DNA from: Gammaproteobacteria bacterium Gsub
GTDB lineage: Bacteria; Pseudomonadota; Gammaproteobacteria; PS1; Pseudothioglobaceae
Assembly: GCA_002007405.1 (NCBI GenBank)
Contig: JYIN01000002.1
Location: 62,001-126,000, forward strand
Direction: 5' to 3'
Length of the DNA: 64,000 nucleotides
The notes under the pieces were generated by a model. That model was not told the DNA's origin. It saw nothing but the letters and a program-made list of their open reading frames with translations, and did no database searches. Of this stretch, positions 1 through 64,000 are shown piece by piece (positions within the stretch are counted from its first letter, which is position 1; each line of letters starts with the position of its first letter). The position numbers were made by a program, and so were the translations under genes.

Positions 1-435
1 AATTTATACCAAAAACTTATTGATGCTAAAAATTTTCAATCTGCACTAGGGTTATTACGCCAATGCGAATTTTCATTATGGGACATTAAAACCCATTCTT
101 CTCATCAAGATACTTATCAAATATTAGATACAGTTAGGGAAGAAACTGCACTGCTACCCAGTATTAGCGAAAACCGTTTTTTAAATACCTTTGGGCATAT
201 TTTTGACGGTGGCTATGCTGCGGGATATTTTAGTTATAAATGGGCAGAAGTCTTGGCTGCCGATGCTTATTATTATGTACAATCGGACGGCGGTATTGGC
301 TCTACTGCTGCCAATGATTTTATGCGCCATATTTTGCACACGGGGGGCAGTTTAGATTTTATGCAACAATATATTAAATTTAGAGGGAAAAAACCAACAA
401 TCCAGGCTTTGCTACATTCAAACGGTATAAAATAG
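1..435 (+). CDS. prlC: Oligopeptidase A, C-terminal part (M3 zinc metallopeptidase)
   Basis: The reading frame is open from base 1, so the 5' part with the HEXXH zinc site lies outside the window. The 144 visible residues match the C-terminus of M3 peptidases of the oligopeptidase A type: a GHIFDGGYAAGYFSY stretch, then KWAEVLAADAY, and the closing FRGKKP and HSNGIK elements. The family consists of cytoplasmic zinc peptidases that degrade oligopeptides and cleaved signal peptides. The frame is intact to its stop. A small membrane protein follows 22 bp downstream on the same strand. Confidence 0.93.
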   Translation, partial: NLYQKLIDAKNFQSALGLLRQCEFSLWDIKTHSSHQDTYQILDTVREETALLPSISENRFLNTFGHIFDGGYAAGYFSYKWAEVLAADAYYYVQSDGGIGSTAANDFMRHILHTGGSLDFMQQYIKFRGKKPTIQALLHSNGIK

Positions 436-457
436 ACTTGTTTGTAAAAATTTAACA

Positions 458-643
458 ATGAAAACAATCATCAAATTTTTTTTGATTCTATTAGTTATAT
501 TGGCGTTAATTGGTGGCGCAGTTGAATTTGAATCAACAGATGATAATTGGCGTTTTCTTATTGAAAAAGAAGCAGTGCTTAATAGTGTTCAAAATGGGGT
601 GATGAAAATTTATGATTTTATTGTTGAATTATTTAATGATTAA
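458..643 (+). CDS. Small single-pass membrane protein, unknown function
   Basis: This is a 61-residue protein with one hydrophobic segment at about residues 5-22 (FFLILLVILALIGGAVEF), then a short acidic and amphipathic tail of about 40 residues. I recognise no family. It starts 22 bp after the prlC stop and ends 4 bp before the convergent fabF stop, so it is the last gene of the plus-strand unit. The upstream bases contain no strong Shine-Dalgarno sequence. The clean signal-anchor pattern and snug packing between two real genes support a true gene, but this could be an inner-membrane protein or a secreted one with an uncleaved signal. Confidence 0.55.
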   Translation: MKTIIKFFLILLVILALIGGAVEFESTDDNWRFLIEKEAVLNSVQNGVMKIYDFIVELFND

Positions 644-647
644 TTTT

Positions 648-1886
648 TTAAACCTTAGCCAGTAGAATCGTACCATTAGTGCCACCGAACCCAAAAGAGT
701 TTGAAATCGCATAATTGATATTTATCTCTTTGGCTTCGTTTGCAGCATAATCTAAGTCACACAGTGGGTCTTGGTTAAAAATATTAATGGTGGGGGGCGC
801 TACTTGGTCGCAGATTGCTAAGGCAGTAAAAATAAGCTCAATACCGCCAGCGGCTCCCAACAGATGACCCGTCATTGATTTGGTAGAACTCATAACAATA
901 TTATAAGCATGTTTGCCCAGTGCTGATTTGACGGCATCAGTTTCTGCTTGGTCGCCTGCTGGTGTTGAAGTACCGTGGGCATTGCTATAATCAATTTGAT
1001 TGGTGTTGATAGCAGAATTTTTAATCGCATTTTCCATACATCTAGCAGCACCGTTGCCGCCTTTAGAGGGTAGGGTTATATGGTAAGCGTCGGCACTCAT
1101 GCCGTAGCCTAAAACCTCGGCGTAAATTTTTGCCCCACGCGCTTTAGCGTGTTCGTATTCTTCTAAAACAACCACACCAGCGCCGTCACTAAGCACAAAG
1201 CCATCTCGGTCTCTATCCCACGGACGAGAGGCAGTTTTTGGATCATCATTACGAGTAGAAAGGGCGCGTGCCGCGGCAAAACCGCCTAAGCCACAATCAG
1301 TGGTTGACATCTCTGCACCACCTGCTACCATAACATCACAATCACCATATTCAATTAAACGCGAGGCGTCTCCAATATTATGCGTCCCTGTCGTGCAAGC
1401 GGTAACAATGGCAAAATTAGGACCTTTCATACCATATTTGATAGAAAGATTACCTGAGATCATATTGATAATAGAAGAGGGCACAAAGAAAGGGGAGATG
1501 CGTTTGGCGCCTTTGTCTCTAAAAAGGTTGGTGGTGCGTTCAATCGTGCTTAAACCACCAATGCCGGCACCAATAGCGATACCGATACGATGAGCATTGG
1601 CTTCGCTAACTTCAATGCCACTGTCTTCAATGGCTTGAATGCCAGCTGCCATACCATAATGAATAAAAATATCCATTTTTTTAGCATCTTTAGATTTAAT
1701 ATAATCGGTAATTTCAAAGTCTTTCACTGAGCCACCAAAAGTTACTGATTGACCCTTGGTTTCTATGTTGGTGAGCGGGGCAATGCCTGAGCGCCCTTTG
1801 AGGATATTTTCCCAAGATTCTTGAACACTCAAACCCACTGGAGAAACCATCCCCAGCCCAGTGATTACAACTCTTCTTTTGCCCAT
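648..1886 (-). CDS. fabF: 3-oxoacyl-[ACP] synthase II (beta-ketoacyl synthase)
   Basis: FabF condenses malonyl-ACP with acyl-ACP in the elongation cycle of type II fatty-acid synthesis in the cytosol. The protein has 412 residues, the usual length. The catalytic cysteine is in VTACTTGTHN (about C164). The two active-site histidines are in NAHGTSTPAGDQAETDA and KSMTGHLLGAAGG, and the C-terminal loop NSFGFGGTN is present. It lies downstream of acpP on the same strand, the classic acpP-fabF order, with a hairpin terminator between them (see 1908-1937). The start is ATG. Confidence 0.97.
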   Translation of the reverse strand: MGKRRVVITGLGMVSPVGLSVQESWENILKGRSGIAPLTNIETKGQSVTFGGSVKDFEITDYIKSKDAKKMDIFIHYGMAAGIQAIEDSGIEVSEANAHRIGIAIGAGIGGLSTIERTTNLFRDKGAKRISPFFVPSSIINMISGNLSIKYGMKGPNFAIVTACTTGTHNIGDASRLIEYGDCDVMVAGGAEMSTTDCGLGGFAAARALSTRNDDPKTASRPWDRDRDGFVLSDGAGVVVLEEYEHAKARGAKIYAEVLGYGMSADAYHITLPSKGGNGAARCMENAIKNSAINTNQIDYSNAHGTSTPAGDQAETDAVKSALGKHAYNIVMSSTKSMTGHLLGAAGGIELIFTALAICDQVAPPTINIFNQDPLCDLDYAANEAKEININYAISNSFGFGGTNGTILLAKV

Positions 1887-1901
1887 AAATATTTTTAAAA
1901 T

Positions 1902-1937
1902 AAGAAAAAGGCGCTTAATTCATAGAAAAAGCGCCTT
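1902..1937 (-). terminator. Rho-independent terminator or attenuator between acpP and fabF
   Basis: A perfect 9-bp inverted repeat, AAGGCGCTT (1908-1916) and AAGCGCCTT (1929-1937), has a 12-base loop. Read on the minus strand it is followed by TTTCTTATTT, a U-rich tail, so it fits intrinsic termination after acpP and before fabF. It would give more acpP than fabF transcript if termination is partial. In the plus direction the downstream bases are not U-rich. Confidence 0.75.
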
Positions 1938-1969
1938 ACAATTATGAAAAGGTCTCTAATAAACGAAAA

Positions 1970-2197
1970 CTACAAATTGCTATTAACATAATCAATAGCT
2001 TGTTGAACGGTGGTAATATTTTCTGCTTGGTCGTCTGGGATTTCACAATCAAATTCTTCCTCAAGTGACATAACCAATTCAACAGTGTCTAAAGAGTCGG
2101 CACCTAAATCATCAATAAAAGAGGCGTTGTTATCAATCTCACCACTTACATCTAATTGTTCAGATACCACTTTCTTTACTCTTTCTTCAATACTCAT
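1970..2197 (-). CDS. acpP: Acyl carrier protein
   Basis: This 75-residue acidic protein carries growing acyl chains on a 4'-phosphopantetheine arm during fatty-acid and lipid A synthesis. The attachment serine is S35 in the invariant [12 protein letters not shown] motif, and the family's four-helix pattern is visible. The start has a good ribosome-binding site, TTAAGGAAA, 6-7 bases upstream of the ATG. fabF follows after a hairpin terminator, and queC lies 74 bp upstream. Confidence 0.97.
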
Positions 2198-2271
2198 TTG
2201 TTATTTCCTTAATAGATTAAAATTGTCATTTTATCGTCAAATAAAACCAATAGAAGGTTAAATTAAAATAT

Positions 2272-2949
2272 TTATTGATATTGGGTAGGGTCGGCAATAC
2301 CTGCTTGTTTGAAACCTAACCTGCGGTACTCACAGGCATCACAAACGCCGCAAGCCTTACCCTCTTTGTCAGCCTGATAACAAGTAGTGGTTAGCGAATA
2401 ATCCACCCCGAGGGAAAGCCCTTTTTGGATAATTTGCATCTTATTAAGCTCAATTAGCGGAGCAATAATGGATAATTTTTGCCCCTCAAAACAGCGTTTA
2501 GTTGCCAGATTAGCCATAGTTTCAAAGGCGTTAATATAGGCTGGCCTACAATCAGGATAGCCTGAGTAATCTATAGCATTAACCCCAATAAAAATCTGCT
2601 GGCAATCTAAAACTTCTGCCCAAGTCAGCGCGAAAGACAAAAAAATAGTGTTGCGTGCTGGCACATAAGTGGCTGGGATTTTTTTATTTTGTGAATATTT
2701 TTCTATCTTGACAGTGTCATTGGTAAGTGCTGAGTTACCAAAATTAACCATTGAAATATCCAAAATTTGATGTTCAATTACACCAAAATGTTGAGCAATT
2801 TTTCTGGCAGAATTTAATTCTGACTTTTGTTTTTGTCCATAATCAAAACTCAGGGCATAACAAGCAAAATCTCTTGATTTAGCAATCGCAAGCGTGGTGG
2901 TGGAATCCAAGCCACCTGAAAGTAAAATCACTGCCTTAGGCTTAGACAT
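2272..2949 (-). CDS. queC: 7-cyano-7-deazaguanine synthase
   Basis: QueC converts 7-carboxy-7-deazaguanine to preQ0 with ATP and ammonia, a step in queuosine tRNA modification. The PP-loop SGGLDS is at residues 11-16. The C-terminal zinc site is clear: four cysteines within TTCYQADKEGKACGVCDACE. Length (225 residues) is normal. Its start overlaps the end of parE by 8 bp (2942-2949), suggesting translational coupling, although the two functions are unrelated. DndC of phosphorothioation systems is also a PP-loop protein, but the zinc tail and length here are those of QueC. Confidence 0.95.
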   Translation of the reverse strand: MSKPKAVILLSGGLDSTTTLAIAKSRDFACYALSFDYGQKQKSELNSARKIAQHFGVIEHQILDISMVNFGNSALTNDTVKIEKYSQNKKIPATYVPARNTIFLSFALTWAEVLDCQQIFIGVNAIDYSGYPDCRPAYINAFETMANLATKRCFEGQKLSIIAPLIELNKMQIIQKGLSLGVDYSLTTTCYQADKEGKACGVCDACEYRRLGFKQAGIADPTQYQ

Positions 2950-4825
2950 TGGCGAGATCGCCTTTTTCTTCTAACCAAGTTCTACGGTCGCCTGAGCGTT
3001 TTTTGCTAAGCAGCATATCCATGATTTGAAAAACTTCTAACGGATTATCTAAAGTTAGCTGGATCAAGCGCCTGGTGTCTGGCAACATGGTGGTTTCTCT
3101 AAGTTGGGATGGGTTCATCTCGCCTAAGCCTTTAAAACGCTGGACTTGAATTTTAAGGCGTTTATTTTCGTTTTCAATTTTTCTAATAATTGCGTCTCGC
3201 TCACTATCGTCTAACGCATAATGCACTTGTTTGCCAACATCAATTCTATAAAGGGGTGGCATAGCAACGAATACATGTCCGCGTTTAATAAGTTTTGGAA
3301 AGTGCTTGACAAACAAACTACAAATGAGCGTGGCAATATGTGCGCCATCTGAGTCAGCATCCGCTAAGATGCAAATTTTGCCGTATCGCAACCCAGTTAA
3401 ATCTTCATTATTAGGCTCAAGCCCAATGGCAACACTGATGTCGTGTATTTCATTGCTGGAGAGGACTTGATCAGAATCCACCTCCCAAGTGTTGAGAATT
3501 TTACCCCGCAGTGGCAAAATGGCTTGGTACTCTTTGTCTCGTGCTTGTTTGGCAGAGCCACCAGCCGAGTCGCCTTCTACCAAAAAAACTTCTGTATGCT
3601 CAAGGTTATTGCTGATACAATCGGATAGTTTTCCCGGCAAAGCAGGGCCGTTTAGCACTTTTTTACGCACTACTTTTTTGCCCGTTTTTAGTCGGGCTGT
3701 GGCATTCATAATTGCCAATTCAGCAATTTTTTCTGCAATACTAGTATGCTGATTAAGCCATAGACTAAAGGCATCTTTAACTACACTTGCAACAAAACTT
3801 ACGCATTCTCTAGAAGATAGCCTTTCTTTAGTTTGACCAGAAAATTGAGGATTAAGTATTTTAATGGATAGAACAAAGGCGATTTTTTGCCAAACATCAT
3901 CGGGCGTGAGTTTAATGTTTTTAGGTAGTAGATTTCTAAATTCACAAAACTCTTTTAAAGCATCGGTTAAACTTAAACGCAGCCCATTAACATGAGTGCC
4001 ACCCTGGGTAGTGGGAATAAGATTAACATAACTCTCAGTAACTACATTATTGTGATATTGAGTCCAAGTTAAGGCACAACTGAGCCGTTGTTCTTGGTCT
4101 GTAAAATCAATCACAAAAGGCGAATCTGGCAGGCAATCTAGATCATCAAGTGCCATTGATAAATAGTCTTTAAGCCCTTCTTTATAGAGCCACCTGTCTT
4201 CATTATTATCAATTTCATTGATAAAATTAATCTCTAAACCTGGACATAAAACTGCTTTTGAGCGTAAATTATGCCGTAATTTGCTTATTGAAAATTTAGT
4301 TGTATCAAAAAACTGTGCGTCTGGCATAAATTTAACAATGGTGCCAGTATTGCGTTTTCCAACACTTGATAATTCCTCCAAATCAGTTTTTTTAAAGCCA
4401 TTTGCAAAGCTCATGTAATATTGTTTACCGTGGCGTTTAATCCAAACCTCAACTGAAGTAGATAAAGCATTCACTACTGAAATACCCACGCCGTGCAAAC
4501 CCCCAGAAAATTGATAAGAATCATTGGAAAATTTACCCCCAGCATGGAGTTTAGTTAAGATTACCTCAACTCCTGGCATGCCTTCGTTAGCATGAATATC
4601 AATTGGCATACCCCGCCCATTATCTTCCACCGACAGGCTACCATCTTTATAAAGTACAATATTGATACTGCTGGCATACCCTGCAATCGCCTCATCGACA
4701 CTGTTATCAATCACTTCCTGAGCTAAGTGGTTCGGACACTCGGTATCGGTATACATGCCTGGGCGTTTTCGCACTGGATCCAAGCCAGTTAAAACCTCAA
4801 TAGAGGAAGAATTATAGTTACTCAT
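2942..4825 (-). CDS. parE: DNA topoisomerase IV subunit B
   Basis: ParE is the ATPase subunit of topoisomerase IV, which decatenates daughter chromosomes. The GHKL ATPase motifs are visible: EVIDNSVDEAIAG near residue 36, DNGRGMPID near 68, and GLHGVGISVVNALS near 108. The TOPRIM domain has EGDSAGGSAKQARD and DADSDGAHI. At 627 residues it is ParE-sized; gyrB of gammaproteobacteria is about 800 residues because of an insert that is absent here. It overlaps queC by 8 bp. parC is not in the window. Confidence 0.93.
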   Translation of the reverse strand: MSNYNSSSIEVLTGLDPVRKRPGMYTDTECPNHLAQEVIDNSVDEAIAGYASSINIVLYKDGSLSVEDNGRGMPIDIHANEGMPGVEVILTKLHAGGKFSNDSYQFSGGLHGVGISVVNALSTSVEVWIKRHGKQYYMSFANGFKKTDLEELSSVGKRNTGTIVKFMPDAQFFDTTKFSISKLRHNLRSKAVLCPGLEINFINEIDNNEDRWLYKEGLKDYLSMALDDLDCLPDSPFVIDFTDQEQRLSCALTWTQYHNNVVTESYVNLIPTTQGGTHVNGLRLSLTDALKEFCEFRNLLPKNIKLTPDDVWQKIAFVLSIKILNPQFSGQTKERLSSRECVSFVASVVKDAFSLWLNQHTSIAEKIAELAIMNATARLKTGKKVVRKKVLNGPALPGKLSDCISNNLEHTEVFLVEGDSAGGSAKQARDKEYQAILPLRGKILNTWEVDSDQVLSSNEIHDISVAIGLEPNNEDLTGLRYGKICILADADSDGAHIATLICSLFVKHFPKLIKRGHVFVAMPPLYRIDVGKQVHYALDDSERDAIIRKIENENKRLKIQVQRFKGLGEMNPSQLRETTMLPDTRRLIQLTLDNPLEVFQIMDMLLSKKRSGDRRTWLEEKGDLANV

Positions 4826-5100
4826 GTTATTTTTTATCAGGTGATTATATAGGTTTGAGTATCATACCAAAAAAACCTGTAAAAAATGCCCCATCCTAAC
4901 CTATTTATTTGAGTCATGGCAACTTAAATATGTGTAAAAACATAGGGGCACTAACCAGTGATAACCCATGAATAATTATTAAGATTTTGCCTTTTGGGCA
5001 ATTTTTTGGTTTTTTAGATGAGAATCTACCAGATAAAAGCTTGGTAGTATTGGAATTTGTGGACCTTAAGACATAAGGTCCACAAAAAATACATTATTAT
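4826..5100. other. Intergenic region between groL and parE
   Basis: I see no gene here. The stretch holds the strong hairpin 5056-5086 next to the groL stop. It also holds two weaker inverted repeats: TTGCC/GGCAA followed by T-runs near 4985-5011, and CTACCA/TGGTAG near 5026-5047. The promoter of parE must lie here if parE is transcribed separately from groL, but no convincing -35/-10 pair could be chosen. Confidence 0.5.
5056..5086 (-). terminator. Strong hairpin after groL, probable terminator
   Basis: A perfect 13-bp inverted repeat, TTTGTGGACCTTA (5056-5068) and TAAGGTCCACAAA (5074-5086), has a 5-base loop. It starts 15 bp beyond the groL stop on the minus strand. The stem is GC-rich for this genome. 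The bases after the stem are TTCCAATA rather than a long U-run, so termination efficiency is uncertain; mRNA stabilisation is an alternative. Confidence 0.6.
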
Positions 5101-7043
<1,943 letters not shown>

Positions 7044-7062
7044 TTTTTTTATCTCCTATTAA

Positions 7063-7091
7063 AATACAAATTTACTAAAAATCCATCTCAA
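7063..7091 (-). promoter_or_regulatory. Candidate sigma-70-like promoter of groESL
   Basis: On the minus strand TTGAGA (7086-7091) is followed after exactly 17 bp by TGTATT (7063-7068), a 5/6 and a 4/6 match to the sigma-70 consensus. It is placed just upstream of the groES ribosome-binding site. I see no CIRCE element. A convincing sigma-32 element (CTTGAAA with CCCCATNT) is not evident either, which is unexpected given the adjacent rpoH. This is a by-eye prediction. Confidence 0.3.
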
Positions 7092-7107
7092 GTATTCAAA
7101 AAAACAA

Positions 7108-7143
7108 ATTTTAAAAATGTTTAAGATTTTAAAAATGTTTAAG
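7108..7143. repeat. 18-bp perfect tandem duplication between rpoH and groES
   Basis: The 18-base unit ATTTTAAAAATGTTTAAG occurs at 7108-7125 and again at 7126-7143, directly after the rpoH stop on the minus strand. It looks like a recent slippage duplication of the rpoH 3' flank. It moves rpoH 18 bp further from the groESL promoter region. Confidence 0.85.
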
Positions 7144-7145
7144 TT

Positions 7146-7982
7146 TTATACTTCTTGCAGGTGTGTTTTTAGTTTTTTCATCGCTTTATTCTCAAGTTGG
7201 CGAACCCGCTCAGCAGAAACACCATACTTGTCCGCCAACTTATGTAGGGTTGTTTTTTGCTCTTTCAAGTATCTAGATTGCAAAATATCAAAACTTCTGT
7301 CATCTAGTGAAGAAAGTGCTTGATAAAGCTGGCGTTTTTGGTTTTTATGGGAGTCGTTATTGAGTAATAGCTGCTCTGGTGTTGGGATATTGTTGTTGGT
7401 TAAATAATGCTCGGGCGCGTTTGCATCTTCATTGTCAGAAATTTCAAATGCCACATCATCAAACTGTAAGCGCGACTCCATCTCTAAAACATCTTGCCGC
7501 CGCACGCCTAAATCATTTGCAATTTTATCCGCTTGTTCATTGTTCAAAGATTGATAGATCTGTGCTTTTGCTTGTTTGAGTTTAAAAAATAATTTGCGCT
7601 GAGCCTTAGTTGTTGCAACTTTGACAATCTTCCAATTTTTAAAAATAAATTCGTGAATCTCAGCACGAATCCAATACACTGCAAAGGAAGCCAGACGCAC
7701 TTTTTTGTGTGGATTAAAGCGTTTAACTGCTTTCATCAGCCCGATAGTGCCTTCTTGGATGAGATCCGCTTGCTCTAAACCGTAACCCCGATAACCATGT
7801 GCAATAAAAGCAACAAAACGCATGTGTGACAGGACTAGTTTTCTCGCTGTATTTAGGTTATGGTTTTCATACAGTTCAAGTGCTAATTCGTATTCTTCTT
7901 CTGCCGTTAGGATTGGCGGGTATTTTTGAACCTCTAAAGCATTTGGACTTCTAGCAATGGATAGGGCAAATTCTTGACTCAT
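7146..7982 (-). CDS. rpoH: RNA polymerase heat-shock sigma factor (sigma-32)
   Basis: RpoH directs RNA polymerase to heat-shock promoters. Region 2 is clear: SHMRFVAFIAHGYRGYG, ADLIQEGTIGLMKAVKRFNP, then the RpoH-specific KVATTKAQRKLFFKL box. Region 4 ends the protein (KYGVSAERVRQLENKAMKKL). I chose the ATG at 7982, giving MSQEFALS and 278 residues; the frame can be extended four codons to a TTG with no better ribosome-binding site. It is immediately upstream of groES-groL, an unusual and functionally suggestive neighbour, and follows gmk by 43 bp. Confidence 0.95.
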   Translation of the reverse strand: MSQEFALSIARSPNALEVQKYPPILTAEEEYELALELYENHNLNTARKLVLSHMRFVAFIAHGYRGYGLEQADLIQEGTIGLMKAVKRFNPHKKVRLASFAVYWIRAEIHEFIFKNWKIVKVATTKAQRKLFFKLKQAKAQIYQSLNNEQADKIANDLGVRRQDVLEMESRLQFDDVAFEISDNEDANAPEHYLTNNNIPTPEQLLLNNDSHKNQKRQLYQALSSLDDRSFDILQSRYLKEQKTTLHKLADKYGVSAERVRQLENKAMKKLKTHLQEV

Positions 7983-8025
7983 AATAAAGTGCAAAAGCGT
8001 TACATAAATAGGCTGGTATTATATG

Positions 8026-8631
8026 TCAAACTAATTGTTTAAGCAAATTTTTTTGTGTGTTTGATTGCTGCGCCGTGCTTAGGCGCTGGGCATAAATAAT
8101 ATTTGATAAGCTATCTAAAGCAATTTCAAAATTATCATTGATAACTAGATAATCAAACTCATTAAAATGGCGCATTTCATCCACCGCACCTTGCATTCTT
8201 CGCTCAATGGTGGCTGGGTCGTCTTGTCCTCTCTTGGTAAGGCGCTTTTTAAGGGCAGTAATTGAGGGTGGCAGAATAAAAATGCCAACTGCTGTGGGGA
8301 AATTTTGTTTGACTTGTCTGGCACCTTGCCAATCAATTTCTAAAATAGTATCGTAGCCTTTTTCAAGTGACTCTTCAACCGTTTGTCTAGCACTACCGTA
8401 ACAATTATCAAACACTTGTGCTGATTCAATGAAGCCTCTATTTTTACTGATTTTATCAAATTCTTGTTGGGAGATGAAAAAGTAATTTTCACCATCTACC
8501 TCACCAGGGCGGATATTGCGTGTTGTATGTGAAATACACACACATAAATTGTCAATTTTCTCAATCAAGGCTTTCACTAGGGAGGTTTTTCCACAACCCG
8601 AAGGGGCAGCGATGATAAATAAACTAGCCAT
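8026..8631 (-). CDS. gmk: Guanylate kinase
   Basis: Guanylate kinase phosphorylates GMP to GDP. The P-loop APSGCGKTSLVKALI is near the N-terminus, followed by the GMP-binding pattern SHTTRNIRPGEVDGENYFF and LEIDWQGARQVK. I chose the ATG at 8631 (MASLFIIAAP, 201 residues) because family members begin just before the P-loop. The frame continues ten codons upstream to 8661. The chosen start overlaps the yggX stop by 8 bp (ATGGCTAG), a typical coupled arrangement. An AAGG sits about 12 bases upstream. Confidence 0.94.
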   Translation of the reverse strand: MASLFIIAAPSGCGKTSLVKALIEKIDNLCVCISHTTRNIRPGEVDGENYFFISQQEFDKISKNRGFIESAQVFDNCYGSARQTVEESLEKGYDTILEIDWQGARQVKQNFPTAVGIFILPPSITALKKRLTKRGQDDPATIERRMQGAVDEMRHFNEFDYLVINDNFEIALDSLSNIIYAQRLSTAQQSNTQKNLLKQLV

Positions 8632-8893
8632 TAGGCGTATAGCCTTGAATATCGTCTGCACCTTCTTCTGAAAAAAAGAATTTTTCCATTTGTTCTTTTA
8701 GGTAGTTTTGAGCTTTTTCATCAAGCATATTTAGGTTATTTTCGTTAATCAACATGGTTTGGTGGTCTAACCACATCTGCCAACCTTGCTTGGAAACATT
8801 TGTCAAAATTTTTTTACCCAAATCGCCAGGGTAGGGCGCACGCTCTAAGCCTTCTAAAGTTTGGTTTAATTTAATACATTGAACTTTATTCAT
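8624..8893 (-). CDS. yggX: Iron-trafficking / oxidative-damage protection protein YggX
   Basis: The 89-residue protein matches the YggX family: YPGDLGKKI, then GWQMWLDHQTMLINENNLNM, and the C-terminal IQGYTPNG. YggX protects iron-sulfur clusters and may traffic Fe(II). The conserved N-terminal cysteine is present (residue 6, QCIKLN). It sits between murJ (4-bp overlap of stop and start) and gmk (8-bp overlap), so it is translated in a coupled string. With a 14-subunit complex I in the same window, iron-sulfur maintenance is a plausible demand. Confidence 0.92.
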   Translation of the reverse strand: MNKVQCIKLNQTLEGLERAPYPGDLGKKILTNVSKQGWQMWLDHQTMLINENNLNMLDEKAQNYLKEQMEKFFFSEEGADDIQGYTPNG

Positions 8894-10419
8894 AATTGTT
8901 TTATCCTAATATTTAATAAACGCAGGCTGACAAAATAAATCAAAACTGCAATACCAATCAAAGTGGTTATTGAAAAAATACGCTGCCAAACATTGCTTGA
9001 CAGATAAAAATTAACTTCGTTAGAAAAATTTAAAATAAAAATAGCCATTATAAAGCTTGCTAACAAAACTTTAAATAACATTTGGACCAAATCGGCAGAA
9101 AATTTAAAAATACCTCGTTTATTCAAATAATAATACAACAAAATCGCATTGATTAAAGCTGAGACAGAAGTGGCAATCGCCAAACCAACATGGGCAAAAT
9201 AATAGGCAAAAATAACATTTAAAAACACATTTGATAGCATGGCAATAACACCTACTTTAACCGGTGTTTTAGTGTCGCCACGGGCAAGGAATGCAGGCGC
9301 TAAGATTTTAATCAAAATAAAAGCCATCAAACCTGATCCATAAGCCATTAAACTGAGTGCAGATTGTCGTGCTGCAAAAGCGTCAAACGCATCATATTGA
9401 AATAGGCTAATCATTAACGGCTCAGCAAGAAAAACCAGACCAACAGAGGACGGTAACCCCAACAACAGCCCAATTTTTAACGCATAATTAAGAGTGCGGG
9501 TAAATTTTTGAGCATCTTGATTGGCAAAATGCTTACTAAGTTTAGCTAAAGAAACAGTTGCCAAAGCAATACCTATCAATGCTAAAGGTAACTCTAATAA
9601 ACGGTCAGAATAGTATAGCCAGGAAACACTGCCACTGACTAGAAGGGTGGCAATCATGGTATCAACAAGCAGGTTAATTTGCGATACTGAAACGCCAAAC
9701 AGCGCAGGCAACATGCGTTTTTTTAAAGTTTTAACCGCCACATGATTGCCCCGCACTAGACGGGGAAATTTATTGATTTTAAGTAAAAAAGGAATTTGGA
9801 ATAATAGCTGTATGATGCCGCCAATCAGCACGCCCCAAGCTAGGGCGATAATTGGCGTGGCTAAATATTGAGACAAATAAATACCACTGAGAATCATGGA
9901 AATATTGAGTAGGACAGGGGTAAAAGCAGGGATTGCAAATTTATCATAAGTATTAAGAATTGCACCTGAGAACGCCGTTAATGAAATCAGCATTAAATAG
10001 GGAAATGTAATTCTAAGCATATCTGATGCTAAGTTAAACTTGGTTGGGTCGGATTCAAAATAAAATCCCCAAGCAAACATAAAAATCACCAAAGGGGCAA
10101 TAATTACCGTGATAACTGTAATGCTAACCAACACAATTAAAAATTTAGTGCCAATATGGTTAATAACATTTTGCACCTCCACATCATTATTATTTGCTTT
10201 GACTTCGGATAGAATAGGCACAAATGCCTGAGAAAAAGCGCCTTCACCAAATAACCGTCGGAGAAAATTAGGGATTCTAAAAGCTACCAAAAAAGCATCA
10301 GTTAGCCCATTTGCACCAAAATAACGCGCAATTACATAGTCACGCACCAAACCCAATAGGCGTGATAAAAAAGTCATTACCGTAACAACACTAGCAGACT
10401 TTAGAAAAGATTTATCCAA
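8890..10419 (-). CDS. murJ: Lipid II flippase MurJ (MviN)
   Basis: MurJ flips lipid II across the inner membrane for peptidoglycan synthesis. The protein is almost entirely hydrophobic (about 14 membrane segments) with the N-terminal signature FLSRLLGLVRDYVIARYFGA, then RIPNFLRRLFGEGAFSQAF. I chose a TTG start at 10419 (509 residues) because it gives the family's usual N-terminus, is preceded by GGAGACAC at five bases' spacing, and begins 13 bp after the lpxA stop. The longer frame starting at 10491 would overlap lpxA by 59 bp and add an atypical N-terminus. Confidence 0.92.
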   Translation of the reverse strand: MDKSFLKSASVVTVMTFLSRLLGLVRDYVIARYFGANGLTDAFLVAFRIPNFLRRLFGEGAFSQAFVPILSEVKANNNDVEVQNVINHIGTKFLIVLVSITVITVIIAPLVIFMFAWGFYFESDPTKFNLASDMLRITFPYLMLISLTAFSGAILNTYDKFAIPAFTPVLLNISMILSGIYLSQYLATPIIALAWGVLIGGIIQLLFQIPFLLKINKFPRLVRGNHVAVKTLKKRMLPALFGVSVSQINLLVDTMIATLLVSGSVSWLYYSDRLLELPLALIGIALATVSLAKLSKHFANQDAQKFTRTLNYALKIGLLLGLPSSVGLVFLAEPLMISLFQYDAFDAFAARQSALSLMAYGSGLMAFILIKILAPAFLARGDTKTPVKVGVIAMLSNVFLNVIFAYYFAHVGLAIATSVSALINAILLYYYLNKRGIFKFSADLVQMLFKVLLASFIMAIFILNFSNEVNFYLSSNVWQRIFSITTLIGIAVLIYFVSLRLLNIRIKQL

Positions 10420-10432
10420 GTGTCTCCAAATA

Positions 10433-11224
10433 TTATTCTTCGGTTGGACCGCGCATAATACCAACCTCAGAACTACGAATACATTCAACAAATTGCATCA
10501 CTTCTTGGTGGTCGGACTCTGTTCGTTCTAACTCTCTAAGCGACTGGTCTAACAAGCCGGATTCACGATATACAGTTTTAAAAGCGCGTTTCATAGCAGC
10601 AATGGCATTGGGTGAGAAACCGCGACGACGCATACCCTCAACATTAATGCTTCTAACTCGGGTTTGGGCACCTGAGGCAACCATATAAGAGGGAATGTCT
10701 TTATTCACATGACAACCCATGCCGATATAAGTATGTACGCCAATCATACAAAACTGCTTAACTAGTGTAAAACCACCCAAAATTGCCCAATCTTGTATCT
10801 TTACATGACCCGCCAATGAGGCGTTATTAGACATAATAACATGGTCGCCTACTTGACAATCATGGGCAATATGCACATATGCCATCAGCATATTATTAGA
10901 CCCTACCCGAGTAATAGAATTTTCTTTTTCTGTGCCGCGGTTAATGGTGCAAAATTCACGAATTAGATTATCATCACCAATGATTAAATTAGATTCTTGA
11001 CCTTGTTCGTAAGTAATATCTTGTGGGTCGCCACCAATGGATGCAAATGAATAAATATGGTTATTTTTGCCAATTTTAGTCGGACCTTGTACTACCGCGT
11101 GAGATTCAACAACAGTACCCGTGCCAATTTCTACATTTGCACCGACAATAGCATAGGCACATATTAGTGCATTTTTATGAATTTTTGCACTTGGATGGAC
11201 GACTGCTGTAGGGTCTATTGGCAT
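10433..11224 (-). CDS. lpxA: UDP-N-acetylglucosamine acyltransferase
   Basis: LpxA attaches the first 3-hydroxyacyl chain to UDP-GlcNAc in lipid A synthesis. The 263-residue protein begins with hexapeptide repeats of the left-handed beta-helix (for example AKIHKNALICAYAIVG). It has the family pattern FASIGGDPQDITYEQG, the catalytic-histidine context AYVHIAHDCQVGDH, and the helical C-terminus. It follows fabZ by 9 bp in a lpxD-fabZ-lpxA string, the conserved gammaproteobacterial order. lpxB does not follow; murJ takes its place. Confidence 0.96.
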   Translation of the reverse strand: MPIDPTAVVHPSAKIHKNALICAYAIVGANVEIGTGTVVESHAVVQGPTKIGKNNHIYSFASIGGDPQDITYEQGQESNLIIGDDNLIREFCTINRGTEKENSITRVGSNNMLMAYVHIAHDCQVGDHVIMSNNASLAGHVKIQDWAILGGFTLVKQFCMIGVHTYIGMGCHVNKDIPSYMVASGAQTRVRSINVEGMRRRGFSPNAIAAMKRAFKTVYRESGLLDQSLRELERTESDHQEVMQFVECIRSSEVGIMRGPTEE

Positions 11225-11233
11225 AATATTTTC

Positions 11234-11677
11234 TTATTTAGCGGCTTTTTGGGTGCACATTAGCTCAGCAGCGGTAACTGTTCTACCCTCAACTAAAGCT
11301 TGACATTTGAATTTCCAAATGCCGCGTTTAACGGTCATGACCTCAACTTCTAAACGCATTTGATCGCCGGGCTCAACCATATGTTTAAAGCGTACTTTAT
11401 CAACCCCAACCAACATATATATTTGTCCGTCAATTGGTTTTCCAACCTCAGATTTAAAAGCCAAAATGCCAGTTGCTTGTGCTAAGGCTTCGATAATCAT
11501 TACCCCGGGCATAATCGGTTGTGCAGGAAAATGTCCAGCAAACTGTGGTTCATTAAAAGTAACATTTTTAATGGCAACCAAGGATTTTCCAATCTCTAGT
11601 TTTAATACTTTATCAATCAGTAAAAATGGATAGCGGTGGGGCAGGTAATTTTTAACTTCCTGAATATTCATTTCCAT
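11234..11677 (-). CDS. fabZ: 3-hydroxyacyl-[ACP] dehydratase
   Basis: FabZ dehydrates 3-hydroxyacyl-ACP in fatty-acid elongation and competes with LpxA and LpxD for substrate. The hot-dog fold active-site motif [13 protein letters not shown] and the helix [21 protein letters not shown] are both intact. Length is 147 residues. It lies between lpxD (2-bp gap) and lpxA (9-bp gap), the conserved arrangement linking membrane phospholipid and lipid A supply. A second in-frame ATG two codons in is an equally possible start. Confidence 0.96.
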
Positions 11678-11679
11678 AA

Positions 11680-12684
11680 TCAGTAACCCTTTAAATTCTT
11701 TAATTTAATATTTAAATGTTTAACGATTTTATCAAGTTTTACCAACCAGATACCAATATTCTGCCATTGTTTGTGTTGCATAAGTGGCATGATACCTGTA
11801 TATATCCCAGGGGTTTTAATATCTTTGTCAACCGTGCTTTTAGCATTTACAACCGAATCATTACAAATATTTAAATGCCCAACAATACCCACCATACCCC
11901 CAATCATACAGCGTTTTCCTAATGTTGTGCTGCCCGCGATGCCAGTATTTGCGGCAATGGCGCAATCCTGCCCAATAACAACATTGTGGGCAACATGAAC
12001 TAGATTATCAAGCCGAACACCGTTGTGTATCTGGGTATCTTCCAAAGTACCACGGTCAATAGTGGTATTAGCGCCAATACTCACATCATCGCCAATCACA
12101 ACATTGCCTAAATGGGCAATAGTATGCCACCGACTGTGTCTGTCTTTGGCATTACCAAAACCTTGCGCACCAATCACCGCACCGGGTGAGATAACCACAT
12201 TATTGCCAATAACACAATTTTGTAAAATTGTAACATTAGCATACAGATACGCATTATTACCAATCTTAACGCCATCTTCAATAACACAGTTAGCGCCTAT
12301 AACACAATGCTTACCAAGGACAACATTTTTACCAATGAGGCAACCTTGTCCAAGTTTTGCGTGATTGATTTTTGCATTGGGGTGAATGCCGGTTAGTTGC
12401 GGTGTTGGGGGTTTAAAATAATGGCTGAGTTTGGCAAAAGCCAAATAGACATCATCAACAATTAAGGCGTTAGTAGGGCAAGAATTTAATAAATTACGAT
12501 TAAGAATCACTGCACTTGCCCGTGAATGAATTAAGTTTTTTTTGTACTTTGGTGCAACAATGTAAGTGAGTTGCCCGTTTTGTGCCACAGTAGCAGTAGC
12601 AATAGAGTTGATTTTAACATCAGCATCACCAATAATTTCAGCCTCAATAAATTTGGCAATTTCCCCCAGTGTATATGCGCGCAT
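11680..12684 (-). CDS. lpxD: UDP-3-O-(3-hydroxyacyl)glucosamine N-acyltransferase
   Basis: LpxD adds the second acyl chain in lipid A synthesis. It has the N-terminal uridine-binding domain ([17 protein letters not shown]) and a long run of hexapeptide repeats. The catalytic-histidine region reads [15 protein letters not shown], preceded by [14 protein letters not shown]. The 334-residue length is typical. It follows skp by 2 bp and precedes fabZ by 2 bp, so it is part of one compact operon with bamA, skp, fabZ and lpxA. Confidence 0.96.
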
Positions 12685-12686
12685 TA

Positions 12687-13190
12687 TTAAGGTTTTTGTT
12701 CAAATAAATCTCTGAGTTTTTTACTGATAGTCTGGGTAATATTGATTTTTTTGCTAACATAAGCCACTTCTTGATACAAAATCAAGTCAAAATTTTGTTT
12801 TTGTGCTGTTTCTTTAATAACTTGATTAACCAGTTGTTCAATTTTGCCTAATTCTTGTTTTTCTCTAGCTTGCAGTTCTTGTCTTAATGTTGAGGCTTTT
12901 TGTTTAAGATCGCGTTCTAAATCAGTGATTTTTTTAATTTCAGCATCAATCTCTGCTTTTGATAATTTTTCTTTGTTTTCATTTAATTTATTTGTCAAAG
13001 ATTGCACTTCTTCGCCGAGCTTTATCAATTTTTCTTCTCGGGGTTTAAACTCTGCCACAATATTTTTGTTAGCCTGAATAAAATGTGGCGAACTGGTAAC
13101 CAAATGCCCAACATTAATGTAGCCAATTTTGATTGATTGAGCTTGTAATGCAGTAGTAAATATTGCTAATGCTAGTATTAAAAAACGCAT
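12687..13190 (-). CDS. skp: Periplasmic chaperone Skp/OmpH
   Basis: Skp holds unfolded outer-membrane proteins in the periplasm and hands them to BamA. The protein (167 residues) begins with a cleavable signal peptide, MRFLILALAIFTTALQAQS, followed by IGYINVG and a long charged coiled-coil rich in Lys and Glu (about residues 45-125), which forms the tentacles of the trimer. The neighbours are bamA (22 bp upstream) and lpxD (2 bp downstream), the standard context. Confidence 0.93.
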   Translation of the reverse strand: MRFLILALAIFTTALQAQSIKIGYINVGHLVTSSPHFIQANKNIVAEFKPREEKLIKLGEEVQSLTNKLNENKEKLSKAEIDAEIKKITDLERDLKQKASTLRQELQAREKQELGKIEQLVNQVIKETAQKQNFDLILYQEVAYVSKKINITQTISKKLRDLFEQKP

Positions 13191-13212
13191 AATTTTTCCT
13201 CCTATTTATAAA

Positions 13213-15495
13213 TTAAAAACTTGTGCCAATAGTAAAATCAAATGTTTTGGTTTTATCGCCACTTCTCTCACGCAGGGGTTTGGCTGCATAAAAACCTAAA
13301 GGTCCAATTGGTGTGGCCCAAGTAAATCCCAAACCTGCTGATATTTTAAGATCAACGCCTTTTTCAGTTAATTTGCTGTCAATACCACCTGCATCAACAA
13401 AAGCACTGATACGCATATTTTCACTTTTATCAATAAAGTTTAGTTTAGAGATAACCGAAGCACTGGTTAATATTGATAACTTACCACCCCTAACTCTACC
13501 ATTAGCATAAGTTTGCCCCAGTGAGTTAAAATCAAAGCCGCGAATAGAAGAAGCACCACCGCCATAATAACGCTTAAAGAAAGGCAAATCATTGCTGCCA
13601 TAACTATCAGCCACACCGATAATCCCTTTAACATTAAGGGTTAAATCCTTATCAATAGGATAATAACTTTTGTGTGAGGCATCAAATTTATAATAGCGAA
13701 AATCAGCCACCGGTAAGGCAACATTTACACTGACTCTATTCTTCTGCCCCTCAGTTGGAAATCTGTAATCGTTTAAAGTATTGTTTGACCAGCCAACCCC
13801 AAGTTTTACCTCGGTTTCGTCATTGCTTGTACATTGTTCAGGTTCATCGTCACGGGCAAAACTTGTACCACAAGTAACATCAAATTTTGAAAACCTTAGG
13901 TCGGCATTAATACGGGTGTCCTCACTCAGAGGGATACCGTAGCCAAAGGAGAAACCATTTTCATCGATTTTATAAGAGCTCGCATCCAGTTCTGAGCCGT
14001 CAATAGATTTAGTAAAAATACCATAACTGATACTGTGATTGTCTTCGGTAAAATAAGGGTTAGAGAAGTAAAAAGCGGTTTCCTTGACCGCCTTTGAGTT
14101 GGAAAAATTAGCATTGAGCACATTGCCTGTTCCTAAAAAATTGTTTTCTTGAATACCTAAGTTAAAGGAGGTACCAACACTGTTAGAATGTGATAAGCCA
14201 ATTGAGAATTGCCCAGTTTTCGTCTCTACTACAGTAAAATGAAGGTTGATTTTATCTTTTACTCCTTTGATTTTTGAAACATCCATTTTGACATCGGAAA
14301 AGAAGCCCAAACGCTTGATTTTTTTGATACTTTTATCAATTTCTTTGCTGGAATAAATCCCACCTTCACTGATACCAATTTCACGGCGAATCACTTGATC
14401 TTGAGTGCGGGTGTTGCCCTCAATGGTAATACGATTTACATAGACTTTTTGATTGAGTTTAATATCAATATTTAAATCAACAATGTGGGTTGTTTTATTT
14501 TCTATGGTAGCCGCATTAATGTTGGAAAAAGCATAGCCTTGATTGGTAAATACATCGACAATTGCCTGAACCCCTTCAACTACCTTTTTACGCTTGAATA
14601 TATCGCCTTTTTTAAGAGCGAACAAACGCCTTAATTCTTTAGTAGATTGATTCAGCAAATTACCCGTAAATTGAATGGTGCCAATTTTGTATTGCAACCC
14701 CTCATTAATTCTAATTTTAATACTAATGTTGCGTTTGTCTTCGTCCAACTCAGTATCAATTTTATCTATTTTAAAATCAAGGTAACCTTCGTTAATATAA
14801 AGTGATCGCATCGTTTCAATGCCAGCGTCAAGGGCAATTTTTGAATAATGATCTTTTTGGGTAAAATAATTCAAAATAGCAAAATCTGCCTCGCCAATTT
14901 CAAATAAATCTAATAATTTTTCCTCACTATAGACCTTTGCACCGATGATTTTCATTGAGTTAATGCGTGCTACTTTACCTTCTTGAATATCTAGCTCCAC
15001 CCCAACTCTATTTTGAGCATCAATCTCAATATTTTTGTTAATTTTAATGCCGTAATAACCCTTAGCGATATAAGATTGTTCTAATTGAGAGATAAATTTT
15101 TCTAATTGCCTACTGCTAAAAATACTGCCTTGTGTCAAGCGCATATTTTTCATAATTGCCTGTAGTGATTCCTCATTAAGGACCTTATCAGAATAATTTA
15201 ATAGTTCAAAATATTTGATATGTGGATTTTCTTGAACTTTAATTTTTAATACTTGGTTTTCTTGCGATACTTCAATATCTTTAAAAAACTCGGTTTTATA
15301 CAGCGTGCGAATGATTTGGACCGAGGTTTTTTTATCATAATCATCACCCACTTCAACGGGGAGATAACTCAAAACAGTGCCTCTAGAAATGATTTCAAGT
15401 CCAGTTATTTCAATGTGCTTAATAACTGCTGCCTGTGTTGTAAAAGTAATAAAAAACAATACTATGGTAAAAATCTGGATGAAATTTTTTTGCAT
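13213..15495 (-). CDS. bamA: Outer-membrane protein assembly factor BamA
   Basis: BamA is the central barrel of the BAM complex that inserts outer-membrane proteins. The 760-residue protein has a signal peptide (to about residue 22), a series of POTRA repeats (about 23-420), and a C-terminal 16-stranded barrel. The barrel has the conserved IRGFDFNSLG motif and closes with TFDFTIGTSF, ending in the phenylalanine typical of outer-membrane barrels. It lies between rseP (2 bp) and skp (22 bp), the usual order. Confidence 0.97.
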   Translation of the reverse strand: MQKNFIQIFTIVLFFITFTTQAAVIKHIEITGLEIISRGTVLSYLPVEVGDDYDKKTSVQIIRTLYKTEFFKDIEVSQENQVLKIKVQENPHIKYFELLNYSDKVLNEESLQAIMKNMRLTQGSIFSSRQLEKFISQLEQSYIAKGYYGIKINKNIEIDAQNRVGVELDIQEGKVARINSMKIIGAKVYSEEKLLDLFEIGEADFAILNYFTQKDHYSKIALDAGIETMRSLYINEGYLDFKIDKIDTELDEDKRNISIKIRINEGLQYKIGTIQFTGNLLNQSTKELRRLFALKKGDIFKRKKVVEGVQAIVDVFTNQGYAFSNINAATIENKTTHIVDLNIDIKLNQKVYVNRITIEGNTRTQDQVIRREIGISEGGIYSSKEIDKSIKKIKRLGFFSDVKMDVSKIKGVKDKINLHFTVVETKTGQFSIGLSHSNSVGTSFNLGIQENNFLGTGNVLNANFSNSKAVKETAFYFSNPYFTEDNHSISYGIFTKSIDGSELDASSYKIDENGFSFGYGIPLSEDTRINADLRFSKFDVTCGTSFARDDEPEQCTSNDETEVKLGVGWSNNTLNDYRFPTEGQKNRVSVNVALPVADFRYYKFDASHKSYYPIDKDLTLNVKGIIGVADSYGSNDLPFFKRYYGGGASSIRGFDFNSLGQTYANGRVRGGKLSILTSASVISKLNFIDKSENMRISAFVDAGGIDSKLTEKGVDLKISAGLGFTWATPIGPLGFYAAKPLRERSGDKTKTFDFTIGTSF

Positions 15496-15497
15496 GT

Positions 15498-16844
15498 TTA
15501 TGAACCCTGTAATAACCGCGAGAGGTCATTATACACGGCTACAAAAGTTAATGATAAAATTACAAATAAACCAATACCCATTAATATTCTTTGTGATACC
15601 TGATTAACTGGGGTACCTTTTAATAATTCTAGCAAATAAAGTAATAAATGCCCGCCATCTAAAATTGGTATGGGTAATAAATTAAGCAACCCTAAGCCAA
15701 TACTTAGCAACGCCAAAAATGCTAAAAACGCAGACAAACTAGCACGCAAATTTCTGCCAGCATAATCGGCAATCCCAATAGGTCCGGTAATTTGTTTAAT
15801 AGAAGTCTCACCTAAAAGCATTTTTTTAATGATTTTTAAATTCAGCAAACTCAGTTGATAAACCCTCATATTGGCTGAGAGAAAAGCATCTATAGGATTT
15901 TTTCGCACAAATACTTGCCATTCATCCAAATAATCATTAGGTATCATAACGCTGACTCCGGCTTTGGCTGTGCTATTCTTATTTTCAGGTGTAAGACTTA
16001 ATTCAACCAAGTGGTCATTACGCATAATTTGCAGTTGAATAGGTTTATTAGGGTTGTTTTTTATAACTTTAACAAACTCAACCCATGTTTTAATTGGCGC
16101 ACCATTAGCAGTGATTATTTTGTCATGGGTTTGAATACCAGCATTTGACGCGGGGCTATTTTCTACAACTTGGTTGATAATCGGCGTAAGTTTTGGCAAG
16201 GCAAATTCAAATCCTAAATATTGCCCAATGCCTTGCTGAGGGTTGGCGAAAAAATCAGTTTTTAAGATAAAGACCAAATCTTTTAAATCTGTGTTTTTTG
16301 ATTGCACTTCCATCTGCACAGTCGGGTACTGTGCCGCTTGCAAAAAATTTATTGAAAATTCGCCAATGCTTGGGGTTTTTTGGCGGTTAATGCTTATAAA
16401 TTGGTCGCCAGATTGTAGCCCAGATTGCTCGGCAATACTGCCATTTTTAACCAACCCAACAACGGGTTTGACGCCATTAGTGCCAATCATAAAAAAGATT
16501 GTGTAAAGTATTATGGCTAAGATAAAATTAGCCGCAGGACCTGCGGCAACAACTGCAATCCGTGCATAAACACTTTGCCGATTAAATGCAAGATGACGCT
16601 CTTGGGGTTCAACCGCGGCTTGATTTTCATCTAACATTTTAACAAAACCGCCAAATGGAAGCAGGCATAAGGTATATTCAGTCTCACCCAGTTGCCAAGA
16701 TTTTAAAATTTTGCCAAATCCAATGGAAAATCGTAAAACCTTGATTCCCAGTTTTTTTGCCACCCAAAAATGTCCAAATTCATGCACTGTTACCAAAATG
16801 CCAATCGCAATTATGAAGGCAAACAAAGTGGTTAAAAAAGTCAT
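15498..16844 (-). CDS. rseP: Site-2 metalloprotease RseP
   Basis: RseP is the inner-membrane zinc protease that cleaves anti-sigma factor RseA and remnant signal peptides. The catalytic HEFGH is at about residues 21-25 in the first membrane segment. Two PDZ domains follow (around residues 120-210 and 215-300), then the second metal-site motif LDGGHLL near the C-terminus. The length of 448 residues is typical. It precedes bamA by 2 bp, matching the envelope-stress/biogenesis operon of gammaproteobacteria. dxr and cdsA, often upstream, are absent here. Confidence 0.96.
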   Translation of the reverse strand: MTFLTTLFAFIIAIGILVTVHEFGHFWVAKKLGIKVLRFSIGFGKILKSWQLGETEYTLCLLPFGGFVKMLDENQAAVEPQERHLAFNRQSVYARIAVVAAGPAANFILAIILYTIFFMIGTNGVKPVVGLVKNGSIAEQSGLQSGDQFISINRQKTPSIGEFSINFLQAAQYPTVQMEVQSKNTDLKDLVFILKTDFFANPQQGIGQYLGFEFALPKLTPIINQVVENSPASNAGIQTHDKIITANGAPIKTWVEFVKVIKNNPNKPIQLQIMRNDHLVELSLTPENKNSTAKAGVSVMIPNDYLDEWQVFVRKNPIDAFLSANMRVYQLSLLNLKIIKKMLLGETSIKQITGPIGIADYAGRNLRASLSAFLAFLALLSIGLGLLNLLPIPILDGGHLLLYLLELLKGTPVNQVSQRILMGIGLFVILSLTFVAVYNDLSRLLQGS

Positions 16845-16854
16845 TAAATCAGGG

Positions 16855-17208
16855 TTAAATCTCGCTGTGAGTATGTCCCGCTTGCTTTAACTTAGCCAAA
16901 TATTGCTGCCAAAGTGCCTTATGGTTAGTGGCTAATTTGTGCAAATAAGACCAAGAATAAATACCGCTGTCATGCCCGTCGCTAAAAAATAAAATCAGTG
17001 CATAATTACCCGTAGGCTCAATTCGTTCAATACGCACATTTTCCTTTTTCAACTGCAAAGTTTCTTGTTCGGGACCATGTCCAACCACTTCAGCAGAAGG
17101 GGAATGCACCCTTAAATATTCACTACTGAGTGGATAATCAACGCCATCAAAAGTTATGGTGAGTAAGTTTTTGGCTTTATTTAAAGTAATATTACTTGGG
17201 GTTAGCAT
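16855..17208 (-). CDS. DUF971 family protein (gamma-butyrobetaine hydroxylase-like N-terminal domain)
   Basis: The 117-residue protein matches the DUF971 fold. Its features are the LLTITFDGVDYPLSSEYLRVHSPSAE opening strands (given here in two parts: LLTITFDGVDYPLS and EYLRVHSPSAE), then IRIEPTGNYAL-like and FSDGHDSGIYSW, the family hallmark. Members of this domain family are linked to iron-sulfur protein and hydroxylase contexts, but the role in bacteria is not settled. It is the first gene of the minus-strand unit ending in groL and is divergent from dapF, 74 bp away. Confidence 0.85.
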   Translation of the reverse strand: MLTPSNITLNKAKNLLTITFDGVDYPLSSEYLRVHSPSAEVVGHGPEQETLQLKKENVRIERIEPTGNYALILFFSDGHDSGIYSWSYLHKLATNHKALWQQYLAKLKQAGHTHSEI

Positions 17209-17282
17209 GACTTAATTTGGATGATATCAAGTCGTTGTATTTTATCAGTACAAAGGTATAAAAAACTAATTAAAATAAAGTC

Positions 17283-18095
17283 ATGCTCAATTTTACAAAA
17301 ATGCACGGGCTGGGTAATGATTTTGTGGTTATTGACAATACCGATGGCACAATTAACCTAAGTACACAACAAATAAAACACTTCGCCAATCGCCATTTTG
17401 GGATAGGTTTTGACCAACTTTTGATGGTTGAATCCAGCAAAATCTCTGGCGTTGATTTTGCCTACACCATCTACAATGCTGATGGCTCAAAATCAGAACA
17501 ATGTGGCAACGGTGCGCGTTGTTTTGCGCGTTTTGTAAATGCAACAGGGCTAACTAAAAATAACCCTATCAAAGTTGAAACCAGTAGTGGGATTATTGAA
17601 TTATTTATTGACCCAAGCAACCCTACCCAAGTACGCGTTGACATGGGCAAACCCAGTTTTTCCCCGCAACATATCGGTTTACTTTTACCACAAGCCGACC
17701 ATTATCAAATTGAAGGCCTTAAATGGGGTGCTGTATCTATGGGTAACCCCCATTTAGTGGTAATTGTAGATGATTTTGATCTTGATATTCCTGGCATAGC
17801 AACTAAAATTCAAAATTCAAACCTACTCAGAAACAGCGCCAATATCGGCTTTATGCAAATCATAGACGCAGACGAAATCAACCTGCGCGTCTATGAACGC
17901 GGTGTTGGTGAGACCCTAGCTTGTGGTTCGGGCGCTTGTGCCGCGGTAGCCTATGGCATGTATGTAGAGCGCTTAAACGCCAAAGTAGTCGTGCACTTGC
18001 GTGGTGGCGATGTCTTGATAAATTACCAAGAAAACAAACACATAACCCTATTGGGTCCTGCAGAATTTGTCTTCACTGGTAAAATAAAACTTTAA
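17283..18095 (+). CDS. dapF: Diaminopimelate epimerase
   Basis: DapF interconverts LL- and meso-diaminopimelate for lysine and peptidoglycan synthesis, using two cysteines as acid and base. Both are present: [20 protein letters not shown] (about C74) and [15 protein letters not shown] (about C215). The start [16 protein letters not shown] is typical and the length of 270 residues normal. It is a single gene on the plus strand, divergent from the DUF971 gene and convergent with the RDD gene. Confidence 0.97.
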
Positions 18096-18280
18096 ATTAA
18101 GGCGACCCAAAATCTACTTAAACTCGCACAACAAAACGACTACACCTAACTTGAGCGGATTTTTTTAGCGTTTTTCCCAACAAGTTAAGATGGTGCTTTA
18201 AGTGGGCTATGTTGATTGGGTTGAAAATAGGCAAGCTTTAAAAGCATAAACTGTATTTTTTTAAAATGCTATTTCAAAAT

Positions 18281-18718
18281 CTATTTTATAACAACTTTTT
18301 TCTTTTTAATAACCACTGTTCCCGCTAATTTGTCATGCCAGCCTTGTTTTCTTTTGTCAAATGCCACCCAAAAGATGCCGATAAAAAATACAAGTATAGC
18401 CGGAAAATAGGCAAAATATCTACCTATACTCTGCCCAACGCTTATTTTTCTACCGTCATCAGCATTGACTATTTTTATATTTAATGCCATTTTTCCAGGG
18501 GTAGCAGACTTATAAATCCAAAATAATATAACGGCAATAAATGGGAATGTGTAATTTATTAAAAAATCAGCAGGTCCTAAAATAATTCTTTGACTTTCCC
18601 ACATTGAATTGCCATATATCAACATTGTTAATGGCAAGGTAATCATAGAGAGTAATAATATATCAATTAAAGTTGCCCAAACCCTAATCCAAAAGCCTGC
18701 ATATTGTTCTTCATCCAT
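18281..18718 (-). CDS. RDD family membrane protein
   Basis: The 145-residue protein matches the RDD family: AGFWIRVWATLIDILLL at the first membrane segment (with the R and D that name the family), then a P-G-K motif ATPGKMALNIKIV, and three hydrophobic segments in all. It ends with a lysine-rich cytosolic tail. Function is unknown; some members transport ions. It starts 2 bp after the stop of the upstream DsrE-like gene, so the two are probably co-transcribed. Confidence 0.85.
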   Translation of the reverse strand: MDEEQYAGFWIRVWATLIDILLLSMITLPLTMLIYGNSMWESQRIILGPADFLINYTFPFIAVILFWIYKSATPGKMALNIKIVNADDGRKISVGQSIGRYFAYFPAILVFFIGIFWVAFDKRKQGWHDKLAGTVVIKKKKVVIK

Positions 18719-18720
18719 GT

Positions 18721-19206
18721 CTAAGGTTTAATATAGGTGTAGCCCATTTGTTGCAAACGCGATAATTCAGCCACGCCGCTTGGTACAATATCGGCTTTAT
18801 TCACATCATAGAGATCATCTTCATAACTGATTTTTTTGCCTTTTAAAGTATTGGCGCAGACTTGGAATTCCACCCCTTGTGTTTTTAATCCTGAGATTTT
18901 TGCCTGTATTTCAGCAGTTGCATTACCGTATTTTAATTTGGTGTCTTCCAGCGATTCAGGCTCAAGTAACAATGAAAGCCCATCACCATGCATGACGATT
19001 TTAAAATCTAAGTTTTCCTTGCCAACGGCATTGATATGATTTTGCACATTACGCAAAGCACCTGCTTGGGCTTTTGGATTATCATAATTGATATGGTAGA
19101 CAACTTTTTGCTTACCGTACCTCTCGTTTGCTATTGTGTTTCCAACCAGTAGCATCATAGTGGATAAAAATACTGCGGTTAGAATTTTTATTTTGTGTTG
19201 TTTCAT
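18721..19206 (-). CDS. Secreted DsrE/DsrF-like protein
   Basis: The 161-residue protein has a signal peptide (to about residue 26, ending TIANE) and a DsrE-like domain: VVYHINYDNPKAQAGALRNV, DFKIVMHGDGLSLLL, then VEFQVCANTLKGKKI. The single cysteine in the FQVCANTL position corresponds to the conserved cysteine of this fold, which in cytosolic DsrE and TusD proteins carries persulfide sulfur. Periplasmic versions are common in sulfur oxidizers; a sulfur-binding role here is inference. It is followed 2 bp later by the RDD gene. A ribosome-binding site, GGAG, precedes the ATG. Confidence 0.8.
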   Translation of the reverse strand: MKQHKIKILTAVFLSTMMLLVGNTIANERYGKQKVVYHINYDNPKAQAGALRNVQNHINAVGKENLDFKIVMHGDGLSLLLEPESLEDTKLKYGNATAEIQAKISGLKTQGVEFQVCANTLKGKKISYEDDLYDVNKADIVPSGVAELSRLQQMGYTYIKP

Positions 19207-19282
19207 TTTTTTCTCCGTTGAGATTCCTCCATGGTTTTTCTTACTATTTAGGATTACTGGAGGTTAATAATCTTTAATAAAT

Positions 19283-19708
19283 TTATTGCTTTTTATGCAA
19301 GACAAAGCGCCAATGAACAAAAAACAATACCAAACTAAGCAAAGCAATAATAAACTCAAAAACTAAATCATGCACAGCCGCTCTCTCTTCAGCCTCAAGT
19401 GCACTTTGATAACTCGCCAATCTTTGTTTGGTGAGTATGTCCTCTGTTGGTCGCTTGGTAGGTGTATTGGCTTGTCTAGGTTTGGAGGAAAAATCACCCA
19501 CTTGAGTAACTTCTGATTTATCTGATAGATAACGCCAATAATTGTTATTGTTTTGATGGTTTCTATATTGATAATTACTTATTGTTAAATCAGGTTTGAA
19601 TAAACTCACAATATCGTAAATTATAAAACCGGTATTGATTGACAAACAAGCCATCGCCGCTAGGCAAATAAGTAATGCATAAATTTCTGTTGCCGTTTTT
19701 TTCATCAT
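19283..19708 (-). CDS. Two-segment membrane protein, unknown function
   Basis: The 141-residue protein has hydrophobic segments at about residues 10-32 (LLICLAAMACLSINTGFII) and 115-134 (LVFEFIIALLSLVLFFVHW). Between them is a polar loop of about 80 residues rich in Asn, Gln and Thr. I recognise no family. The topology suggests both ends cytosolic and a periplasmic loop. It lies between nadE (upstream, 85 bp) and the DsrE-like gene, and could be co-transcribed with either. Confidence 0.6.
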   Translation of the reverse strand: MMKKTATEIYALLICLAAMACLSINTGFIIYDIVSLFKPDLTISNYQYRNHQNNNNYWRYLSDKSEVTQVGDFSSKPRQANTPTKRPTEDILTKQRLASYQSALEAEERAAVHDLVFEFIIALLSLVLFFVHWRFVLHKKQ

Positions 19709-19793
19709 AACTCAAGTTTAGCGCACTGTTTAATGATACCCCTTTTATTTTAAATATAGTCTGTTTTTTTAATTAATTTAGCCCTACATTATC

Positions 19794-21671
19794 TCAGGGT
19801 TTAAATTTTGAAGTCATTGGGTAGCGGCGTTCTTTGCCAAAGGCGTTTTGGCTGATTTTTGGACCGGGAGCAGATTGTCGGCGTTTGTATTCGTTGTTTA
19901 ATACTAGGGTAGTGATGTGTTTGACTGTTTGTGGGTCAAAGCCTTGCCGAATAATATGTTGAGTGGATTGCTTTTGTTCAATAAACAATTCTAAGATGGC
20001 ATCTAACTCAGTGTAAGGAGGTAGGGAGTCAAGGTCAGTTTGGTTAAGAGTAAGCTCTGCTGAAGGCTCGCGTTCAATTACCCGTCTGGGGATAACATTG
20101 GTCAGTGAATTTCTATAATTCGCCAAGCGATAAACCCAAGTTTTGGTAATATCTTTGAGTGGGGCAAAACCGCCAGACATATCACCATATAAAGTTGTAT
20201 AACCAACTGCCATTTCAGATTTATTGCTTGTGGTTAGCACAATTTTATTGGTTTTATTGGCAATTGCCATCAGTAAAGTACCGCGAATACGCGCTTGTAA
20301 ATTTTCTTCAGTGGTGTCAATTTTGGTATTGGTGAAAAGAGCGCTAAGCTGTGTGTTAAAACTATCAACCATAGCATGAATATTAACCTCATGATAATCA
20401 ACATTCATATTATTTGCCTGTGTTTTGGCGCCTTCGATGCTCGTGTTTGAGGTATATTCGTAAGGCATCATAATTGCCTGCACATTTTTACTGCCCAATG
20501 CATCAACAGCAATTGCTAAAGTCAGTGCGGAGTCAATGCCACCAGACAACCCAATCACGCAGCCCTTAAAAACACCATTTTTACGGATATAATCTTTGGT
20601 CGATAACACCAGCGCATCATAGATGGTCTTTTCAATTGGTTGTTTGCTGTCTTGGGCAATGGGATTGCTTAAATCATGTAGCGAGATTTCAAAAAAAGGC
20701 ATCTGATGTGTAATTTTACCAGTAGCATCCATCATAAATGATCCACCGTCAAACACCAGCTCATCTTGCCCGCCTACAGCATTGACATAAATAAAATCAC
20801 AATTATTTTCTAATACCCTGTGGCGAATAGTCTCAATTCTTTGCTGATGTTTGCCAACTTGAAAGGGCGAAGCGTTCAGGCTAATTAACATTTGTGCGCC
20901 GTGGTTAAGCGTTGTTTTAACGGGTGCCATTTCCCAAGCATCTTCACAAATAAGAACACCAATTTTTACTTGCTGACATTCAAAAACAAAAGCGTTGTTG
21001 CCAGGCTTGAAATAACGCTTTTCATCAAATACGCTATAATTGGGCAGGCATTGTTTATGATAAGTGCGTATTTGCCCCTGCTGGATTAAGCAAGCACTAT
21101 TATGCAAATAGCCCTCTGAGCGAGTAGGGGTGCCGAATAAAACGCTAATATTCTCAGGTAACTGGGTGCGTAGCCAGTTGATTTTATCTTCAATTTGGTC
21201 AATAAATCCTTCCCGCAATAGCAAGTCTTCTGGTGGATAGCCGACCAGAGATAACTCTGGAAACACCAGTAAATGAGAACCATTTTTAATGGCATCAAGT
21301 GACAAATCAATAATTTTTTGAGCATTGTTATTCAAATCACCAACAATAGGGTTAATTTGGGCGATAGTTATTTTTAAAGGTGTTGGCTGGCTTGTGAGTT
21401 TTTCTAGCTGTTCTTGCCAAAATTTAGCCTTTGATTGATTGCCGCTTATTTTTGCCTGCTCAAGTTTGGTGCTTGCCACTACTTCGGCAGGGTTGATTCC
21501 CAAAATATCAGCAAACAGCCAAGCATGGGTCTCAGAAAGAGCAGATTTTCCTGATTTATATTTGCTTAAATTTGACTGGTTAATTTTATATTTTTGGGAT
21601 ATTTTATAATATGAAAGCCCAGTCTTTTTGCATACTTTAGCCAGATATTCTTTGGTTTTTTTTGCCATCAT
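19794..21671 (-). CDS. nadE: Glutamine-dependent NAD+ synthetase fused to an N-terminal phage-type HTH domain
   Basis: The enzyme makes NAD+ from nicotinate adenine dinucleotide, ATP and glutamine. The glutaminase (nitrilase) domain spans about 100-340 with triad E139 (FPELSLVGY), K206 (YHKQCLP) and C242 (VLICEDAW). The synthetase domain has SGGIDS at 376-381. The odd part is residues 1-93: TKEYLAKVCKKTGLSYYKIS..INQSNLSKYKSG followed by FADILGINPAEVVAS, which looks like the XRE-type helix-turn-helix regulators of phages (DUF3693-like). There is no ATG just before the nitrilase domain, so the fusion is in the frame itself. Total 625 residues; normal NadE lacks the first 95. The upstream region holds possible operators (21687-21767), suggesting autoregulation. 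Confidence 0.92.
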   Translation of the reverse strand: MMAKKTKEYLAKVCKKTGLSYYKISQKYKINQSNLSKYKSGKSALSETHAWLFADILGINPAEVVASTKLEQAKISGNQSKAKFWQEQLEKLTSQPTPLKITIAQINPIVGDLNNNAQKIIDLSLDAIKNGSHLLVFPELSLVGYPPEDLLLREGFIDQIEDKINWLRTQLPENISVLFGTPTRSEGYLHNSACLIQQGQIRTYHKQCLPNYSVFDEKRYFKPGNNAFVFECQQVKIGVLICEDAWEMAPVKTTLNHGAQMLISLNASPFQVGKHQQRIETIRHRVLENNCDFIYVNAVGGQDELVFDGGSFMMDATGKITHQMPFFEISLHDLSNPIAQDSKQPIEKTIYDALVLSTKDYIRKNGVFKGCVIGLSGGIDSALTLAIAVDALGSKNVQAIMMPYEYTSNTSIEGAKTQANNMNVDYHEVNIHAMVDSFNTQLSALFTNTKIDTTEENLQARIRGTLLMAIANKTNKIVLTTSNKSEMAVGYTTLYGDMSGGFAPLKDITKTWVYRLANYRNSLTNVIPRRVIEREPSAELTLNQTDLDSLPPYTELDAILELFIEQKQSTQHIIRQGFDPQTVKHITTLVLNNEYKRRQSAPGPKISQNAFGKERRYPMTSKFKP

Positions 21672-21686
21672 ATTTTTTTAAAATGC

Positions 21687-21767
21687 ACTGGTAATTTTTA
21701 CCCATTATAGTTATTTTTTACCAGTAATGATTGGGTTTATTTTAGTTAAAAAATACCAGTATTGGTA
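21687..21767. promoter_or_regulatory. Operator-like cluster of TACCA/TGGTA half-sites at the nadE promoter
   Basis: Five half-sites occur in 81 bp upstream of nadE: TGGTA (21689-21693), TACC (21699-21702), TACCA (21719-21723), TACCA (21754-21758) and TGGTA (21763-21767). The first two form the palindrome GGTAATTTTTACC (21690-21702), and the last two form TACCAGTATTGGTA (21754-21767). A perfect minus-strand -10 box TATAAT lies between them at 21704-21709; its -35 is weak. This is where a repressor would act. The helix-turn-helix domain of nadE itself is the obvious candidate ligand, which is inference. Confidence 0.5.
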
Positions 21768-21843
21768 AAAAAACCATATAATAAAAAATATATTAAAACT
21801 TAGGCTAACGAGAGTAGGGAATTGCAGGGTTTTTCCACCTACA

Positions 21844-21931
21844 AGATTTTTGGAGTGCCACTGATTGATTTTTTTTGCTTGCTTGGTTCTATGCCCAGTC
21901 TTTAATATTCTAAGATGCACGGCTTTTGTTA
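21844..21931. repeat. Dispersed repeat copy (inverted relative to 39264-39487)
   Basis: The stretch beginning AGATTTTTGGAGTGCCACTG, running through TTGATTTTTTTTGCTT and ending near TGCACGGCTTTTGTTAT, matches the reverse complement of the 112-bp unit at 39264-39375 with a gap of about 11 bases and scattered mismatches. It is thus an older, diverged member of the same repeat family. No transposase is nearby. It may be a remnant of a mobile element or a MITE-like unit. Confidence 0.6.
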
Positions 21932-22110
21932 TATATTTGCTGTAGAGATTATGGACCTTATCCTTAGCGGGATTGTAGATATTTAACCAAAAAATCTGGT
22001 TTTTATAACAGTTGCTATAAGTTTGTTTAAAATTTGTAGCGTAGAATAAGGGTGCTTTTTATCATTAAATTGCTGTTAAAATTTGTTCTTTTTTATATGG
22101 AGTTTTTAAT

Positions 22111-23112
22111 ATGAATAAATCATTAACAGCAGTTTTTATATTGATATTTAGTGTTTTTGCCGTCCATGCAAACACTTTGAATAATGTTAAAACCAGAGGT
22201 CATTTAATCTGTGGCGTTAGCACTGGCTTGGCTGGGTTTTCATCGGTTAATAAAAATCATCAATGGAGCGGATTAGATGTTGATATTTGTCGTGCTATAG
22301 CGGCCGCTGTGCTAGGAGATAGCGAAAAAGTCAGATACACACCACTCACAGCAAAAGAACGATTTACCGCATTACAAAGCGGTGAAATTGATGTGTTATC
22401 AAGGGTTACAACTTGGACTCTAACGCGTGATGCGTCTTTGGGTTTAAATTTTGCTGGGGTTAATTATTATGATGGTCAGGGATTTATGGTTAAAAAATCA
22501 CTCGGGGTGCGTGATGCTAGGCAACTCAATGGTGCTACTTTTTGCATCAATGAGGGCACTACTACCGAACTTAACCTTGCAGACTTTGCTAAGATTCAAG
22601 GCTTTAAATACAAATCCTCACTTACAGACACCATTGCCCAAAGTAAATCAAACTTTGATAGCGGTCGCTGTGATGCACTTACCACCGATCAATCACGCCT
22701 GTATGCCTTAAAAACCACATTAAAAGACCCTTCTTCTGCAATTGTTCTACCCAATATTATCTCTAAAGAACCTTTGGGGCCTGTAGTGCGTCAGGATGAT
22801 GATGAGTGGTTTAATGTTGTGCGTTGGACTTTAAATGCTATGATTACTGCTGAAGAACTTAATATCAACAGCAATAATGTTGACGCTCCCACTAAAAACT
22901 CCGAAGCCAACCGCTTATTGGGTAATACGGGTGCTATGGGTTCGCACCTAGGTTTAGATAAAAAATGGGCTTATAATATCATTAAACAAGTGGGCAATTA
23001 TTCTCAAAGTTTTGAGCGTAACATCGGCACTAACACACCGATCAACATTTCCAGAGGTTTAAATGCTTTATGGAAAGATGGTGGTATTTTGTATTCTCCA
23101 CCATTTAGATAA
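22111..23112 (+). CDS. aapJ: Amino-acid ABC transporter, periplasmic binding protein (AapJ type)
   Basis: The 333-residue protein begins with a signal peptide (to about residue 20, VFAVHA) and continues with the polar amino-acid binding fold: NVKTRGHLICGVSTGLAGFS, SGLDVDICRAIAAAVLGD, and FTALQSGEIDVLSR. This is the general L-amino-acid binding protein family AapJ. It captures amino acids in the periplasm for the permeases encoded next. The start has TGGAG about 8 bases upstream. A 27-bp gap leads to the first permease gene, and all four genes are in order. Confidence 0.93.
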   Translation: MNKSLTAVFILIFSVFAVHANTLNNVKTRGHLICGVSTGLAGFSSVNKNHQWSGLDVDICRAIAAAVLGDSEKVRYTPLTAKERFTALQSGEIDVLSRVTTWTLTRDASLGLNFAGVNYYDGQGFMVKKSLGVRDARQLNGATFCINEGTTTELNLADFAKIQGFKYKSSLTDTIAQSKSNFDSGRCDALTTDQSRLYALKTTLKDPSSAIVLPNIISKEPLGPVVRQDDDEWFNVVRWTLNAMITAEELNINSNNVDAPTKNSEANRLLGNTGAMGSHLGLDKKWAYNIIKQVGNYSQSFERNIGTNTPINISRGLNALWKDGGILYSPPFR

Positions 23113-23139
23113 ACACAACAAAACACCTTCAAAAGTCTC

Positions 23140-24300
23140 ATGTTGGATTTTTTGAGTAACAACAAAATTAGGGCGTTTTTATTCCAAACATTTAGTGTCG
23201 TTGTCCTTATCTATATTGGCTATCATGGAATTGACAATTTATTTTTTAATATTGAACGGCTGGGGATTCGTAGTGGTTTTGATTTTTTAAATAACAGAGC
23301 AGGTTTTGATATTGCCGAATATTTAATTGCCTACACCCCAGATTCCACAAATTTACAAGCCTTTTATGTTGGCTTGCTCAATACCATTGTAGTCTCAATA
23401 GTTGGTATTGTATTTGCCAGTATTATTGGTTTAACTGTGGGTATTGCCAGATTGTCAAATAATTGGTTGATTGCTAAATTGGCTACTGTTTATATTGAAT
23501 TATTTAGAAATATTCCAATTTTATTACAAATTCTTTTTTGGTATAACTTAGCTTTAATCGCGCTACCGGCAGCACGCCATAGCACGGATTTTTTTAATCT
23601 GGTTTTTCTCAATCTAAGGGGCATCTATTTTCCCTCTCCTGTGGCTGAAAGCGGTTTTTATTGGGTCATTGTTGCTTTTATTGTCGGACTATTTTTATCA
23701 TTTTTTATAAAACGCTTCTTTAAACAAAAACATTATTTAACTGGCATAAAACAACCTACTTTTTTCTATCATATATTAAGCATTGTGGTGTTGCCACTTA
23801 GCGTATATTTTTTATTAGACTCGCCTATGCACTTTGAAATGCCTGTTTTTTTAGGGTTTAATTTTGAGGGTGGCGCATCTTTTTCTATTGAATTTTTAGC
23901 ACTTTCTTTGGCGCTTAGCATTTATACTGCAACTTATATTGCCGAAGCCATTAGGGCAGGGATAGAGTCAGTTGACAAAGGGCAAAAAGAAGCAGCGCTA
24001 GCGTTGGGGTTAAGTAAGGCACAAATGTTCAAATTGGTATTATTACCGCAAGCATTAAGGGTTGCTATTCCACCGATTATCAATCAATATCTTAATTTAG
24101 TTAAAAATTCCTCACTTGCAGCAGCTATTGGCTATGCTGATTTAGTGAGTGTATTTGCTGGCACTGTGCTAAATCAAGTGGGGCAGGCGATTGAAATTAT
24201 TTTAATGACTATGGCAGTTTATCTAACGCTTTCGATATTTATATCCTTGATTTTAAATATCATCAATCACAGAATGCGTATCATTGGCTTGAATGAATGA
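23140..24300 (+). CDS. aapQ: Amino-acid ABC transporter permease (AapQ type)
   Basis: The 386-residue integral membrane protein carries the HisMQ-type permease domain. Its EAA loop reads EAIRAGIESVDKGQKEAALALGLS (positions around 285-308), where the ATPase docks. The extra N-terminal membrane segments and mid-protein insertion are typical of AapQ, longer than other amino-acid permeases. Its stop overlaps the start of the second permease gene in ATGA (24297-24300). Confidence 0.93.
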   Translation: MLDFLSNNKIRAFLFQTFSVVVLIYIGYHGIDNLFFNIERLGIRSGFDFLNNRAGFDIAEYLIAYTPDSTNLQAFYVGLLNTIVVSIVGIVFASIIGLTVGIARLSNNWLIAKLATVYIELFRNIPILLQILFWYNLALIALPAARHSTDFFNLVFLNLRGIYFPSPVAESGFYWVIVAFIVGLFLSFFIKRFFKQKHYLTGIKQPTFFYHILSIVVLPLSVYFLLDSPMHFEMPVFLGFNFEGGASFSIEFLALSLALSIYTATYIAEAIRAGIESVDKGQKEAALALGLSKAQMFKLVLLPQALRVAIPPIINQYLNLVKNSSLAAAIGYADLVSVFAGTVLNQVGQAIEIILMTMAVYLTLSIFISLILNIINHRMRIIGLNE

Positions 24301-25388
24301 GCACATTTAAATTCCAATCATCCAAGCAGCCCCCTAAATTACAAATGGGTGTAATCGACTGGACAATGAAAAATCTGTTTTCTTCAAAACTCAATATCGC
24401 ATTAAGTTTTGGTGCGTTTTATTTACTTTATTTGATTATCCCTCCCTTGCTAGACTGGCTGATTTTTAGCGCCGATTTCACCCAAAAAAGCAACGCTGAA
24501 TGCACTAAAGAGGCTGCTTGTTGGTCATTTATTCGTGCAAAAATAGATTTTTTTATGTATGGACTTTATCCATCAGAATATTACTGGCGAGTTAATTTAC
24601 TGTTACTAATCACTTTGATTTTTATGTTGATAGCTATCGTTTTGAAAAACCATATTTATAAAAATAGAGGTATTTTGTTGATGCTTAGCATCTATCCTTT
24701 TATTGCATTTTTATTGTTATATGGCAGTGAAACTTTTGCTATAAAAATTATTCAAACTCACCAGTGGGGCGGTTTAATGCTTACGCTTGTGGTTGCCTCT
24801 GTAGGCATTGTTGCTTCTTTTCCAATTGGTGTTTTTTTGGCACTGGGCAGGCAATCAAAAATGAAAATTATCAAAGTATTGAGCATATCCTATATTGAAT
24901 TTATTCGTGGTATTCCTTTAATTACTATTTTATTTATGGCTTCTGTCATGCTGCCATTATTTTTTACCGAAGGCGTTAATCTAGACAAACTTATCAGAGC
25001 GTTAATTGGTATTACTTTGTTTCAAAGTGCTTATATCGCTGAGATAATTAGAGGAGGATTACAAGCAATTCCCAAAGGACAATATGAAGCAGCAGATGCT
25101 TTGGGACTAAGCTTTACGCAAAAAATGGCATTGATAATTCTACCCCAAGCAATCAAAGCCTCTATTCCCAACCTTGTTGGCGCATCTATCGCTTTATTTA
25201 AAGATACCACTTTGGTGCTTATTATTGGTATTTTTGATATGTTGGCAATTGCAGAATTGGCAACCTCTGACCCCCAATGGTTAGGCAGAAAAACCGAAGG
25301 TTTGGTCTTTGTGGCAATAGTAACATGGATTATTCTATATAGCATGAGTAGGTATTCCAAAAAATTAGAACTAAGATTTAAAAGATGA
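24297..25388 (+). CDS. aapM: Amino-acid ABC transporter permease (AapM type)
   Basis: The 363-residue protein is the second HisMQ-type permease subunit. The EAA loop is [25 protein letters not shown], preceded by the conserved [12 protein letters not shown]. An N-terminal region with additional membrane segments matches AapM. It overlaps aapQ by 4 bp and aapP by 4 bp (25385-25388), so the transporter is translated as a coupled set. Confidence 0.93.
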
Positions 25389-26119
25389 AAAATATTATTA
25401 AAATCAATAATTTAAACAAATGGTATGGTGAATTTCATGCGCTAAAAAACATTAATTTAGAAGTAGGGGAGGGGGAAATTATTGTTATTTGTGGTCCTTC
25501 TGGTAGTGGAAAATCTACCTTGATACGCTGTATAAATTTTCTTGAAAAATTTCAACAAGGTAGTATTACAATAGATAACACGGTGCTTGAAGATGATGTT
25601 AAAAAAATCCGCCAAATTAGATCTGAAGTTGCTATGGTATTTCAACATTTTAATCTTTTCCCACATTTAAGCATTATTGACAATTTAATTCTAGCGCCAA
25701 TCTGGGTGCATCATAAATCCAAACAAAATGCTCAAGAAAAAGCTTTAAAAATATTAGACAGAGTGGGCATCAAGGACCAAGCTATGAAATATCCAAACCA
25801 ACTCAGTGGTGGGCAACAACAACGCGTTGCCATCGCTAGATCGTTATGCACTTCACCTAAGATTATGTTGTTTGACGAGCCAACTTCTGCACTTGATCCT
25901 GAGATGATTTCAGAAGTTTTAGATGTGATGGTAGAGTTGGCAAAAGAGGGCATTACCATGATTTGTGTCACCCATGAAATGGGTTTTGCTAAAAAGGTAG
26001 CACAGCGTATTATATTTATGGATGAAGGGCAAATTATTGAACAAAACAGCCCTGATAAATTTTTCAACAATCCAAAATCCGAGCGTTTAAAATTATTCTT
26101 AAATCAAATATTAGGTTAG
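25385..26119 (+). CDS. aapP: Amino-acid ABC transporter ATP-binding protein (AapP type)
   Basis: The ATPase powering the transporter has Walker [10 protein letters not shown], signature [13 protein letters not shown], Walker [14 protein letters not shown], and the H-loop in CVTHEMGF. Its 244 residues are typical of polar amino-acid transporters. It starts inside the stop of aapM. No hairpin terminator directly follows, so the small downstream gene at 26145 may be co-transcribed. Confidence 0.95.
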
Positions 26120-26144
26120 TTTTCCATATCTAATTTTAACTATT

Positions 26145-26576
26145 ATGGGTTTATTTAGTAGAAATAAAAAATATAAAAGCATTGTAAAAAAAACCGAAAA
26201 TCAAGATTGGAATAAGGACCTTAAACGCAATATTTTTAATAAAACTGGGTCAGTACAGGAAGATTTTAATTTTATAGAAAACACTTTTATAGAAAGGTCA
26301 AAGTCCGTATTAGGGAGCAAGCAGGGACTAAGTTATAACATTGAAGATATAAACAATGAACAAATCATAATTCTAAAAAATTGTAACGATGAAAATACAG
26401 CCACGGAGTTAATGAAAATTTTAAAACGCACCAATAAAACAAAATTTAAACAAACGATTTTGCATCCTTTGATTGCCTGTGGTTTTTTTGAGCTAACCAT
26501 TCCCGAAAAACCAACAAGCCCGAAACAAAAATATAGATTAACTGGAAAATTTGTCAAAAAGAAAACCCAACCTTAA
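26145..26576 (+). CDS. Small protein with C-terminal winged-helix-like segment, unknown function
   Basis: This 143-residue basic protein starts 25 bp after aapP. The N-terminal half is unrecognised. The last 50 residues (HPLIACGFFELTIPEKPTSP, then KQKYRLT) resemble the wing of the winged-helix domain at the C-terminus of AlbA_2/AAA_4-type putative transcriptional regulators and Fic proteins, where the pattern is L-E-M-T-I-P-D-K-P-x-S. It may thus be a degenerate or trimmed piece of such a regulator, or a genuine small DNA-binding protein. The frame is intact and uses ATG. Confidence 0.5.
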   Translation: MGLFSRNKKYKSIVKKTENQDWNKDLKRNIFNKTGSVQEDFNFIENTFIERSKSVLGSKQGLSYNIEDINNEQIIILKNCNDENTATELMKILKRTNKTKFKQTILHPLIACGFFELTIPEKPTSPKQKYRLTGKFVKKKTQP

Positions 26577-26643
26577 CTTAACAAGGTATTTTGAAAAAAT
26601 AATAAAACAATCGGAAAAATCGCTAATATTGGTAAAATAACAT

Positions 26644-26686
26644 CATAACACCCATCCAAAACAAGGGGGGTGGGTTATGTCATTTT
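26644..26686 (+). terminator. Probable hairpin terminator before hemH
   Basis: CATAACACCCATCC (26644-26657) pairs imperfectly with GGGGGGTGGGTTATG (26665-26679), and the stem is followed by TCATTTTT. The position, 70 bp after the small gene at 26145 and 50 bp before hemH, fits a terminator for the Aap unit. The stem has mismatches, so confidence is moderate. Confidence 0.45.
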
Positions 26687-26737
26687 TCCAGCTATTTTAA
26701 TTTTACTAAAACGCGTAATTTTATTGATAAAGTTTAT

Positions 26738-27715
26738 ATGAAAACAGGTATTTTACTTACCAATCTTGGTACTCCAGATGCCCCTACAAAGTCTGCTTTG
26801 AAGCGGTATTTAAAAGAATTTTTGTCAGATATTAGAGTGGTCAATTCGCCTAATAAATTTATTTGGTGGCTGGTTTTAAATGTGTTTATTTTAAATATTA
26901 GACCAGCAAAATCAGCTAAAAATTATGCCAAAATTTGGGGTAAATTTGGCACTGGGTCGCCTCTGTTGGATATTACTAATTTACAATTGAAAAAGCTCAA
27001 AAAAATATTGCTTTCCAAGGATATTGATTGGGTATTTGCAATGGGTATGCGCTATGGTAATCCGTCCATTATCTCAGGTTTAGAAAAGCTCCAAAAAACT
27101 GGCTGCAAAAAAATTATTGTTTTGCCACTTTACCCGCAATATTCTACCACTACAACATTATCAACCTTAGACGCGGTCAATGCAGCGCTTGAAACTTGGC
27201 AACAGCCACCAAAATTGGTTTTTATTGATTATTATTATCAAAATACATATTATATCCAAGCTTTGGCAAATTCTGTGCTTGAACACCAAGCGCGACATGG
27301 TAAGCCAGACAAACTTATGATTTCATTTCACGGCATACCACAGCGTTATGTGGATAATGGCGATGTTTATTACCAGCACTGTGTTGATACTGCTAAATTA
27401 CTTGCTGAGGCACTAAATTTAGATGATGATGCTTATCAACTTTGCTTCCAATCAATATTTGGGCGTGAAAAATGGCTACAACCCTACACAAAAACTAGTC
27501 TGGAATCTCTTGGTACCCAAGGCGTGGCACATGTACAGGTGATTTGCCCTGGGTTTTCTGCGGATTGTTTAGAAACGATAGAAGAAATTGATGAAGAAAA
27601 TAGAAACTATTTTATAAACGCTGGTGGCAAAAAATTTTCCTATATTCCAGCATTAAATGATCGGAGTGAACATATTAACGCGCTTGTAAATATCATTACT
27701 CAGCGTTTATTATAA
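26738..27715 (+). CDS. hemH: Ferrochelatase
   Basis: HemH inserts Fe(II) into protoporphyrin IX, the last step of heme synthesis. The 325-residue protein starts MKTGILLTNLGTPDAP, has the catalytic histidine at about H198 in ISFHGIPQRY, and the conserved CPGFSADCLETIEEI near the C-terminus. It is a single-gene unit with an AT-rich upstream region. The minisatellite array begins about 100 bp after its stop. Confidence 0.97.
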   Translation: MKTGILLTNLGTPDAPTKSALKRYLKEFLSDIRVVNSPNKFIWWLVLNVFILNIRPAKSAKNYAKIWGKFGTGSPLLDITNLQLKKLKKILLSKDIDWVFAMGMRYGNPSIISGLEKLQKTGCKKIIVLPLYPQYSTTTTLSTLDAVNAALETWQQPPKLVFIDYYYQNTYYIQALANSVLEHQARHGKPDKLMISFHGIPQRYVDNGDVYYQHCVDTAKLLAEALNLDDDAYQLCFQSIFGREKWLQPYTKTSLESLGTQGVAHVQVICPGFSADCLETIEEIDEENRNYFINAGGKKFSYIPALNDRSEHINALVNIITQRLL

Positions 27716-28205
27716 CTTCGCATAATTTATATTATGTTAAATTATAAATGGTTTAATATACTTTAATACTTTGCTAATTGCTAATACAGGCCTCTGCTCT
27801 TTCACATCTACGAATGAAAGAAAATGTATTAACAAGCAATCTATCAATATCTAAATATTTTTAATCGGTTATGAATGAAAGAAAATGTAATATTTTTAAT
27901 CGGTTATGAATGAAAGAAAATGTATTAACAAGCAATCTATCAATATCTAAATATTTTTAATCGGTTATGAATGAAAGAAAATGTATTAACAAGCAATCTA
28001 TCAATATCTAAATATTTTTAATCGGTTATGAATGAAAGAAAATGTAATATTTTTAATCGGTTATGAATGAAAGAAAATGTAATATTTTTAATCGGTTACG
28101 AATGAAAGAAAATGTATTAACAAGCAATCTATCAATATCTAAATATTTTTAATCGGTTACGAATGAAAGAAAATGTAATATTTTTAATCGGTAAAATCAT
28201 AACTT
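27716..28205. other. Intergenic region hemH-polA, mostly minisatellite
   Basis: The 490 bp hold a short hairpin (CATAAT/ATTATG near 27720) just after hemH, about 75 bp of unique AT-rich sequence, and then the repeat array 27812-28192, which ends only 13 bp before the polA ATG. No conventional ribosome-binding site for polA is visible in the remaining bases. No RNA gene was recognised. Confidence 0.7.
27812..28192 (+). repeat. Minisatellite of alternating 35-bp and 61-bp steps upstream of polA
   Basis: The core GAATGAAAGAAAATGTA begins at 27812, 27873, 27908, 27969, 28030, 28065, 28100 and 28161, giving steps of 61, 35, 61, 61, 35, 35 and 61. Long steps carry a 26-base insert that starts TTAACAAGCAATC; otherwise the unit is the core plus an 18-base block with TTTTTAATCGG. 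Copies are nearly identical, differing mainly in TTATGAATG versus TTACGAATG. In the TTATG copies each unit opens a mini reading frame (MNERKCNIFNRL or MNERKCINKQSINI). Confidence 0.9.
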
Positions 28206-30965
28206 ATGAAAGCTGAATTAATTCTACTTGATGGCACGGCATTTTTATTTCGGGCTTATTTTTCCACCTTATCACAGAATTTAACTAACAATGACGGCTT
28301 TCCGACTGGGGCAATATTTGGGGTGATAAACGCAATTAAACACTTACAACGCCAATATCCACAGGCAAAAATGATTACTATTTTTGATGCCAAAGGAAAA
28401 AATCATCGGCATGAAATTTATCCAGAATATAAAGCCCATAGAAAGCCTGCTGATGACAATTTAATTATCCAAATTGAACCACTGTATGAAATTATTCGTG
28501 CCATGGGGTTTCATTTTATTTGTGCACACGGAGTCGAGTCTGATGATGTAATTGCCACTTTAAGCCGTTATGCTAACGCATCTAATATAAAAACCATCAT
28601 TGCCAGCAGCGATAAAGATCTGCTACAACTGGTTAATGATAATATTGTGCAACTTAATATGAAAGGAGATTTATTTGACCACAAAGGTGTGATGCAAAAA
28701 ATGGGTGTGCGTCCCAATCAAATTATAGACTTGCTTGCACTCACAGGCGATAATAGCGATAACATTCCCGGGGTGCCAAATGTGGGGGTAAAAACTGCGG
28801 TTAAATGGCTCACCCAATTTAATAATATTGAAGGCATTAAGGCAAATGCGGAAAAAATAAAGGGTAAAGTAGGCGAAAAATTACGCAGTAATTTTGATCT
28901 ATTAGATTTATCGTATCAATTAGTCCAGCTTAAATTTGATGTAGAATTACCTAATGATATTCTCACCCACGAGCCGGACACAGATAATGTTAAACTTACA
29001 GAATTATATCAACAATATGGATTTTCCATGTGGCTTAGACAGCTAAATAATGTATCAATCAATGAGAATGAGTCAAAAGAAAAATCTCCAATAAAAGATT
29101 TGGTTAAAGAAAAGAACAAAAATAAAATCACAGAGCACAAGCACAACACTTGGTTTGACGAATATAAGCAGAATTTAGTTTTAGAAAAAACTGACTTTGT
29201 AAACTTGATTACGCGTCTTAAAAAAGCAGATGAATTTGTGTTTGATTTAGAAACCACTTCGTTAGATTATATGAATGCACAAATTGTCGGCTGGGTTTTT
29301 TTACTAGATAAAGACAGTTTCTATATCCCCGTTGCCCATGATTATTTAGATGCCCCAAAACAATTAGATTTTGCCCAAGTATTGGAAAAACTCAGCCCCA
29401 TTTTACAAAACCCCGCAATCGGAAAAATTGGGCAAAACCTTAAATATGACATCCATATATTGGCAAATTATGAGATTCAATTAAAAGGTATTAGCGATGA
29501 TACAATGCTCAAATCTTATTGCCTAAACTCGGTAGCAACACGGCATAATATGGATGATTTGAGTAAGCATTATCTGCACCATAAAACCATTCATTTTGCT
29601 GATGTAGCCGGCACTGGAAAAAAGCAAATACCGTTTAATCAAGTACCCATAGAGCGCGCCCTACCCTATGCTTGTGAAGATGTGATTATCACCCATAAAC
29701 TCAATCGGGTATTGGAAGACAATTTGGTGCAATATCCAAAATTAGTAAAACTCTATCAAACTGTGGAATTGCCATTGATTAAAGTGCTAGTGCATATTGA
29801 GCGTAATGGTGTTAAGTTAGATGCCAACGCATTAAGCGCACAACAGTTGAAGATTATCACACAAATGAAAACTATTGAGGCTAAAGTTTTTAAAATGGCA
29901 GGCAATGAATTTAATTTAGAATCACCAAAACAAATCCAACAAATCCTATTTAGTAGCGATGGTTTAGGTTTAGAGCCGCAGAAAAAAACCCCAAAAGGTG
30001 CACCTTCAACCAACGAAGAGGCTTTAAAATTATTAGACCATCCATTGGTAGATTTAATTTTGAGCTATCGCACTTTGACAAAGTTGAATTCTACTTATTT
30101 AGAGGCATTGCCAAAGCAAATTAACTTAAAAACTGGACGCTTACATACCTCATATCATCAAGCAGTAACCGCTACTGGGCGACTTTCATCCAGCAACCCT
30201 AATCTCCAAAATATCCCCATTCGCTCTGAACAAGGAGGGCGTATTAGAGGGGCGTTTATTGCCAGTCAAGGCAACGCTATTATCGCTGCGGATTATTCAC
30301 AAATTGAGCTTAGAATCATGGCACACATTTCTAAAGACGCTAATTTATTGAATGCTTTTAAGCGCGATATTGATGTGCATTGTGCCACAGCAGCAATGAT
30401 GTTTAATGTGGCAGTTAATGAAGTTACCCCAGTTCAGCGCCGCCATGCCAAGGCCATCAATTTTGGGCTGATTTATGGAATGAGTGAGTTTGGTCTGGCA
30501 AAACAAATCCAAGTATCACGCACCAAAGCTAAACAATATATTGAGGCTTATTTTAACAATTACCCGGGCGTTTTGAAATATATGGAAGATATTAAAGAAA
30601 CTGCCAAAACACAAGGCTTTGTAGAAACGGTAATGGGCAGGCGTTTGTATCTACCACAAGTGCATAGCAAAAATAAAATGCTGGCACAACATGCACTGCG
30701 CACTGCCATTAACGCCCCTATGCAAGGCTCAAGTGCTGATATTATTAAAAAAGCCATGCTCAATGTGTATCAGTGGATGGGCGAGGATAATAATAAAATT
30801 AAAATGCTTATGCAAGTCCATGACGAACTGGTATTTGAGGTTCGGGCGAAAGAAGCGGAAAAATTTGCCAATAAAATACAAGATTTAATGGAAAACGCCT
30901 ACCACTTAGATGTTTTGCTTAAAGTTGATGTTGGCATTGGCAATTCTTGGCAACAAGCACATTAA
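28206..30965 (+). CDS. polA: DNA polymerase I
   Basis: PolA fills gaps and removes RNA primers. The 919-residue protein has all three domains. These are the 5'-nuclease (about 1-300; DNSDNIPGVPNVGVKTA), the 3'-5' exonuclease with intact DEDD start FDLETTS (about 340), and the polymerase with ADYSQIELRIMAHI, KAINFGLIYGMS and QVHDELVFEV. Proofreading therefore appears retained. The start lies 13 bp after the minisatellite and has no obvious Shine-Dalgarno. dnaE follows after 15 bp, so the two replication polymerases are probably co-transcribed. Confidence 0.97.
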   Translation: MKAELILLDGTAFLFRAYFSTLSQNLTNNDGFPTGAIFGVINAIKHLQRQYPQAKMITIFDAKGKNHRHEIYPEYKAHRKPADDNLIIQIEPLYEIIRAMGFHFICAHGVESDDVIATLSRYANASNIKTIIASSDKDLLQLVNDNIVQLNMKGDLFDHKGVMQKMGVRPNQIIDLLALTGDNSDNIPGVPNVGVKTAVKWLTQFNNIEGIKANAEKIKGKVGEKLRSNFDLLDLSYQLVQLKFDVELPNDILTHEPDTDNVKLTELYQQYGFSMWLRQLNNVSINENESKEKSPIKDLVKEKNKNKITEHKHNTWFDEYKQNLVLEKTDFVNLITRLKKADEFVFDLETTSLDYMNAQIVGWVFLLDKDSFYIPVAHDYLDAPKQLDFAQVLEKLSPILQNPAIGKIGQNLKYDIHILANYEIQLKGISDDTMLKSYCLNSVATRHNMDDLSKHYLHHKTIHFADVAGTGKKQIPFNQVPIERALPYACEDVIITHKLNRVLEDNLVQYPKLVKLYQTVELPLIKVLVHIERNGVKLDANALSAQQLKIITQMKTIEAKVFKMAGNEFNLESPKQIQQILFSSDGLGLEPQKKTPKGAPSTNEEALKLLDHPLVDLILSYRTLTKLNSTYLEALPKQINLKTGRLHTSYHQAVTATGRLSSSNPNLQNIPIRSEQGGRIRGAFIASQGNAIIAADYSQIELRIMAHISKDANLLNAFKRDIDVHCATAAMMFNVAVNEVTPVQRRHAKAINFGLIYGMSEFGLAKQIQVSRTKAKQYIEAYFNNYPGVLKYMEDIKETAKTQGFVETVMGRRLYLPQVHSKNKMLAQHALRTAINAPMQGSSADIIKKAMLNVYQWMGEDNNKIKMLMQVHDELVFEVRAKEAEKFANKIQDLMENAYHLDVLLKVDVGIGNSWQQAH

Positions 30966-30980
30966 ATGGGGTTTTGATTT

Positions 30981-33900
30981 GTGGCTGATTTTTCCCACCT
31001 CCATTGTCATAGCGAATATTCTGTTGAAAACAGCTTAATTCGTATACCAAAATTACTTGAAAAAGCCAAACAACTAAACATGGGTGCGATTGCACTCACT
31101 GACAATGCCAATTTATTCGCTGCAGTAAAATTTTACCAACAAGCGATTAGTGTGGGAATCAAGCCTATTTTTGGTGCTGAGCTGCGTTTGCAGGGCAAAG
31201 AGAAAAATACTTCTCTATTGCTTTTATGCCAAAATCATCAGGGTTATCTTAATTTATCTAAACTCATTTCTTGGTCTTATCTGCAAGGTCAGAATATCAA
31301 CGGTGTGAGCATTACCACTGAGCAATTAGTTGCTAATCAGCAGGGTTTGATTATGATTGCACTGCCAGTGAATAGCGATATTGCCGAGCAATTACTTAAT
31401 AATAAAATCCCTGAGGCACAACAACAAGCCAAATTTTGGCAATCGGTTTTTGGCAATCGTTTTTATCTTGCGGTACAGCGTACAAATAGAGCCTATGATG
31501 AGCGCCACTTGCACCTGTGCATTGAGTTGAGTTTGACGCTTGATATTCCTGTGGTGGCAACCAACGATGTTGAATTTTTAAAAAAGCATGATTTTGCTGC
31601 CCATGAAGCTAGGATTTGCATTGCCCAAGGCGGATTATTAGATGATGCACGACGTGAAAAAAAATACAGTTGCGAACAATATTTAAAATCAATTGATGAA
31701 ATGAGTGCATTATTTGTCGATTTGCCAGAAATTTTAGCCAATACTGTGGAGATTGCAAAACGCTGTAATGTTCACTTTGAACTACACAAAAAGAATTATT
31801 TACCAAATTTCCCTATTCCCAAGGGGCTTACTATGGCTGATTTTTTTTCGCAAGAATCAAAAGCGGGTTTAGATAAGCGTTTGCAAAATAAACAAGTCAA
31901 TCGTAAGGTTTATGATGAACGCTTGGTGTTTGAGTTGTCGGTGATTATCCAAATGGATTTTCCGGGATATTTTTTGATTGTAGCGGATTTTATCCGCTGG
32001 TCTAAAGATAATAGTATTCCCGTTGGACCCGGGCGTGGCTCTGGTGCGGGATCATTGGTGGCTTATGCACTAGGTATTACTAACATTGACCCAATTAAAC
32101 ATGAGCTATTATTTGAACGCTTTCTTAATCCTGAGCGTGTTTCTATGCCAGATTTTGATATTGATTTTTGCACTAATCGGCGTGATGAGGTGATTGAATA
32201 TGTGGCACAAAAATACGGTCGTGAAAAAGTATCACAAATTATTACTTATGGCACTATGGCCGCGAAAGGTGTGGTACGCGATGTGGGGCGTATTTTAGGA
32301 CACCAATACGGTTTTAGCGATCAAATATCTAAGTCAATTCCCAATGATTTAAAAATCAACCTTCAGCGTGCATTGGGTAATTTTACTGAAGATGATTCTC
32401 AGGAAAATAAAGAAAAATGGTATTCTGAGGAATTAAGAAACCGCTACGACTCCGAAGAAAGCGTTACCACTTTAATTGACTTGTCCTTAGAGCTAGAGGG
32501 GTTGGTGCGTAATGTTGGTACTCATGCAGGTGGGGTGTTAATAGCGCCTAGTAAAATCAGTGATTTTTGCCCAATTTACAAAGGTCCTGGAGACTCTGAT
32601 GGCGTGCTTTCGCAGTTTGATATGAAAGATATAGAAGCATTAGGTTTGGTTAAATTTGATTTCTTGGGTTTGTCAAACCTGAGTGTAATTGATAAAACAA
32701 TCAAACTCATCTATGCTAAAGGTTTGAGTAATGAATTGATTGATATTGATAATTTATCACTTGAAGACAAGGCTGTATATGCCCTATTGCAACGCTGCGA
32801 TACCACAGGTATTTTTCAATTAGAATCAGAGGGAATGCGTGGTTATTTAAAAGAACTCGTCCCTGATTCTTTCGCCGACATTGTTGCCATATTGGCACTT
32901 TATCGTCCAGGTCCTTTAGATGCAGGCATGGTAGATGATTATATTTTAGTAAAACATGGCACTAAAGCCAAGTACCCACATCCTATGTTAGAAAAAATTT
33001 TGAAGCCAACAAATGGGGTTTTTTTGTATCAAGAACAAGTGATGCAATCAGCACAAATCATGGCAGGTTATTCTTTGGGTGCAGCAGATTTACTACGCCG
33101 TGCAATGGGTAAAAAAATTGCCTCAGAAATGGAAAAACAGCGTGATATATTTGTCAAAGGTGCGGCAAAAAATGGTATTAAAGAGAAAAAAGCCAATGAA
33201 ATTTTTAATTTAATTGATAAATTTTCAGGTTATGGGTTTAACAAATCACATTCGGTAGCGTATGCCTATATTTCTTATCAAACTGCTTGGTTAAAGGCGT
33301 ATTATCCAGCGGCATTTATGGCATCGGTGTTGTCTGGCATGATGGATGATATTGATAAAGTGGCATCTACCGTAGGTGAGGTGCGTGCTATGGGTTTAGA
33401 GATTAAAGGAGTGAATGTGAATGAATCTTATTACGAATTTAGTATTCAAGATGACAAAACCATCACCTACGGTCTGGGGGCAATCAAAGGCATTGGCGAG
33501 GCGTTGGCTGAGGCGTTGATTACCGATCGTCAAAGCAACGGGAATTATCAAAATTTGTTTGATTTTTGTACGCGTATTGATAAAAAAAATTTAAACAAGC
33601 GTGCCCTTGAAGCCCTTATTTATAGTGGTGCTTTAGATGTTTTTGAGATTGATAGAGCCAGTTTAATCAAAACTTATCCCAACGCAATGAAACAAGCAGA
33701 ACAAAAACAAAGCGATGATGTAAGTGGACAAAGTGGTTTATTTGCAGATACGCAAACACATAATGAATATGAAGTGCGCTATCTATCATCTCCAAATTTT
33801 TCGTTTAGAGAGACTCTACAATTTGAAAAAAGTGTGATGGGTTATTATTTTTGCCAGCACCCTACTGATGAATACAAATCTGATTTAGCCCGTATTTCTG

Positions 33901-34442
33901 CGGTTTTACCCAGCGAGTTAATTTTTAGGAACAATAAAAAAGTGCGAATATTGGCGTTGATTTCCGCATTGCATTATCGCAACACTAAAAACGGCACGCA
34001 GATTGCGATAATCAAGGTTGAAGATGGAGTTAAGGGGTTAAATGCGGTCGTATTTTCTAAAATATTAAGTGCAGTAAGTGAACGGTTAATCATTGATACA
34101 GTAGTGGTTATTTCTGGTAAAGTTAATAAAGATTATCGTGATGAATGGCAGCTGGTGGTTGATAAAATTGAGGATATTGACAGCATTAAAATGCAACACA
34201 TTTGCGGTTTTGGAATTTTGCTAAACGCCAAACACTGGCCAATTTTTGACCAATTAAAGGAAATTTTACTAAAAAATAAAGGCAATTGCCCAGTTAAGAT
34301 TTCTTATACGACCGATTGTTTACAAGGCAATTTGCTATTAAATAAGGCATACTCAGTTACCCCCAACCAACAACTTATTGATACAATAGACAAGCTTGCT
34401 AAGGGGCGTGTTAGTAAAATTTATTATCAGCATAAACCCTAA
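30981..34442 (+). CDS. dnaE: DNA polymerase III alpha subunit
   Basis: DnaE is the replicative polymerase. The 1153-residue protein starts with GTG at 30981 (15 bp after polA) and reads VADFSHLHCHSEYS, the PHP-domain opening. The catalytic core shows GPGRGSGAGSLVAYALGIT and MPDFDIDFC, with helix-hairpin-helix and OB domains after about residue 800. The length is normal. The stop codon lies inside the first copy of a 23-bp triplicate repeat. Placement directly behind polA is unusual, as dnaE more often follows lpxB/rnhB. Confidence 0.97.
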   Translation: MADFSHLHCHSEYSVENSLIRIPKLLEKAKQLNMGAIALTDNANLFAAVKFYQQAISVGIKPIFGAELRLQGKEKNTSLLLLCQNHQGYLNLSKLISWSYLQGQNINGVSITTEQLVANQQGLIMIALPVNSDIAEQLLNNKIPEAQQQAKFWQSVFGNRFYLAVQRTNRAYDERHLHLCIELSLTLDIPVVATNDVEFLKKHDFAAHEARICIAQGGLLDDARREKKYSCEQYLKSIDEMSALFVDLPEILANTVEIAKRCNVHFELHKKNYLPNFPIPKGLTMADFFSQESKAGLDKRLQNKQVNRKVYDERLVFELSVIIQMDFPGYFLIVADFIRWSKDNSIPVGPGRGSGAGSLVAYALGITNIDPIKHELLFERFLNPERVSMPDFDIDFCTNRRDEVIEYVAQKYGREKVSQIITYGTMAAKGVVRDVGRILGHQYGFSDQISKSIPNDLKINLQRALGNFTEDDSQENKEKWYSEELRNRYDSEESVTTLIDLSLELEGLVRNVGTHAGGVLIAPSKISDFCPIYKGPGDSDGVLSQFDMKDIEALGLVKFDFLGLSNLSVIDKTIKLIYAKGLSNELIDIDNLSLEDKAVYALLQRCDTTGIFQLESEGMRGYLKELVPDSFADIVAILALYRPGPLDAGMVDDYILVKHGTKAKYPHPMLEKILKPTNGVFLYQEQVMQSAQIMAGYSLGAADLLRRAMGKKIASEMEKQRDIFVKGAAKNGIKEKKANEIFNLIDKFSGYGFNKSHSVAYAYISYQTAWLKAYYPAAFMASVLSGMMDDIDKVASTVGEVRAMGLEIKGVNVNESYYEFSIQDDKTITYGLGAIKGIGEALAEALITDRQSNGNYQNLFDFCTRIDKKNLNKRALEALIYSGALDVFEIDRASLIKTYPNAMKQAEQKQSDDVSGQSGLFADTQTHNEYEVRYLSSPNFSFRETLQFEKSVMGYYFCQHPTDEYKSDLARISAVLPSELIFRNNKKVRILALISALHYRNTKNGTQIAIIKVEDGVKGLNAVVFSKILSAVSERLIIDTVVVISGKVNKDYRDEWQLVVDKIEDIDSIKMQHICGFGILLNAKHWPIFDQLKEILLKNKGNCPVKISYTTDCLQGNLLLNKAYSVTPNQQLIDTIDKLAKGRVSKIYYQHKP

Positions 34443-34486
34443 TTTATTATCAGCATAAACCCTAATTTATTATCAGCATAAACCCT
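34418..34486. repeat. 23-bp tandem triplicate over the dnaE stop codon
   Basis: The unit AATTTATTATCAGCATAAAC plus CCT occurs three times, at 34418-34440, 34441-34463 and 34464-34486. The first copy encodes the last residues of DnaE (KIYYQHKP) and its stop overlaps the copy boundary. The second and third copies lie outside the coding frame. All copies are identical, pointing to recent slippage duplication. Confidence 0.9.
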
Positions 34487-34587
34487 AAGGCTTGTTGCCA
34501 CTCCCGCACACCTCGTCGGCATTATCTCCCCATTCGGCAGTGTCCACAATAGTCAAGCGAAAATTGCAATGCTATTCATAATTGTAT

Positions 34588-35244
34588 TTAATTAATATTT
34601 TTTTTGTATTCTTCTTCTAGTTTTTTATAGAGTTGTTCTGGGGCTAAATTCGGCTGTTCTTCCATAATATGAAAGGCAATTACATTGTCCTCTACCGCAT
34701 CCCAAATCTTATTATAAGTGCCCTCTTTATAACCGTGATTTTGTCTAAAAATATTAAGTTGATTTTTGACCAAATAGCGTTTGTATAATTCTGCTACATC
34801 CATGCCAATATTTGCCAAAGCCGTAAAAAACAAGCGTGTCACTTGATGGAAAGCATTATTTGATTTATCAACTGCTGATTGTGCAGAGGCTGCTAATAAT
34901 TTTTCTAAAGTCTCCACTATTTTATCAGCGTCAAGTTCTTTTTCAGGCTGCGTATCAAGGAATATTTCGGCATATTTAGTATCGCCAATATAGATGCCTT
35001 CAGACATAATAAAATGCCATATATCAACCAATTCAACACGCGCATTTTCCCAGTCATTATCGCCATTGATGTTTTTCCAATGTTTCCAATTAAAAGAATT
35101 AATCGCCTCCGCTGCCTCCATATAAATACAACGATGCCATGAAATATGGCGCCCTTCTTGGGTAATACCATCAGTCCATTGGGTACCGTTAATATCCTCA
35201 TTGAGTTGTTTTTGCAATTCGAACATTTGCCTAATTTGATTCAT
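34588..35244 (-). CDS. dUTP diphosphatase, dimeric all-alpha type
   Basis: This family hydrolyses dUTP to dUMP, keeping uracil out of DNA and feeding dTMP synthesis. It has the all-alpha NTP-pyrophosphatase pattern: EAAEAINSFNWKHWKN with the metal-binding glutamates, and ENARVELVDIWHFIM with the second acidic motif. This is the dimeric dUTPase_2 fold, not the trimeric Dut common in gammaproteobacteria. I chose the ATG at 35244 (MNQIRQMFELQ, 218 residues). A longer frame to 35340 adds 32 residues that run into the divergent pxpA start and have no family match. Confidence 0.85.
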   Translation of the reverse strand: MNQIRQMFELQKQLNEDINGTQWTDGITQEGRHISWHRCIYMEAAEAINSFNWKHWKNINGDNDWENARVELVDIWHFIMSEGIYIGDTKYAEIFLDTQPEKELDADKIVETLEKLLAASAQSAVDKSNNAFHQVTRLFFTALANIGMDVAELYKRYLVKNQLNIFRQNHGYKEGTYNKIWDAVEDNVIAFHIMEEQPNLAPEQLYKKLEEEYKKNIN

Positions 35245-35290
35245 AAAATAAACTTTATAATAAAATACGAGAATTATAATACCTTTGAAG

Positions 35291-35959
35291 ATGGGCAAAA
35301 AACTAATTAGTTGTGATTTGGGCGAATGTTTAACCCCCAACCCAGATGCTACCGTAATGCCGTTGATTGATATAGCAAATATCGCTTGTGGTGGTCATGC
35401 TGGCAATGATAAAAGCATGATAGAAACCATCAACTTGGCTATGGAAAATAAGACTGCAATTGGCGCCCATCCGAGCTATGCAGATAAGGCAAATTTTGGA
35501 CGCCTAAGCCACCAGCTAACAAGTGGCAAACTGTTTGATTTAGTTTATTCACAAATAACACGCCTGAAAAAACTCTGCACTGAAAACGGTGCAAATCTTA
35601 AATATGTTAAACCACATGGAGCGTTGTATCATGATATGATTTACCAGTCAGAGGTTTTGCACATAATTTATAAAGTTATTGCCACAATTGACAAAAATTT
35701 ATCACTAGTAGTGCCTGCGGGTAATGAGGCGTATTTTCAGCACGAGAATATCAAATTTTTACATGAAGTATTTGCCGACCGAGCCTATAATGGCATCAAT
35801 ATTATCCCTAGAAATGAAAAAGGCGCTCTGTTAGATAATATTGATTTGATTGTCAAACAATACCACGGTTTTACTCACCCGAATCCTTTTAAAATTGATA
35901 CAATTTGTTTTCACAGTGATAATCCTGCCTCGGTTCAGGCTTTACAAAAAATAAAATGA
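35291..35959 (+). CDS. pxpA: 5-oxoprolinase subunit A (LamB/YcsF family)
   Basis: PxpA, PxpB and PxpC together open 5-oxoproline (pyroglutamate) to glutamate with ATP. The 222-residue protein shows SCDLGECLTPNPDA, IANIACGGHAGND and KYVKPHGALYHDM, the conserved metal/substrate elements. I chose the ATG at 35291; a TTG two codons upstream is also in frame. The stop overlaps the start of pxpB in ATGA. It is divergent from the dUTPase gene. Confidence 0.93.
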   Translation: MGKKLISCDLGECLTPNPDATVMPLIDIANIACGGHAGNDKSMIETINLAMENKTAIGAHPSYADKANFGRLSHQLTSGKLFDLVYSQITRLKKLCTENGANLKYVKPHGALYHDMIYQSEVLHIIYKVIATIDKNLSLVVPAGNEAYFQHENIKFLHEVFADRAYNGINIIPRNEKGALLDNIDLIVKQYHGFTHPNPFKIDTICFHSDNPASVQALQKIK

Positions 35960-36639
35960 AAATTATTCTGGCTGGAGAAGATTCAATTTTGATTTATTTT
36001 GGTAACAAAATAGACCCTAGCTTACCCAACATTATTGCCAATTTTGCCAATCAATTACAAAACCAATTACCCGAATATATTCTAAATTTAACCCCTGCTT
36101 ATACTTCACTATTGGTAAATTACAATCTAAATTTAATCAACTATGGGCAATTTTGCGAAAAAGTACAACACTGTTTTGATACACTTGTTAATAATCATAT
36201 TGACAATAATGATTCAACAATAATTGAGATTCCCGTATATTATGACTTTGAGGTTGGCTTTGATTTGAAAAAATTACTCAGCGAAAAAAATCTAAATTTA
36301 GCCACTTTTGTCAGCATTCATTCGGCAACACAATATTTAATTTATGCCATTGGTTTTAGCCCAGTATTTGCTTTTTTAGGCACAGTTGATAAGCGCATTC
36401 AAATGCCACGGCTACCCACACCTAGAATAAAAATCCCTGCTGGCAGTGTTGGCATTGCTGATTCTCAAACTGCTATCTACCCTACTGATTCATCGGGTGG
36501 GTGGAATATTGTTGGACGCACACCGATTGATTTATCTTTAAATAATTTAGACAATATCAATAAATTCAAAACAGGGGATTGGGTTAAATTTTATGCAATC
36601 ACCCGTAATGAATTTATTGACAAAGGCGGAACAATATAA
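35956..36639 (+). CDS. pxpB: 5-oxoprolinase subunit B (KipI-like carboxyltransferase domain)
   Basis: The 227-residue protein shows the family sequence IPVYYDFEVGFDL, IYAIGFSPVFAFLGTVD, PRLPTPRIKIPAGSVGIA and SGGWNIVGRTP. It pairs with PxpC and PxpA. It overlaps pxpA by 4 bp. The usual next gene, pxpC, lies 1.7 kb away (38316) because a lipoprotein gene and two intergenic stretches intervene, all on the same strand. Confidence 0.93.
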   Translation: MKIILAGEDSILIYFGNKIDPSLPNIIANFANQLQNQLPEYILNLTPAYTSLLVNYNLNLINYGQFCEKVQHCFDTLVNNHIDNNDSTIIEIPVYYDFEVGFDLKKLLSEKNLNLATFVSIHSATQYLIYAIGFSPVFAFLGTVDKRIQMPRLPTPRIKIPAGSVGIADSQTAIYPTDSSGGWNIVGRTPIDLSLNNLDNINKFKTGDWVKFYAITRNEFIDKGGTI

Positions 36640-36731
36640 AAAAGTTTGACTAAAGCAGATTTTATGGTTAGAATGCAGGTCGGATGGTATTATAAACCTG
36701 ACAATATATAATTAAAACAAGGAGATTTATC

Positions 36732-38018
36732 ATGAACACAATTAAAAAAGAACTTTTTGCTTCGTTGTTATTTGTTTTGTTTTTGTTAAGCGGTTGTAGC
36801 GCTACTTCCCCAAGTAAAGACACCGCAGCCGTAGAGGTTGAAAAGCCTGGAAGTGTGGAAGAATTTAATAAATTACGCAAACAAAAAATTAGTGAAGTCT
36901 TAGCAGAATCACAGGAAAAGATTAAGTTTAACAAACTTGCAAGACAAGTTAGAATTGATGACATTTATGCTAACAAACAGGAAGAATTGAATGATTTAGA
37001 TGAAAAAAAACAAGCTGAAAAAGAAAAACTAAATCAAGCAATAGAAAATGAATTGTCATTAGAGCAAGATTTATTAAATGAAAGAGTCCAAAGTTTGCTT
37101 AAAGAAACCAAAAACAATGCCAAAGGTGAAAACTTAAGGGTGATTGCTGAAGTGGAGAGAGAAGTCTCCAGTTTTGAAAGTCAAGTAGAAAGCGAACTAA
37201 CAAAAGAAATATTAAAAACTGAAGTTGAAAAAATCTCTGACTACATGCGACAAGAAAGGCGCTTAGAGAGAGATCATAAATTTAAACTTGCTGTTGAAAA
37301 AACTAAAATTGATTCTAAAAACAAGAAAAGGTTAGAAATTTTAGCAGAAGAGCTTAAATCCAAAAGACAATACAACGAAAATTTGGTAAAACTCAAAGCT
37401 GATTTTTTAGAAAAACAACGCGCTGAAACTGAGGCAGCTGTCAGAAGAAAAGCACAAGCTGAAAACAAGGCGATTACCGATAAATTAGCAAATAAATATA
37501 TCGCAGAAGTGAATAAGTTTGAAAAAGATGTTATGACAGCTTTGGCAGAAGAAGAAAAACGAATAATAAGCAATTTAAATGCCAAATTCTTTGAAGCTAA
37601 AAAAGAAAGAAGCGCCAAAGAAAGAAAACGCCTAAGCGAGAGTACAACTAAAGGTAAAGATGCTAAATTAGAAGCTGGTTCAAAAAAACGCACTGATTTA
37701 ATTCCTATTAGAGATGCAAAAATTGTAATCATAGAAAATGAACTTGAAGATGCAATCAGGCAAATTAGAATGGATGAAAAGCAAGAACTTGCAAGTCTTA
37801 AAATAAAAATGGATGAAAAACATGCCGATGGATTAGGCGATATTGAAATATCCTATTCGGAGAAAAGTGAGCAAGTTGAAAATAAAGCAAAAGTTTTAGA
37901 AAAAAATGCCATCTCTCGCTATGAATTAAAAGCTGAAGAGATAGAATCTGATCAGGAAAGAAAAATCAATGCAATCAATAAAGAAATTGATACGATGATT
38001 AACAAAATTAAAAGTTAA
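36732..38018 (+). CDS. Coiled-coil lipoprotein, unknown function
   Basis: The 428-residue protein starts with a type II signal peptide and a lipobox (LLSGC, Cys at about 22). The remainder is almost continuous charged coiled coil dominated by Lys and Glu, with Glu-Lys heptads from about residue 45 to the end and no globular domain I can recognise. It should be anchored in the outer or inner membrane facing the periplasm. The ATG has a strong GGAGA upstream. It sits between pxpB and pxpC, which belong together, suggesting an insertion. Long coiled-coil lipoproteins may act as spacers or in contact with the wall, but that is a guess. Confidence 0.75.
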   Translation: MNTIKKELFASLLFVLFLLSGCSATSPSKDTAAVEVEKPGSVEEFNKLRKQKISEVLAESQEKIKFNKLARQVRIDDIYANKQEELNDLDEKKQAEKEKLNQAIENELSLEQDLLNERVQSLLKETKNNAKGENLRVIAEVEREVSSFESQVESELTKEILKTEVEKISDYMRQERRLERDHKFKLAVEKTKIDSKNKKRLEILAEELKSKRQYNENLVKLKADFLEKQRAETEAAVRRKAQAENKAITDKLANKYIAEVNKFEKDVMTALAEEEKRIISNLNAKFFEAKKERSAKERKRLSESTTKGKDAKLEAGSKKRTDLIPIRDAKIVIIENELEDAIRQIRMDEKQELASLKIKMDEKHADGLGDIEISYSEKSEQVENKAKVLEKNAISRYELKAEEIESDQERKINAINKEIDTMINKIKS

Positions 38019-38315
38019 AAATTGTTTTGCAATTAAGGTCCCCAGAGTCTTTTAGTCTCATTATTGCATCAATTTTCTTATAATAAGGCTGCTGAATGAA
38101 TAACTCAACAGCCTTATAGTATTCTGGATTATAAAAAAATAAGATACCTACATTAAACAACAAAACCCAATAAAAACATAAAAAACCACATAAATTTATA
38201 GAAAAATACACTGGATAGATTTTTTTAATTTATCTAAAAAGAAAACAAGTTTTTATTTTTTTCGATTGTTTTAGGAGTTATATAGTGGTCTTAAATAACA
38301 TCTCAAAACTTTGTT
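38019..38315. other. Intergenic region lipoprotein-pxpC with one inverted repeat
   Basis: The 297-bp stretch has an inverted repeat, ATAAGGCTG (38083-38091) and CAGCCTTAT (38109-38117). It may end the lipoprotein transcript, though no U-run follows in either direction. The remainder is AT-rich with no recognised site. pxpC must have its own promoter here if transcription ends at the hairpin. A short minus-strand open frame in this stretch shows no family features and is not called. Confidence 0.5.
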
Positions 38316-39233
38316 ATGGGCTTTAAGGTTGTTAAATCTGGTTTTCTATCCATAATTCAAGATTATGGTCGCCTAGGCTATGGTGGACAAGGTTTGGTCC
38401 AATCAGGGGTAATGGACGAACATGCTTACGCATGGAGCAATCGCCTGCTTGATAATCATTTTAACGATGCCACAATTGAAATTACTTTTGGTAGTTTTGC
38501 ATTAAAGGCAAAAACAAACACTTTTATTGCAGTTACTGGCGCCGATTTGGATTTTAAAATTAACAACAACCCCGCCTTAATGTGGCGCCATATACAAGTA
38601 AAAAATGGCGATATTCTAACTTGGGATAAACCTAAAAAATATGGTGTGCGTGCTTATTTGGCAGTTAAAGGTGGATTTGATACACAAGTGTTTTTCTCCT
38701 CTAGATCGGTTAATTTACGCGAACACATTGGAGATAAACTCAATAAAGACGACACTCTACCTTGTGCCAGTTTTAATGCCAAGATCCACTGCCCCCCTAC
38801 TCCGGAAAAATACATACCAAACTATAATCAGCCTCTGATTTTAAGATTATTGCCCAGTTACCAATTCAATCAATTTAGTGCTAGCCAACATAATTTATTG
38901 TTTAACCAAAATTACACCATAAGCCATGCCAATGATAGAGTCGGCTGTCGGCTAGATGGTGCGCCAATGAACATTAAAAAATCTACTATGATATCTGAAG
39001 GCATAAGTTACGGTAGCGTAGAAATTGCCACTGACGGGTTGCCAATTATCCTCCTCAAAGACGCCCCTACGATTGGTGGTTATGCAAAAATTGGCACTGT
39101 ATTCTCGCTTGATTTAGCAAAATTAGCACAACGACAGGCAGGCACTAAACTTAGATTTGAAATTATAACCATTCATCAAGCACAAAAAAAACGCCAACAA
39201 TTTAATAACTTTTTTACCATTACCCCACATTAA
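38316..39233 (+). CDS. pxpC: 5-oxoprolinase subunit C (biotin-dependent carboxyltransferase-like, KipA family)
   Basis: The 305-residue protein completes the PxpABC complex. It has the family opening GFLSIIQDYGRLGYGGQGL and GVMDEHAYAWSNRLLDN, then the middle AVTGADLDFKINN and the C-terminal LPIILLKDAPTIGGYAKIGT. It is on the same strand as pxpA and pxpB but separated from pxpB by the coiled-coil lipoprotein gene. No overlapping translational coupling is possible, unlike pxpA-pxpB. The start ATG lacks a strong Shine-Dalgarno. Confidence 0.93.
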   Translation: MGFKVVKSGFLSIIQDYGRLGYGGQGLVQSGVMDEHAYAWSNRLLDNHFNDATIEITFGSFALKAKTNTFIAVTGADLDFKINNNPALMWRHIQVKNGDILTWDKPKKYGVRAYLAVKGGFDTQVFFSSRSVNLREHIGDKLNKDDTLPCASFNAKIHCPPTPEKYIPNYNQPLILRLLPSYQFNQFSASQHNLLFNQNYTISHANDRVGCRLDGAPMNIKKSTMISEGISYGSVEIATDGLPIILLKDAPTIGGYAKIGTVFSLDLAKLAQRQAGTKLRFEIITIHQAQKKRQQFNNFFTITPH

Positions 39234-39263
39234 ACCTGGATTGTTGCAACTACACCCAAAAAT

Positions 39264-39487
39264 CTACTTTAACCTCATGATAAAAGCCGTGCAGGTCAGA
39301 ATAATCAAGATTGATAACAGAAAAAAATAAGCAAAATCAACCCATTTTCGCTATTCAGTGGCACCTCAAAAATCTCTACTTTAACCTCATGATAAAAGCC
39401 GTGCAGGTCAGAATAATCAAGATTGATAACAGAAAAAAATAAGCAAAATCAACCCATTTTCGCTATTCAGTGGCACCTCAAAAATCT
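39264..39487. repeat. Two tandem copies of a 112-bp repeat
   Basis: The unit starting CTACTTTAACCTCATGATAA and ending GGCACCTCAAAAATCT occurs at 39264-39375 and again, virtually identical, at 39376-39487. Identity suggests recent duplication. A diverged copy in inverted orientation lies at 21844-21931. The region codes for nothing evident. It may be a mobile-element remnant family. Confidence 0.85.
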
Positions 39488-39681
39488 TTCACTTTACTGC
39501 ATAGCAAACTCTGTCTATGTATATAGCAAAACCATTTTGCTATCTATAACTTAGTTATTTAGTTTGGGGGTCGGGGAGGAGGTGGCAAAACGCCATAGAT
39601 GGCAAGATGTTCGCTACCTCCCTATATAAACGATAGCGTAATTTTGGTGCCTCCAGCCCAGAGGTGGGTTATTGTTTGTAG
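39488..39681. other. Intergenic region between the 112-bp repeats and the lipoprotein gene
   Basis: Within the 448-bp gap after pxpC (39234-39681), the part beyond the repeats contains a perfect 9-bp hairpin, ATAGCAAAA/TTTTGCTAT (39523-39531 and 39535-39543), and a G-rich patch near 39566-39583 that also pairs as GGAGGTGGC with a later GCTACCTCC. The hairpins may end either pxpC (plus) or the convergent lipoprotein (minus); neither has a clear U-run. Confidence 0.4.
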
Positions 39682-42306
39682 TTAGTTGAATACGCTTACA
39701 TCAATAATTTGCATATTTCCTTGTCCGCGCGAATCACTTAGTATGTTTGTTAAAGGTAGTACACCGCTGGCTACAAATAGGGTGTTACCGTCTGGAGATA
39801 GGGTTACGCCTATTGCGCCTATTAAACGATGATCAGTATCTTTTCTGGTGCTGTAAATCCCAGCTAGGGTAGGATTTTTAGGGTTATTAACATTGATTAC
39901 CCGAACCCCGCTTGTGCGGTCTGCTACAAAAACAACATTGCCTTCTTTTGAGAGCACGACATCTGTGGAATCTGTGGTGGAAATACTAGAAATAATGGCA
40001 GGCGTACTGGGGGTGCTGATATCAATAATATGTAGGCTTGGAATTGATGTTCCCACATTGGTTGTAACAACTGCATTGGTTGTAACATAAGCAGTGTTAC
40101 CATCGGGAGACAATGCAATACTGGTGGCAGAGCCTGAGAGATCTACTGGACCACCCAACAACACAGGGTTCGCAGGGTTGCTAACATCAACAATCTCAAA
40201 ACCATATCGTCCATTGGCTATATAAGCGGTAATACTGCTATCATTAGTTAAGATAACGGCGTCTATTACTTCTGCCGTTGCTGGGACATAGGTGCCGAGC
40301 ACTTCAGGGTCGGGGTTTGCAATATTGAGAATCTCTAAACCTGCTGCAGAACCCGACAGATAGATAGTGTCTGGATTATCTGATATAGAAACATTTTCTA
40401 AATTATTATTATTATTATTATTACCATTACTGTAGTTCCCAGTATAGCGCTTGATATCTGGTGTTGGATCAGTAACAACATCAATAATTTCTAAACCACT
40501 TTGATAGCCTGCTATAAAGGCACGACGACCATCGGCTGATAGAGTTACGCTTGCTGCTGCTGATAGAGGTCCTCCGGTTATCGTCATCGCCACCGCATCA
40601 GATTTGTATGCAGCGGGGTGTGTGCGCTCTACAGGGTTTGTAAGGTCTTCAATGTTAACAAAGTATAAACTAAACTCACCATTATTATCAAATTCTGTTA
40701 TGAAGGCAGTATTACCGTCGTTTGATATAGCAATATCTCCAAGAGTTGTTGCTGTTGCGGTGGGGAAAAATTCACCTTGTGCAAACGAATCACGAAAGGT
40801 TTCAATTCCAAAGAGTGCGGTGCCGCCATTATTTAAGTTGGTCAATATTGCATTTTTATTATCTTGATATTTTTGTGTAAATTTGTCATCGTTAGCAAGT
40901 ATTGGATCAAATGTGATGATATCTAAAATATTAATAACACCATCTGTATTGGTATTTTCAGCAATCACCTGACCAGTTGTGGTCCCAATTAAAGTGTCAA
41001 TATCTGCGGGCATTAAGTTAGGGTTGGTCAATTCTTTTGCCATGAGATCATAGGCGATTTCACTGGCAAAACTAACGCTAAAAATAGCCTCATTACCGAG
41101 TGTTTGAACTGTGCTGCCCTTAACAAAGGCACGCGTAGTCACTGTATTGGTAAGAAGATTACCCTCGTTATCATCATAGCCAATAATACTATTGACCTGA
41201 TATAGATAAAAACTATCCCTCTCTAAACGGCCTTGTTCTTGATGAGTCAAGAAGCTAACAACACCAGTGCTCACATCAACCGTAGGTGAGGTGGAAAATG
41301 ATTGTAGCTCGTAACTAGCATCTGTATTTCTTTTAAAAATTTTCACACTTGCAGGTTCATCTTGCAAACTATCGCCTCGTTGTCCAGATCTGAATTTGGC
41401 GGAACCCTGAATTGTTGCAGGAAGAGGATTGATAGTGATATTAACGGTTGCAGTGCTGGTGCCTGTAACATTGCGTGCGGCGATGGTATATTCAGTTTCA
41501 GTTTGGGTAACACTTGGAGTGCCTGAAATAACACAATTACCCCCTGATAAGGCAACGCTCAACCCCGTGGGCAGTGCGGTGCCAATGCTGCTACACATCG
41601 TAATCGCACCGCCGGTGTTTGTAAAGGTAATATCAATGATTGCCGTATCTACAACGACTGTTTGATCGGTGCCATTAGCAATTATTGGGGCAGAAGGATT
41701 GATAGTGATATTAACGGTTGCAGTGCTGGTGCCTGTAACATTAGTGGCAGTGATGGTGTAGGTAGCAGTCGTAGCAACAGCAAGTGGGGTGCCTGAGATG
41801 GCACCAGTTGCAGTGTTAAATGCTAAACCGTTTGTAATCGCTGGAGTGATTGAATAACTATCAACCGCACCGCCAGTAGAGTTGATTGTAATCGGGTCTA
41901 TGGCAATGCCTACAGTTGCAATAAGGCTGCTAGGATTTGCACTGATGGTAGGGGTAGAAGGATTTATAGTGATAGCAACGCCTACAGCATCTATATCTGT
42001 AGCACTCATCGCCGTTATGACATACTCAGTTCTTGTAGCCACAGTGGTAGGGGTACCTTCAATGGTGCCTGTGGTAGTGCTAAATGATAAACCAGCACTA
42101 ATAACTGGTGTGATTGAGTAACTATCAACCTCACCACCAGATAATACGGTGATTGTTATTGGTTCAATCATAGTGTTTTGGGTTGCTATTAGCTCTGTAA
42201 CACTTGGTGTGATGCTAAGTTTTTCACTTGAAGAATTGCCACTGTTACAAGCAATGAGTGTTAATGCAATAAGTGTTACTGAAAATAATTTGATGAGTTT
42301 GATCAT
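39682..42306 (-). CDS. Lipoprotein with Ig-like repeats and LVIVD-type beta-propeller
   Basis: The 874-residue protein has a lipobox (LIAC, Cys at about 20) after a signal peptide. Three Ig-like (He_PIG-type) domains follow to about residue 300 (each with a GLxFxxxTGxIxGTP element). After about residue 530 come repeats of the form xVLSxDGNTAYVxxxxxGxxIIDVSNPxxP, the LVIVD/beta-propeller pattern. The signature occurs five or six times. The middle has an asparagine run (N7) from an ATT microsatellite at 40402-40422. It is a surface or periplasmic protein, likely adhesive or substrate-binding; function unknown. The ATG has AAGGAGAA upstream. Confidence 0.85.
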   Translation of the reverse strand: MIKLIKLFSVTLIALTLIACNSGNSSSEKLSITPSVTELIATQNTMIEPITITVLSGGEVDSYSITPVISAGLSFSTTTGTIEGTPTTVATRTEYVITAMSATDIDAVGVAITINPSTPTISANPSSLIATVGIAIDPITINSTGGAVDSYSITPAITNGLAFNTATGAISGTPLAVATTATYTITATNVTGTSTATVNITINPSAPIIANGTDQTVVVDTAIIDITFTNTGGAITMCSSIGTALPTGLSVALSGGNCVISGTPSVTQTETEYTIAARNVTGTSTATVNITINPLPATIQGSAKFRSGQRGDSLQDEPASVKIFKRNTDASYELQSFSTSPTVDVSTGVVSFLTHQEQGRLERDSFYLYQVNSIIGYDDNEGNLLTNTVTTRAFVKGSTVQTLGNEAIFSVSFASEIAYDLMAKELTNPNLMPADIDTLIGTTTGQVIAENTNTDGVINILDIITFDPILANDDKFTQKYQDNKNAILTNLNNGGTALFGIETFRDSFAQGEFFPTATATTLGDIAISNDGNTAFITEFDNNGEFSLYFVNIEDLTNPVERTHPAAYKSDAVAMTITGGPLSAAASVTLSADGRRAFIAGYQSGLEIIDVVTDPTPDIKRYTGNYSNGNNNNNNNLENVSISDNPDTIYLSGSAAGLEILNIANPDPEVLGTYVPATAEVIDAVILTNDSSITAYIANGRYGFEIVDVSNPANPVLLGGPVDLSGSATSIALSPDGNTAYVTTNAVVTTNVGTSIPSLHIIDISTPSTPAIISSISTTDSTDVVLSKEGNVVFVADRTSGVRVINVNNPKNPTLAGIYSTRKDTDHRLIGAIGVTLSPDGNTLFVASGVLPLTNILSDSRGQGNMQIIDVSVFN
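40402..40422. repeat. (ATT)7 microsatellite within the lipoprotein gene
   Basis: Seven ATT units (AAT on the coding strand) encode a run of seven asparagines just before the LENVS segment. Length changes would keep the frame, so it could vary the size of a propeller loop without switching the gene off. Confidence 0.8.
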
Positions 42307-42488
42307 GGTTTTCTCCTTTTATAAATTATAATAAAACTACTGAATTTTTCTTGAATTATACCCATCAATATCCAAAACTCTTCTCTAATTGCATAATAAA
42401 ATCATTACTTGTTGGATAAATAAGGCAAAAATTTACTTAGATTTCAGTATAAAATTAAAATCCAATTTTTTTACTACAAAAAAACAAA
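42307..42488. other. Divergent promoter region of the lipoprotein and the motor-like operon
   Basis: These 182 bp must hold the start signals for the lipoprotein (minus) and for the operon at 42489 (plus). The stretch is AT-rich with no clear -10/-35 pair or operator by eye. The lipoprotein side has a strong AAGGAGAA; the operon side has only an A-rich leader and no recognisable Shine-Dalgarno. Confidence 0.4.
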
Positions 42489-43493
42489 ATGTTTAATAAA
42501 ATTTCAATGAATAATTTACTATCTAAATGGACATTTCTTATTGCCAGTATGACCACTTTTGCTTGTTTTGCGTTGCTGGCAATTGGGCATTTGTATTCAA
42601 CTAATATTATTGTTTTCGGCTTTATTTTTGCATTGCCGATTTTGATTGGGTTTTTTGGGAAAAAATACCACAGAGTGGCACTTATGATTAATTTATTAGC
42701 ATTGGCAGCTCTTGTTTTATTGGCATCTATCACAGTATGGCAAAGTGTGCTTTTAGGGCAAACGCTTGATTTATCACTTAATTTATTATTGTTATTATTA
42801 ATTTTAGTGCTAGGCTTGATTTGGCAGCTATTGGCTATTAACATCAGTCAAAATAATGATAATAGGTTAAATGCTCTGGTTTATCGGGCACGAAAAATCC
42901 CCTCAGCACTCATTATGCTGGTAATTGCCCTGGCTTTGAGTGATTTACTTTTGTTACTGCTTTCAATACTACCAGATGGTTTTGCTTATTTTGTAAATAA
43001 AATTATTGGTAGAGGCATTATTCCACCGCTTACAGTAACTTTATTTTTTTGGGGGTTGCTACTGATTGTGAGTAAATATATTATTTTACTGAGTGAAAAA
43101 ATTGAGCATTCAGCAAGTAGAGTTTATTTTGACGCAATTCAAGCTAAAATTGGTAATAGTGAAAAAGATAAAAAATTGGTATTGGATTTATTATGGAACC
43201 AGTTTGAGTCTTTTTACACTCTACCACACTATATTAATTGGGCAATTCCGATTTTAGGATTTATTGGCACGGTATTGGGGATTTCATTGGCAACCGAACA
43301 ATTAGGCTTAGCACTTGGAGATAACAGCACACAAACAGGGCAATTATTATCCTCAGCATTAACCCCGCTGGGGATTGCTTTTGATACTACTTTAGTCGCC
43401 CTATCACTTTCTATTGTGCTAGCTTTATTGCAAACTTTGTTATATCGTTCAGAGGCAAAATATTTAGATAAATTAGAAGAAAAATTTAAATAA
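42489..43493 (+). CDS. MotA/TolQ/ExbB-type proton-channel family protein
   Basis: The 334-residue protein is mainly hydrophobic (about 7-8 segments). Residues 245-325 carry the MotA/ExbB channel signature: WAIPILGFIGTVLGISLA followed by ALTPLGIAFDTTLVALSLSIVLALL, the pair of channel helices of TolQ, ExbB, MotA and ZorA. The N-terminal 200 residues with about six segments are longer than in ExbB and are not recognised. The gene leads an operon of four: the next starts 10 bp downstream and the following two overlap. Family knowledge suggests an ion-driven rotary stator; the identity of the driven partner is inference. Confidence 0.82.
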   Translation: MFNKISMNNLLSKWTFLIASMTTFACFALLAIGHLYSTNIIVFGFIFALPILIGFFGKKYHRVALMINLLALAALVLLASITVWQSVLLGQTLDLSLNLLLLLLILVLGLIWQLLAINISQNNDNRLNALVYRARKIPSALIMLVIALALSDLLLLLLSILPDGFAYFVNKIIGRGIIPPLTVTLFFWGLLLIVSKYIILLSEKIEHSASRVYFDAIQAKIGNSEKDKKLVLDLLWNQFESFYTLPHYINWAIPILGFIGTVLGISLATEQLGLALGDNSTQTGQLLSSALTPLGIAFDTTLVALSLSIVLALLQTLLYRSEAKYLDKLEEKFK

Positions 43494-43503
43494 AACCCTC
43501 ATT

Positions 43504-44028
43504 GTGCCAAAAAAAAGCAAAAAGCTCAGTGCTGAACAAAATAGTTATTTTGATGCCCCAACTGTAGAAATATTCGGTTCAGCACTGGCGTTGTTAATTA
43601 TCGTTTTTATTTTAAGTAACATTGTTATTACCCAAGATATTAAAGCCATGCTTGAACGCTCAACTGAAGGAGCAAAGTTTAATGTTTCATGGGAGAATGG
43701 TGCAGAGGGTTTTGTGGTCATTACCCACACGGATAAATTGCGTATTATTGAGACCAACCAAAGCGTTGCTACTGGTGATATTTGTAAGCCAGACAGTGCA
43801 TTTATTCAATATGTTGAAAAAATTTATAATAACAGCAACAAACAGCAGCTTATTTTTGCCATTACCAAGGGCAGTGTTGCTACTATGGCAGTTGCTAGAG
43901 AATGCCTAAGAGTCCATTATCCTAATCGCACCGTTACAATAGGCTGGATTATTGCCAATCAAGATTTATTATCCACAGTACAGCTAAAAAATTTACCTGA
44001 GCGGATTAAAAAAACCATTAAAAAATGA
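43504..44028 (+). CDS. Single-pass membrane protein, possible ExbD/MotB-type partner 1
   Basis: The 174-residue protein begins with GTG at 43504, 10 bp after the channel gene. A cytosolic stub (KKSKKLSAEQN) leads into YFDAPTVEIFGSALALLIIVFILSN (residues 16-40) with aspartate D17 just before the membrane segment. A periplasmic domain of about 130 residues follows with no OmpA-type peptidoglycan site visible. The single segment after an acidic residue, plus adjacency to a MotA/ExbB protein, suggests the stator partner, though the aspartate is not as centrally placed as in ExbD or MotB. Its stop overlaps the next gene in ATGA. Confidence 0.65.
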   Translation: MPKKSKKLSAEQNSYFDAPTVEIFGSALALLIIVFILSNIVITQDIKAMLERSTEGAKFNVSWENGAEGFVVITHTDKLRIIETNQSVATGDICKPDSAFIQYVEKIYNNSNKQQLIFAITKGSVATMAVARECLRVHYPNRTVTIGWIIANQDLLSTVQLKNLPERIKKTIKK

Positions 44029-45764
44029 GGAATCAAAGCAAAAAACTGTTTAAAAAAAGCAGTGTTGTATTGGCGGATATTTTGGCGAATAGTATTGCGG
44101 TTATTTTAATCCTTATTATTATCAGCTTAGATTTTGAACAGAAAAAAGCCCAACAAGAGCGTGAAGAAAACGCTGATATTACCACTATTTTGGCGCGACA
44201 AATTGCCAATAATATAGTATTTAACGACTTGCCCTCTACCCCCCCTGCTTATTTGCATGATTATAAAAGTTGCAAAATTGCACATGATTGTCAGCCAATG
44301 CTATATCCCATTATTGAGATTTATGATGGCTATGTGCGGATTGTCAAAAACAATCATAAAATTTATCGCAGTGAATTATTAAAGCCTAACAATATTTTAG
44401 ACAGATATTTAAAAACCCTGAGTCCTCAACAATCTCAAAATATTCGCATTGATATTCACGGAGTGGGTGAATATTATTTGGCACTCTCAATTCTAAAAGA
44501 TAATAATATTAAACCAAGACATTGGCATTATCTGGGGGAAAAGGTGGCAGGCATTAGGGGGGCAGTTTTGGGTGATGACCGCGTTATTGGGGAAAAAACA
44601 AAGGAAGACAGTGATGCAAATAGTGATGATAATCAAGATATTAGCACTTTAGATAAAATAGGAGATCGGCCCTTAAGTAGTAACTTAGATGCCTCAAACA
44701 ATATTGCAGAATTGAGTTTTAATCCAATAGAATACGACAGTTTATTGCCGATTGAAGAAGATGGCAATCGTCTATTACCCGCAGAATCAGAAAAGCCCAC
44801 ACAAGATACTGAAAATGCTACATCAAACCAGCCTTCAAGCCAGCCCAATGCACCACCGGGGCTGAGTCATTCACAAGTGATGGCGTTATTTGAGACTTAC
44901 AAAAAAGCACAACAACCATCTCAATCGCCTAATATAGGCACTGGTGAGGGTAGGCGTAGTTACCAATCAAAAATCCATATTCCTAATTTTGAATCAAACC
45001 CCTATCATGATAATGGAGGAGGGCAAAGTTTAGAAATCAAAAAATACCGACCGCTGATTTTGACGCATTTATTTAATATTTTGCAATTAGCAAATCAGAA
45101 TCAAGGTTTTGATTTTTCTCTAAAAGACAAAAATAAATTAGATAAAATCTTTGCAGATACGCCATTAGATCAGCATCCGCAAGCGGAAATTATCCACCAA
45201 TTAGCAGCCGATTTAGACGAGATAACCCACCCCGAGACTGCAGAAAATCGCCTATTAGGACCAATGATTAACGCTAATTTAAATGCTAATTTACTGCAAT
45301 TAGAAACAAACACCATTTTGCCACCCGTATCATTACATTTAGCCTTCAAAACTCCCCATCTATTACAACTTAAAAATAATAAAATGCTAAATATTGAATT
45401 ATTGATGCGACTTTATCCAACTTTATTTAAAGGTGAATTTTTAAAAGATACTGGTCTTAGTGTATTAATCCATCCTGAACAACTTAAGCCAACAAACCCT
45501 AACCCAAGATGGATAGCGATTGCTATTTTTGATACCCTGTTAGAGAATATTGGGTTGGGATTCATCTATGCCAGTATTATAGATAATAAACTCCTTATCA
45601 ATACTGAAGTCAATCAAATAAAAATCAATGATTTACCCGTTTACCAAATTCAAATCAAGCAAGGTAGTCTCCAAAATTACCGTTATTCTTTAATAATGTG
45701 GCTATTTGGGTTAGTATTTATTATTGCCTTGCTGGCGAAACCATGGCGGCATAGAAAATGGTAA
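44025..45764 (+). CDS. Two-segment membrane protein with disordered middle, possible MotB/GldM-like partner 2
   Basis: The 579-residue protein starts in the stop of the preceding gene (ATGA). The first membrane segment (residues 14-36, VLADILANSIAVILILIII) has an aspartate, D18, in the ADILAN position, reminiscent of the ADFM of MotB. A long exported part follows: a folded domain to about 190, a low-complexity Ser/Pro/Asn/Gln region (about 190-310), and another domain to about 550. A second segment (YSLIMWLFGLVFIIALLAKP) lies at the C-terminus. No known domain was recognised. The start codon of the FGE-like gene lies 7 bp inside its end. Confidence 0.65.
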   Translation: MRNQSKKLFKKSSVVLADILANSIAVILILIIISLDFEQKKAQQEREENADITTILARQIANNIVFNDLPSTPPAYLHDYKSCKIAHDCQPMLYPIIEIYDGYVRIVKNNHKIYRSELLKPNNILDRYLKTLSPQQSQNIRIDIHGVGEYYLALSILKDNNIKPRHWHYLGEKVAGIRGAVLGDDRVIGEKTKEDSDANSDDNQDISTLDKIGDRPLSSNLDASNNIAELSFNPIEYDSLLPIEEDGNRLLPAESEKPTQDTENATSNQPSSQPNAPPGLSHSQVMALFETYKKAQQPSQSPNIGTGEGRRSYQSKIHIPNFESNPYHDNGGGQSLEIKKYRPLILTHLFNILQLANQNQGFDFSLKDKNKLDKIFADTPLDQHPQAEIIHQLAADLDEITHPETAENRLLGPMINANLNANLLQLETNTILPPVSLHLAFKTPHLLQLKNNKMLNIELLMRLYPTLFKGEFLKDTGLSVLIHPEQLKPTNPNPRWIAIAIFDTLLENIGLGFIYASIIDNKLLINTEVNQIKINDLPVYQIQIKQGSLQNYRYSLIMWLFGLVFIIALLAKPWRHRKW

Positions 45765-47323
45765 AAACCCTATTGTCATTATTATTGTCATTGCTGATTA
45801 TCCTCATGTTGAGTCTGATAATTTGGCGCTGGTTTTACCTACCTGATAACGATATAGTGTTGGTGAATATTGTTTTTGATGATAAAACCCCAGTATCAGC
45901 ATTGGACAAAATTTTAAAAAAACATACCTTTGAGTTGAGTAAAAAACCCAGTTTAATTGCACAATTTAGATACCCAAACAGCACAACGAATCTAACCTCA
46001 TTATGGATCAATCGCTGTGAAGTCAGCCAAGCAGAATTTGGGCGTTTTATCAGTTGGCAGGCATTAACGAATAAAAAATTCAATACCGACCCTGAGCAAA
46101 AATCCGATTGGACTTATCAAAGCCAGACTAGCAAACACAAAATATTAGGGCAATTAAATTCCCCCGTTAGTGGGGTTAGTTTTTTTGATGCGTTTGCTTA
46201 TTGCCAAGCATCGGGTGGCAGGCTGCCCAGTGCTGATGAATTTGAAGCAATTAGCACTGGGCGAGGGCAACGACTCTATCCTTGGGGGAATAAAATTACC
46301 AATGAGGGGTGGCATTATTATGACCCAGTGCTTAATGTTAGTAGGAAATGTGGCGACTATAAAACTGCCATTAGCCTAGAAAATATCGCTGATTTAGGCA
46401 CTAATGTTTCAGAATGGACAACAACAAAAGACGGGGCAATCATAATGGGCGGTAATGCTTATCAACGCCCAGCAGAATTATATGCACTTGCCAGTATCCG
46501 CCGCCAAGCACCAAAAGATTTTCGCTCTCAATTCGTAGGTTTTCGCTGTGTTTATCCTGCTCATAATACTAATAAAAAACCACTAAAAAGCCATAAATTG
46601 CCTTGGAAAGGAAAAACAGATTTAGTATTTATACCTGATGGTACTTACCAAATTGGGGTTAACAAACACGCCAAAATACCGCAATTACTCAGATCATTAA
46701 AAGACGAGGATATTGCTATTATTAAAGATATTAACAAACGCTATAAAAAAAGCAACGCAAAAATTATGCGTTTTGAGACCAATGTTGCCCAGTACCAACG
46801 GTTTTTATCCGACCCTTTAGTTAAATTGGGTTTTTACAATCATAAAAAACAGCCTGATAATCTCAACCACAAACCTGATAATTGGCAACAACAACAACAA
46901 CAACCAACCCGCCCTATTGTTAATATCAGCTGGTGGAGTGCTTGGGCATTTGCAAAATGGGCGGGTGGGCGGCTGCCTAGTGTTGATGAATGGCGTTTTA
47001 TTGCCAGTGCCGATTTAACCCAATTTCCATATGGCAATCATTATCAAAAAGGTCGTGCGGTTGACCGTCATTATCAAAATCCAATACTAACCAATCCACT
47101 CAGTGTTAATAGCTCACAAGACGGCGGTAAAAATAAAGTATTGGGCTTATCTGGTAATGTTGCTGAATGGACAAATAGCACGGTATTAAAAGACAATACT
47201 TTTTTAGTTTTGGTTAACGGTGGGAGTTATTTAATGCCTGAATCTGGCTCACAAGTCAATCAAAGTAGCGAAGCACCCCCAAATTATAAAAGCGGAGATT
47301 TAGGTTTTCGGGTTATTTTTTAA
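45758..47323 (+). CDS. Membrane-anchored protein with two FGE-sulfatase-like domains lacking the catalytic cysteines
   Basis: The 521-residue protein has an N-terminal anchor (residues 3-24) and two formylglycine-generating-enzyme-like (SUMF1) domains. Domain 1 is at about 80-266 with GGRLPSADEFEAI, YPWGNK, NVSEWT and VGFRCVY. Domain 2 is at about 288-521 with GGRLPSVDEWRFIA, GNVAEWT, NGGSYL and LGFRVIF. Neither has the active-site cysteines of true FGE in the region after the GGS/GGN motif, so a structural role, as in GldK/PorK of type IX secretion, is more likely than sulfatase activation. It is the last gene of the motor-like operon and overlaps the third by 7 bp. Confidence 0.8.
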   Translation: MVKTLLSLLLSLLIILMLSLIIWRWFYLPDNDIVLVNIVFDDKTPVSALDKILKKHTFELSKKPSLIAQFRYPNSTTNLTSLWINRCEVSQAEFGRFISWQALTNKKFNTDPEQKSDWTYQSQTSKHKILGQLNSPVSGVSFFDAFAYCQASGGRLPSADEFEAISTGRGQRLYPWGNKITNEGWHYYDPVLNVSRKCGDYKTAISLENIADLGTNVSEWTTTKDGAIIMGGNAYQRPAELYALASIRRQAPKDFRSQFVGFRCVYPAHNTNKKPLKSHKLPWKGKTDLVFIPDGTYQIGVNKHAKIPQLLRSLKDEDIAIIKDINKRYKKSNAKIMRFETNVAQYQRFLSDPLVKLGFYNHKKQPDNLNHKPDNWQQQQQQPTRPIVNISWWSAWAFAKWAGGRLPSVDEWRFIASADLTQFPYGNHYQKGRAVDRHYQNPILTNPLSVNSSQDGGKNKVLGLSGNVAEWTNSTVLKDNTFLVLVNGGSYLMPESGSQVNQSSEAPPNYKSGDLGFRVIF

Positions 47324-47527
47324 AGGGCATTAATAGCAAAGACTTTTACATGACCCAAACAAAAATCATCTATCTAAAGCTATAAAAATATCCACCCAAA
47401 AAATAACCCTAAAATAACTATTTGCAAACAAAAATTTTACCAAAGCGTTTAAACTATAAACTTTTAGAATGTACCCTAAAAAACTGATAAACACAAGATC
47501 TTGATTAAAACTAAAAAGGATAAAACA

Positions 47528-48862
47528 ATGAAAAATCGGCAACATTGGTCATCTAGATATGTTTTTTTGTTGGCAGCTATAGGCTCGGCAGTTGGCTTGG
47601 GCAATATTTGGAAATTTCCCTACATTGTCGGTGAGCATGGTGGTGGCGCATTTATTTTGGTTTATTTACTGTGTATTACCTTGGTAGGTATACCGGTTTT
47701 GATTGCCGAAGTATTCATTGGAAAAACTGCGCAAGCCAACCCTGTTGCGGCTTTTACAAATTTAGCCATCCAAGTAAAGGCCAGTCGTTTTTGGGTAATA
47801 TTTGGCTATCTCGGGGTTTTAACTGGTTTTTTAATCCTATCATTTTATTCAGTCGTTGCAGGTTGGTCTTTGGAATATTTGAGTGTTTTTTTACAAAATA
47901 GTCTATTGGGATTTGACGCTAAAGCCATTGAAGACCATTTTTTATCGGTCTTGGCATCCGCACCTACTTTATTATTATGGCATAGTATTTTTATGGTGCT
48001 CACTGTGATTATTGTTGGTAGAGGCATTAAAAGCGGTATTGAAAAAATGGTTGGCATTGCGATGCCACTTTTATTTATCATCCTAATTATTTTAGTAATT
48101 TATGCCACACAGTTAGACAGTTTCGCCCAAACACTACATTATTTTTTAGACCCCGATTTTTCTAAACTAAACACCCAGGCAGTGTTAATTGCACTTGGTC
48201 ATGCTTTTTTCACACTGTCATTGGGTATGGGGGCAATGATGATTTATGGCTCTTATTTACAAAAAAATACCCCGATTGTGAGGCTATCTTTTGGTATTGC
48301 CATTATGGATACTTTGGTTGCGCTGCTATCAGGTTTGGCAATATTTCCACTGATTTTTGCACATCATTTAGAGCCGAGCTCTGGGCCCTCATTGTTATTT
48401 ATTTCATTACCTAATGCTTTACTTGCCTTGCCATTTGGTCAATTTTTTGGGATTGCTTTTTTCTTTTTATTATTGATTGCTGCCATCTCGTCCGCGGTTT
48501 CTATTTTGGAGCCGGTTGTTGCTTATTTAGTCCAAAAAACCCAATACAGTCGTGGCAAAATTGTCAGTATGGTCGGGGCTATTATCTGGTTAATTGGTAT
48601 TGGTGTATTGTTGTCTTTTAATCATTGGTCAGAGGTTAAAATACTGGGTAATAATATTTTTGATAGCTTAGATTATTTAACTGCCAATATTTTATTACCA
48701 TTAGGTGGCTTAGGAATCGCTCTATTTGCCACTTGGATTTTAGACAAAAACCCAAAAACCAGCATAGGTATGGTTGGCATTCCTCATAAAATTTGGTGGC
48801 TCGCAACTGCCTTTTTAGCCCCTGTTGCAATTATTACTATTGCCTATAACGGTTTGATTTAA
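47528..48862 (+). CDS. SNF-family sodium-dependent transporter
   Basis: The protein belongs to the neurotransmitter:sodium symporter (LeuT) family. It has the opening GSAVGLGNIWKFPYIVGEHGGGAF with the unwound first helix and sodium site, and 11-12 membrane segments. I chose the ATG at 47528 (444 residues, MKNRQHWSSRY) because AAGGA lies 7 bases upstream; the frame also reaches a TTG at 47501. Substrate (an amino acid or amine) is not predictable. It is a single-gene unit after a 204-bp gap from the motor-like operon. Confidence 0.92.
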   Translation: MKNRQHWSSRYVFLLAAIGSAVGLGNIWKFPYIVGEHGGGAFILVYLLCITLVGIPVLIAEVFIGKTAQANPVAAFTNLAIQVKASRFWVIFGYLGVLTGFLILSFYSVVAGWSLEYLSVFLQNSLLGFDAKAIEDHFLSVLASAPTLLLWHSIFMVLTVIIVGRGIKSGIEKMVGIAMPLLFIILIILVIYATQLDSFAQTLHYFLDPDFSKLNTQAVLIALGHAFFTLSLGMGAMMIYGSYLQKNTPIVRLSFGIAIMDTLVALLSGLAIFPLIFAHHLEPSSGPSLLFISLPNALLALPFGQFFGIAFFFLLLIAAISSAVSILEPVVAYLVQKTQYSRGKIVSMVGAIIWLIGIGVLLSFNHWSEVKILGNNIFDSLDYLTANILLPLGGLGIALFATWILDKNPKTSIGMVGIPHKIWWLATAFLAPVAIITIAYNGLI

Positions 48863-48916
48863 GATACTCATTGGTAGCATTTTAACCAAGCCGTAAAAAT
48901 CAATCCAAAAAACAAA

Positions 48917-49156
48917 ATGGCACATATTAAAGGCGATTACACTGGATTTATTAAAAAACAAGGGGTAGATACTGTTTTTATTGGCGGTTGTTTTGAGTAT
49001 GGCTGTGTTTCTGAGACTGTTGAAGGCTCTTTAGAAGAGGGTTTTGATGTGATTGTAGATAAAGACATGAATATTTTATTTAGTTCTGTTACTGATACCT
49101 CTAACGAAGCTATGGAAGATATTGAAAACTATCTAATATTTTCTGGATTAAATTAG
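48917..49156 (+). pseudogene. Isochorismatase/cysteine-hydrolase fragment
   Basis: The 79-residue frame resembles the C-terminal third of isochorismatase-fold hydrolases: KKQGVDTVFIGGCFEYGCVS with the nucleophilic-cysteine position, then TVEGSLEEGFDVIVDKDM. The family normally runs to about 180-200 residues, and the N-terminal two-thirds (with the acidic and lysine active-site residues) are missing from the adjoining sequence. It is therefore probably a truncated remnant. The frame itself is intact from ATG to stop, so expression as a small protein cannot be excluded. Confidence 0.55.
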
Positions 49157-49255
49157 GCGCAAAAAGTGGGGATCGACTCTCTATCGTAGGCAACACAATT
49201 ACTAATAAACATGCCAAATATTGCCTCCCATAATATTTTTATGGATTAAGATAAC

Positions 49256-49286
49256 TTTAGAGGTTTTTCTCTAAATATTTTTCTTG
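49256..49286 (+). terminator. Rho-independent terminator after the SNF/isochorismatase unit
   Basis: TTTAGAG (49256-49262) pairs with CTCTAAA (49269-49275) across a 6-base loop, followed by TATTTTTCTTG on the plus strand. It lies 100 bp after the fragment's stop and 45 bp beyond the convergent nuoN stop. In the minus direction the tail is not U-rich, so it serves mainly the plus-strand unit. Confidence 0.65.
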
Positions 49287-49331
49287 CTGTTACAAATGCA
49301 GCGCAATCTAACAATAAAAACAAATAAAAAT

Positions 49332-50792
49332 TTAGAATAACGATAGCGCTAATTTTAGCCATTGATTAGGCAACAGACCTACCACCAAAATAAGCACAGC
49401 ATTGATAGATAGTATTATCTGCATATCCATCGGCGCACTAATACTAAATGTGTTGCCTTCTTCGGGAACATCAAAGTACATAGTTTTGATGATTTTTAGA
49501 TAATAATAAGCGCTGATTACTGCAAAAATAACAGCAATAATGGCAATGCTAACAAAGCCTGCTGATAGAATTTGTTGCAAAATAAAAAACTTGGCATAAA
49601 AACCGATAAAAGGTGGCACCCCTGCCATTGACAACATTACTATTAATAACATTAAAGCAAACCAAGGGGCATGTTTATTCAAGCCTTTATAATCAGATAT
49701 TTGCTCGGCTTCAAAACCTTTTTTATTGAGTAAAATAATAACTCCAAAGGCTGCCAAACTCATTATTACATATGCCAAGACATAAAACACTGCGGCCCCA
49801 TAACCGGCTATCACCCCAGTAACAAAGCCAAGCATAATAAAACCAATATGCGAGATGGTTGAGTAAGCCAACAGACGCTTGATATTAGTCTGCATCAGTG
49901 CGGCCAATGAGCCAATGGCAATAGAAAGCAAGGACAAGGCAACAAACAAACCCTGCCAATCAAGCTGCATCGCCCCCAGACCATCAATCAAAATCCGCAC
50001 TAACATTGCAACCACAGCGATTTTAGGCACTGTGGCAATAAACATAGTAGTGGCAGTGGGCGCACCTTGATAAACATCCGGCACCCACATATGAAATGGT
50101 ACTGCGCCGAGTTTAAAGGCGATGCCAATCACCAAAAATACCAAACCAAAGTTAATAATCAGTGCTTCTCTACCACCTAGATTAGTAGCAGAGGAAAATT
50201 GTGCAATTTCACCAATATTCAAACTACCACTGATGCCGTAAACCATACTCATCCCGTAGAGTAGCAAACCAGAGGCAATCGCGCCGAGAACAAAATATTT
50301 AAGCGCTGCCTCAATCGCATTTGATCTTTTACGGGCAATAGCGATTAAAGTATAGAGCGATAAAGATAAAATCTCCAAACCTAAATATAGAGTCAATAAA
50401 CTATAACCCGACACCATTACCATCATTCCCAGCATTGCCAATAATACCAAAATAAAATATTCCCCTCTAAACAGTGAATGCTGGATAAGATAATGCCGTG
50501 TATAGACCATTGCCACCATTGCTGCACCTAGCATTAAAACTTTAAACACCGCTGCTAATTTATCCAATATAAATGAATCGCTAAAGATAATTGTATCGGG
50601 CTGTCCAATCAAGTTAAAAGCCAAAATAGCAGTTATCAATAGGCTCAATTGGGTCAAATAATAAGTGACTTGTTTAAACGGTTGGGTTAAAAATAAATCA
50701 ATTAACAAAATAACCACAATTGCACTGAGCAAAAAAATCTCAGGAATAGCAACGCTTAATGAAGCAATATCAAAGGAATAAGGGTTTGTCAT
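49332..50792 (-). CDS. nuoN: NADH-quinone oxidoreductase subunit N
   Basis: NuoN is one of the three antiporter-like proton-pumping subunits of complex I. The 486-residue protein is hydrophobic throughout (about 14 segments), with the signature FKLGAVPFHMWVPDVYQGAPT containing the key lysine, and AYSTISHIGFIMLG. It is the last gene of the nuo unit; its start overlaps the nuoM stop by 4 bp. No strong minus-strand terminator was seen after it. Confidence 0.96.
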   Translation of the reverse strand: MTNPYSFDIASLSVAIPEIFLLSAIVVILLIDLFLTQPFKQVTYYLTQLSLLITAILAFNLIGQPDTIIFSDSFILDKLAAVFKVLMLGAAMVAMVYTRHYLIQHSLFRGEYFILVLLAMLGMMVMVSGYSLLTLYLGLEILSLSLYTLIAIARKRSNAIEAALKYFVLGAIASGLLLYGMSMVYGISGSLNIGEIAQFSSATNLGGREALIINFGLVFLVIGIAFKLGAVPFHMWVPDVYQGAPTATTMFIATVPKIAVVAMLVRILIDGLGAMQLDWQGLFVALSLLSIAIGSLAALMQTNIKRLLAYSTISHIGFIMLGFVTGVIAGYGAAVFYVLAYVIMSLAAFGVIILLNKKGFEAEQISDYKGLNKHAPWFALMLLIVMLSMAGVPPFIGFYAKFFILQQILSAGFVSIAIIAVIFAVISAYYYLKIIKTMYFDVPEEGNTFSISAPMDMQIILSINAVLILVVGLLPNQWLKLALSLF

Positions 50793-52294
50793 AATTTAGA
50801 AGTAAGCGCTTGTTGTAATAAGTGTTGGACTGAGCTGTGCATCACCTCAATCACTGGCTGGGGGTATATGCCCACGATTAATACTGCCAATGCTAATATT
50901 GATAGAATGAGAAATTCACGCCCGTTAATATCGTTTAAAGTTGCCACTGCTTGGTTGGTGATTCTGCCCCAAAATACTCGCTTGACCATCCATAAAGTAT
51001 AAGCGGCACCAATAATTAAAGTAGTTGCCGCTAAAACACCATACCAAACATTGGCTTGTAGAGCACCGAGAATCACCATAAATTCACCCACAAATCCTGA
51101 AGTACCCGGCAGCCCAGCATTTGCCATAGCAAATAAAACCGCAAAACCAGTAAATTTTGGCATCGAATTAACAACCCCACCATAGGTTAAAATTTGCCTT
51201 GAATGCAAGCGATCATATAACACCCCAACCACCAAAAACATCGCCGCTGAGATAAACCCGTGAGAAATCATCTGCACCATTGCCCCCTCAAGCCCCAACA
51301 AAGCAGCCTCGATGCTGTCTGGTTTGTAGGCCAGAAATAAAGCAAACACACCTAAAGTTACAAAACCCATGTGTGAGATTGAAGAATAGGCAATCAATTT
51401 TTTCATGTCTTTTTGCACTAAAGCGACAAAACCAATATAAACAATGGCAATGAGTGATAGAACAATCACAACATTAGAAAATTCTAAAGCCGCATCAGGA
51501 GTAATAGGTAATGAAAAGCGGAAAAAACCATAACCCCCCATTTTCAACATAATCGCCGCCAAAATAACTGATCCACCTGTGGGTGCTTGAACATGGGCAT
51601 CGGGCAACCAAGTATGGAGAGGAAACATCGGCACTTTAACCGCAAAGGCGACAAAAAACGCCCAAAAAATCCAAGCCTGCTGGGTGGCACTCAAATGTAG
51701 GTTGTGCATGTTCAAAATTGAGAATGAACCACCTTTGTTATACATGTAAATCAAAGACACTAACATAAATACTGAGCCCAAAAAAGTGTATAAAAAAAAC
51801 TTAACCGCAGCATAAATACGCCTATCACCACCCCAAACACCAATAATCAGTAACATAGGAATCAATGATGCTTCCCAGAAAGCATAAAATAAAATCGCAT
51901 CTAACGCTGAAAATACCCCAATAATCAAACCCTCCATTATTAAAAATGCTGCCATATAATGTGCCACTGTGTTTTTAATAACCTCCCAGCCCGCAATAAT
52001 CACCAAAATAGTTGAAAATGTTGTGAGGATAATCAATGGCATAGAAATACCATCAACACCAAGATGATAATTGATATTAAATTGTGAAATCCAGATGGTT
52101 TTTTCCATAAACTGCATTAAATGTGTGGTGTTATCAAAACTCGTATATAAATTTAATGAGATTACAAATACCAATATTGAGACCCCCAAACTAACCCAAC
52201 GCACTGTATTAGCACGATGATTACCAATGGCAATTACTAAAACGCCACCCAAAATCGGCAACCAAATTAATAAACTTAATAAATTATTTTCCAT
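50789..52294 (-). CDS. nuoM: NADH-quinone oxidoreductase subunit M
   Basis: NuoM is a Mrp-antiporter-like proton-pumping subunit. The 501-residue protein has AFAVKVPMFPLHTWLPDAHVQAPT with the functional lysine and LIAYSSISHMGFVTLG, and about 14 membrane segments. It lies between nuoL (2-bp gap) and nuoN (4-bp overlap). Confidence 0.97.
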   Translation of the reverse strand: MENNLLSLLIWLPILGGVLVIAIGNHRANTVRWVSLGVSILVFVISLNLYTSFDNTTHLMQFMEKTIWISQFNINYHLGVDGISMPLIILTTFSTILVIIAGWEVIKNTVAHYMAAFLIMEGLIIGVFSALDAILFYAFWEASLIPMLLIIGVWGGDRRIYAAVKFFLYTFLGSVFMLVSLIYMYNKGGSFSILNMHNLHLSATQQAWIFWAFFVAFAVKVPMFPLHTWLPDAHVQAPTGGSVILAAIMLKMGGYGFFRFSLPITPDAALEFSNVVIVLSLIAIVYIGFVALVQKDMKKLIAYSSISHMGFVTLGVFALFLAYKPDSIEAALLGLEGAMVQMISHGFISAAMFLVVGVLYDRLHSRQILTYGGVVNSMPKFTGFAVLFAMANAGLPGTSGFVGEFMVILGALQANVWYGVLAATTLIIGAAYTLWMVKRVFWGRITNQAVATLNDINGREFLILSILALAVLIVGIYPQPVIEVMHSSVQHLLQQALTSKL

Positions 52295-52296
52295 AA

Positions 52297-54258
52297 TTAA
52301 AATTCAAGTAATGGGCTATCACCTGCAAATAATGTCCAAGTTAGGATAATTAATAAACTAAAAATCATAAAAAAAGCATAATGATAGACATAACCAGTTT
52401 GAATTTTACGCACAACAGAACCGATAACGCCGATTAGATTTGCGCTACTATTGACTAAAATTTTGTCAATTAAACCAACATCTGATACCCGCCATAATAG
52501 GTTTCCAAGTTTTTTTACAGTGCCGACAAACACAATCTCATTCAAACGATCAAACCCATATAAAGACTCTAATATGTAGTAAATAGGACGAAATTTTTGC
52601 ACCATCCAATCTGCCCACTGGGTTTTGTAAAGTGAAAATACCCACGCGGCTATAATGCCACCAATCATCATCCAAAATGGTGGGGTTTGCACGGCATGAA
52701 AAATCATCGCTGATGCGCTTTGAAATCTATGGCTTAATTCAGTCATTGAGGTATGGTTTGGGGCAACAGTAATAGCGCCTTCTAACCAGCCATTAAATAA
52801 TATTGGTTCAATGATAAAATAACCCACAATGGCTGATGGAATCGCTAAAACCACCAATGGAAAGGTAATGGACAATGGGGATTCGTGTAAATGTTTTGCA
52901 CTATCTGGGGGAATGCGTGATTTACCATGAAAGACAATAAAAAACATCCTTAACGAATAAAAAGCAGTAATAAAAACCCCTGCAACCACCGCATAATGAA
53001 CCCAGTTTGCATAAGGCAGCTGAGAAAAATTAACCGCTTCAATAATCATATCTTTTGAATAAAAACCTGAGAAACCCGGAAAACCAATTAAAGCCAAAGT
53101 GCCAACCAATGCACTCCAATAGGTGATTGGCATTTTTTTACGCAAGCCGCCCATCTTTTGAATATCTTGTTGATGATGCAACGCCACAATGACCGAACCT
53201 GCACACAAAAATAATAAAGCTTTAAAAAATGCGTGCGTCAGCAAATGGAAAATTGCCACCGAATAAGCACTCACGCCGAGCGCAACTGTCATATAACCAA
53301 GCTGTGAAAGTGTGGAATACGCCACCACTTTTTTAATGTCGTTTTGCACAATGCCCAACAAGCCCATAAATAGTGCGGTAATCGCCCCCACCACCATTAC
53401 CACTGTCAGGGCAATATCACTCAGCTCAAACATCGGCGACATTCGCGACACCATAAAAATACCAGCAGTTACCATAGTCGCTGCATGAATCAGTGCAGAA
53501 ATGGGGGTTGGACCTTCCATTGAGCCTGGTAGCCAAACATGGAGTGGTACTTGTGCTGATTTACCCATTGCCCCAATAAATAATAATAGGCAAATAACTG
53601 TTATTAAATCCAGACCCCAAAGTTGTTGATTTAGAGCGTTGTCAAGGCTGGAAAATACGGCACTATAATCTAGAGAACCACTAAAACTAAAAACCAAGCC
53701 AATCCCTAAAAGAAACCCAAAATCACCCACACGATTAACCAAAAAGGCTTTGAGACTCGCCTCAGTCGCACTTTCCTTATGATGCCAAAAGCCAATCAGC
53801 AAATAAGAAACCAAGCCAACCGCCTCCCAACCAAAAAATAGTTGCATAAAATTATTTGCTATAACCAACATAAACATGGCAAAGGTAAACAGTGAAATAT
53901 AACTAAAAAATTTGATATAACCTGCATCATCGGCCATATAACCAATGGTGTAAATATGCACCATCAGTGATACAAATGAGACCACAAGCAGCATAATGGC
54001 ACTTAGGTTATCCACCAAAAAGCCAACACTGACATCTAAGTTACCAATCTGCATCCAAGTGTAGATATTTTGGTTAAAAACCTCACCCTGCTCCAAAACA
54101 TGATGATTAAATACATAAAATGCCAATACGGTTGAAATCAACACTCCCAGAATGGTAATGCTATGGACCGCCGTCCGCCCTAACAAGGGTCCAAAAAACC
54201 CAGCAATAATAGCGCCAATCAAAGGGCTTAAAACAAGGATTAGATAAATATTTTCCAT
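52297..54258 (-). CDS. nuoL: NADH-quinone oxidoreductase subunit L
   Basis: NuoL is the distal pumping subunit with the long lateral helix at its C-terminus. The 653-residue protein shows GKSAQVPLHVWLPGSMEGPTP and KVVAYSTLSQLGYMTVALG. The length with the extended C-terminal region is typical. A 35-codon frame (54240-54347) overlaps its start by 19 bp. The usual nuoK-nuoL coupling is therefore loosened, with a 92-bp gap between them. Confidence 0.97.
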   Translation of the reverse strand: MENIYLILVLSPLIGAIIAGFFGPLLGRTAVHSITILGVLISTVLAFYVFNHHVLEQGEVFNQNIYTWMQIGNLDVSVGFLVDNLSAIMLLVVSFVSLMVHIYTIGYMADDAGYIKFFSYISLFTFAMFMLVIANNFMQLFFGWEAVGLVSYLLIGFWHHKESATEASLKAFLVNRVGDFGFLLGIGLVFSFSGSLDYSAVFSSLDNALNQQLWGLDLITVICLLLFIGAMGKSAQVPLHVWLPGSMEGPTPISALIHAATMVTAGIFMVSRMSPMFELSDIALTVVMVVGAITALFMGLLGIVQNDIKKVVAYSTLSQLGYMTVALGVSAYSVAIFHLLTHAFFKALLFLCAGSVIVALHHQQDIQKMGGLRKKMPITYWSALVGTLALIGFPGFSGFYSKDMIIEAVNFSQLPYANWVHYAVVAGVFITAFYSLRMFFIVFHGKSRIPPDSAKHLHESPLSITFPLVVLAIPSAIVGYFIIEPILFNGWLEGAITVAPNHTSMTELSHRFQSASAMIFHAVQTPPFWMMIGGIIAAWVFSLYKTQWADWMVQKFRPIYYILESLYGFDRLNEIVFVGTVKKLGNLLWRVSDVGLIDKILVNSSANLIGVIGSVVRKIQTGYVYHYAFFMIFSLLIILTWTLFAGDSPLLEF

Positions 54259-54347
54259 ACTATTGGGTTATTTAACTTAGGTAATACGCCATTTTTATTA
54301 ATCGCTTGATATTGAGAGAAATATTGTGCTGGCATTAAATTTTCCAT
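54240..54347 (-). CDS. Small unknown frame between nuoK and nuoL
   Basis: A 35-residue frame starts with ATG at 54347 (MENLMPAQYFSQYQAINKNG then VLPKLNNPIVWKIFI) and ends 19 bp inside nuoL in another frame. An AAAAGG lies 10 bases before its ATG, overlapping the end of nuoK. It fills what is otherwise a 92-bp gap in a compact operon. It may be a coupling leader peptide for nuoL, a relict, or chance. I recognise no homologue. Confidence 0.35.
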   Translation of the reverse strand: MENLMPAQYFSQYQAINKNGVLPKLNNPIVWKIFI

Positions 54348-54350
54348 TAT

Positions 54351-54659
54351 TTAACCTTTTAAACTATTAGTAACATCAACACTAATTGAGCCTTTGTTTC
54401 TAAATAATAAAGTCAGAATTGCCAAACCAATTGCCACCTCTGCGGCTGCTACGGTGAGGATAAAGAATACAAAAATCTGCCCTGATTCGTTTTCAAGAAA
54501 ATACGAAAAAGCGATAAAATTGGTATTAACTGCCACTAAAATTAACTCAACACACATCAATAAAGTAATAATATTGGTGCGATTAACAAAAATACCAACC
54601 AAGCCAATACAAAAAACAATGCTGCTTAAAATTAAATAATCGCTTAAACTAACCACCAT
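54351..54659 (-). CDS. nuoK: NADH-quinone oxidoreductase subunit K
   Basis: NuoK is a small membrane subunit of the proton-transfer path. The 102-residue protein has three hydrophobic segments and the two conserved glutamates: [11 protein letters not shown] and [14 protein letters not shown] chose the ATG at 54659; a TTG one codon upstream is in frame. It overlaps the end of nuoJ by 11 bp. Confidence 0.95.
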
Positions 54660-55275
54660 CAACCTCTTTTGTTTTTTTATTGGGCGATGTGATTGAAATC
54701 AGCCGTAGTCTGTCTTTCGCCCGAACCTTAACTTGCTCAGAGATGGATTGTTGCTTACGCTTAATCTGGCTTTGATGTACCAGTGTAATCGCTGCAATAA
54801 TAGCAATCAGTAGCAACACGGCTGCTAATTCAAATGGATAAACATAAGTAGTGTAGAGCTGGGTCGCCAAGACAGTGATATTGCTGTAATCAGCACTGTG
54901 CCTTGCAGGTGCTGCCACTACCTCTAAACCAAACTGATGACTGCCCAATACTAAAATCATCTCAGCCACAATGACCGCTGCCACAACCAAGCCTAACGGC
55001 AAATAACCAGCAAATTTAGCACGCAAAGTTGATTTATCAATATTGAGCATTTTAATTACGAATAAAAATAAAACCATCACCGCGCCAACATAGACCAAAA
55101 TTAGAATAATAGCCAAAAATTCTGCTTCCAATAAAATCCAAATACTGGCAGCAGAAAAAAACGCTAAAATTAAAAATAATACTGCTTTTGCGGCATTGCG
55201 CGAAAAAATCATCGCCAATGAACTGGCAACAAACCAAAACGAAAAAATATAAAATAATATTTGCTCAAATTCCAT
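54649..55275 (-). CDS. nuoJ: NADH-quinone oxidoreductase subunit J
   Basis: NuoJ is a membrane subunit of complex I. The 208-residue protein has five hydrophobic segments with the conserved [16 protein letters not shown] in the third segment, where the pi-bulge lies. The basic cytosolic tail is at the C-terminus. It lies between nuoI (5-bp gap) and nuoK (11-bp overlap). Confidence 0.95.
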
Positions 55276-55280
55276 AATTT

Positions 55281-55775
55281 TTACTTATACTTTGCATCTT
55301 CTAACTTAGTTTTATTAATCATATCTTCGTTTTTATCACCTACTTCTAATAAGCGTGCTTTGTTAATAATGCTGCCCTCGCGTGAGTCTATAAACGCATA
55401 ATCAAAAATTTGAGTCTCAACAATGGCATCAACTGGGCAAGATTCCTCACAAAAACCGCAAAAAATACATTTGAATAAATCAATGTCATATTGTGTGGTA
55501 CGACGCGTTCCATCTTCACGCATCTCAGACTCAATGGTAATCGCATTGGCGGGACAAACTGCCTCGCACAATTTACAAGCAATGCAGCGTTCTTCGCCAT
55601 TTGGATAACGGCGCAGGGCGTGTAAGCCTCGAAAACGCGGTGAAATCGGGGTTCTTTCCTCAGGAAATTGCACCGTGATTTTTTTATTAACCAATTCTTT
55701 TGCGGTAATGCCAAGCCCAGCGCGTAACTCACTTAGACTAAAATTCTTAATCAGTTTTTTAAATTTTTTACCCAA
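55281..55775 (-). CDS. nuoI: NADH-quinone oxidoreductase subunit I
   Basis: NuoI carries clusters N6a and N6b, the wire between NuoG and NuoB. Both 4Fe-4S motifs are intact: [12 protein letters not shown] and [12 protein letters not shown]. The 164-residue protein uses a TTG start at 55775, preceded by a G-rich GGGGGTG, and overlaps the nuoH end by 8 bp. No ATG in a good position gives the family N-terminus, which supports the TTG. Confidence 0.95.
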
Positions 55776-56850
55776 ACCACACCCCCAATTTTAATTGAGT
55801 CATTAAAGCTACGACAAAAATCCAAATGATAGTTATTGGCAGAAACACTTTCCAAGACAGGCGCATAATTTGGTCATAACGAAAGCGTGGGAAAGTGGCG
55901 CGCACCCACAAATATAAAAACATAAAAAAACTTGACTTCGCCAATAACCAAACAATCCCCGGCACCCATGAAAACATAAATTCTAAATAAGGAATGCCCA
56001 TAAATGGAGAATGCCAACCGCCAAAAAACAACAACACTGCTAACACTGCCATCAAAATCATATTGGCATATTCTGCCAAAAAGAAGATTGCAAAAGTCAT
56101 ACCTGAATATTCAACATGAGTGCCGCCGACAATCTCTGACTCCCCTTCTACCACATCAAATGGAGCGCGGTTAGTTTCTACTAAAGCAGATATAAAAAAT
56201 ATAATCATCATCGGCAATAACGGTAGCCAATACCAATGCAAAATACCGCCTCTTTGTGCTTCTACAATGGTGTTAAGATTTACACTGCCCGCTATCATCA
56301 CCACAGTTACTAAGGCAAAACCAATCACAATTTCATACGAGACCAAAAGTGATGCACTACGCAATGCCCCTAATAATGGGTATTTAGAATTTGAGGCCCA
56401 ACCCGCTAAAATAATACCATACACGCCAATTGAGCCAATTGCCAAAACATAGAGCAAACTCACATCCAAATCAACAACAAAAATACCCTCCGCAAAGGGA
56501 ATCACTGCCCAAACCGCAATCGCAGGAGCAATCGCCAAAACAGGTGCCAAAAGGAATAAATAAATATTTGCTTTGCTAGGAAAAATAATCTCTTTAGTCA
56601 TTAGTTTTAAAGCATCAGCAATAGGTTGCAACCAGCCTCTTGGACCCACTCGGTTAGGACCAATTCGCAGCTGCATATAACCAATCATCTTACGCTCAGC
56701 ATAAGTGAAATAAGCCACCACTAACATCAATGGCATAATCAAAGCGAAGGCTTTAATTAAAATAATCAAAACTGTGGCAATTACACCATCAAACCAAGGT
56801 AAGAGATTATGGGTAGAAACAACAAATGCCTGCCATAATGCCATCATCAT
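55768..56850 (-). CDS. nuoH: NADH-quinone oxidoreductase subunit H
   Basis: NuoH forms much of the quinone chamber with NuoB and NuoD. The 360-residue protein has about nine hydrophobic segments and the conserved [21 protein letters not shown] and [19 protein letters not shown]. It overlaps nuoG by 4 bp and nuoI by 8 bp. Three consecutive ATGs (MMMAL) are possible starts. Confidence 0.96.
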
Positions 56851-59114
56851 TGCCCCCTATCCCAAGTCTGGCGATTAGCGTTAATAAACACACAATCGTC
56901 TGCCACAGTCTCACTGAGCACAACTGGCACGCCTAAATAATCATCAGTCTGTGTAAGTTTTAATTTTTTGGCAGTGGCAGCATTCATTGAGGCGGTATTA
57001 ATTTGTCCAATTTTGGTCATCTGTAATGCTGGAGAATGTCTTAATAAGACATCAATCGCATAAGGGGATTTTTGCCAGATGATATCAATTCCTTTTTTCA
57101 TCGTTAAATCAATAGACACATCAACTTTAGACACATCAACTTTGCTTAATTTTGGATTTTGGTGCATTGTTGCCTCAGATGTTATTTGTTGATTAGCGGT
57201 GTAATCAAAACCAGGTAACTGCAATAAATCTGCCAACACTTTGAATACTTTCCAAGCGGGTTTTGCCTCACCCGGCGCACTGACGGCAGCCGGAAATGAT
57301 TGCACTAAACCCTCAATATTAACATGCGATCCTGGGCTTTCGTAAAAATTAGCAATGGGTAATAAAATATCAGCATATTCTAATACGACCTCATCTTTAA
57401 AACTATTCAAGGCAATGATAAAAGTATCAGCATTATTAAACGCTTCAATCGCTTTAGGGCTGTTATAAAAATCATATTGTGGATAAATATCAAGCAAAAT
57501 ATAAGCTTTTAACTGGGCGGTTAACATGGTATTGGCATCAAGCCCATCTCGGCCTGGGGTAAAACCTGCTAAATCAGCCGCCTTCGAATTGGCAGATAGA
57601 CTGGTGTTGAGAGTTTTGCTATCAGTGTGCTGGGCAATTTGAGTAATTAAAGCAGCAATGATTGCAACTTGGGGGATGTTTAGCAGATGCTCACCAAGTA
57701 CAATTACCGCATTATCTGCTCGTAGCAATCTTGCAGCTAATTGTTTTGCCGTTGCGTTAGGGTTGAGATTTTGCAAATCAGGCAAAACCTCAGCTTGGGT
57801 GCTTTCTAACACTACTTTCAAAACACCTGCCAGTAATAATGCAATTTGGTTAGGGGCAATAATGTTATGATTATTCGGCTGGTAATTAAAATCAAATTCA
57901 GCAACATTTACCACATCTACCATTGCCCCTGATAAAACCGCCTTACGCAGGCGGTGGTTAATCAGCGGCTGTTCTAATCTTAAATTAGCACCTATAATCA
58001 AACCGTAATCAAGTGTCTCCAAATCCGTTAGTTTGATATTTGATGGCAGATTTATAGTAGCATCCAAATCTTTAATATTCAAGCGATAATCAATGTTTTG
58101 AGTGCCTACTCCACGAAGGATTTTTTGCAATAAATAAAACTCTTCCAGGGTTGCTGTATTCGTTGCTAAAGCCCCAAGTCGGTCAGTTTGTTTGTTATTT
58201 AAAACCGCATTATTTAACCCTTTAAGCGCAAAATCAAGTGCCACATTCCATGTTACTTCTTGCCATTTTCCTTCAATCTTAATCTGTGGCATAAGCAACC
58301 TATTTTCATGAGATAAACCTTGATAAGAAAAACGCTCTCTATCGGCAATCCAAGTCTCATTAATATCGCTGTTTTCTCGCGCAACAATCCGTTTAACTTT
58401 GCCTTTATAGGTCTGAGATAGCAAATTAGAACCCACCAAATCATGCCTGCTAACGCCCGCCACCGATTGCATTTGCCAACTTCTAAGCTCGTAGCGAAAA
58501 GGCTTGGAAGTCAGTGCCCCAACTGGGCAAATATCAATCATATTGCCTGATAACTCTGAGTCAATCCCATATGCCAAAAAAGGCTCAATTTTGAGATTTT
58601 CACCACGCCCAGTCGCACCCATTTCCATCACTCCAGCAATCTCATCCCCAAAACGCACACACCGAGTGCAATGAATGCAGCGGGTCATATCAGTTTGAAT
58701 CAACGCTCCAATATCTTTATCTTCCACAATCCGTTTGCCTTCGGTGAAACGCGAAATATCAGCACCATAATCCATTGCTACATCTTGGAGCTCACACTCA
58801 CCGCCTTGGTCGCAAATCGGGCAATCTAGAGGATGGTTAATAAGCAAAAATTCCATCACTGCCTTTTGCGATATTTTGGTTTTATCATTATGCGTCCAAA
58901 TTTTCATCCCCTCTGCAATAGGGGTAGAACACGCAGGTTTTGGTTTTGGCGACCCTTCAATATCCACCAAACACATTCGACAATTTGCCGCAATAGAGAG
59001 GTGTTTATGATAACAAAAACGAGGTACCCTAATCCCTGCCCTATCGGTAACAGCAATTAACATCTCCCCTGGATCGGCACTAACTTTGGCACCGTCAATT
59101 TCAATTTCTAGCAT
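56847..59114 (-). CDS. nuoG: NADH-quinone oxidoreductase subunit G
   Basis: NuoG holds the 2Fe-2S cluster N1b and 4Fe-4S clusters of the peripheral arm. The 755-residue protein has [34 protein letters not shown] and [13 protein letters not shown], then the molybdopterin-oxidoreductase-like domain. Near residue 675 the five-residue unit SKVDV is duplicated (a 15-bp tandem repeat around 57110-57145). It lies 65 bp after nuoF. Confidence 0.96.
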
Positions 59115-59179
59115 AATCTTTTTTAGAGTCTTAACTGGTTAATATCCCATTTTTAATAAGTTTTTTTTTAAATTCAGCA

Positions 59180-60472
59180 TCATTTAATATTTTCGCCACT
59201 GTTTTTTACCTCTATTATACTTTTGCCATGTTTGATATAGTGGTCAAACTCATCTCTAAAATGACGCAGGAAACTCTCAACAGGCATGGCAGCAGCGTCA
59301 CCTAAAGCACAGATAGTGTTGCCTATGATTTTGTCTTGAACGCTGAGTAATAAATCAATATCGGCTGCTTTACCATTACCATCAATGATGCGTTTTAAAA
59401 TGCGGTAGAGCCAGCCAGTGCCTTCACGACAAGGCGTACATTGCCCGCAGGATTCATCATAATAAAAATGAGCGAGACGGGTTAGGGCTTTGACCATACA
59501 AGTACTATCATCCATCACAATCACCGAGCCAGCACCGAGCATTGAGCCAGCATGCTCAATGCTGTCGTAATCCATCGTCATATTCATTGCCACTTCAGCA
59601 GTTAATACTGGAGTTGATGAGCCACCAGGGATGACAGCCTTTAGCGTTCTGCCACTGCGAACACCACCTGCCATTTTTAATAAATCTTTAAATGGAATGC
59701 CCATTGGTACTTCAAAATTGGCTGGTTTTTGCACATGACCCGTTACAGAAAATAACTTAACGCCCCCTGAATTTTTAACCCCTAAGTCGGCAAACCATTG
59801 CCCGCCATGGCTCAAAATAGATGGCACAGAGGCAAAACTCTCGGTATTGTTAATGGTGGTGGGTTTGCCGAATAAACCAACATTAGCGGGGAACGGCGGT
59901 TTAAATCGTGGTTGTCCTTTTTTGCCTTCAATAGATTCTAACAATGCTGTCTCTTCACCACAAATATATGCCCCTGCCCCTAAATGGCTATACAGGTCAA
60001 AACTCATACCACTACCATGGATATTTTTGCCCAATAAACCTAGTTCATAAGCTTGGGCTAAGGCGGCTTCAAAACGATAAAAAGGTTCTTTAAATTCGCC
60101 ACGAATATAGTTATAGCCTACAGTTGCCCCCATGACAAAGCCACCAATTGCCATCCCCTCAATCACCGCATGGGGATTAAAACGCAAAATATCACGATCT
60201 TTACAAGTCCCCGGCTCTCCTTCATCAGAATTACAAACAACAAACTTTTGACCTGCCTGATTTCTAGGCATAAATGACCATTTTAATCCTGTTGGAAAAC
60301 CCGCCCCACCGCGCCCACGAAGCCCTGAGGTTTTTAATTCATCAATAATTTTTTCAGGCGTCCATTTGCCTGCTAGAATCTCACGCCAAATTTGATAACC
60401 GCCATTTTTTTTATAAGTCGCTAAAGTATGCGGATTATCTTGATCAATGGTTTTAAAACAAACTTCATTCAT
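59180..60472 (-). CDS. nuoF: NADH-quinone oxidoreductase subunit F
   Basis: NuoF binds FMN and NADH and carries cluster N3. The 430-residue protein shows [16 protein letters not shown] (NADH/FMN), [16 protein letters not shown] and the cluster ligands [15 protein letters not shown]. It overlaps the nuoE stop by 4 bp. The 65-bp gap to nuoG contains no gene. Confidence 0.97.
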
Positions 60473-60930
60473 TTTAGACCACTAATAATTTCATTTATTT
60501 TTTGCTCATTTAGATTTTCAAAATAATCATCATTGATTTGGCACATTGGCGCACCAACGCACGCTCCTAAACATTCTACTTTTTTTACCTGCACCAATTC
60601 GCCTAATTTTTCTGCGTTAATCTTTGCCTCTAAATAATCAATCAAGTTATCAGCCCCATTTAACATACACGAGATATTATGACAAAATCGCACCGTATAT
60701 TTTGCAACAGGCTTATGATTATAATTTTCATAAAAAGTGGCAACTTCTGCCACACTAATCACAGACATATCTAAATAATCTGCCACCGCTTCAATACATT
60801 TTTTGTCCAAATACCCACCATTATCAATTTGGGACAGTTTTAACGCCTCCATCACTGCAGACTGCTGTTGCCCTTTAGGATATTTGGCTATCCATTTATC
60901 AATAGTTTGTTTGGATTTTTCTGAGATCAT
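60469..60930 (-). CDS. nuoE: NADH-quinone oxidoreductase subunit E
   Basis: NuoE carries the 2Fe-2S cluster N1a. The 153-residue protein has the ligands in [12 protein letters not shown] and [18 protein letters not shown]. Its ATG lies only 3 bp after the stop of the DndE-ATPase gene, with no clear Shine-Dalgarno sequence between. In nearly all nuo operons nuoD is immediately upstream, and here it is not. The unit nuoE-nuoN is therefore cut off from nuoA-nuoD. Confidence 0.96.
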
Positions 60931-60933
60931 ATA

Positions 60934-62481
60934 TTAATTATTTCTGATTCTTTTAAAAAATAAATTAATATCAATTAGTTGTGATTCATTAACACAGATT
61001 ATTCCTTTTTGTGGTGCTAAATTTTTTAAACATTCAGATAGTTTCTTATCATCTTTATCCGCTCCCAAAAATTTTTGAATATATTTATTGTTACTTTTGT
61101 CATTCACATCCAATAAAATAGATGTTCCTATTTGTGATGTAAAATCAAAATATTTTTGATTATAATCTTCTACTCCTTGTGTCAATAAGATGATCATAAC
61201 ACCCCTTGATCTTATCAATCTTAATAAATTTTCTAGTATTTCACTAGCTTTTTTATTATTAAGATAAACATGGGCTTCGTCTATGACAATAACATATCTC
61301 ATGGATTTAATCGATCCGTTAGTTTTGCTATCGCTACATGACATAAAAACATCTTTCAGATAATTTAATATTAAGAAAATAATAGTTTGGCTAGCAGATT
61401 TAGGCATAGTTGCTGGTAAATTTATATAACAATTGCTATCATAAATACTAATGTCTTTATCTTTCTTAAACCAATCCGCAATATCGTCAAAAATAGCAGT
61501 TAAATTATCATGCTTAATATTTTTTTCTTTATAAAAAACATCTAACTTATCTTTGATTGTTTTAATGGTTGGGTGCTCACCATTTTTTCTTGAATTAATA
61601 AATATCTTACGAAGTACTTCAGATAAGTTTTTCTTTTGTGTGGGTCCTGTATAGTTAACTGAGGCTATCGCATCCCTAAACCCCTGTATTTCTACTCTTT
61701 GTAAATTTTCATCTATTAAATTTATATGTGATAAAGGATTAAAACTCAATTCTCCTTGACTCACATTAATAAAATTACATTGCGTTTCGTCTAAAAAATG
61801 TTTTAATTTATCAGATTTACCTTCCCCCTTAGGATCAAAAAATATAAACTTTAATTCTCCATGACTTTGTTGGTGTATTTGCCATAATAAATCTTTAACA
61901 AACTCTGTTTTACCTGCCCCTGTTGTGCCAGCAATAGCAATATGTTGATTGTTATTATATTTTTGATTATTAATTTTTACCTCTATTGGTAAGCCATTAT
62001 CAAAACCTAAATTTAATGATATTTCTTTATCACAAGCATTTATATGTTTAGGTTCTTTTTGTGTGGCATCACTATTATGGTTTATATCCAATAATTGTAA
62101 ACCATCTTTAATGGATTCAATCAATACATCTATATGATTCTTTTCCTGAACGCTAATTAAATTATATAATTTTGATAACCCATCATCTAAATGAAGTTTA
62201 ACTAATTGTGACCATTGTTCATTTGTGGTTGTATTACAATAGTATTGATTAAATAGTGATCTGTATAAATCTTCACTATTGCTATTAAACAGATTATGTC
62301 CTTTGTATTCTTTGCCAGTATTGTCTAAGTTACCTACCTCATCTAAATTAAATTTAGTTAATTTTTGTAGGCTATAAGCAATAGCAATACGAGCAATCAC
62401 CGCCTCATTGGGGAAATTAAATTTTTTTGTTAAATAGTTAACAACTTGTTTATTTTTCTGATTTGTCTTTATACTTAACAT
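60934..62481 (-). CDS. DndE domain fused to a HerA/FtsK-type ATPase
   Basis: The 515-residue protein has two parts. Residues 1-110 match the DndE pattern: PNEAVIARIAIAYSLQ, then FNSNSEDLYRSLFNQYYC and SQLVKLHLDDGLSKL, as in the DNA phosphorothioation protein DndE. Residues 165-515 are a HerA/FtsK-type ATPase with Walker A GTTGAGKT (185-192), FFDPKGEG, Walker B VIVIDEAH (397-404) and a sensor-like ILLTQGVED. It lies 8 bp after the DndD-like gene and 3 bp before nuoE. Free-standing DndE is about 110-125 residues; a helicase-like ATPase (DptH) is separate in many Dnd systems. The roles in modification versus restriction are open. Confidence 0.75.
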   Translation of the reverse strand: MLSIKTNQKNKQVVNYLTKKFNFPNEAVIARIAIAYSLQKLTKFNLDEVGNLDNTGKEYKGHNLFNSNSEDLYRSLFNQYYCNTTTNEQWSQLVKLHLDDGLSKLYNLISVQEKNHIDVLIESIKDGLQLLDINHNSDATQKEPKHINACDKEISLNLGFDNGLPIEVKINNQKYNNNQHIAIAGTTGAGKTEFVKDLLWQIHQQSHGELKFIFFDPKGEGKSDKLKHFLDETQCNFINVSQGELSFNPLSHINLIDENLQRVEIQGFRDAIASVNYTGPTQKKNLSEVLRKIFINSRKNGEHPTIKTIKDKLDVFYKEKNIKHDNLTAIFDDIADWFKKDKDISIYDSNCYINLPATMPKSASQTIIFLILNYLKDVFMSCSDSKTNGSIKSMRYVIVIDEAHVYLNNKKASEILENLLRLIRSRGVMIILLTQGVEDYNQKYFDFTSQIGTSILLDVNDKSNNKYIQKFLGADKDDKKLSECLKNLAPQKGIICVNESQLIDINLFFKRIRNN

Positions 62482-62489
62482 AAACTATT

Positions 62490-64000
62490 CTAATTAAAAT
62501 AACCTTTATGAATATCACTTTTACCGTTTGTATTGTTTATTAAATAATTTTGTGCAATATACTGGTTTATTTCGTTGTATTTTGATGTAGTTATTTCAGT
62601 ATCTGTTGAAAAAATAACAACTTGGTTTGATAATTTAGGGTAATAATGTTTCAAAATATTGTCTCTATGTGTACTATCTAATCTAGCTAATGGGGTATCA
62701 ATAAACACAGGTAAATTATGAATTGAATTATCCAAAATAGATTTAAGTAAGGCTGAGATATATAATTGTTGTTCGCCTTTTGATAATTTTTCTGAGTTTA
62801 CTGGTTGAAGATTACTATCAAATAATTCAACCTCCATTCCTTTATCATTAGATAGTATAGTTATACGGACATCTTTAACGAGTTCTTTATGCCATAAATT
62901 ATTTAATTCAGTTAATAACTTATCTTTAATAGATTCCTTTTTTTCATTTTTTTCTTCTTGAATAAAATCTTTTAATACATTGGTGTATTTTTCTGATAGT
63001 TCTATCTTTTCTTGATTTGTTTTATTTACCTTTGATGTGTCATATAATATTGAAAGCCTCTTTTCATCAGTTGAATTCTCTGTTTCAAGTTTAGATATAT
63101 CATTCTCTATACTACCTATTTTTTTATTCAAATCGTCCTTTTTATTTTCAAAATTTTTTTTATCATCAATAAAGGATTTTGTAAGATCATCGGCACTCAT
63201 AAGTTCCGATTGTTTTATAGTTTTTTCTAATGTTTCTAATTCATTTTTTGTTTTAAAAAACTGGGTAATTACTTTAGAGAAGTTAGTATCAGATTTATTT
63301 TTAATATTATCATAATTACTATTTAAATCTTTTATTTTAGATCTGTCTAAATTATGTTTAAATGGCAATGAATACTCGATGTTATCGGTACTATCAATAA
63401 AACATTTTGCTAACTTTTTAGATTTATCCGCATAAAATGTTTTTTGATTAAAGTTAATATCTGGATTAGGTAAATCGCCTTTATTAAAAAGTTGGTCAAT
63501 AAATAAATCTGCTTTTTCAGAAAAACTTTTCTTAGTAAGTTCATTTTCCTTATTGTTCTCTTCAATATCTATATGTTCTTTGGCCTCTTGTATTAAGCTA
63601 GATAACATCAATAACGGCATAACATCTACCATCTTATGAAATTCAAGTTGCACTTCATCTCTTTGTTTTTCTAAATTAACTCTTTCTCCCTGTAAATCCT
63701 CAATATTATTATTGTCTCCACCTTTACGACTAATATCCCTCTCTAATTGTTCTATTTTTCCAATAATCTCTTGAATCTCTTTATTGTATTGTTGTAAGTT
63801 GTTATTCTTAGATTTGATTCGTTGTGTATTGGAACTAATCTTATTTTCAAACTGGGTAATTTGTTCTAGTATTTCATGTGTTGATGAATCCTTTTTTAAT
63901 TTTCTAATATATCCTTCTATTTCATCTAATAAATTTTGATAAATATTTAAACCCAGCATATTTCCTAAGGTTTTATCCATTAATTTAGCTTGTTTTGCCG
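62490..64000 (-). CDS. DndD-like SMC-type ATPase of DNA phosphorothioation, N-terminus missing
   Basis: The frame is open to the window edge (codons continue through 64000), so the N-terminal Walker A half is outside. The visible 503 residues begin with the MLGLNIYQNLLDEIEGYIRKL region and continue with a long coiled coil (about residues 35-110 and 230-340). They end with the ABC signature LSKGEQQLYISALLKSIL, then LPVFIDTPLARLDSTHR (Walker B/D-loop) and NQVVIFSTDTEIT. This C-terminal block is typical of DndD, which works with DndC and DndE in sulfur incorporation into DNA. dndB and dndC would lie upstream. Confidence 0.8.
   Translation of the reverse strand, partial: AKQAKLMDKTLGNMLGLNIYQNLLDEIEGYIRKLKKDSSTHEILEQITQFENKISSNTQRIKSKNNNLQQYNKEIQEIIGKIEQLERDISRKGGDNNNIEDLQGERVNLEKQRDEVQLEFHKMVDVMPLLMLSSLIQEAKEHIDIEENNKENELTKKSFSEKADLFIDQLFNKGDLPNPDINFNQKTFYADKSKKLAKCFIDSTDNIEYSLPFKHNLDRSKIKDLNSNYDNIKNKSDTNFSKVITQFFKTKNELETLEKTIKQSELMSADDLTKSFIDDKKNFENKKDDLNKKIGSIENDISKLETENSTDEKRLSILYDTSKVNKTNQEKIELSEKYTNVLKDFIQEEKNEKKESIKDKLLTELNNLWHKELVKDVRITILSNDKGMEVELFDSNLQPVNSEKLSKGEQQLYISALLKSILDNSIHNLPVFIDTPLARLDSTHRDNILKHYYPKLSNQVVIFSTDTEITTSKYNEINQYIAQNYLINNTNGKSDIHKGYFN

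Follow-up and report, generated by a model that had tools for sequence, protein, structure and literature searches.

A conserved, unannotated four-gene operon that joins a MotA/TolQ/ExbB-type channel and two unequal partners to an FGE-fold protein lacking the catalytic cysteines

The window analysed, a stretch of 64,000 nucleotides from the 1.37-Mb, 14-contig genome of Gammaproteobacteria bacterium Gsub, contained four co-directional genes, here termed P1 to P4; these genes and all features described below lie on the forward strand. P1 (42489..43493; 334 amino acids) encoded a MotA/TolQ/ExbB-type channel subunit, identified by a PF01618 match above the cut-off and by a 35-member alignment; P2 (43504..44028; 174 amino acids, GTG start) encoded a periplasmic protein with a single transmembrane (TM) helix and, in its model, a putative ExbD-like fold; P3 (44025..45764; 579 amino acids) encoded a protein with a TM helix at both its N- and C-terminus, as seen in alignments and a model; and P4 (45758..47323; 521 amino acids) encoded a membrane-anchored PF03781 protein with two FGE-fold domains without catalytic cysteines. 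The open reading frames left a gap of 10 nt between P1 and P2 and overlapped by 4 nt (P2/P3) and 7 nt (P3/P4), in agreement with an earlier note, made from the letters alone, that had described four overlapping or nearly touching genes. Promoters and terminators predicted from the sequence did not rise above the level found in shuffled sequences. Beyond P1, the genome had one further PF01618 gene and one PF02472 (ExbD) gene, approximately 100 bp apart, and these separate genes are its canonical TolQR/ExbBD pair.

The assignment of P1 to the MotA/TolQ/ExbB type, already made in the earlier note, was borne out by a match of residues 241 to 329 (43209..43475) to the PF01618 MotA_ExbB family, which scored 23.5 bits where the cut-off is 22.9 (25.0 bits in a whole-genome search), and by retention of the pore threonines. 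This domain contained the invariant blocks LGFIGTVLGI and PLGIAFDTTL, and the 35-member alignment as a whole gave RG.IPP, LGFIGTV.GISL, and PLGIAFDTTL. The invariant Thr261 (43269..43271) was the counterpart of the first pore threonine of ExbB/TolQ (GTVxGI), and in the invariant Asp299-Thr300-Thr301 (43383..43391) the threonines Thr300/301 aligned with the second; both assignments came from a profile alignment with TolQ/ExbB (single-comparison E value of 6e-5). Asp299, close to where TM8 meets the periplasm, was an extra invariant acid, and the FDTT sequence was also kept in four distant P1 relatives that were inspected. Hydrophobic segments predicted eight TM helices and a cytoplasmic loop at residues 202 to 250, with both termini predicted to lie in the cytoplasm because positive charge alternates between the loops. 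P1 is thus predicted to have about eight TM helices in all, and not only the channel helices previously placed at residues 245 to 325. Eight were also predicted in 31 of the 44 P1 relatives among the matches listed, and six to seven in the others; the four additional N-terminal helices have no counterpart in solved motors.

The predicted model of P2 (pLDDT 79) consisted of one TM helix and a periplasmic domain, which in Foldseek searches resembled ExbD (8vgd, 8vgc, and 8p9r) with TM scores of 0.68 to 0.70 by target length, at nonsignificant E values of about 0.4 to 0.7. Neither P2 nor P3 had a meaningful match in Pfam, NCBIfam, or PADLOC, neither matched the ExbD/TolR family PF02472 in Pfam, and a PDB search with their profiles found no relative. 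Direct homology with ExbD by profile was rejected for both proteins, the hhalign E values of 0.004 (P2) and 0.075 (P3) being nonsignificant. The TM helix of P2 had no conserved acid. Asp17, which had been proposed as an aspartate at the membrane entry, varied among relatives, and the sole candidate TM acid, Glu22 (43567..43569), was Glu in 16 of 29 relatives and Ala in the remaining 13. The two residues marked separate clades, with a single change on a tree of 29 concatenated quartets in which some branches were long. The idea that both small partners bear an acid was therefore rejected for P2.

In P3, by contrast with P2, Asp18 (44076..44078) was invariant in both alignments (32/32 and 31/31). 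It lay within the first TM helix, in the motif L-x-D-I-L-A-N, as a candidate proton-carrying residue, and its position at the membrane entry had been read correctly before. The model of P3 (pLDDT 67) had two periplasmic domains joined by a low-confidence linker. In the first (residues 95 to 180; 44307..44564), strands and helices succeeded one another as they do in the model of P2, with which P3 shared a weak sequence match; the second (residues 338 to 540; 45036..45644) was defined from the model and matched no known fold. A Foldseek search of the PDB with P3 returned only noise, with no significant match to any structure, ExbD included. A C-terminal TM helix (45684..45740), followed by a positively charged tail, was present in 39/39 P3 relatives among the matches listed and has no counterpart in solved motors; it had been missed by the earlier note. 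Since P3 ends in this second helix with its positive tail, its distal domain is predicted to be tied to the inner membrane, and since the protein is anchored at both ends, it would be unable to span the periplasm in the manner of TolA or TonB. This topology bears on a Ton/Tol-like reading, in which a P1/P2 motor pulls P3 and the linker and C-terminal domain of P3 act on the outer membrane. As modelled, P3 has the parts expected of such a transducer, namely a TM helix and a distal domain connected by a linker of low confidence, and transducers of this kind occur in related clusters of the PVC group (PMC12204202); however, the second TM helix and the pore-type Asp on P3's own first helix both argue against this reading, which we regard as unlikely.

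P4 matched the FGE-sulfatase family PF03781 (E = 4e-45) in two stretches and had an N-terminal TM anchor (residues 4 to 22, a hydrophobic segment; 45767..45823), and so the proposed membrane-anchored protein with two FGE-like domains was recovered. The anchor was present in 39/39 relatives, and a lipobox-like motif was present in 3/39, among the matches listed. Domain 1 (45974..46552) was delimited by Pfam, alignment, and a cysteine survey, and domain 2 (about residues 376 to 520; 46883..47317) by profiles, alignment, and the same survey. Within domain 1, Cys149 and Cys264 were invariant and Cys87 and Cys198 were found in 29/32 relatives; these four conserved cysteines likely form disulfides. 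Over the 16 residues counted from the GG motif, neither FGE domain had a cysteine in any of 32 relatives. The paired catalytic cysteines are thus absent, as had been claimed, with none intact elsewhere, and judged by its sequences the family has a catalytically dead FGE fold; an active FGE, or one with catalytic cysteines elsewhere, was rejected. Many PF03781 members lack the catalytic cysteines, and for this reason their loss in P4 is unremarkable alone.

The quartet was distributed patchily: in the searches centred on the window, no other genome had P2 or P3, and 35 of these genomes belonged to the same family as Gsub. A class-wide search with P1 gave long matches in five further genomes of 369 (E values of 2e-54 to 3e-26); the quartet order was kept in four of the five, with P4 present or cut by a contig end in G349 and G251, and in the fifth the contig stopped after P1. 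At phylum level (399 genomes), the P2 profile matched the window's own genome and gave one marginal short match besides. When the P1 alignment was scanned against 84,980 species genomes, at least 44 loci were found at E values of ≤4e-22 (L040 to L083), the next match having an E value of 2e-15. Among these 44 listed loci, an adjacent P2 was present in 43, P3 in 41, and P4 in 39, and the gene order was always P1-P2-P3-P4, with 39 of the 44 complete and with identities among relatives as low as 20 to 30%. Three incomplete loci (L066, L080, and L083) were at contig ends; in L042 no P4 was visible in the 0.66 kb remaining 3′ of P3; and in L061 P1 stood alone, with P2 and P3 together elsewhere in that genome. 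A first scan of the collection with P4 alone as the query gave no match. Clustering of all the genes flanking the 44 listed loci revealed one shared item, a divergent Ser/Thr kinase that accompanied 10 loci, all from a single clade, and no other gene conserved beside the quartet. Because the quartet order recurs while the flanks share nothing else, P1 to P4 form a unit. The neighbourhood search that had been suggested as a check thus found a conserved quartet, and this conservation is far beyond chance: judged from sequence, the quartet is a real, conserved, unannotated envelope system.

The flanks also bear on the possibility of a Zorya-manner antiphage motor, in which P4 or P3 would sense phage at the envelope and the channel would depolarise the cell or signal to nearby enzymes. 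ZorA models were the only matches of P1 in the defence library, and they were weak (E = 0.0016); in addition, long cytoplasmic tails were present in the four distant P1 relatives inspected, and a few loci had DNA methylases beside them (3 of the 101 flanking proteins; clustering put them at 4 loci). However, P1 itself has no such tail, and ZorC/ZorD-like effectors were absent from the operon, as the earlier note had stated, and from the first 25 flanking families listed. The flanks, scanned with Pfam and PADLOC, held mostly ordinary chromosomal genes with no consistent pattern, on which ground Zorya or a defence island was rejected, and the kinase matches to defence models traced to four ordinary Ser/Thr kinases. 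The P1 profile had no relative in the viral contigs searched and the P2 query had no match in the plasmids searched; a mobile or viral origin was likewise rejected. A defence role is therefore improbable in our estimation.

A further 36 weaker P1 relatives listed (L084 to L119) came from planctomycetes, verrucomicrobia, cyanobacteria, and some other bacteria. The P1 profile matched these distant channels at 1e-19 to 1e-31, and most of the loci listed had, after the channel gene, a pair of genes for single-TM proteins. In this pair, the first member contained S-L-F-P-F-[LIQ] and was usually acid-less, although a minority had an Asp (FQD, FLD), and in the second the Asp was invariant and the Asn nearly always present (D-x-x-x-N). 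In single hhalign comparisons, P2 matched the first member (E = 2e-4, over 135 columns) and the N-terminus of P3 matched the second (E = 4e-5, on the TM motif); the two members matched each other at 1e-14, and the first member matched ExbD at 6e-5. The cross pairing of the P3 N-terminus with the first member was also sizeable (E = 4e-4, in the periplasmic domain), as would be expected if one ancestor gave rise to both members of the pair. The hhalign probabilities linking P2 and P3 to the distant pairs were modest (47 to 70%), but these values, modest singly, point the same way as the gene order and the fold. The P1-P2-P3 core is more closely related to these unnamed systems of planctomycetes and cyanobacteria, with an ExbB-type channel and an ExbD-like pair, than to GldKLM. 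They and their verrucomicrobial counterparts share with the quartet a channel followed by an unequal pair whose second member has D-x-x-x-N. In contrast to P1, the channels of the weaker relatives mostly had four predicted TM helices, with long cytoplasmic tails in the examples inspected; unlike the quartet, these systems had no double-FGE gene downstream, and a C-terminal TM helix was not seen in 26 distant second-of-pair proteins, which were compared after trimming to 400 amino acids. Two planctomycete loci, L110 and L112, had FGE genes upstream of the P1 relative; genomes of the planctomycete type are rich in FGE genes, so this proximity may be due to chance. Heterologous tolR-like gene pairs alongside tolQ-like genes have been described in the PVC group, in an account that does not mention FGE or sulfatase (PMC12204202).

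A number of the carriers of the quartet came, or probably came, from sponges. Three loci (L055, L058, and L069) were from sponge symbionts or sponge dwellers by record title or taxonomy, and 12 had the isolate prefixes STY, COS, IRC, and RHO, which fit four of the sponge species of PMC8163846 (Stylissa, Coscinoderma, Ircinia, and Rhopaloeides) if, as we infer, the prefixes refer to them. At least 15 of the 44 listed loci would thus be from sponge symbionts, 12 of them through this prefix link. About 13 further loci (SB06xx, PNGst/PNGco, LS06H, and HK1) are presumably sponge derived. The 36 weaker P1 relatives listed, which do not constitute a controlled comparison, had no explicit sponge label or such prefix. 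The about forty other bacteria listed as carriers were mostly sponge-dwelling or marine, and two cultured vibrios, Aliivibrio finisterrensis and Vibrio thalassae, had the quartet. The FGE fold is a C-type-lectin-like scaffold that often serves in binding, and together with the sponge habitat it fits a ligand-gated ion channel, or a sensor, with no mechanical output; the FGE-fold domains of P4 would then bind a ligand, such as a glycan or peptide of the host, and thereby gate P1. Against such a sensor, the arrangement of the Asp and pore threonines is that of force-generating motors, and no conserved cytoplasmic signalling partner was found; we give it little credence.

Operon conservation, the channel residues, the invariant Asp of P3, the absence of a conserved acid from P2, the loss of cysteines, and the predicted topology were observed directly, and what follows goes beyond sequence, topology, and gene order and is put as inference. 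On balance, we consider it somewhat probable that the four proteins make up a dedicated motor in the inner membrane, of the MotAB/ExbBD class and driven by the proton motive force (PMF) or another ion-motive force, with an unequal P2/P3 axle and P4 as a noncatalytic hub. The ion-driven envelope machine suggested earlier, distantly related to known motors, fits both the MotAB/ExbBD relation and the conserved quartet. P1 would form a pentameric channel ring with an unequal heterodimer of P2 and P3 as the axle in its pore; Asp18 of P3 would be the single obligate proton-binding site, an acid on P2 being optional. Ion flow would rotate the ring against the axle and so shift the periplasmic domains of P2 and P3, and the second domain of P3 together with P4 may serve as an output or sensing module. 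PorK, whose dead FGE fold is the docking hub of a PMF motor, offers a precedent (PMC12421860), by analogy with which P4 may be a docking or ligand-binding hub. The output would stay near the inner membrane or peptidoglycan, unlike that of TolA/TonB, because P3 is anchored at both ends; no product of the operon extends to the outer membrane, and none is a known peptidoglycan binder. A more specific proposal, possible but in our view doubtful, is a motor class with an obligate-heterodimer axle carrying a single proton-carrying Asp (one half-site, not two), a double-anchored shaft, and a dead double-FGE head, which sponge symbionts would use as a machine for interacting with their host or with surfaces.

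To our knowledge, all solved motors of this class have identical axle subunits as a dimer, with two acids. Whether the two-partner motors form heterodimers has been stated as open for AglQ/AglS (PMC9389320), and with an Asp obligate on one partner and optional on the other, the quartet would make both this question and the number of proton sites that the rotary cycle needs directly testable. It would also be a second case, apparently of independent origin, in which a dead FGE fold accompanies a proton-driven motor. In the literature searched, no paper treated ExbB, MotA, and formylglycine-generating enzyme together. Moreover, the unannotated envelope machine recurs in sponge symbionts, and its cultured vibrio carriers permit deletion.

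Among named systems, ExbBD/TolQR share with the quartet a PF01618 channel with both pore threonines and an N-terminal TM helix with an invariant Asp (P3); the periplasmic model of P2 resembles ExbD as well, at the nonsignificant E values given above. Unlike them, the quartet has about eight TM helices in P1, two dissimilar ExbD-type partners of which one lacks a conserved acid, the second domain and C-terminal TM helix of P3, no TonB/TolA, and P4 as an extra component. The 5:2 ion-driven rotary motors likewise have a partner with an N-terminal TM Asp, corresponding to Asp18 of P3, which has a C-terminal TM helix as well. AglRQS, the Myxococcus gliding motor, likewise joins a single MotA-type protein to two unlike partners of the MotB/ExbD type. 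There, the Asp is present on AglQ and AglS alike (PMC9389320); in the quartet, P3 alone has it throughout. The best structure matches of P4 domain 1 were SUMF2 and FGE, from which P4 differs in its lack of catalytic cysteines, its membrane anchor, its two domains, and its place within a motor operon.

The GldKLMN/PorKLMN machinery couples a PMF-type motor to an FGE-fold protein without catalytic cysteines, as the quartet would, and a secretion or gliding machine of this type IX (T9SS-like) kind, transferred to proteobacteria, would account for a dead FGE-fold protein with a channel and single-TM partners. In the PDB, the P4 profile did match PorK chains (E about 4e-9), but SUMF2, FGE, and EgtB-type enzymes were far better matches, and against the GldK model P4 reached 17.8 bits (E = 0.0016) with a cut-off of 350, again far below EgtB/FGE models. 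P4 differs from GldK/PorK in having two FGE domains and an N-terminal TM helix and in lacking a lipobox and the GldK signature. GldL/PorL has two TM helices and P1 has eight predicted; GldM/PorM has a single TM helix and several periplasmic Ig-like domains, compared with the one-domain P2 of 174 amino acids and the two TM helices of P3; and no GldN/PorN gene was present, the quartet ending with P4 and no conserved gene flanking it. Topology, the missing lipobox and GldN, and the profile scores all spoke against membership in GldKLM, which was accordingly rejected, and we consider a transferred T9SS-like machine very improbable. The earlier label “GldKLM-like” therefore fails as a statement of kinship, but the parallel with GldK/PorK is apt as an analogy: in both, a dead FGE fold would be the hub of a proton-driven motor (PMC12421860).

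A Ser/Thr protein kinase gene lay 5' of the gene for the channel protein P1 in ten quartet loci (L049, L050, L051, L053, L054, L068, L071, L075, L081, and L082), on the opposite strand, divergent from the quartet and approximately 1.2 to 3.1 kb upstream of P1. These kinase-bearing loci were found only in the clade with alanine at P2 position 22, a transmembrane residue of one of the two ExbD-like proteins, and the kinase may reflect synteny or may be a regulator. In addition, N6/N4 DNA methylase genes were located near the quartet in four loci, L035, L043, L044, and L048; those of L035, which were accompanied by HNH-type genes, occupied positions 13923 to 17046, and in this locus they directly preceded P1 on its upstream side.

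The genes upstream of the quartet in the window included a divergent, immediately adjacent gene (39682 to 42306, minus strand) encoding an 874-aa protein with He_PIG Ig-like and LVIVD repeats and, as judged by eye, a lipoprotein-like N terminus. The 5-oxoprolinase-type PxpABC genes (LamB_YcsF, CT_C_D, and CT_A_B; 35285 to 36639 and 38316 to 39233) were split by an unrelated gene at 36732 to 38018, whose 428-aa coiled-coil, lipoprotein-like product had no match in a Pfam search.

The quartets of L048 (STY1_bin_8) and L079, from bins labelled as other phyla (Deltaproteobacteria and Nitrospirales, respectively), nested within the gammaproteobacterial tree, reflecting either transfer or misbinned contigs.

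Among the weaker P1 relatives, planctomycete ExbB-plus-pair genes (a channel gene followed by two unlike ExbD-like genes) were recurrently adjoined by genes for proteins that by eye looked GYF_2 type (xxWYxRxxxGEVxGPFSRxEL), as in L085, L095, L097, L103, L116, L119, and other planctomycete loci. In two planctomycete loci, L110 and L112, an FGE-domain gene adjoined the channel gene, directly upstream of the P1 relative; this placement may be due to chance, and the two FGE-domain genes matched the profile of the double-FGE protein P4 at 4e-10 and 5e-17, respectively.
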